DNA of 34,429 bases, from contig NZ_CADDIL010000002.1 of assembly GCF_902809815.1 (NCBI RefSeq), forward strand, positions 105,315-139,743, written 5' to 3'. Below, one piece after another: positions 1 through 34,429 of the stretch; the first letter of the stretch is position 1, and the number at the start of each line of letters is the position of its first letter. Made by a program: the position numbers and the translations under genes. The notes below the pieces were generated by a model. That model had not been told where the DNA came from and ran no database searches. It worked only from the letters and a program-made list of their open reading frames with translations. This stretch comes from Spiroplasma endosymbiont of Danaus chrysippus. Lineage in GTDB: Bacteria > Bacillota_I > Bacilli_A > Mycoplasmatales > VBWQ01.

Positions 1-2
1 AT

Positions 3-1131
3 GGTGGTTAGCCCTAAATACTGGACCACTTTTGGATAGACAGTTTTAAATTTTTATTTGTGAAATTGGTGGTTTTAGAAATTTAGAATGTATTCTTTCG
101 TAATTATAAAACATAATATATTGGTTTACATCATTTATAGCTTCATTGAGAGAAAAATATTGATTTGAACCTTTAGGTAGTCATTCTTGAGATAAATGAG
201 AAAATCAGTTTTCAGATATTACATTGCCACCAATATCATAAGGTTGTTTTTTGCTTAAAATTATTTGCTTATCAGCAGCTCAATTTGTGATGTCTTGACA
301 ATAAAATTCGTTGGCGTTATCTGAGTGTAAAATAACGTTTTTTACTTGGTTTCAAGAGAATTGTTGATTTATTTTTTCAAGTGCAGGAAGGATTAAATCT
401 TGATAGGATTTGTTTGAACATGTATTATAGCTTACAATATTATTTGAATAAAAATCAATAATTACAAAAAGATATAATCAACCTTCTTTAGTATTTATTT
501 GTTTAGTGTCCATTGATCAAATTTGATTTGAAGAGGTTGTACTTTTATAATCTTTGTTTACTTTATCCATTGTAGGTATTCACTTATTTGGATTTTTTTT
601 GTTTTTAGGATAGTTATTTTTAGTTTGTTTTAATCCTTGAAGATTGTGATCTTTCATAATTTTTCGCATTTGTTTTGTTGATAATTCTAGATTTAAAATA
701 ATATGTTTGTATTGTTTTAATCATTCTTTAAATGCTGAAAAAATTCGTAAATAGCCATAAATTTGTCCTTTTCTTGTAAAATGAAATTCAAGTAAAAGTT
801 GGCATAATTCTTGATATTTATGTGTACAATTACTAATTTGATTTTTTTCTTTTTTAATAGGGTTTTGTTTGTTTTTTACAAAATAATATGTTGATCGGTT
901 TAGTTGAAGATGTTGGCAAAGATATCTAATTGAATATTGGTTTTTGCTATCATCAATAATTTGAATTTTTTGTTTGATATTTAACTTGTTAATTACTAAT
1001 GCTATTTGTTTAATTTTATCCATTATTAAAAATCCTTTCATGTCAAAATTAGTGTTAATTGTATAACACAATTGTTTTTCGAATACATTCAAGTTTTTTT
1101 TAAATTAATGGTCTAGTAAAAAGGACTAAGG
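3..1131 (-). mobile_element. IS3-family insertion sequence, copy 1
   Basis: Near-identical to the elements at 2085-3215, 30487-31618 and 33065-34197. The left end reads GGTGGTTAGCCCT. The right end, reverse-complemented, reads GCTACTTAGCCCT in the other copies, and the terminal inverted repeats match at most of about 21 positions (TTAGCCCTnnnTACTnGACCA). In this copy the right end is altered (GGACTAAGG instead of GGGCTAAGT). The left flank lies outside the window, so a target duplication cannot be tested. Confidence 0.9.
46..1023 (-). CDS. IS3-family transposase (OrfB-type), copy 1
   Basis: A DDE transposase of 325 aa that would cut and join the ends of the surrounding IS. Visible motifs are WSMDTKQI (first Asp), LHSDNANEF (second Asp) and ENWFSHL (Glu), followed by the YNYERIHS motif typical of IS3 OrfB near the C-terminus. 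The N-terminal part holds an HTH-like stretch (YSIRYLCQHLQLNRSTYY). The chosen ATG follows an AAAGGA ribosome-binding site; an in-frame TTG 69 bases upstream would add 23 residues. No separate OrfA is seen, so the element appears to be a single-ORF member. Several Trp are TGA. The same protein is intact in all four copies, suggesting recent activity. Confidence 0.9.
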
Positions 1132-1151
1132 TTACTTAGCCCTTTTTACTA
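1115..1151. repeat. Two IS3 right ends abutting in inverted orientation
   Basis: The right end of IS3 copy 1 (AGTAAAAAGGACTAAG) is followed after GTTA by CTTAGCCCTTTTTACT, the same end in opposite orientation. Together they form a 16-bp stem with one imperfect position. No IS body follows the second end; it is a solo remnant. The A-rich/T-rich arms could act as a bidirectional terminator. Confidence 0.7.
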
Positions 1152-1471
1152 TTAAACAACTAACAATACATCATAAAATTATCTTTAAACTATATGAATA
1201 TATCATATATTTCTACACATATTAAAGTTATTCTTTTTTAAAAACTTTTAGCAAAAATTATATTAAACTTTATTTATTACTTTTTCTAAAATAATATAGA
1301 AATGATGAATATATTATTAATAAATAAAATACTAGAAAACTATATATTAATTAAAAAAGAATACTAACATTAATATTAGTATTCTTTTTTAATTAATAAT
1401 TTTTCTTCATCTATAACTTATTTCTTTTATTTTTTTTTGCAAAAATAATAGTAATAATAAAAATATCTAAT
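1152..1471. other. Non-coding, very AT-rich spacer
   Basis: No credible ORF on either strand. The only structure I can support here is the long hairpin at 1346-1397, listed separately. The stretch lies downstream of the minus-strand propeller-like gene that ends at 1472. Confidence 0.6.
1346..1397 (-). terminator. Long perfect hairpin, probable bidirectional terminator
   Basis: 22-bp perfect inverted repeat (arms 1346-1367 and 1376-1397) with an 8-nt loop. The arms contain A6 and T6 runs, so a T tract is present on either strand. It lies about 75 bp past the stop of the propeller-like gene on the minus strand. Confidence 0.8.
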
Positions 1472-2084
1472 TTACTTAATCTGAAAAATAAACACCATTA
1501 CTACTTCAAATATATATTTTTTAGTTGCACTATTGAATATTAATTTTTTAATACTAATATTAACTTTAAATTGAAGTTTATCAAAGGTTGATGATCCATA
1601 ACTTTTTCAAAGATTACCAGTATTATCACCAACATATATACAGTTATCATTATTAATGACAATAGATGTTAAACAATTTGATAATGGATGTAATTGAAAT
1701 CTAAAAAAATAATTCTTATTATTATCTTTTTTTCAAACTTGCCCTGACATCTCAGTAGCATAAACATTACCTAAATTATCAAATGTTAAATCAGTAATTT
1801 TACTACCAGTAGTAAGAAGTTCCTTAAATTTTTGATCACCACCAATAGTTTTATAAATTTGACCATCAGTAGTAGCAGCGTAAATACATTTATCATTGTT
1901 ATTATCTTTAATTATTGCAGAAATTTTTCCTTTAGTTCCAGGAATAGTTTGCAATCATTTTTGTCCAAATGATTGATAATATGCTTTAACATCATTATCT
2001 GTACCCATATAAAGATATTCTTCACCATCATTAGAAGTATAGACTATCATTGATAATAAGTTAAAATCAAATTTTTCAAGTAGG

Positions 2085-3215
2085 CTACTTAGCCCTTTTT
2101 ACTAGACCATTAATTTAAAAAAAACTTGAATGTATTCGAAAAACAATTGTGTTATACAATTAACACTAATTTTGACATGAAAGGATTTTTAATAATGGAT
2201 AAAATTAAACAAATAGCATTAGTAATTAACAAGTTAAATATCAAACAAAAAATTCAAATTATTGATGATAGCAAAAACCAATATTCAATTAGATATCTTT
2301 GCCAACATCTTCAACTAAACCGATCAACATATTATTTTGTAAAAAACAAACAAAACCCTATTAAAAAAGAAAAAAATCAAATTAGTAATTGTACACATAA
2401 ATATCAAGAATTATGCCAACTTTTACTTGAATTTCATTTTACAAGAAAAGGACAAATTTATGGCTATTTACGAATTTTTTCAGCATTTAAAGAATGATTA
2501 AAACAATACAAACATATTATTTTAAATCTAGAATTATCAACAAAACAAATGCGAAAAATTATGAAAGATCACAATCTTCAAGGATTAAAACAAACTAAAA
2601 ATAACTATCCTAAAAACAAAAAAAATCCAAATAAGTGAATACCTACAATGGATAAAGTAAACAAAGATTATAAAAGTACAACCTCTTCAAATCAAATTTG
2701 ATCAATGGACACTAAACAAATAAATACTAAAGAAGGTTGATTATATCTTTTTGTAATTATTGATTTTTATTCAAATAATATTGTAAGCTATAATACATGT
2801 TCAAACAAATCCTATCAAGATTTAATCCTTCCTGCACTTGAAAAAATAAATCAACAATTCTCTTGAAACCAAGTAAAAAACGTTATTTTACACTCAGATA
2901 ACGCCAACGAATTTTATTGTCAAGACATCACAAATTGAGCTGCTGATAAGCAAATAATTTTAAGCAAAAAACAACCTTATGATATTGGTGGCAATGTAAT
3001 ATCTGAAAACTGATTTTCTCATTTATCTCAAGAATGACTACCTAAAGGTTCAAATCAATATTTTTCTCTCAATGAAGCTATAAATGATGTAAACCAATAT
3101 ATTATGTTTTATAATTACGAAAGAATACATTCTAAATTTCTAAAACCACCAATTTCACAAATAAAAATTTAAAACTGTCTATCCAAAAGTGGTCCAGTAT
3201 TTAGGGCTAACCACC
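2085..3215 (+). mobile_element. IS3-family insertion sequence, copy 2, with 3-bp target duplication
   Basis: 1131 bp. Left end GCTACTTAGCCC, right end GGGCTAACCACC. Both flanks carry TAG (2082-2084 and 3216-3218), a 3-bp target duplication as is usual for many IS3-family elements. This copy defines the true ends of the element, because it is the only one here with matching flanks. Confidence 0.92.
2195..3172 (+). CDS. IS3-family transposase (OrfB-type), copy 2
   Basis: 325-aa DDE transposase with the same motifs as copy 1 (WSMDTKQI, LHSDNANEF, ENWFSHL). The ATG at 2195 follows AAAGGA in the leader ACATGAAAGGATTTTTAAT. It is complete and reads through several TGA Trp codons. It sits antisense to the gene it interrupts. 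Confidence 0.9.
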
Positions 3216-3671
3216 TAGTTTAAAATTATTACTATCATTATTTTTTATATAAATTTTTGTTTCATTTTTTGTTTCTTTTATAGCTACATAAACATTACCA
3301 TTATTAGAAGTTGCTATTGCTTGAATAATACCTTCACTTTTAAATATTGGTTTAATATCTTTATTATTTTCACTAATATAATAAATAATACCTTCATCAT
3401 TAGCAGCATAAACATTGCCTTTTTGATCACTAGTTATTGATTGAATTACACCACTAGTTCCTTCTAATTTTGAAAATGTTTCATGGTTATTAACCAAACA
3501 ATTTTTAATTAATTTGTTATTAGAAACATGAGTATTAATTGAAAGCATAGTCCCTGAACTAGCAAAAAATGTTATAGTAAACATTGTTAATAATTTTTTA
3601 AAATGCATAAGTTATTTTTCCTCTTTTACTTTTTTATTATTTTTTTTAAATATTTATGTTTTTTATTTTAT

Positions 3672-3715
3672 AAATTAATATCTACAAAAGATATATCTTT
3701 TATAGATATTAATTT
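3672..3715. repeat. 44-bp near-perfect palindrome
   Basis: Arms AAATTAATATCTA and TAGATATTAATTT are exact complements. The inner part AAAAGATATATCTTTT is also self-complementary, leaving one mismatch in 22 pairs. It lies between the stop of the YhgE-like gene (3813) and the start of the propeller-like gene (3608), both on the minus strand. It could be a terminator for the former (no clear U tract) or an operator for the latter. Confidence 0.75.
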
Positions 3716-3812
3716 AAGTTTATAATTGAAAAAAAATAATATACAACATTTTTTTAAGTACTCTATTTTTATTAGAAAGTATTAATAAAAAGGACACCTA
3801 AAAATATAATGT

Positions 3813-5420
3813 TTAGTTCTCATCAGTAGTAGTTTTATTTTTAAATGATGAAGAATTATTAACAACCAATTTATTTTTTTTATTTCCAACTTCATTTTTT
3901 GCATCTTTATGATCATGTCATCAATTAAGTAACAACGATAATGGTACTAAAATAATAATAAATATTAATAAACAACCAATACTTCATAAAATAGTCATTG
4001 GATTAGGATTAATAAGAATTTCTCTTAATCCTTTTATTGCATAACTAAATGGTAAAAAATTATACATTACTTGAAAAAACTTGGGTTCTAATTCAACAGG
4101 AAAAGTACCACTTGATGAAGAAAGTTGTAGTATTAAAAGAATAACAATTAAAAATCTACCCAAATCATGATTACGAAACATGTGAGCAATTGATTGAACA
4201 ACCAAATCAAAAATAATTGCTATTAATCACATGTATAAAAACATTTGTCAAAATCGTTGTCATAAATCAATATTATTAAATAATAGTAATAATGAAGTTA
4301 CTAAAATTGTTGACTGAATTAAACCAAAAATAATCATTCATGCTGATTTAGCTAAATAGTTTGATCAAAATTTAGTTTTTGGAATATCTTTATTTCTAAT
4401 AAAAGTAAAAGTTAATAATAAAGTACCTACTCACATTCCAATACACATGAAATATGGACCCAAACCAAATCCATAAGGAGATTTACCTTGACCTTCAATA
4501 TTAATATTAAAATTAATAAAGTTAATAGGTGCCAATAAAGTATGATTCATTCAATAATCATGTTCTAAAACTTTAATATGTTTAATCTTTTCGTTGCTTG
4601 TTACACTATCAATATTATCATTAAATTGTTCAACATGAGGACCTAAACCAGGAACAGCAATTGAAAGAATACCATAAATTTCTTTTAAAATTGGTTGTAA
4701 ATGCTGATAACCTGAATCAGAAGCATCTTTATCTCAATAATTAAATACTTGATCACTAATAACAACAGGTAAAAACTTACTAAAAATATTATCTTTTAAT
4801 GCATTTAAAGCAAAATCATTAATTTCACCTAAAATCGGACTAACTTTATATGAAGCTTGTAAACTAATTTTTGGTCTAATAGTAATTTGATTAATAAGAT
4901 TCCAAATTCTTTCTGGAGTTTTAATATTATCAATAACTACTTTAAAAGCTTGTTTAAAAAAATTATTAAAATCCTTAGTAAAACAACTATCAATAATAAT
5001 TTCAGTTAAAAAAGTTTTGTCATTTTGATGTTGATAATAACTTTTTCAATCATCATAATAATAAACAGTAAATGTTTTTTTCTCATTGTTAATTTGTAAA
5101 TCATTAATTTTAAATTCATAAGCACCACTACTATTAGAATTTTCATTATCCAAATTTAAATTATGTCGATTAATAACACGATTAATTCCTACTGCAGAAC
5201 TATCGTTATTAACTAAAGCAATTGGTAAACGATTAATATTTCCCAATGGATTAAAAAAAGCTCATAAGGCAATAAAAGCATATAAAAATGGAATAAAACA
5301 TAGTGCAATACTTTTAATAATTGTTCTTTTATTTTTATAAATGTGTTTAGTCCCCACTGCTTTAAAAACCATTTTAAATTCTTGAATAGCAATTTTAAAT
5401 TTATTTAAAATTTTTAACAC
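3813..5420 (-). CDS. YhgE/Pip-like ABC-2 type membrane protein
   Basis: 535-aa membrane protein. One N-terminal transmembrane segment (around IIKSIALCFIPFLYAFIALW) is followed by a long extracytoplasmic region and a C-terminal block of about five transmembrane helices (GLGPYFMCIGMWVGTLLLTF; AWMIIFGLIQSTILVTSLLL; MFLYMWLIAIIFDLVV; FLIVILLILQLSSSSGTFPV; a final helix before NWWHDHKD). The LQLSSSSGTFPVEL stretch matches the conserved SSGGTFPV-type motif of ABC-2 permeases of the YhgE/Pip family, a group linked to phage infection and export in other Gram-positives. I chose the GTG at 5420 because AAGGAG sits 7 nt upstream; the longer reading to 5516 overlaps tpx and lacks a ribosome-binding site. 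TGA is Trp. It is divergent from tpx. The substrate is unknown. Confidence 0.75.
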
Positions 5421-5507
5421 TTTGTTACTCCTTAATAGATTATCTTTAATAAATTTAGTTATAATAATATTATAAATACATTTGATAAAAAGGGAGAGAA
5501 AAATATT
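5421..5507. promoter_or_regulatory. Divergent promoter region between YhgE-like gene and tpx
   Basis: Contains TTATAATAATATTATAA around 5459-5475, which gives a TATAAT -10 box on the plus strand (5460-5465) and a TATAAT on the minus strand. The -35 boxes are weak. Ribosome-binding sites are AAGGAG for the minus gene and AAAGGGAGAG for tpx. Confidence 0.5.
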
Positions 5508-6014
5508 ATGTTGCAATTAACAATTAAAGGTAAACCCGTTCATATTAAAAATGAAATAATCAAAGTTGGAGATACTTTATCATTTTCTGCAGTTAATAAA
5601 AAAATGGATAATATGAATTTAGAACAATTCAATAATAAATTTAAGATTATTTCTAGTGTACCAAGCATTGATACTAAAACTTGTGCTTTACAAACTATAC
5701 ACTTTAATAAAGAGGCTACTAAATTAAAAGATTTAGTTATCATTACTATTTCCAAAGATTTACCATTTGCTCAAAGTCGCTTTTGTGAAAAACTAAAAAT
5801 GAATAATAATTTTCATATTTGAAGTGATTATCGTAATAATGAAAATAATTTTAGTAATACTACTAATTTATTAATTGATGAAATCCAATTATTAGCACGT
5901 ACTATTAGCATTGTTGATAAAAATAATAAAGTTATATATTTACAAATTGTTAAAGAAGTAACATTAGAACCAAACTATGATGAAGTTCTAAAATTTATTA
6001 AAACTTTAACATAA
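5508..6014 (+). CDS. tpx: Thiol peroxidase (atypical 2-Cys peroxiredoxin)
   Basis: 168-aa cytosolic peroxidase that reduces hydrogen and alkyl peroxides using thioredoxin. The core motif SVPSIDTKTC places the peroxidatic cysteine at C59 with the T-x-x-C threonine at T56. DLPFAQSRFC supplies the second (resolving) cysteine C93 and Arg91. Length and layout match the Tpx family. The ending LDEIQLLARTISIVDKNNK-type sequence followed by EVTLEPNYDEVLKFI is also typical. The ATG follows AAAGGGAGAG. One TGA Trp is present (IWSDYR). It is monocistronic, followed directly by a strong terminator. Confidence 0.93.
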
Positions 6015-6062
6015 AAAAAGTTAGGTAATACTTATTTTAAAAATATTACCTAACTTTTTTTA
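6013..6062 (+). terminator. Rho-independent terminator of tpx
   Basis: Stem AAAAAAAGTTAGGTAATA / TATTACCTAACTTTTTTT with a short AT loop and a T7 run. It starts inside the tpx stop codon region. Confidence 0.93.
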
Positions 6063-6083
6063 TTTATCAGTAGACTTTTAAAA

Positions 6084-6208
6084 GGGAATGTTTAGTAATC
6101 TGTGTGACTTACAAAAATAACTATGTTTAATTAATTCTAGTAAATATAATTTATATATCTAGAAAGAGTGAGTTACAGATGGCTAAAAAAGATAATCTTA
6201 ATAACAAT
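6084..6208 (+). mobile_element. IS256-family element, 5' end fragment
   Basis: Begins at the IS256 terminus GGGAATGTTTAGTAATC and includes the transposase start ([10 protein letters not shown]), then breaks off after ATAACAAT into an IS3 fragment. Reference is the complete copy at 18184-19558. Confidence 0.88.
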
Positions 6209-6606
6209 GTAATAGCCATAAATTTGTCCTTTTCTTGTAAAATGAAATTCAAGTAAAAGTTGGCATAATTCTTGATATTTATGTGTACAATTACTAATTT
6301 GATTTTTTTCTTTTTTAATAGGGTTTTGTTTGTTTTTACAAAATAATATGTTGATCGGTTTAGTTGAAGATGTTGGCAAAGATATCTAATTGAATATTGG
6401 TTTTTGCTATCATCAATAATTTGAATTTTTTGTTTGATATTTAACTTGTTAATTACTAATGCATTTGTTTAATTTTATCCATTATTAAAAATCCTTTCAT
6501 GTCAAAATTAGTGTTAATTGTATAACACAATTGTTTTTCGAATACATTCAAGTTTTTTTTAAATTAATGGTCTAGTAAAAAGGGCTAAGTAGCAAGTAGC
6601 AAGTAG
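6209..6606 (-). mobile_element. IS3-family 3'-truncated fragment inside an IS256
   Basis: Matches the right third of the IS3 element (compare about 755-1131), covering the transposase N-terminal region, with two single-base deletions that break the frame. Its right end reads GGGCTAAGTAGC followed by two more AAGTAGC units before joining the IS256 3' part. Confidence 0.85.
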
Positions 6607-7150
6607 CAGGCATGTCAGAGGCAATACAATCAGTTTATCCTAAAACTGAACATCAATTATGCATAGTTCATCAAATTAGAAATAGCTTAAAATATGTTTC
6701 ATACAAACATCGAAAGTCTCTAGTTATCGATTTAAAGCCAATTTATACAGCATGTAGTGAAGAACAAGCAATGCAAGCTTTAGAATCATTTGAAAGTAAA
6801 TGAAATAAACAATATACACAAATTGCTAAATCTTGATATAAAAATTGAGAAAATTTAATGGTTTTTATTAGTTATCCAGCAGAAATTAAAAGGGTAATTT
6901 ATACTACAAATGCTATTGAATCTGTTAATAGCCAATTACGAAAAGTTATTAGAAATAAAAAAGTTTTTCCTAATGATATGGCAGTTTTTAAAATTTTTTA
7001 CTTAGCAATTGAAAATATCACAAAAAAATGAACATTGCCTATTCAAAATTGAAATACAGCAATTGCTCATTTTATGATAAAATTTGAAGACAGAATTAAT
7101 CTGAACTAGTACTTTGTAAAACAAAGAAACACAGATTACTAAAAAGCCTC
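6607..7150 (+). pseudogene. IS256 transposase, C-terminal half, with element 3' end
   Basis: Starts at GCATGTCAGAGGC and codes for the C-terminal half of the mutator-type transposase ([20 protein letters not shown] ... [13 protein letters not shown], carrying the catalytic Glu region) to TAG at 7107-7109, then continues to the IS terminus GCCTC. The catalytic Asp residues are missing, so it cannot make active enzyme. Confidence 0.88.
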
Positions 7151-7574
7151 AATCTTCTCTGTCTTTTTGTGATTATTACTGGTTCAAAATTACTATTACG
7201 ATCTCTTGGTACATCAATTTCAATTTTACCTTGTTGAGTTATTAATTTTTTTGATGTTGTACCATTACGAACATTGTCATTATTACTGCGTTGATTTCTT
7301 TCGTGTCCTAAATAATTTTGCATCTCAGAATTCAACATTTTTTCTACCAATCGTTTAGTTAATTCTTTATATAAGCCTCCCTCTTTAAAAACTGTTGTTA
7401 AATCCTCAGTATTTTCTAATAATAAATCTACTGCTTTTGATATTGGATCATTGTTATTAAGATTATCTTTTTTAGCCATCTGTAACTGACTCTTTCTAGA
7501 TATATAAATTATATTTACTAGAATTAATTAAACATAGTTATTTTTGTAAGTCACACAGATTACTAAACATTCCC
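7151..7574 (-). pseudogene. IS256 transposase N-terminal fragment with element 5' end, inverted
   Basis: Minus-strand copy of the first third of the IS256 element. It codes [20 protein letters not shown]... to about residue 110 (IITKRQRR), then abuts the 3' end of the neighbouring plus-strand IS256. Its outer terminus GGGAATG (7574) is fused to the phage gene remnant at 7575. A second, oppositely oriented IS256 must have been here. Confidence 0.88.
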
Positions 7575-7813
7575 GCAAAATTTTCATTAATAGCATTCAT
7601 TATTATTTCTTTACCTTTTTGCATTAATCCTTTACCAGTTAAATATTGTTTTTGAATATGTTGTAATTTAGCAATATTATTATTTGTAATATGTGTCATT
7701 ATTTTTTTATGAATTACTGGTAAATTAGTTAATTTTTGTAAAACTTGTTGAAATTCAGATAATTCTTTTTGAGATTTGCCTTGTCCTAATACTTTTGACA
7801 TTAATTGATTTTT
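7575..7813 (-). pseudogene. Phage gene remnant, 3' portion (copy from a second phage)
   Basis: Minus-strand reading: MSKVLGQGKSQKELSEFQQV... HITNNNIAKLQHIQKQYLTG... NAINENFA, ended by the IS256 tip at 7574. The first half repeats the protein segment of the 7940-8230 remnant with a few base differences over about 155 bp, so the two pieces come from related but not identical genes. No family recognised; short, basic, helical. Next gene after the major capsid in the operon, so a head or connector role is possible but unproven. Confidence 0.6.
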
Positions 7814-7939
7814 AAAATGAACATTGCCTATTCAAAATTGAAATACAGCAATTGCTCATTTTATGATAAAATTTGAAGACAGAATTAATCTGAACTAGTA
7901 CTTTGTAAAACAAAGAAACACAGATTACTAAAAAGCCTC
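7814..7939 (+). mobile_element. IS256 3' end fragment (126 bp)
   Basis: Matches the last 126 bp of the IS256 element (AATGAACATTGCC ... AAAAAGCCTC). It lies exactly at the junction of two homologous phage gene pieces, so it marks a recombination point. Confidence 0.88.
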
Positions 7940-8230
7940 ATGTTGTAATTTAGCAATATTATTATTAGTAATATGTGTCATTATTTTTTTATGAATTACT
8001 GGTAAATTTGTTAATTTTTGTAAAACTTGTTGAAATTCAGATAATTCTTTTTGTGATTTACCTTGTCCTAATACTTTTGACATTAATTGATTTTTTAATA
8101 TTCCTGCTGGATTTTTTAAAAAACTATTAAATAATGAATTACTTTTTTTAAATTTTTCTATTAATTCAGCAGTTTGTATATCACTAACAGCAGTTTCTAA
8201 TATCATTCTTAAAAGTAATATAATAGGCAT
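7940..8230 (-). pseudogene. Phage gene downstream of major capsid, 5' portion
   Basis: ATG at 8230 is 6 bases past the capsid stop, with no strong own ribosome-binding site, so translation is probably coupled. It codes MPIILLLRMILETAVSDIQT... FLKNPAGILKNQLMSKVLGQ ... NNNIAKLQH, then is cut by the IS256 fragment at 7939. Intact length unknown. No family recognised. Its position after the capsid gene is where head-completion or tail genes usually lie (inference). Confidence 0.6.
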
Positions 8231-8235
8231 TTAAA

Positions 8236-9426
8236 TTACTTCTTTGTAAAAGTTACTTGTAAAGAACCATCATATAAAGTTTTACCTTCAACATTAGCAC
8301 TTGTTGCTGTTAAATCTGAAAAATTAGCATTACCTTTAACATAATTAGGATTTTTAGCAATAACTGCTTTTTCTACTTCATCTGCTGTTGGAGTATCACC
8401 AGCCATAGTAATAGCACCTAAATTAGTAAATTCAATTGCTGTAGCAATATCTATACTTGAAGTAACTGTAAATCCTTTAACTAAATCTGGACGTAATGCT
8501 TTACCTTCAGAAACTAAAAATTTATGAAAATTCTTAACATTACCATTAGTTTGTAAAACAAAAATATTATCTTGACCACGATTAAATGGAAATGCTAATG
8601 CTTCTTTATGAACCAATACTGCATCACATCCTAAAAAATTAAATCCTTCTTTTTTATCAATAGTTCCAATTGGATAATTTCTACCTAATCAAGGACATTC
8701 TACAATTTTAATACCACCAATTTCTACAATTTTACCATCTTTTAATGATTGACTTGCACTATCGCTACCTAATGTAGTTGTTGATAATAATACTAATGGT
8801 TTAAAGAAACTAGATACTCATAATGTATAATCTTCTTCATCTGTACCAATATATTCATCAGTAATTCTTGCTTTTAATGTTGCTAATGTATTTGATATTT
8901 TTAATCATAATAACATTCTATAATCATCAATTTTTGGTGTACTTGGTAATGCAATTTTAATAATGTCATTATCTTTTGCTGTTTTAACGGCTAATGCTAA
9001 TAATTTTGCTACTAAATATGTTTCTACTGATTTTGCTTTTGCATCAATTCAACTTGATGCTAAACTATCTGATACAAGAACATTACCATCTTCATATTTT
9101 GCACCTAAACGTTTTAAATCAAGTGTTTCTTCTTCAAAAGTAATTTGTTTCTTTTTATCTAATAAAATTTGTTCAACTCTTGTTGCTGTTAAATCATTAG
9201 CACCAGCACCAGCATCATAATCATCTGTAAGATTTCTTTTTGTAATATTATAAATAGCAGTACCAGCATCTAATTGTTCTCTATTTTCTATTGTAGCATT
9301 AATTAATGCTACTCTTTTTGATAATAAAACTTTTAAATTTTTAATATATTTTACTGATAAATCTAATTTACCCGTTGGATTACTTGGGTCATTAATTGTT
9401 GTTGATTGTGTTGTAATAATTGCCAT
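8236..9426 (-). CDS. Major capsid protein with C-terminal surface-protein-like domain
   Basis: 396-aa protein at the usual place of a major capsid gene, downstream of terS-terL-portal-scaffold. The N-terminal 320 residues look like a phage capsid: an ASSWIDAKAKSVETYLVAKL helix region and a mid part with NYPIGTIDKKEGFNFLGCDA and ALAFPFNRGQDNIF, typical of coat proteins that list a virion-surface lysine/asparagine-rich segment. The last about 75 residues (FTNLGAITMAGDTPTADEVE ... KNPNYVKG ... TLYDGSLQVTFTKK) look like the Ig-like repeats of Spiroplasma surface lipoproteins as I remember them, suggesting a displayed domain. RBS AAGGAG precedes the ATG. UGA is Trp (LASSWID, TLWVSS). Function by position and fold-like pattern, not by a specific motif. 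Confidence 0.72.
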
Positions 9427-9446
9427 TTTATTTATCTCCTTCTATA

Positions 9447-9482
9447 TTAGCCTAATAGTCAATCTTTAACTAATTGTGGCAT
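9447..9482 (-). CDS. Tiny ORF (MPQLVKDWLLG) between 49-aa protein and capsid
   Basis: ATG follows the preceding stop directly (TAAATG), giving 11 codons, one TGA Trp, stop TAA 20 bases before the capsid ATG. It may simply couple translation to the capsid gene or be chance. Whether it is translated cannot be told from sequence. Confidence 0.25.
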
Positions 9483-9632
9483 TTAATTTATTAATGTTTT
9501 ATAATCATTAATTACATTTTGTAACATATCAACATCAGTAAATTTAAAACAATTATCAATATGTAATTCAAAATCCCTATCAATTCTAATATCTTGTTTT
9601 CTATATTTTTCATTAAATTCAATTTTTGTCAT
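9483..9632 (-). CDS. Small phage protein, 49 aa, unknown function
   Basis: MTKIEFNEKYRKQDIRIDRD... ending DMLQNVINDYKTLIN. The ATG lies 2 bases past the scaffold gene stop, consistent with translational coupling in the head operon. No family recognised. Small proteins between scaffold and coat are common in tailed phages, so it is probably real, but its role is not known. Confidence 0.5.
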   Translation of the reverse strand: MTKIEFNEKYRKQDIRIDRDFELHIDNCFKFTDVDMLQNVINDYKTLIN

Positions 9633-9633
9633 A

Positions 9634-10119
9634 TTAACCTACCATTCCTATTTTTCTAGTATCTACTTCATCTTCTTTTTCTTCTTTAAATTTATCTTTT
9701 ACATCTAAAGAAGAACTAATATTTGTATCTTTATTTTTATTAAATAAATGTGGAAAATCTTTATTTAATAATGATAATTCTTCATCTATATCTTTTTTAT
9801 CTCCAAGATATCTTTTTAATAAATTAATATTTTCCTGTGATAAATCATATTTTTTATAACTTTCACTATGTCTAATTTCTCTATCTTTATCGGTTTTTTC
9901 TTTATATAAAGCATTATATTTTTCTTCTAATTCTTTATATTTATCTTCTAAAGTTGGATCTTTAGATTCTTCAGTTTCTGATTCTTTTTTATCTTCAGCT
10001 TCAGATTCTTTTTCAGTATTTTCTTCTGATTTTACTTCTTCTTTAGTTTCTTCTTGTTTTTCAGTTTTTTCTTTTTCTTCCATACTATTACCTTCTTTCA
10101 TTTCATTTTCATTTAACAT
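9634..10119 (-). CDS. Putative capsid scaffolding protein
   Basis: 161 aa, extremely charged: the first half is a Glu/Lys-rich coiled-coil region (MEEKEKTEKQEETKEEVKSE and following), then a segment (NALYKEKTDKDREIRHSESY) and a C-terminal helix-rich part (DLSQENINLLKRYLGDKKDI). Composition and position just before the major capsid gene fit a phage scaffold, which guides procapsid assembly and leaves before DNA entry. I took ATG at 10119 because AAAGG lies 11 nt upstream; GTG codons further up are less likely. Function is inferred from context and composition. Confidence 0.65.
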   Translation of the reverse strand: MLNENEMKEGNSMEEKEKTEKQEETKEEVKSEENTEKESEAEDKKESETEESKDPTLEDKYKELEEKYNALYKEKTDKDREIRHSESYKKYDLSQENINLLKRYLGDKKDIDEELSLLNKDFPHLFNKNKDTNISSSLDVKDKFKEEKEDEVDTRKIGMVG

Positions 10120-10135
10120 AATTACCACCACCTTT

Positions 10136-12994
10136 CTAAGTTGAACTTTTAGGATTAATTACCAATGATGTAGTCTGTAAGTTTCAATTGGCATTAGCAA
10201 ATCCAGGTTTGAGAATTTTTGTAGGTGCATCAAATGTAGTTATAAATTGATATTCAATTATAATTAAATTATCATCTTGACTTTCATATGCTTTTGTTTT
10301 AAAAGCCATTATTTTAAATCATGTTGATGAAGGTATTGTGTGACCACTACTTGGAGTATCATTTGTTCATAATAAATCATTAATATATATATTATTTAAT
10401 CTTTCTGCATTGGTTAAAGAAGCAGTTTGACTAATTGGTAAACTAGTACGATTATTTATATTAAATATTCAATTATTATTACTATCATTATGATTTCCAG
10501 AATTATTATTATAAATAATATTCTTATCTTGAAAAAGGGCAGTATCATTTTGGTTATCTGGTAAATTACCAATATCATTTAAATTTATTTTAATAGGTGT
10601 AAATCAACTTTTTGAATTAGTATAACTCGGATTATCTGGAGAAAAATTTCAATTATCCTTCATATTTAATGTAAAATTAAATGTTATACTTTCATAATCT
10701 TCTTTAAATTTATCAACATTATCATAACCATATTGATTTATATAAATTCCAATACTATTATGAAATTTACCTTTAACATCTTCTAAAGTATGTGGTTTCA
10801 TTTGAAAAATATCATTTAGTGATGATTCTAATGTTCTATTAATGTTATTATTAATCCTATATTGACTTTGATTACTTAAATCAATAAATATAGGATGTGC
10901 TCTTTCTATTAATGGTGGTGGTTGTATTGCTTGTGGATAATTAAATGGTTGGTCAAATTTAAAAGTATTATTTGCTAAAATAAATGTATTTTGAATTAAT
11001 CTACTATTATTACTTGCTTTACCAACTGTTTGATAAGTACCACTTCAAATACTAAAATTATCATTAACAGCACCACTTCTATTATCTGGCATACTATAAA
11101 ATGTTATTTTAAAATTACTTTTACCTACAACTTTAATATCAATCATATCAATTGCTCATTTTACTATATTAGTATTAGTAAAATCTGGTGCTTGTAATAA
11201 TGATGTATCAATATCATCTTTTGCTAATAAATTAACTAAATCTTTATTTTTAATATCTAACTGGCCTAAATTTACTGTTTCTTGTACAGTATTATCATTA
11301 AATGATTGATTATTAATATCAAACCTTGCCATTGATAATTTATCAGTTAAATTAAATGTAAATGATGTCATATGACTTGCTGAACCTAATGCTGACTGAA
11401 TATCATCCGGTGTTTCATTTCTAAATACATCAAGTGGTATAGGATTACCACTAGGTGGTGTGGAATATAATAATGTTGTATAAAAATTATATAATTCAGC
11501 AGAAATTAAACCATTTATGTAATTAAATTGAGGTATTAATAAATTACTTGATAATTTAGCACCAATATCTAAACCACCAACAAAAGCATTCATAAATGAA
11601 CCAAATATTGGTATAGTATTAAGATTAATTTTAATAGTTTCTCTAATTGTTAACGGTATTTCACTAATAGGATTATATATAAAATAATGTAAAGCATTTA
11701 TAGTATTTAATTGCTTAAATTTATTATTATTCATATTATAATGAGTATTACCAATAAATTTTTTATTATTTTTATTATAATATTGAAAATATGGATTACC
11801 AGCAGTTGCATAATTATAATCTTCTATTTCAGCACCATTTAAAAAATTATTATCTCAATAATTTACTAATCTATTTGATACATCAACTTTATTAGTATTT
11901 TTAGTTTTTTCAACATTAGTTCTTAAATGACCTTCATAATGTTGAGTTGCACCATCATCATACAATGGTAATATATCTTTTCTTCAGTCTGTATAACCAT
12001 CCATAACACTCTGTCCTTGAACAGTTAATACATAATTAGTTTCTGGTAATGCTTGAAAACTTACTGGGTCATAAGTTGAACATTGATATTGTCATGGAAA
12101 TAATAATTTACTTGGATATTGTCGATATTTATGTTGTTTAGTATTAATAGGATTATTATCAATATCTCTACCTCATAATGCTATTGAAATAGGTTTTACT
12201 GAACCATAAAAAGATATTTGACAATGTGTTACTGGTAATGGAGTTAAATAATTATCATCTAAAACAATATTATTATTTTCATCTAATGCTGGTAATGCTA
12301 CTGGGTCGCCTGGGGCACCTAATTGTACATATTGATTAATTGCTAATCCACTATGTGCTAATTTATCATTTAATGAACTAAAAGTACATTGAATATATGC
12401 TAATTCTTTATTTTCATTATTATAAGTTTTACTAGCAACTTCAAGAATATATCATTGTCTATCAACTTTAATTGATTTATCAGTATTTATAACTTTATTA
12501 ATTTCTGGAATCATATATAACTTATATAAATTTGAAACAATATTATTAATAAAATTAAAATTCTTTTTTTCATTTGGAATATTAATAACTACATTTTTAA
12601 TTGCTTGTTCTTGAATAAAAGCATTATTTGCTGGTGTTGCTGAATAAGTAATACCTAATTGGTCACTTAAAATATTTCCATAAAATACATCACCAATTTG
12701 TAATTGTTTATATGCTTCATCTCGATTATCTTTATTTTGAATAGGATAATAAGAATGGTCTCATACTGCTTGTATTGCTTCTCTACCAGTAAAGATTTTA
12801 CTAAATGAAGTATAATCATTAGGAATACTAGTTGGTGGTTTATATCCCGTTTCTGTTGAATTTATAGCACCTAAAATAATAGTAAAAGGACATACACGAA
12901 ATTGTAAATCTTTATTTTGTGTAAAATCTTTTTCAATTTCACCTGTACTTTTTCATACAGTTTTAATTAATTGATGATTTATTTTCGGTATCAT
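10136..12994 (-). CDS. Large virion protein, 952 aa, unknown (possible tail/knob protein)
   Basis: ATG at 12994 follows AGGAG (9 nt) and overlaps the end of the portal frame by 32 bases; TAG at 10136-10138. It is rich in Asn, Tyr and Thr with many short beta-like stretches, as in receptor-binding or tail-tube proteins. A region around TIPIFGSFMNAFVGGLDIG is unusually hydrophobic, like the membrane-active loop of phi29-type tail knobs (analogy only). No signal peptide or catalytic motif seen. Lying between portal and scaffold is unusual for long-tailed phages and fits compact short-tailed genomes. UGA Trp is used throughout. I do not recognise a family; structural-protein status is inferred from position. 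Confidence 0.6.
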
Positions 12995-14258
12995 TTTTAG
13001 TTTCTCCTAAAAAAGTATTATTAAATTCAATTTCTTCTTTTTGATATTTTCTATTTTCATCAATAATTTGTTGTGCTTCTTCTTCACTAACACCATATCT
13101 TTTAACAATAATTCTTTTAATATTAGTAATTCCTAATCTTAATTCTACTTCATCAATTTCAAGTGATTTTAATCTATCTGTAATAGTATTTTCTTTAATT
13201 TCAAATGTTCATTTAGATTTATCACCATCTAAACCCATTAATATAAAACATCTTTGAAATATTTCATTTCAATCACTTTGATTTAAAGTTCTTTTAATTC
13301 TTGTAGTTTCCATATCTCTTGAATTAGTAATTAATACTTCTGCTTCAGTTTTTTGACTTGTAGTATCATTTACTGGACTATAGCCACTACCTTCAAATGC
13401 TTTATCAATAATAAATTGTATAAATTCTGCATATTTATCTAATATTGGACTACCTTGTAAAATAGCAATTGGTGGTGTTCCACTAGTACTTCCTAAACTT
13501 CTTAAATTTGCTTGTAAAATAAATTTACCTATTAATTTTTTTAAATCAAAAGCAGTTTTAGATTGATTTATTTCTTGTTCAGTAATATCTAAAAATACAC
13601 GAGTAACATTATATTCAAGTTCATGTTCAATTGATTCAAATGTTTTATTTAACAATTGTTGTAATCTTTTAATTGGTGTCATATCTGGATAATAATCACC
13701 AATAACTCCACCAAAGAAATTCTTTTTAGGTAAATTTTGCATAAATTTAACTGGAATAATACCTAAATTATGATTTTCTATTAATGGTAATTGTAAATCA
13801 TCACTTATTTGTTTTTGTAATCCATCTAAAATAACAAAATCACTAGTAAAATATCTAATTATTTAATTTCTAGTATATGTTGTTTTAACATAAATACTTT
13901 GGTCATCATATTGTACTCTTGACCAAGTACTAGCACTATATTCAGTTTCTAATACTCTAGCTACACGAGATTGAGCATATGGTTGAGCAAAATTTAATGC
14001 TATTCTACCAGTTTTACTTCTATCAATTTGAACAATACTATAACCATAACCAGATTTAATATGACAATCTTGATAAAATAGTGAATCAAAATTATTTCAT
14101 TCTTTTAATTTTTCAATTGCATCTTTATATTCTTTATCTTCACTTGTTAAAGTATAACCATTACCTCATAGTAATTTTGAAGCATGATTTGCTATAATCT
14201 CTTGAAGATTTATCATACATCAACTAGGAGTTAATATTTCAGTATTATGATTATTCAT
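12963..14258 (-). pseudogene. Portal protein gene with in-frame TAA
   Basis: ATG at 14258 has RBS AAAGGAAG and follows the terL stop by 3 bases. The frame reads MNNHNTEILTPSWCMINLQE ... ETEYSASTWSRVQYDDQSIY ... TYTRN, then TAA at 13863-13865, then continues in the same frame without shift (IIRYFTSDFVILDGLQKQIS ... NHNLGIIPVKFMQNLPKKNF ... ) to TAA at 12963. The pattern (YxVKTxYT...DxxDG...GIIPVKFxxN, then a long helical region) is that of phage portal proteins, the DNA-entry ring at a capsid vertex. Full length would be 431 codons with a stop at codon 132. Either a nonsense mutation or, less likely, recoding. The C-terminal region overlaps the next gene start. Confidence 0.75.
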
Positions 14259-14261
14259 ATG

Positions 14262-15614
14262 TTACTTCCTTTCAAAATAAGGATTTATATCTGCACTTAA
14301 ATTTCTAATATATGGTTCTATAGCATAATCAAATGCATCTCGTAAATGGTCATCACCTGCTAATGGTATTTGTTTAATGCTTTTAGGGTCTCATACAGCC
14401 AATCTAAATTCATCTAATAATGCTTGTGCATTCATACTAATATTTAAGCGTTCTGATGCCATTAAAGCTACATTCTTACCTATTCTAAACTCAAGTCTTA
14501 ATTTCACACAATCTTTAAAATATAACCATGAATTGACTTGATATTTAATTGCTGTATCATTTAACATTTCAATAAATGTATAATTACTAAAATCACAATA
14601 TACAGTTAAACCATATTCATATAACAAATTATTTTCTTTTGCTAATTTAATATAAAACTCTACTACTAATCTTGCTAATTGTTTATTATCATATCTAACT
14701 AATTTATTTTCTATTTTTAAACAATCAATAACATTAACAAATTTAAAATTATAATCAAAACCTATTAATAAACATGCTAAAGCATCATCTTTAAACCCAT
14801 AATCTAATCCAGCACTAAATCTATAACTTGGTTGTAATAATCTACTAATCTTATGAATTAAATGTGAATATATTCCACCAGATTCATAACCTACTAAACC
14901 ATGACTTCTTACTCTTGCAGATATTGGGTCAAAAGTTTCTATTTCTAATAATTGTTGTTTATCACTATCTTTTAAATGAGTATTTAATTTTCAATTTTGA
15001 TAATGATAAATAGTATTATCAATAATAGTAAATTGTTCATATTCATTAATAATTTGTTTTTCATTTTGAGGACAAGCATTTATAGTCTTCTTAATAAATT
15101 CATTTAAAATACTTCAAGGATTACAACTTTCAATTTCTAATAATTGATTTGCACCACGAATAGCATCTTTTAAATCTTGATAATCATTTTCAGTAATTTC
15201 ATATCTTTCATCACTTCATATAATTACATAATCATATAAATAATTACTTGCTAATCCAGTTAATTTAACATTACTATTATCTTGTGCATGTAAATATTTA
15301 CAAGTGATTTTACTATTATTAAATTCAATAGTTTTTTTAGTTTCACTAATAATAAAATTAATACTAGGATATGTTGCTCTAATAATTTGTTTTAATTCTT
15401 GTCAACTATCATTTAATTGTTTTGACATATTACGAATTAAATAAGCATGAATATTAATATTATCTAACATTAATAAAATACCTAAGAATTCAATATCACT
15501 AAATGTTTTACCAGATTTACGACTACCTAATTGTTTAATTTTAGTAATATTTAAAGGTTGTTTTAAATACATTCTTTTAGCAATATCTAATAAATAACCA
15601 AAATTACTTAACAT
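14262..15614 (-). CDS. terL: Terminase large subunit
   Basis: 450-aa DNA-packaging motor that cuts concatemers and pumps DNA into the procapsid. Walker A is GSRKSGKT (residues 30-37). An ATPase region follows (DYVIIWSDERYEI as Walker B-like), then a RNase H-like nuclease domain with GLDYGFKDDALACLL. It ends AGDDHLRDAFDYAIEPYIRN, the usual final TerL block. The ATG lies in the terS stop region (ATGTTAA overlap), so the two are translationally coupled. Intact and complete. A diverged, 3'-truncated paralogue is at 19728-20657. Confidence 0.88.
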
Positions 15615-16003
15615 TTATTCTTACCTTTATTTTCTAAACTAATTGCTATAGGGGCGACGTTATCACTGTTTTTTATATCAATTTTTGTAGATAAATGATA
15701 TTTATTAACATATGCTCTTTTTAAATATCATGATGAAGTACCAGCATTTGAAGTTAAATATCTTTGTAAATTTAAGTGTTCAATTTGAGAATGCGCTCAA
15801 TTAATTTGTTGTAAAAAAGTATTTCTCTTTTTTTGTTTTCAAGTCCTAATAGTACTTTCAGTTATATCTAAATAAATTAACATTCCTAATTTTGTAGGAA
15901 CTTCTTTAAATTCATTACAATGAATAAAATAATTTTCTAATGATTCTCTTAATTTTTTAGCATCATTAAAAATTGTTCTTATTTTTATTTTTTCTTCTTG
16001 CAC
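15608..16003 (-). CDS. terS: Terminase small subunit
   Basis: 131-aa protein: an N-terminal helical segment, a helix-turn-helix-like part (PTKLGMLIYLDITESTIRTW), then a block (QRYLTSNAGTSSWYLKRAYV) that resembles the ending of small-terminase DNA-packaging proteins. It recognises phage DNA and recruits TerL. I chose GTG at 16003 because a perfect AAAGGAG lies 8 nt upstream; the ATG at 16021 would place that site inside codons 2-4. It overlaps terL by 7 bases. Confidence 0.72.
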
Positions 16004-16021
16004 ATAAAAATCTCCTTTCAT

Positions 16022-16151
16022 ATGCTTTAAAAAGACAAAAATTTATGCTATAATTAATATAATCTTTAAGTTAAACATCTCAAACTAACTTATGAACTTT
16101 ATTAATTACTTCATATATTTTTTTATTTAATTTTTATAATATAATTATAAC
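16022..16151 (-). promoter_or_regulatory. Leader/promoter region of the terS-terL operon
   Basis: Lies between a terminator (16152-16179) and terS. A shared core TTTAACTTAAAGATTATATT occurs here and in the parallel position of the second module (about 21090-21115), so it is conserved. TATATT/TATAGC stretches could serve as -10 boxes; a clear -35 is not evident. Confidence 0.4.
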
Positions 16152-16179
16152 AAAAAATAGCATTATAATGCTATTTTTT
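16152..16179 (-). terminator. Hairpin between upstream genes and terS
   Basis: AAAAAATAGCATTATAATGC and the following TATTTTTT form a perfect stem with T6 on either strand. It overlaps the stop region of the 105-aa gene. The same hairpin recurs at 21194-21221 with one loop change, which supports function. Confidence 0.85.
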
Positions 16180-16488
16180 ACTATTTATTCCTTTTTTAAA
16201 TAATTTTTCTTTATCTTTTAATATTTCTTCTTCTGTTTTATTTTCAATATCTCTTAATCAATTTTCTCTTACTAATCCTTTTAAAGCAAGACCCCAACCT
16301 CCATATTTTTGTATTTCACTTATATCCAGTTCTATATTATTTAATTTAATAATTTCACCATAGGCAAAAAATAAATTATATTCTTTATTTTTTAAAACTA
16401 ATTTATAACTCTTAATTTTATTATTAAAATTTGGTCATTTTTTGTTAATATCACTTTTTTTATCTATTTTAATAATAATTTTATACAT
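16171..16488 (-). CDS. Hypothetical phage protein, 105 aa
   Basis: MYKIIIKIDKKSDINKKWPN... NNIELDISEIQKYGGWGLAL... ending KLFKKGINSKK. Basic, no membrane segment, TGA Trp at WPN and NWLRD. Its ATG overlaps the stop of the preceding membrane-protein gene (ATGTATAA). An in-frame ATG 12 bases upstream is possible. No family recognised; the second module has no counterpart. Belongs to the same transcript as 16481-16765. Confidence 0.55.
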
Positions 16489-16765
16489 TAGGAATTCCAT
16501 TTTTAATTTTATTTTTTATTTTTTTAAATTTAAATATTTTCTTAATTTTATTTTCTAAACTTTTTCAAAATTTATATTCGGGATGTTGTGATTTATATAT
16601 AATCATGCAACCAATAAAAGTACCTACTATAGGCAATGGAATTGTTATCAAAAAAATACCAAAAATTTTATCATTATTACAATATTTAATTCCATAATGT
16701 ATTAATAAAATTCATGTCATCTCTACTACTATTATTAATAATATCCATAATGTTCTTTCTAGCAT
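16481..16765 (-). CDS. Small membrane protein with two transmembrane segments
   Basis: 94 aa: MLERTLWILLIIVVEMTWIL is a first helix, IFGIFLITIPLPIVGTFIG a second, followed by a basic tail (KSLENKIKKIFKFKKIKNK). RBS AAAGGAAA precedes the ATG. Two-helix proteins of phage could be holins, but nothing specific shows this. A frameshifted homologue is at 21205-21472, so the gene is a regular part of this phage type. Confidence 0.6.
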
Positions 16766-16826
16766 TTTTTTATTTTCCTTTTCTATTTACTTTTTTCTTT
16801 ATTGTACATTATTTTATTAAAAAAGA

Positions 16827-16852
16827 AAAGATAACTAATAAAAGTTATCTTT
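16827..16852. terminator. Hairpin between divergent phage operon and UPF0236 gene
   Basis: AAAGATAACT / AGTTATCTTT with a 6-nt loop, followed on the minus strand by a pyrimidine-rich TTTTCTTTTTT. The same hairpin occurs in the second module near 21535-21560. It separates the minus-strand operon from the plus-strand transposase gene. Confidence 0.6.
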
Positions 16853-16914
16853 AAACGTTAAACTAGAAATACATCATTATCATCAATTTTATCGTTCTTT
16901 AATATTATACTATG

Positions 16915-17006
16915 AAACTAAACATTTTTCAACATTAAATTAATAAATTTGATACAATGCTTGGAGTTAAAAAATCAATGGAAAGGTGTTGAAAAATGTT
17001 TAGTTT
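16915..17006 (+). promoter_or_regulatory. 20-bp perfect inverted repeat covering the UPF0236 start codon
   Basis: AAACTAAACATTTTTCAACA (16915-16934) is the exact complement of TGTTGAAAAATGTTTAGTTT (16987-17006), with a 52-nt loop. The second arm contains the ATG at 16996, and the ribosome-binding site GAAAGG (16981-16986) abuts it. In RNA the hairpin would hide the start. A TATACT -10-like box lies just upstream at about 16907-16912. Confidence 0.8.
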
Positions 17007-18180
17007 TCAAAATTATTTGAACAATAAAATCAATGATATTAAATCATATTTTGTCAAAGAAGTCGAGGATTGAGATGAAAATTTTTTTCAAAATAGAACT
17101 GTAGAAGAAAAAGAAAGATATAAAGTTTCTAAAAAACGTAATAGAACAGTAAATACTGAAATTGGATTTACAACTTTTAATAGAAGAATATACTGAGATA
17201 CTATAGAAAAAAGAACTCGTTATTTTACAGATGAAGAATTTAATATTGAAAAACGTGCAAGAGTTATGAAAGATTTAAAATTAAAAATACTTAGTAATTT
17301 AATTAAAAACTTAATAACTAAAAAAACATATACACATATTCAAGCAGAATATGAATATACTTCTTTTTCTAAAAATCTTATTTCAAGAATTTTTAAAAAT
17401 GCAAAAATTGAAAAATTAATACCAGAACAAAAACATAAAGTATTATTTAATCAAAAATTAAATATATGTGCAGATGATGCTTTTATTACTTGTTGAGATG
17501 AAAATGGTTTAAAACGGCAATATTGTTGTAGAATTTTAACTTTTAATCTTGGTAAAAAAGAAATTTATTCATATAGAAATAAATTACAAAATAAAATAAC
17601 TGCATTTTTATTATTTAAATCTGGTAATGGTTTAAATCAAGAACAATTATATAATTTTACAACACAAACTATTCTTAATCATTATGATATTAATTTAAAT
17701 ATATTAGGTGTTCAATGAGAATATCATAATTATAATTTAGTAGTTGCTGGTGATGGTGCATTATGAATTAAAGCAATGGCTACTTGATTGGGATGTTATT
17801 ATATTTTAGATAAATATCATGCTTATAGTTATTTATGAAAATCTTTTGTTGGAGTTAAAGGTAAGAAAAAAGAATATCATGATTGAACTAAATATATTGA
17901 TGGAACAACTACTTTTGCAAGTGGAAATTGTAATCAATTACTTAGTTTTTTAAAACCTAATGTTAATGAAAAAATATATAATTATTTTAAAAATAATGCT
18001 CATGGTATTGTAAATCAAAATGCTAGTTGAAATATTGGTTGTTCTGCTGAAAGTGATGTTTATCATTTTTTAAAATCTTTAACTAATAGAGCAAAAATAT
18101 ATAATTATCAAACATTAAATAATATGTTAATAGCAAAAGCAAATTATTTAAATGCTAGAAGTTATATTAATAGTGCTTAA
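16996..18180 (+). CDS. UPF0236/Mbov_0401-type DDE transposase-like protein, copy A
   Basis: 394 aa. Related to the ISLre2/UPF0236 group, whose Mycoplasma members (Mbov_0401 type) are found in ICEs. Visible family motifs: ICADDAFITCW (candidate first Asp, D160/D161), VVAGDGALWIKA (D253), LDKYHAYSYLWKSF, and CSAESDVYHFLKSLTNR (candidate Glu E352), in the expected order. N-terminal half is basic and helical. RBS GAAAGG lies 9 nt before the ATG. UGA Trp is frequent. It is divergent from the phage late operon in both modules, suggesting a link with phage mobility (inference). Its stop codon lies in the IS256 target duplication, so the protein is complete. Confidence 0.8.
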
Positions 18181-18183
18181 AAA

Positions 18184-19558
18184 GAGGCTTTTTAGTAATC
18201 TGTGTTTCTTTGTTTTACAAAGTACTAGTTCAGATTAATTCTGTCTTCAAATTTTATCATAAAATGAGCAATTGCTGTATTTCAATTTTGAATAGGCAAT
18301 GTTCATTTTTTTGTGATATTTTCAATTGCTAAGTAAAAAATTTTAAAAACTGCCATATCATTAGGAAAAACTTTTTTATTTCTAATAACTTTTCGTAATT
18401 GGCTATTAACAGATTCAATAGCATTTGTAGTATAAATTACCCTTTTAATTTCTGCTGGATAACTAATAAAAACCATTAAATTTTCTCAATTTTTATATCA
18501 AGATTTAGCAATTTGTGGATATTGTTTATTTCATTTACTTTCAAATGATTCTAAAGCTTGCATTGCTTGTTCTTCACTACATGCTGTATAAATTGGCTTT
18601 AAATCGATAACTAGAGACTTTCGATGTTTGTATGAAACATATTTTAAGCTATTTCTAATTTGATGAACTATGCATAATTGATGTTCAGTTTTAGGATAAA
18701 CTGATTGTATTGCCTCTGACATGCCTGTTAAATTATCACTACAAGCAATAAGAATATCATTTAAGCCTCGATTTTTCATTTCTGTAAAATTATTTAATCA
18801 GAATTTAGCACCTTCATTTTCACTAATTCATAAACCTAAAACATCTTTTTTACCTTCTAAATCAACTCCTAAAGCTATATAAACTGATTTGTTAATAATA
18901 CGTTTATCCTGACGTACTTTAACTACGATACAATCAAAATAAATGATTGGATAAACACTATCTAATGGACGATTTTGCCATGCTTTGACATCATCAATGA
19001 CATCATCAGTAATTTGACTAATTACGCTTTCGCTAATATCTGCGCCATCATATAACTCTTGCAACTGCATTCTAATATCTGATAAAGTCATACCTTTTGC
19101 ATATAGTGAAAGAACTTGTTGATCAAAACCATCAAATCTTCTCTGTCTTTTTGTGATTATTACTGGTTCAAAATTACTATTGCGATCTCTTGGTACATCA
19201 ATTTCAATTTTACCTTGTTGAGTTATTAATTTTTTTGATGTTGTACCATTACGAACATTGTCATTATTACTGCGTTGATTTCTTTCGTGTCCTAAATAAT
19301 TTTGCATCTCAGAATTCAACATTTTTTCTACCAATCGTTTAGTTAATTCTTTATATAAGCCTCCCTCTTTAAAAACTGTTGTTAAATCCTCAGTATTTTC
19401 TAATAATAAATCTACTGCTTTTGATATTGGATCATTGTTATTAAGATTATCTTTTTTAGCCATCTGTAACTCACTCTTTCTAGATATATAAATTATATTT
19501 ACTAGAATTAATTAAACATAGTTATTTTTGTAAGTCACACAGATTACTAAACATTCCC
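18184..19558 (-). mobile_element. IS256-family insertion sequence, complete
   Basis: 1375 bp, ends GAGGCTTTTTAGTAATCTGTG and CACAGATTACTAAACATTCCC (terminal inverted repeat with mismatches near the tips). Flanked by the 8-bp target duplication CTTAAAAA (18176-18183 and 19559-19566), the size expected for IS256. The reference copy for the fragments at 6084-7574, 7814-7939 and 33048-33064. Confidence 0.95.
18225..19463 (-). CDS. IS256-family (mutator-type) transposase
   Basis: 412-aa DDE transposase that moves the surrounding element. Starts [20 protein letters not shown]. Family marks: the N-terminal [17 protein letters not shown] block, [19 protein letters not shown], first Asp in [12 protein letters not shown], second Asp in [14 protein letters not shown], the C-H pair in [10 protein letters not shown], and the Glu in [14 protein letters not shown]. 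Complete with two or more TGA Trp codons. Ribosome-binding site AGAAAGAGTGAG is modest. Placed antisense at the end of the UPF0236 gene. Confidence 0.95.
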
Positions 19559-19587
19559 CTTAAAAATTTAAAACTTCATATTTTTGA

Positions 19588-19614
19588 AAACTAATTTTAA
19601 GATTAGTATTTTTG
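19588..19614 (+). terminator. Trailing hairpin of UPF0236 gene A
   Basis: CTAAT TTTAAG ATTAG followed by T-rich TATTTTTGTTTTG. The same hairpin follows copy B at 22809-22835. It was separated from the gene by the IS256 insertion. Confidence 0.6.
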
Positions 19615-19727
19615 TTTTGTTTAAATGTAATTTTATAATTATATTGTTAAATATTTATATATTTTATGATATAATTAAAGTAACAAAAAATAGAAATACA
19701 TCAGTTTATTGTTCTTGTTGTCCCTTT

Positions 19728-20657
19728 CTATCCATTAATCTCATACGTCCTTTCTATTTTTAAACAATCAATAACATTAACAAATTTAAAATTATAATCA
19801 AAACCTATTAATAAACATGCTAAAGCATCATCTTTAAACCCATAATCTAATCCAGCACTAAATCTATAACTTGGTTGTAATAAACGTGATATCTTATGAA
19901 TTAAATGTGAATATATTCCACCAGATTCATAACCAACTAAACCATGACTTCTTACTCTTGCAGATATTGGGTCTAATTTTTCTATTTCTAATAATTGTTG
20001 TTTATCACTATCTTTTAAATAAGTATTTAATTTTCAATTTTGATAATGATAAATAGTATTATCAATAATAGTAAATTGTTCATATTCATTAATTATTTGT
20101 TTTTCATTTTGTGGACAAGCATTTATAGTTTTTTTAATAAATTCATTAAGAATTGACCAAGGATTACAACTTTCAATTTCTAATAATTGATTTGCACCAC
20201 GAATAGCATCTTTTAAATCTTGATAATCATTTTCAGTAATTTCATATCTTTCATCACTTCATATAATTACATAATCATATAAATAATTACTTGCTAATCC
20301 AGTTAATTTAACATTACTATTATCTTGTGAATGTAAATATTTACAAGTTATTTTACTACCATTAAATTCAATAGTTTTTTTAGTTTCACTAATAATAAAA
20401 TTAATACTTGGATAAGTTGCTCTAATAATTTGTTTTAATTCTTGTCAACTATCATTTAATTGTTTTGACATATTACGAATTAAATAAGCATGAATATTAA
20501 TATTTTCTAACATTAATAAAATACCTAAGAATTCAATATCACTAAATGTTTTACCAGATTTACGACTACCTAATTGTTTAATTTTATTAATATTTAAAGG
20601 TTGTTTTAAATACATTTTTTTAGCAATATCTAATAAATAACCAAAATTACTTAACAT
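19728..20657 (-). pseudogene. Terminase large subunit, second copy, 3'-truncated
   Basis: Aligned to terL A from its ATG (20657) through Walker A GSRKSGKT and the GLDYGFKDDALACLL nuclease motif, but breaks off near VIDCLKIE, replaced by RTYEING and TAG at 19728. About 140 C-terminal residues, including the final nuclease block, are missing. It differs from copy A at many third positions and some residues (MYLKQPLNINKIKQL for NITKIKQL), so it is a separate phage lineage rather than a recent duplication. The break joins spacer DNA at about 19748. Confidence 0.8.
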
Positions 20658-21043
20658 TTATTCTTACCTTTATTTTCTAAACTAATTGCTATAGGGGCTG
20701 TATTATCACTACTTTTTATATCAATTTTTGTATATAAATGATATTCTTTCACAAATGCTCTTTCTAAATATCATGCAGTATTATTTGCATTTGCTTTTAA
20801 ATATCTTTGTGTATTAATATGGCGTATTTGTAAATATGCTCAATTAATTTGTTGTAAAAAAGTATTTCTCTTTTTTTTTCAACTATAAAGAGTATTTTCT
20901 GTAATATTTAAATAAACTAACATACCAATTTTAGTAGGTACTTCATCAAACTCTTTACAATGAATAAAATAATTTTCTAATGCCTCTCTTAATTTTGTAG
21001 CATCATTAAAAATTGTTCTTATTTTTATTTTTTCTTCTTGCAC
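20651..21043 (-). CDS. terS: Terminase small subunit, second copy
   Basis: 130 aa, intact. GTG at 21043 with AAAGGAG 8 nt upstream, as in copy A. It differs from copy A most in the middle (HINTQRYLKANANNTAWYLE against HLNLQRYLTSNAGTSSWYLK) and keeps the identical end (IAISLENKGKNKC) overlapping terL. The conserved ends and the variable middle suggest different DNA-recognition specificity (inference). Confidence 0.7.
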
Positions 21044-21193
21044 ATAAAAATCTCCTTTCATATGCTTTAAAAAAAGAAAAATTTATGATATAATTAATAT
21101 AATCTTTAAGTTAAACGTTGGCAGTAATAACTTATTAACTTTATTAATTACTTCATATATTTTTTTATTTAATTTTTATAATATAATTATAAC

Positions 21194-21221
21194 AAAAAAT
21201 AGCATTATACTGCTATTTTTT
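21194..21221 (-). terminator. Hairpin upstream of terS copy B
   Basis: AAAAAATAGCATTATACTGC then TATTTTTT, the counterpart of 16152-16179 with one base changed in the loop. Confidence 0.8.
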
Positions 21222-21472
21222 TATTTTTTCTCTTAATTTTAAAAATATCTCTTATAGTTTTTCAAAATTTAAAATTTGGATTTTCTTTTTTAAATATTTT
21301 ATTTGCTCAAAATAAACCAATAATATTTAATGAAATAAACATAAAAAATATACCCATTTTTTTGTCTATGACAAAATTCAGTTCCTTTTACACCGATTAA
21401 TACTAGTGCAAATATTATTAAATATATTGAAAGCGCTATTGCTAATAGTGGTCATTCACCCAATTTTAACAT
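21205..21472 (-). pseudogene. Small two-helix membrane protein, second copy, frameshifted
   Basis: ATG at 21472 after AAAGGAAA. Begins MLKLGEWPLLAIALSIYLII, matches the 16481-16765 protein in layout, then loses frame at an A7 run (about 21360). The other frame continues with a second helix (FFMFISLNIIGLFWANK) and a basic tail (KIFKKENPNFKFWKTIRDIF). Total span is not a multiple of three, consistent with one gained or lost A. Replication slippage in the A run is likely. Confidence 0.65.
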
Positions 21473-21570
21473 TTTTATTTTCCTTTTCTATTTATATTTT
21501 TCTTTATTGTACATTATTTTATTAAAAAAGAAAAGATAACTAATAAAAGTTATCTTTTAAACGTAAATAG

Positions 21571-22782
21571 AATTTTCAAGTTATCAAGTTATTAAACGTT
21601 TGTAAATATTATACTCTAAAATCAGAAATCACAGATATTTTAGCAAAATATTTTCAAAAAATCCATGATTTTGATGAATATTTTTTTCAAAATAGAGATA
21701 AAAATGAATATAAAATTGATTCAAGAGTTAATAGAACAATAAATACTCCAATTGGAATGGATACTTTTAGACAAAGAGTTTATTGAGATACAATTAATAA
21801 ACAATATTATTATCCCATTTATGAAGAATTTGGTATTAAAAAAAGAGCAAGAATTACTAATGATTTATATTTTGATATATTAGATAATTTAATTGAAAAC
21901 TTAATAAGTAAAAAAGGTTATTTTAATATTCAATCAGAATTTAAACATACTTCTTTTTCTAAAAATCTTATTTCAAGAATTTTTAAAGATTCAAAAATTG
22001 AAAAATGAATACCAGAAGAAAAATTTAAAGTATTAGATAATGAAAAATTAAATATATGTGCAGATGATGCTTATATAACTTGTTGAGATGAAAATGGTTT
22101 AAAACAACAATATTGTTGTAGACTTTTAACTTATAATTTAGGAAGAAAAGAAATTTATTCATATAGAAATAAATTAGATAAGAAAATAACTTCATTTATG
22201 TTATTTAAAACTAATAATGCACCAAAACAAGAAGAATTACATAATTTTACAATGCAAACTATTAATAATCATTATGATATTAAATTAAATATATTTGCTA
22301 TTAATTGAGAATATAATAATTATAATTTAGTAGTTGCTGGCGATGGTGCATTATGAATTAGAGCAATGGCTAGTTGATTGGGTTGTTATTATATTTTAGA
22401 TAAATATCATGCTTATAGTTATTTATGAAAATCTTTTGTTAATGTTCGTGGTAAACATCAAAAAAAAGCACTTGATTGAACAAAGTATTTAGATGTAACA
22501 ACTACTTTTTCAAATGGTAATTATAATGGATTAATTACTATTTTAGAAAATAATCATAATAAAGTTACTAAAAAAACTTATAATTATTTTAAAAATAATG
22601 AACAAGGAATTATTAATCAAAATGCTTCTTGAAATATTGGATGTTCTGCAGAAAGTGATGTTTATCATTTTTTAAAATCTTTAACTAATGGAGCAAAAAT
22701 ATATAATTATCAAACATTAAATAATATGTTAATTGCAAAAGCAAATTATTTAAATGCTAGAAGTTATATGAATAGTACTTAA
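21571..22782 (+). pseudogene. UPF0236/Mbov_0401-type transposase, copy B, start codon lost
   Basis: Open frame of about 404 codons homologous to copy A (ICADDAYITCWDENGLKQQY, VVAGDGALWIRAMASWLGCY, CSAESDVYHFLKSLTNG), with all three candidate catalytic positions kept. No ATG, GTG or TTG start aligned with copy A: the first ATG in frame lies well inside (PIGMDTF, about 21756). Compared with copy A, the sequence from the promoter-like TATACT joins directly to codon 13 or so, deleting the inverted repeat and start codon. Terminal residue region (LNARSYMNST) and TAA are intact. Confidence 0.8.
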
Positions 22783-22808
22783 TAAATTAAAACTTCATAT
22801 TTTTAAAA

Positions 22809-22835
22809 TCTAATTTTAAGATTAGAATTTTTGTT
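22809..22835 (+). terminator. Trailing hairpin of UPF0236 gene B
   Basis: TCTAAT TTTAAG ATTAGA followed by ATTTTTGTTTTG. Parallel to the hairpin after copy A. Confidence 0.6.
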
Positions 22836-22936
22836 TTGTTTAAATGTAATTTTATAATTATATTTTTTAGTATTTTTAAATTTTATGGTATAATTAAATT
22901 AAAAAATCATAGAATTTTCAAGTTATATTGTAAATG

Positions 22937-23086
22937 TTATTGAATTCTATGGGTTAAACTTATACGTCCAACTAAATTATCTTTTTTTAAATCATCAATC
23001 AGTTTAATTAGCCCTATTTTAAATTCAATATCATCACTGTCTGGTATGCAAATCGTTCCTCTTTTAGTTAAATATTCTTTATCCAT
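22937..23086 (-). CDS. Small acidic protein, 49 aa, unknown
   Basis: MDKEYLTKRGTICIPDSDDI ... LIDDLKKDNLVGRISLTHRI. Ribosome-binding site AGAAGG. The ATG lies inside the end of the preceding zinc-ribbon gene (overlap of 8 bases), so it is the third gene of an overlapping operon. No family recognised. The stop falls in a 9-bp inverted repeat CATAGAATT / AATTCTATG (22908-22948). Confidence 0.5.
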   Translation of the reverse strand: MDKEYLTKRGTICIPDSDDIEFKIGLIKLIDDLKKDNLVGRISLTHRIQ

Positions 23087-23249
23087 ATTTATACCTTCTA
23101 CTTAACCTAATATTTAAAATACAGTCATAACAAATCGCTTTACTATTTTTATCTCTTAAAAAATATTTTCTTGTTTTTATATCATTAGTATTAAAGAATA
23201 AATAATCTAATTTATTTTGTTTACATGTTCAACAAAAATACTTTTTCAT
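23079..23249 (-). CDS. Small zinc-ribbon-like protein, 56 aa
   Basis: MKKYFCWTCKQNKLDYLFFN ... KAICYDCILNIRLSRRYKYG. Two CxxC pairs (C6/C9 and C40/C43) form a likely zinc-binding ribbon. TGA Trp in CWTC. Start overlaps the previous gene by 29 bases. Possible nucleic-acid or protein binding; no specific family. Overlapping arrangement is typical of phage early or accessory genes. Confidence 0.55.
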
Positions 23250-23739
23250 TATGAGTTGAAATTTCTTTATATGAAGTAACTATATAATTAATTGGTAAAT
23301 CATCATGTTTATATGGATTATCTATTTTAAAGCCTTTTCTGTTTTCTTCTCACGTAATGTTATATTTAAAACAAGGATTAGTAATTTTAGTTTTGTTATC
23401 TGTTATTTCACCCATAAATCAACTATTATGCTGTTCATAAAATGTTAGTGGTTCAAGTTTTATATCATTAAGATAATATTCTTTTGGAGTAATTGGTTTA
23501 TTAACAGTTATTTTTTGGTCTTTAATATATGGTTCTAATAATTTTATTAATTCATTACCACTTAATTCTCTTTTAATGTTTTCTAAATTAAAAACTCAAT
23601 ATGTATATTTATCATCAGCAATAAAACTATTATTTTTAACCATTCATTTTGGACATTGTAATTTATATTCACCATAATCAATAATAATAGATTGTGGTCT
23701 ATCTTTAACAATTTGTTCTTTTCTAAATTCTATTTGCAT
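23221..23739 (-). CDS. Hypothetical phage-like protein, 172 aa
   Basis: Starts MQIEFRKEQIVKDRPQSIII; contains KLQCPKWMVKNNSFIADDKY and WEENRKGFKIDNPYKHDDLP. No membrane segment, no catalytic motif I recognise. RBS AAAGG is 6 nt upstream of the ATG and directly follows the structured leader hairpin at 23755-23788. First gene of a three-gene overlapping operon. Its leader is shared with the unrelated-looking gene at 34287. Function unknown. Confidence 0.6.
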
Positions 23740-23754
23740 AATAATCCTTTCCTA

Positions 23755-23788
23755 ATATGTTCTGTTGCTTCTAGCATAAAGAACATAT
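23755..23788 (-). promoter_or_regulatory. Structured 5' leader hairpin, copy 1
   Basis: On the minus strand: outer stem ATATGTTCT / AGAACATAT, inner stem TGCT / AGCA around loop AGA, ending just before the ribosome-binding site AGGAAAGG and ATG. The second instance (34237-34271) has C for T and G for A at one outer-stem pair, so pairing is kept. Confidence 0.75.
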
Positions 23789-23847
23789 ATTTTGATTTTT
23801 AGATTATTAATAATCCCACTATTCGTTTTATTCATTCCAGCAATTCT

Positions 23848-23991
23848 GGGCTCAAAAATAAATTGTGAAATTTTAAAAAACATTGAGGCATTCGATTCAA
23901 TATTTATTTAATTTGCATTTAGCAAATTAATATTTTAATTGAACCGGTCCCGCTCAATTTTTTTACAAGTTTGAAATTTATTTTCTCGCCC
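23848..23991 (-). repeat. 144-bp imperfect palindrome in the leader
   Basis: Arms of about 70 nt centred at 23919.5. Matching blocks from the outside in: GGGC, AAAATAAATT, TTGAG, GnTTCAAT, and the inner stem TTAATTTGC / GCAAATTAA around ATTTA. Several differences become G-U pairs on the minus strand but A-C mismatches on the plus strand, which favours a minus-strand RNA. It contains no ORF. Confidence 0.7.
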
Positions 23992-24002
23992 AAAAATTTT
24001 TT

Positions 24003-24360
24003 CAAAAAAAATAAAAAATAAAACCAACACTTGCTCACTGAAGAGTGGCAAGGTTGGTTAAATAAAGAATAGAATTAATACAATAGGTCCCTACAACAGG
24101 TCTATATATACTAGTTTCCAATTCGCTCCCACCCCAAGAATTACCATTAAATGGTTAGTATATTTTATTAGGTATCACTCCACTTTTTATTTATCCATGC
24201 AAGTCCACATGCTCTAGCTACTATTTTTAACAACTGTGTTGTAGTTCACTTTTTTAATTCCCTAACACGTGTTGATAATAGTATTAAAGACGGTTATTAA
24301 TTATTAACTTCTCCTACTTGGTCACTGCGTGTAGTAGATATTTAAAGGATGTTAATAATA
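24003..24360 (-). ncRNA. Candidate structured RNA with own terminator, family unknown
   Basis: No ORF, but higher GC and repeated internal pairing on the minus strand: TATTATTAAC / GTTAATAAT enclosing TCTACT / AGTAGG; TACTATT / AATAGTA enclosing AACACGTGTT; ATATACTA / TAGTATAT enclosing ACCATT / AATGGT; and a closing hairpin AACCAAC..TTGC / GCAA..GTTGGTT (24022-24059) followed by a U-rich tract (24003-24021). The pattern fits a noncoding RNA or a long terminator-controlled leader for the three-gene operon. The invariant sequences of RNase P, tmRNA and T-box RNAs are not found. A GGGGTGGGAGCG stretch (about 24126-24137) is the most GC-rich part. Orientation is favoured, not proven. Confidence 0.55.
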
Positions 24361-24388
24361 AAAATTTTAAAATTTTACAATTACAAAA

Positions 24389-24416
24389 AAAAGACAAGAT
24401 TATTTCTTGTCTTTTT
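24389..24416. terminator. Bidirectional terminator at phage/core boundary
   Basis: AAAAGACAAGA TTATT TCTTGTCTTTT with T5 on the plus strand and T8 on the minus strand. It insulates the phage-like region from the recO-glyQS side. Confidence 0.85.
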
Positions 24417-24489
24417 CCTTTGATAATAATTTTAATTTAACTTACAAAATGTATCTTTTATTTTTTTAAAATACGTCGAATATTAAATT

Positions 24490-25151
24490 TAAGGGTTAAA
24501 GAGAGTAATTTTGTCTAATTTTCATTATTTTTCAAATAATTCATTTTTGGAAATAAGTTACTAATATGATAATTAATTATTTCGTAAATATGTCTTTTAG
24601 ATTGTTGAATTTTTATTTTTAATCAAAATTATGATTGTTCAAACTTATGTATAACATATAAAAAAATAAAAAGTTTTAATAGTTTTATAAATGAAAAAAG
24701 TTATCAATTGATTAAAAGTTTTAACAAGATAATTATTAATTATTTAGAAAAAATTAGTATTAATAATAAAAATATCTTTTCTTTTTTATTTAATTTATAT
24801 GAACAGTTAATGATAAATAGTAACTTTAAGAAAGTTTATGTTTTTTTCTTATTTCATAGTTTAATATTTCAAGGAATTCAGTTTAACTTTACTAATTGTA
24901 TTAATTGTAATCAAATAACTAATTTGTATTTAATTAATTATGATTTGGGTGGTATTTTTTGTAAAAATTGTTCTTTAAAATTAGCTATAATTAATTTTGA
25001 CATTGTTTTGTTTAAAAAAATATATCAACTTTATTTATTAAATTATCAAGATATTAATAAATGAAAAGTTGAAAATGAAGAACTTAATAAAATTCTTAAT
25101 ATTTTAGAAAACCACTGTCAAAAATATAATAATAAATTAATAATTACATAA
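24490..25151 (+). pseudogene. recO: recO remnant (C-terminal half readable, N-terminal half degraded)
   Basis: The frame open from 24588 to TAA at 25149-25151 encodes a helical region and the RecO zinc-binding block C-I-N-C ... GGIFCKNC (two CxxC pairs), as in Firmicutes RecO. Upstream in another frame GLKRVILSNFHYFS resembles the N-terminal OB-fold, but it has stops and no clean start, so the gene is frame-broken. RecO normally loads RecA in recombination repair. Its place directly before glyQS-dnaG-rpoD matches the conserved order and supports the identity. Confidence 0.65.
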
Positions 25152-25208
25152 ATATTTTAATAATTAGTTGTTATATTGTTTTTAATAATATATAACTCTT
25201 ATAATAGG

Positions 25209-25237
25209 TTGACAAAACCTATCTATGAACATATTAT
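25209..25237 (+). promoter_or_regulatory. Consensus sigma-A promoter upstream of glyQS
   Basis: TTGACA (25209-25214), 17-bp spacer, TATTAT (25232-25237). The -35 is perfect and the -10 near-consensus. It is followed by about 80 bp of leader before GGAGGGG and the glyQS ATG. Confidence 0.85.
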
Positions 25238-25315
25238 TAACAAGATTATTCTTTTTAGAGATTTTATGTATTATTTAAGATATTTAAGAAAATTTTTATG
25301 ATTAATGGAGGGGCA

Positions 25316-26731
25316 ATGATTAATAAAATTATCAATGATAAGTCAATGAAGGAAATAATTACTCATTTAAAAGAAAATGGTTTTATTTTTCAAGGATCAG
25401 AAATTTATTCTGGTCTTGCTAATAGTTGAGATTATGGTCCGCTTGGTGTAGCACTTAAAAATAATATTAAGAAAAGTTGATGAGTTTTTTTTGTCGAAAA
25501 AAATCCATACAATGTTGGGTTAGATAGTTCAATTATTATGAAATCTAAAGTTTGAGAAGCTTCAGGGCATTTGAGTAATTTTACTGATCCATTAATTGAT
25601 TGTAAAAAATGTAAGTCTCGATTTCGAGTTGATAATTTAATTAATCATTATTTTCCTAGTATTAATTGTGATAATTGAAGTAATGAAAAATTAGAAACAT
25701 ATATTAATCAAAATCATATTAAATGTATTAAATGCAATAATGAAGATTGAACTAAAGTTAGACAATTTCAATTAATGTTTGAAACATATCAAGGTGTTTT
25801 AAAAGAAGATAAAAATAAAATTTATTTAAGACCTGAAACTGCACAAGGAATATTTATAAATTTTAATAATGTAAGAAATAGTTGTAATAAAAAAGTACCA
25901 TTTGGTATTGGTCAAATTGGTAAAAGTTTTAGAAATGAGATAACTCCTGGTAATTTTATTTTTCGTACTAGAGAATTTGAACAAATGGAATTAGAATTTT
26001 TCTTTATTCCAAAGGATAAAAATGATAACACTTGATTTAATTATTGAGTTGATCAATGTAAAGAATTTCTCTCTCTAGTAGGTTTATTGAATTCAAAAAA
26101 TATAAAATTTAAAAATCATGAACAAAATCAACTAGCACATTATGCATTAGCAACTACTGATATTGAATATAATTTTCCTTTTGGTATGAGTGAATTATGT
26201 GGTATAGCTAATCGCGGGAATTATGATTTAACAAAACATAGTGAGAATTCTGGTGTAAATTTTGAAATTCAAGATCCTAATGTTACAGTAAAAAGAATGG
26301 TTATTCCTTCAGTTATTGAACCTTCAATTGGTGTTGAAAGGCTTTTATTAGCTTTAGTTTGTGAAGCATTTACAAAAGAAGTTTTAAAAGACGATAAAGA
26401 ACGGTTAGTGTTAAAATTAAATAAGAGTATTTGCCCTTATCAAGTAGCTGTTATGTCTTTAAATAAAACAAAATTGGGTAAAGAGGCATATGAAATTTTT
26501 GAAATGTTAAATAAAACACAATTAAGAGTAATTTATGAAGCATCATCAAGTATTGGTAAATCTTATGGTTATCAAGATGGTATTGGTACTATGTATTGTG
26601 TAACAATTGATTATGACACAAAAACTAAAGGTACTGTTACAATTAGAGATCGTGATACTACAAATCAAGTTATAATTAAAGTTGATCAACTTAAAGAATA
26701 TTTATATGACAAATTAGACATTATTTGTTAG
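25316..26731 (+). CDS. glyQS: Glycyl-tRNA synthetase (alpha2, GRS1 type)
   Basis: 471-aa class II synthetase charging tRNA-Gly in the cytoplasm. Marks: [18 protein letters not shown] (motif of the family N-terminus), a zinc-like CKKC...CDNW...CIKC insertion, motif 2 region [20 protein letters not shown], motif 3 [13 protein letters not shown], and C-terminal anticodon-binding domain starting near [10 protein letters not shown] and including [13 protein letters not shown]. Length is normal. RBS GGAGGGG. First gene of the glyQS-dnaG-rpoD cluster. TGA Trp at several sites. Confidence 0.95.
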
Positions 26732-26747
26732 AATTGTGTGAAAAAAT

Positions 26748-28523
26748 ATGGATATCGAGTTTAATAAAAAAATTAATGAAGTTAAAGCAAAAATTAATAT
26801 TGTTGAAGTTATGGGTAAATATTTAAATTTGATCCGTAAAGGCAATAATTTTTGAGCTATCTGTCCTTTTCACGAAGACTCTACTCCTTCATTATCAATT
26901 TCACAAGAAAAACAAATTTATAAATGTTTTTCTTGTGGTGAACAAGGAAACGTTTTTATTTTTTTACAAAAATATAAAAATATTAATTTTATTAATGCTC
27001 TTAAAGAAGCAGCAGATAATGTTAATTTAAATTTAAAAGAGTTTGATATTAATTTATCTGAATTTAATGTTGAAACTAAAAAAAATCCACTAAAAATTTT
27101 AAATAATATTGCAATGAATTTTTTTAGTTATCAGTTACTAACTGATATTGGTCAAGAAGCAATGAAATATTTACAAAATCGTAATATTACTACTGAAAAT
27201 ATTAAATATTTTAATATTGGTTATGCACCTATTAATAATGAATTAATAGATTATCTTAATGCACAAGGTTATAAAGATAATATTGAATTTGTAAAATTAG
27301 GACTCATGAAAATTAATAATAAGGATCAACTTCTTCCTACCTTTTCAAATCGAATTATGTTTGCTATTAAAGATGAAGATGGAGATTGTGTTGGTTTTTC
27401 TGCAAGAAATTATAATAGAGAAGATAAAAGTTATAAATATATTAATAGTCCAGAAACAGATTTTTTTAAGAAAAGTAAAATTTTATATAACTTTAATAAT
27501 GTTAAAAATTATATTAAAAAAAATGAAGTTATTTATTTGACTGAAGGTTTTATGGATGTTATTGCTCTAAATAATCAAAATATTAAAAATGTTGTTGCTT
27601 TAATGGGAACAAATTTAACAAAAGAACATATTTTACTTTTAAAAAAAATTACTATTAATATTATTATTTTTTTAGATGGTGATTTACCAGGAAAAATAGC
27701 ATCTTTAAAAATAGCTAGTGTTTTATTATCAAATAATTTTAAAGTACAAATTATCAATAATGATACTAAATTTGATCCTGATGAATTAATAAATAAATTT
27801 CCTCAAAAATTTTATGAAATAATAAAAAAAACCATTCATCCTTTTGAATTTGCAATTAATTTATCATTAACTAAATATAACATTAAAAAAGATAGTTATG
27901 AACTTAATGAATTTTTAAAATCATTAGTTCCAATTTGAACAAAAATCAATGATGTTATTACTCAAAAGTTTTACTTAAATATGTTAGCAAAAATAACTAA
28001 TTTATCCACTGAAGACTTAATACAAATTTTAAATATTAATAATAATTTATTAACTACAACTTTTAGTATCAAAAATAAATCTAAAATAGAAGTAAAAAAT
28101 ATTTTTTTTGAAGCACAAGAACAACTTATTTTTTTAGTAATGTTATCAAAAAATGTTTATTTAATTTTAGAAAAAGAAAAATTTATTTTTCCAAATCAAG
28201 ATTTTATGAATTTATACTTTTTAATTAGTCAAAAATATCAAAATAATCAAATAGAAGCAATTAATTTTGATTTAATTTTAGAAGAACTTAAAGGTAATTC
28301 ACTTTTAAATATTTTAGAAAAACTTCTTGATAAGTATAAAAATAAAAAGTTTGATTTAAAACCTCAAATTATTAATGATTACTTAAAAATTATTAATAAT
28401 CAACTAATTGATTATGAAATAAAAATGATCAATGATAAATTGAAATCTGAAAAAAATATTGAAAAACAAATATTGTTATTAAAAGAAATATCAGTATTAA
28501 AAAATAAAATAAAGAAAAAATAA
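26748..28523 (+). CDS. dnaG: DNA primase
   Basis: 591-aa primase laying RNA primers for replication. N-terminal CHC2-type zinc finger: C39, H42, C60, C63 in CPFHEDSTPSLS...YKCFSCGEQGN. Toprim core: RIMFAIKDEDGDCVGFSARN, then EGFMDVIA (catalytic Glu) and FLDGDLPG (metal-binding Asp pair). The C-terminal helicase-interacting part is poorly conserved and Lys/Asn-rich, as in other mollicutes. The ATG is 17 bases past the glyQS stop; no strong ribosome-binding site is visible, so coupling is likely. It is read in one open frame with TGA Trp. Confidence 0.94.
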
Positions 28524-28555
28524 GTATGATGATAAATTAAGGATAAGGTGAAAAT

Positions 28556-29908
28556 ATGGCTGTTATACAACAAAAAACGAAATTGAAAAAACTTTTAACT
28601 TTAGAGGAAGTAGAAAGTAATTTAATTAAAAAATTAGAAAAGAGTCAAACAAAAGAATTAAAACAAGAAGATGTCATTAAAGAGTTTGCACATTTAAAAT
28701 TAGATGATGATACGATTGAGGAAATTTTTGATCGGTTAGAAAAAGAAGGAGTAGTCTTTACTGATATTTTGATGGATGAAGTTGAACATGATGCTAATTT
28801 TCCCGATATTGATGATGAACAATTACCTGATGATTTAGATATTGATATTTTAGTTAGTGATTTGAGTTTTAAAAATACAATGGGGATCTCTAATGATACA
28901 AGAAGAAAAGATGGAATTAAGTCTTATTTTAATATTTTGGGAACAAGTCAAATATTGAGTCAAGGTGAGGAAATTAAATATGCTAAAATGTTAGAATCAA
29001 AAGATGTTGAGGAAAGAACATATGGTCGTGAGCAATTAATTAAATCAAATTTAAAATTAGTAGTTTCTGTTGCTAGAAAACATTTAAATCGTGGTTTAGA
29101 TTTTGCTGATTTAATTGAAGAAGGTAATATTGGTCTTATTAAAGCAGTTGATAAATTTGATTATCGCCGTGGTTTTAAATTTTCAACTTATGCTACTTGA
29201 TGAATTAGACAATCAATTACACGAAGTTTAGCTGATCAAGGTAAAATGGTTCGTGTACCTGTTCATATGGTTGAAAGAATTAATAAGTTAACAAGAATTG
29301 AAAGAAACTTAACACAAGAATTAGGTCGTGATCCTACTCATGAGGAAATTGCCAATAAAATGGGACAAAACATGACAGCCGATCGTGTTCGTGAAATTAA
29401 AAAACTTGCTATTGAACCAGTATCTTTAGAAAAACCAATTGGTGAAGAAGATGATACACATTTTGGTGATTTTATTAAAGATAAAAATATGCTATCTCCC
29501 GATGAATATGCTGAAAGACATTGATTAAGAGAACAATTGGATCGTGTTTTTGCTGAAGTATTAACAAAACGAGAAGAAAAAGTTATTAGAATGCGTTTTG
29601 GAATTTTACCAACAAAATTAAGAAGATTATTAGAACTTTGTGAAGATGAAAAAGAAATTATTGAATTAAAAACAGTAGTTAATAATTTACAGTTACACTA
29701 TGATACTAGTTTAGATAAAACAGAATTGTTAAGTGATAAGGTTGTTCATCGTCATATTACTAAGTACGATTCTCCAAAAACTCTAGAAGAAGTTGGTAAA
29801 GAATTTATTGTTACAAGAGAAAGAATTAGACAAATAGAAGCAAAGGCAATTAGAAAATTAAAACATCCGTCTAAATCTAAACATATTAAAGAATTTTATA
29901 AAGGATAA
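28556..29908 (+). CDS. rpoD: Primary sigma factor with insertion in region 4
   Basis: 450-aa housekeeping sigma factor. Region 1.1 is acidic; region 2 has the [20 protein letters not shown] and [20 protein letters not shown] motifs that bind core RNA polymerase and the -10 box; region 3 begins [13 protein letters not shown]. Region 4.1 ([12 protein letters not shown]) and 4.2 ([20 protein letters not shown]), the -35-binding helix-turn-helix, are separated by an extra 57 residues (about 351-407: [20 protein letters not shown] and following), where most homologues have 4-6. RBS AAGGTG. Two TGA Trp (WWIRQ). The insertion keeps frame and 4.2 is intact, so the factor is probably functional. Confidence 0.95.
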
Positions 29909-29916
29909 TAGTTAAA

Positions 29917-30486
29917 ATGTTAACTATCAATAATATAATTAATGTTTTAGAAACATATTTTCCTTTAAAAGATGTTTGTGAATGAGATTTTTCAGGAATA
30001 CAAATTAAATCAAAAACAAAGACCAATATTAATAAAATTTTAGTTTGTTTGGATGTTACTAATGAAGTTTTAACTGAGGCCATTAATAATAATATTGATT
30101 TAATAATTTCTCATCATCCATTAGTTTTTGCCAAAGATTAATCAATCTAATATTTCAAATTGAAAAAAAGAATTATATAGTAAAATACTAATAGCAGATA
30201 TTAATGTATATTCATTACATATTAATTTTGATATATCATTAGTAGGTATGAATATGTTGATGGCTAAAGAATTAAAAATTAAAAATATTCATTTTATTAA
30301 TGAAGAAAAGTTGGCAATAGTTGGTAAATTTGATAGACAAATGCCATTAAAAGAATTAATTAATAACTTAAAAAAATATTTTAATGTTGCAAATATACAA
30401 TTGGTTAATAATAAATTGAGTGATAACAATATAGTGACTGTTGCTTTATCTGCTGGTGCTGGTGGTGATATTATTAGTAATTTATC
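29917..30486 (+). pseudogene. NIF3-family protein, frameshifted and cut by IS3
   Basis: MLTINNIINVLETYFPLKDV... LIISHHPLVFAK starts a NIF3-like (YqfO type) metal-binding protein with the HHPL motif. At about 30135 the frame is lost (TAA) and continues in the +1 frame as INQSNISNWKKELYSKILIA ... INFDISLVGMNMLMAKELKI, the normal follow-on of this family. The 3' end is cut at 30486 by IS3 copy 3. ATG lies 9 bases past the rpoD stop, matching the usual rpoD-nif3 neighbourhood. Confidence 0.75.
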
Positions 30487-31618
30487 GGTGGTTAGCCCTA
30501 AATACTGGACCACTTTTGGATAGACAGTTTTAAATTTTTATTTGTGAAATTGGTGGTTTTAGAAATTTAGAATGTATTCTTTCGTAATTATAAAACATAA
30601 TATATTGGTTTACATCATTTATAGCTTCATTGAGAGAAAAATATTGATTTGAACCTTTAGGTAGTCATTCTTGAGATAAATGAGAAAATCAGTTTTCAGA
30701 TATTACATTGCCACCAATATCATAAGGTTGTTTTTTGCTTAAAATTATTTGCTTATCAGCAGCTCAATTTGTGATGTCTTGACAATAAAATTCGTTGGCG
30801 TTATCTGAGTGTAAAATAACGTTTTTTACTTGGTTTCAAGAGAATTGTTGATTTATTTTTTCAAGTGCAGGAAGGATTAAATCTTGATAGGATTTGTTTG
30901 AACATGTATTATAGCTTACAATATTATTTGAATAAAAATCAATAATTACAAAAAGATATAATCAACCTTCTTTAGTATTTATTTGTTTAGTGTCCATTGA
31001 TCAAATTTGATTTGAAGAGGTTGTACTTTTATAATCTTTGTTTACTTTATCCATTGTAGGTATTCACTTATTTGGATTTTTTTTGTTTTTAGGATAGTTA
31101 TTTTTAGTTTGTTTTAATCCTTGAAGATTGTGATCTTTCATAATTTTTCGCATTTGTTTTGTTGATAATTCTAGATTTAAAATAATATGTTTGTATTGTT
31201 TTAATCATTCTTTAAATGCTGAAAAAATTCGTAAATAGCCATAAATTTGTCCTTTTCTTGTAAAATGAAATTCAAGTAAAAGTTGGCATAATTCTTGATA
31301 TTTATGTGTACAATTACTAATTTGATTTTTTTCTTTTTTAATAGGGTTTTGTTTGTTTTTTACAAAATAATATGTTGATCGGTTTAGTTGAAGATGTTGG
31401 CAAAGATATCTAATTGAATATTGGTTTTTGCTATCATCAATAATTTGAATTTTTTGTTTGATATTTAACTTGTTAATTACTAATGCTATTTGTTTAATTT
31501 TATCCATTATTAAAAATCCTTTCATGTCAAAATTAGTGTTAATTGTATAACACAATTGTTTTTCGAATACATTCAAGTTTTTTTTAAATTAATGATCTAG
31601 TAAAAAGGGCTAAGTAGC
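30487..31618 (-). mobile_element. IS3-family insertion sequence, copy 3
   Basis: Complete element (GGTGGTTAGCCC ... GGGCTAAGTAGC). Left flank ends TTTATC in nif3, right flank starts AAGTAACTA in radC, so no target duplication and different genes on each side: a recombination or deletion joined them. Confidence 0.92.
30530..31507 (-). CDS. IS3-family transposase (OrfB-type), copy 3
   Basis: 325 aa, identical in layout to the other three copies with intact DDE motifs (WSMDTKQI, LHSDNANEF, ENWFSHL) and the same ATG after AAAGGA. Confidence 0.9.
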
Positions 31619-32144
31619 AAGTAACTATTAAATCTTTAATGAGTATTAAAGGTATTGGTGTTAGTAAGGCTTTAGAAATTTTAAGTTGTTTAGAAATAGT
31701 AAAAAGGGCTAAGTAGCAAGTAGCAAGAATAAGAACTATTGAAAGTCAAAAAAATATTTTAAAATTATTATTCCCGAAGATGTTTTTAATTTAGTTAATG
31801 CATATTATCAAAATTTAACGCAAGAACATTTTTATTTATTATTATTAAATAATCAAAATAAATTAATTCATCAAAATTTATTATATAAGGGTACTAATGA
31901 TACTATGAAAATTCATGTTAAAGATATGTTGCATCTGGCACTTATTCATAAATCAAGTAAAGTAATTTGTATTCATAATCATCCTAGTGGTAATAGTGAA
32001 CCCTCACTATCTGATTTATATATCACCGAAGAAATTAAAAAAAATTTTCAGATTTTTAATATTACCTTAGTTGATCATATTATTATTGGCAAAGGTAATT
32101 ATTTTAGTATAAATTTAAATAAAAAATATTATAAGTTTAAATAA
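31619..32144 (+). pseudogene. radC: radC-like JAB-domain protein, truncated and frame-broken
   Basis: 5' end lost at the IS3 junction. Readable parts: an HhH-like piece LMSIKGIGVSKALEILS, then a 28-31 bp IS-end scar with in-frame TAG, then (different frame) IPEDVFNLVNAYYQNLTQEH, and an open frame to TAA at 32144 with the JAMM motif CIHNHPSGNSEPSLSD and DHIIIGKGNYFSI. A further frameshift lies near 31765. RadC-family proteins are of uncertain function despite the DNA-repair name. The C-terminal part from about 31905 may be translated, but the whole is a pseudogene. Confidence 0.8.
31697..31727 (+). repeat. Solo IS3 right-end scar inside radC
   Basis: TAGTAAAAAGGGCTAAGTAGC followed by AAGTAGC and AAG: identical to the right tip of IS3 plus an extra heptamer, with no IS body attached. 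It interrupts the radC reading between LEI and RIRTIES. Confidence 0.85.
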
Positions 32145-32159
32145 AAACTTAAAAAAATA

Positions 32160-32196
32160 CATTACTTAAATTTAAAAATATAGTAAAATTATTATG
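32160..32196 (+). promoter_or_regulatory. Possible lemA promoter
   Basis: TTACTT near 32162 and TAAAAT near 32184, about 16 bp apart. Weak match in AT-rich DNA; assigned mainly because no other promoter precedes lemA. Confidence 0.3.
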
Positions 32197-32287
32197 GTTT
32201 AGTGTGTAAATAATATTTAACTTACCAAGAATAGACTAGTTATTAAACATAGTTTGTTATTAGATATTGATAAGAAAGGAGAAAATT

Positions 32288-32887
32288 ATGTCAACAATTA
32301 AACCAAGCAATGAATCATTTACTGCCCAACCGTCACTATTTGGAAAAATTATGGTTTATTTATCTTTTGTTTTAATATTTCCAATAATTTTATTTATTGT
32401 TTCTAGTAATAATTTTCTAAGATTACAACAATCAATTGAAGAAACTGCTTCTGATATTGATGTGCAATTAAAGCGTCGTTTTGATTTATTAACAAAATTA
32501 GTAGATGCTACTAAAGGTTATATGAAATTTGAAAAAAGTACATTAACAGATGTTGTATCTTTACGAAGTGGAAAAATGGAAACAATGAGTGATCTTTCAA
32601 AAGCAGATAGTGGACTTAATGCAGCTTTTGGAAAATTTAATGCTTTATTAGAAAATTATCCTGATTTAAAAGCAAATACTACTGTTTTACAATTACAATC
32701 AGGTGCCAAAGATTGTGAAGATAATATTGCTGCTGCTAGAAGATTTTATAATGCTAATGTTAAGGTGTTCAATAGTAAAATTAAAACCTTTCCAAGTAAT
32801 GTTGTAGCATCAACATTAAATTTAGTTTCAAAAGATTACTTTCTTGCATCAGATAGTGATCGTCAAGATATTAAAATTGATTTATAA
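32288..32887 (+). CDS. lemA: LemA family protein
   Basis: 199-aa membrane-anchored protein: one N-terminal transmembrane segment (IMVYLSFVLIFPIILFIVSS), then a helical domain with the family pattern DIDVQLKRRFDLLTKLVDAT, ALLENYPDLKANTTVLQLQS, and AARRFYNANVKVFNSKIKTFPSN. In LemA proteins the helical domain is thought to face outside; the role is not known. ATG at 32288 follows AAAGGAG; the upstream ATG at 32267 would lack a site. Flanked by a strong terminator, so it is a single-gene transcript. Confidence 0.9.
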   Translation: MSTIKPSNESFTAQPSLFGKIMVYLSFVLIFPIILFIVSSNNFLRLQQSIEETASDIDVQLKRRFDLLTKLVDATKGYMKFEKSTLTDVVSLRSGKMETMSDLSKADSGLNAAFGKFNALLENYPDLKANTTVLQLQSGAKDCEDNIAAARRFYNANVKVFNSKIKTFPSNVVASTLNLVSKDYFLASDSDRQDIKIDL

Positions 32888-32930
32888 AATTAAATTTATT
32901 TTTGAAAATATATTTAAATTAGTTATTTAC

Positions 32931-32991
32931 CCCTTTCTTTAGACAAATAAATTGTTTTGAATAAACATTTATGATTTGTTTAAAGAAAGGG
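32931..32991 (+). terminator. lemA terminator with 18-bp stem
   Basis: CCCTTTCTTTAGACAAAT / ATTTGTTTAAAGAAAGGG (one G-U pair), 25-nt loop, followed by TATTTTATTT. Strong stem, moderate T tract. Confidence 0.75.
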
Positions 32992-33047
32992 TATTTTATT
33001 TAAAATTAAAACTTTATTAGTAATTATATGAGAATTGATAAGAAGGG

Positions 33048-33064
33048 GGGAATGTTTAGTAATC
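33048..33064 (+). mobile_element. IS256 5' tip (17 bp) cut by IS3
   Basis: GGGAATGTTTAGTAATC is the exact left end of the IS256 element; IS3 copy 4 begins immediately after. No other part of this IS256 is present to the right. Confidence 0.8.
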
Positions 33065-34197
33065 GGTGGTTAGCCCTAAATACTGGACCACTTTTGGATA
33101 GACAGTTTTAAATTTTTATTTGTGAAATTGGTGGTTTTAGAAATTTAGAATGTATTCTTTCGTAATTATAAAACATAATATATTGGTTTACATCATTTAT
33201 AGCTTCATTGAGAGAAAAATATTGATTTGAACCTTTAGGTAGTCATTCTTGAGATAAATGAGAAAATCAGTTTTCAGATATTACATTGCCACCAATATCA
33301 TAAGGTTGTTTTTTGCTTAAAATTATTTGCTTATCAGCAGCTCAATTTGTGATGTCTTGACAATAAAATTCGTTGGCGTTATCTGAGTGTAAAATAACGT
33401 TTTTTACTTGGTTTCAAGAGAATTGTTGATTTATTTTTTCAAGTGCAGGAAGGATTAAATCTTGATAGGATTTGTTTGAACATGTATTATAGCTTACAAT
33501 ATTATTTGAATAAAAATCAATAATTACAAAAAGATATAATCAACCTTCTTTAGTATTTATTTGTTTAGTGTCCATTGATCAAATTTGATTTGAAGAGGTT
33601 GTACTTTTATAATCTTTGTTTACTTTATCCATTGTAGGTATTCACTTATTTGGATTTTTTTTGTTTTTAGGATAGTTATTTTTAGTTTGTTTTAATCCTT
33701 GAAGATTGTGATCTTTCATAATTTTTCGCATTTGTTTTGTTGATAATTCTAGATTTAAAATAATATGTTTGTATTGTTTTAATCATTCTTTAAATGCTGA
33801 AAAAATTCGTAAATAGCCATAAATTTGTCCTTTTCTTGTAAAATGAAATTCAAGTAAAAGTTGGCATAATTCTTGATATTTATGTGTACAATTACTAATT
33901 TGATTTTTTTCTTTTTTAATAGGGTTTTGTTTGTTTTTTACAAAATAATATGTTGATCGGTTTAGTTGAAGATGTTGGCAAAGATATCTAATTGAATATT
34001 GGTTTTTGCTATCATCAATAATTTGAATTTTTTGTTTGATATTTAACTTGTTAATTACTAATGCTATTTGTTTAATTTTATCCATTATTAAAAATCCTTT
34101 CATGTCAAAATTAGTGTTAATTGTATAACACAATTGTTTTTCGAATACATTCAAGTTTTTTTTTAAATTAATGGTCTAGTAAAAAGGGCTAAGTAGC
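33065..34197 (-). mobile_element. IS3-family insertion sequence, copy 4
   Basis: Complete, with one extra T in a T run near the right end and an additional AAGTAGC-like heptamer after GGGCTAAGTAGC. Flanks are an IS256 tip (left) and a phage-type leader (right), with no target duplication. Confidence 0.92.
33108..34085 (-). CDS. IS3-family transposase (OrfB-type), copy 4
   Basis: 325 aa, intact, same motifs as the other copies. Confidence 0.9.
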
Positions 34198-34236
34198 AAG
34201 TAGCAAAAGTAGTATTAATAATTTAAAAATAAAAAT

Positions 34237-34271
34237 ATATGTCCTTTATGCTAGGAAGCAACAGGACATAT
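34237..34271 (+). promoter_or_regulatory. Structured 5' leader hairpin, copy 2
   Basis: Outer stem ATATGTCCT / AGGACATAT, inner stem TGCT / AGCA around loop AGGA, then TTAGGAAAGGATTATTATG. Homologous to the leader before 23739 from about 34207 onward; upstream part removed by IS3 copy 4. Confidence 0.75.
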
Positions 34272-34286
34272 TAGGAAAGGATTATT

Positions 34287-34429
34287 ATGACAATAGAAAT
34301 TCTTGATTATGAAGCACTAAGAAAGATTGATAAAAAAATTAAAAAAAGAAGAAAAAGATGTGTTGAATGTAATGAATTATATGAAGATGACAAAATCAAT
34401 ATGCTTTATTACTTTAAAACAGAATTAGA
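34287..34429 (+). CDS. Phage-like protein, N-terminal part only
   Basis: MTIEILDYEALRKIDKKIKK... RKRCVECNELYEDDKINMLY and then the window ends. Contains one CxxC (CVEC) in a basic context, so a zinc-binding site is possible. RBS GGAAAGG. Incomplete at the 3' side; no family recognised. It shares its leader, but not an obvious protein match, with the 172-aa gene at 23221. Confidence 0.6.
   Translation, partial: MTIEILDYEALRKIDKKIKKRRKRCVECNELYEDDKINMLYYFKTEL

Follow-up and report, generated by a model that had tools for sequence, protein, structure and literature searches.

In the insertion sequences IS10 and IS50, an inverted repeat lies across the transposase start codon with a promoter inside it, and only RNA initiated upstream holds both arms. 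In the antisense-RNA immunity of the prophages P4 (CI RNA) and P1/P7 (c4), the leader of a phage operon is matched by a complementary small RNA of its own type. In ISPpu9 of Pseudomonas putida, a divergent RNA is made upstream of tnp and a complementary small RNA downstream of it; the 5' region of tnp is structured, and the upstream RNA overlaps the tnp 5'UTR and aids translation (PMC8450116). Finally, the integrative conjugative elements (ICEs) of Mycoplasma carry a DDE transposase gene at their 3' end and terminal inverted repeats, and generate direct repeats on random integration (PMC7466169).

Here we examine a stretch of 34,429 nucleotides (hereafter the window) from a Spiroplasma endosymbiont of Danaus chrysippus, in which a transposase-like gene begins within one arm of a long inverted repeat. 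As in IS10 and IS50, the repeat spans the start codon and has a promoter, here a predicted one, within; however, the gene is located inside a prophage of ~19-21 kb, the left arm also matches a promoter on the opposite strand, and the stem is imperfect in sister copies. A divergent upstream RNA and a complementary downstream small RNA, as known for ISPpu9, are both predicted at this locus, but there is no overlap between the RNAs predicted from the leftward promoter (P_L) and from the transposase promoter (P_R), and the complementarity depends on type. A predicted small RNA that is complementary to a predicted operon leader of its own type also recalls the antisense immunity of P4, P1 and P7, although its place of origin would be the element end and the predicted folding of the terminator is unchanged on binding. 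With the Mycoplasma ICEs the locus shares the 3' position of its transposase gene, a similar terminal and direct-repeat pattern and a gene that scores above the Mbov_0401 ICE cut-off, whereas phage packaging genes are present here. In the Spiroplasma phage MaM-2019a (OL689227), whose genome is ~19 kb long, terS/terL likewise diverge from a transposase gene located at one end, but the transposase is ~26% identical, and neither a matching minus-strand promoter nor a repeat of the leader block was found in it. On balance, we think it probable that the inverted repeat belongs to the control region of a transposable prophage, a compact segment with divergent promoters in which the RNA of neither promoter would contain both arms.

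The arms of the repeat in the window copy (copy A) are located at 16915-16934 and 16987-17006, are complementary at 20/20 positions and are separated by a spacer of 52 nt. The UPF0236 ATG (16996-16998) lies within the right arm, as noted in an initial annotation of this DNA, and a Shine-Dalgarno-like GGAAAGG (16980-16986, plus strand) is found just outside it. Perfect inverted repeats of at least 14 bp with a loop of 3-60 nt number 4 in the whole window, and the longest perfect inverted repeat in three dinucleotide shuffles of the window was 12-13 bp, which argues against a chance origin of the 20-bp repeat. Two further long perfect inverted repeats with short loops are found at 1345-1398 (23 bp) and 6011-6063 (20 bp). 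A role of the repeat as the terminal repeat of an insertion sequence can be ruled out, since the element ends were found at other positions.

The gene itself (16996-18180, plus strand) encodes 394 aa with TGA read as Trp and matches PF06782. It scores 201.6 bits against the NCBIfam Mbov_0401 ICE transposase-like model (NF046004; profile positions 1-367 of 369), exceeding the curated cut-off of 162 bits, while its score against the ISLre2 transposase model NF033529 (61.7 bits) falls below the curated cut-off of 200. Nor is it carried on a short ISLre2-like element, as it lies beside terL (14262-15614) and terS (15608-16021), both on the minus strand and divergent from it, and the prophage ends are ~19-21 kb apart. 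Twenty-two stretches of ~20 kb around copies of the UPF0236 gene were taken from four genomes. The left ends start with GGGCGCAT or a variant, and the right ends, where recognised, stop at ACGTCC or a variant. In three elements, 8-bp target duplications match at both flanks (GCAATAGC, CATAATAA and TAATCATT); a fourth flank match, TTGTCAAA, joins ends of different elements and was left out of this count. Defined ends with a short target duplication, and a transposase gene together with packaging genes, fit a transposable prophage, and UPF0236 is here the transposase-like gene of ~19-21-kb prophages with terS/terL rather than a lone insertion sequence. In six prophages its start codon is 1.34-1.38 kb inside the right end, toward which the gene reads.

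In the window, the right end of prophage A (ACGTCC, 19745-19750) apparently falls within terL of a second prophage, B, so that prophage A appears to be inserted in this gene (19663-20657); a search of the available stretches did not locate the left end of prophage A. A minus-strand frame of 412 aa (18225-19463), transposase-like by appearance, separates the UPF0236 stop from the right end of prophage A. At five loci (L056, L058, L096, L100 and L126), prophage ends adjoin the target word TTGTCAAA or its complement, next to a GGGCGG-like motif, which suggests a preferred insertion site. Single-protein scans of genome contigs and viral contigs found no relative, and a literature search on Spiroplasma with UPF0236 or ISLre2 found no paper in the library covered.

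Two promoters are predicted around the repeat. P_L, on the minus strand, consists of TTGAAA (16927-16932) and TATAAT (16904-16909) separated by 17 nt; it matches 11/12 consensus positions and is the best promoter match within 16450-17300, in a stretch where promoter-like sites as such are no more numerous than expected by chance (8 observed, 9.2 in shuffles). The left arm matches its -35 and spacer. A promoter-like TATACT proposed in the initial annotation is better read as the complement of the P_L -10, the minus-strand TATAAT. P_R, the predicted UPF0236 promoter, lies in the loop on the plus strand (16929-16958) and combines TCAACA, 18 nt and an extended -10, TGATACAAT (16950-16958); it scores 9/12, with TG ahead of the -10. 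In an alignment of 18 copies, on which the conservation of P_R is based, TTTGnTA and the last T of the P_R -10 are invariant, and both P_L hexamers are intact in 18/18 copies, as minus-strand TTGAAA-(16-17)-TATAAT. Within the P_L leader, a hairpin followed by a U-rich run (16827-16852, minus strand) may be a weak terminator or attenuator; the terminator scan did not list it. An Rfam search of 16400-19900 gave no match at E up to 1. An invertible promoter segment was considered and rejected, there being no inverted loop among the 18 aligned copies.

The control region that we favor was deduced from sequence, with conservation, deletion junctions, prophage ends and duplications read from it and with promoters, RNAs and functions as predictions. 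The left arm would serve as the -35 and spacer of P_L, from which RNA would start toward the ter genes, and the right arm would supply the transposase start codon beside the ribosome site. Between the arms, P_R would drive the transposase gene. Because the -35 elements of P_R and P_L overlap, use of one promoter probably precludes use of the other. Given the position of P_R in the loop, transposase mRNA would be made without the left arm, and only plus-strand RNA with a start farther upstream than that arm could fold into a hairpin that hides the AUG. With neither promoter's RNA carrying both arms, a translational block would be at most a secondary safeguard. The two arms probably resemble each other as a result of an old inverted duplication, which became perfect in copy A, and the resemblance is probably maintained mainly because each arm is required for a separate function.

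The initial annotation had assigned a different role to the repeat, namely a hairpin that limits transposase translation when transcription enters from outside, and had named absence of the repeat from other intact copies as the observation that would speak against it. Such absence was not seen: the repeat is not peculiar to copy A, and most of 17 other copies have an imperfect version of it. Across 17 distinct rows of the alignment, 83.5% of the arm cells are paired, compared with 36-56% when the arms are slid, and four arm pairs are altered on both sides. Selection on arm pairing is therefore possible on the alignment evidence. Pairs are also lost, however: those at columns 26-111 and 37-100 are broken in 14/17 distinct rows, mostly with C opposite A, and in L028 the C40-G96 pair is broken while TTGAAA is intact. 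Compared with shuffled upstream DNA, stem scores are high in L027 (16) and L026 (12), with 0/60 shuffles as high in each; the window copy, scored from a wrong start (ATGGAA), is left out of this comparison. The two G004 copies keep the promoter hexamers and have stem scores of 8 (22/60 shuffles as high) and 12 (4/60). As judged from these sequences, constraint tracks the promoter more closely than the stem, because the P_L hexamers are kept in every copy, G004 included, while pairing decays. Among 17 more distant UPF0236-type loci there was no such 5' repeat, the observed score being reached by at least 12/60 shuffles in each; MaM-2019a has a stem score of 9 (3/60 shuffles as high).

We also folded the 18 copies as RNA with and without the left arm, placing each transcript start by a rule based on the two -10 boxes. 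For the window copy, the probability that the AUG is unpaired is 0.00 with the left arm versus 0.70 without it. An open AUG in the shorter RNA is otherwise predicted for L042 (0.69), and the values for the other sixteen copies are 0.03-0.48; in several of them the AUG is equally or more covered when the left arm is removed. Structures were drawn for six copies. Of these, L025 and L042 form the long stem, L027 has a shorter stem in which the left arm pairs with the start region and other helices are enclosed, and the folds of L026, L043 and L048 lack the stem core. The other twelve copies are represented by energies and unpaired probabilities alone; when the left arm is included, the probability of an unpaired AUG in them is 0.02-0.50.

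These data bear on the possibility that the repeat acts as in IS10 and IS50, such that RNA from upstream folds and hides the AUG while RNA from the loop promoter, which is without the left arm, is translated. The perfect stem of the window copy, with its AUG buried in RNA containing both arms and free otherwise, fits this scheme, as do the inner promoter P_R, the core complementarity kept in most copies and the change in L042 of C-G to U-A at the start codon. Yet the longest frame of the L042 copy is 163 aa (L088), so this double change may be neutral, and the lack of a stem core in three of the drawn folds, the several copies whose AUG is at least as well covered in the shorter RNA and the absence of the repeat from the 17 more distant loci all argue against the scheme. 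The genetic setting differs as well: the gene neither occupies the end of a small element nor is read inward from an exposed end; the genes upstream of it are the ter genes, which point in the opposite direction. Transcription entering an IS-like 5' end from outside, as the initial annotation envisaged, does not suit a gene located inside a prophage behind divergent terS/terL, where RNA from upstream would cross the ter genes antisense. We thus regard this scheme as unlikely: of the proposed hairpin, what stands is a repeat that holds the start codon, recurs among copies and can bury the window AUG in RNA with both arms, while a limit on translation agrees poorly with hexamers kept as pairing decays and with a likely P_R mRNA that is without the left arm. 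A different proposal, in which the arms are two inverted operators for a DNA-binding protein, either a phage repressor or the transposase, that would mask the two promoters together with the start region, would account for the related TGTTrAAA-like words in the left arm, loop and right arm, and for a palindrome, TATTTTAACAAATTTGTTAAAATA, over the P_R -10 in the loop of L044 and L050. AT-rich words recur easily, however, the window copy has not retained the palindrome, and a repressor gene was not identified, making this proposal quite improbable in our judgment. We therefore continue with the divergent control region as the preferred reading.

A second UPF0236 copy in the window (copy B, frame at 21622-22782, plus strand) has lost this region and is without promoter, ribosome site and start. 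Its sequence at 21610-21630 is TATACTCTAAAATCAGAAATC, in which the repeat, the Shine-Dalgarno and the start codon are all missing and the remaining frame is open. The joint loss of repeat and start codon, already noticed in the initial annotation, can be attributed to one deletion between short direct repeats: the junction (21608-21621) holds the complement of the P_L -10, ATTATA (21608-21613), and a single TCTAAAA (21615-21621). Three other copies (L034, L033 and L058) likewise have TATACTCTAAAA fused to the coding region and a single TCTAAAA. In the intact type I/II copies L074, L078, L079 and L090 (types refer to the P_L leader; see below), TCTAAAA occurs at offsets 7 and 111-112 from ATTATACT, such that two repeats 104-105 bp apart bracket the inverted repeat; the exceptions are L072, without TCTAAAA, and L082, with one. 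As read from these junctions, the four deleted copies lost the interval between the two TCTAAAA repeats. The leader of copy B is of type I and those of the other three are of type II, which implies that the deletion either arose at least twice or arose once and was transferred. Location of the inverted repeat inside the two TCTAAAA may help slipped-strand deletion in type I/II copies, and the deletion, which takes away the P_L -35, P_R, ribosome site and start all at once, should silence both directions.

The P_L leaders contain a further feature that links them to the other side of the transposase gene. In types I-IV, a block of the leader has a second copy close to the right end, directly behind a TATAAT that follows ATGG or ATGA. 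In prophage A, the type IV block of the leader (16864-16876, minus strand; TAGAAATACATCA on the plus strand) is exactly complementary to a predicted right-end RNA, with an outward promoter-like TTTATGATATAAT at 19663-19675 and the second copy of the block just after it at 19691-19703, both on the plus strand. In prophage B, the leader of copy B has a type I block (21567-21584, minus strand), and on the plus strand a promoter-like site (22882-22894) and the type I block (22909-22926) precede the right end at 22969. Leader and right-end blocks are of the same type in 13/15 prophages that have both parts. The 13 are not independent events, since the type definitions come from the sequences compared here, and the better count is four, the number of types. 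The length shared by matched pairs is 18 (I), 15 (II), 14 or 11 (III) and 13 (IV) nt, compared with 6-9 for mismatched types I-IV. The two G004 prophages (L086 and L087) show no match between leader and right end. Their leaders are of a fifth type, and the right end of L086, whose transposase is 76-80% identical to that of type III, is itself of type III; a search of six genomes allowing up to 3 mismatches gave no type V right end for these leaders. Some type I prophages have two or three tandem ATAACTTG units in the leader and others one, as seen in the leaders of L076, L078 and L081.

These matches suggest an antisense-RNA pair, possibly one that defines immunity types. A model of immunity or copy control, in which the right-end RNA pairs with the P_L leader of its own type and at least four types coexist through mutual non-recognition, is offered tentatively as one possibility; the stem of the leader terminator has a probability of 0.99 both with and without the block bound, and no antiterminator was predicted in the leader. 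The blocks could instead be DNA sites for the transposase, as they are direct repeats in DNA and one of them is near the element end, a frequent place for transposase binding. However, the division between types I and II is not mirrored in the transposases, given that identity across types (90% for L092 of type I and L090 of type II; 93% for L081 of type I and L091 of type II) exceeds that between the two type I copies L092 and L081 (83%). A promoter-like site directly ahead of the right-end block, and the restriction of each block to leader and right end in the stretches searched, also speak against binding sites, and we find such a role rather doubtful.

Overall, this analysis places a gene annotated as UPF0236 in transposable prophages whose ends and target duplications can be recognised. 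The layout of their divergent control region offers a possible switch between transposition and packaging genes, and a small recurrent deletion removes that region. Type-matched RNA pairs could explain how several related prophages share one genome.
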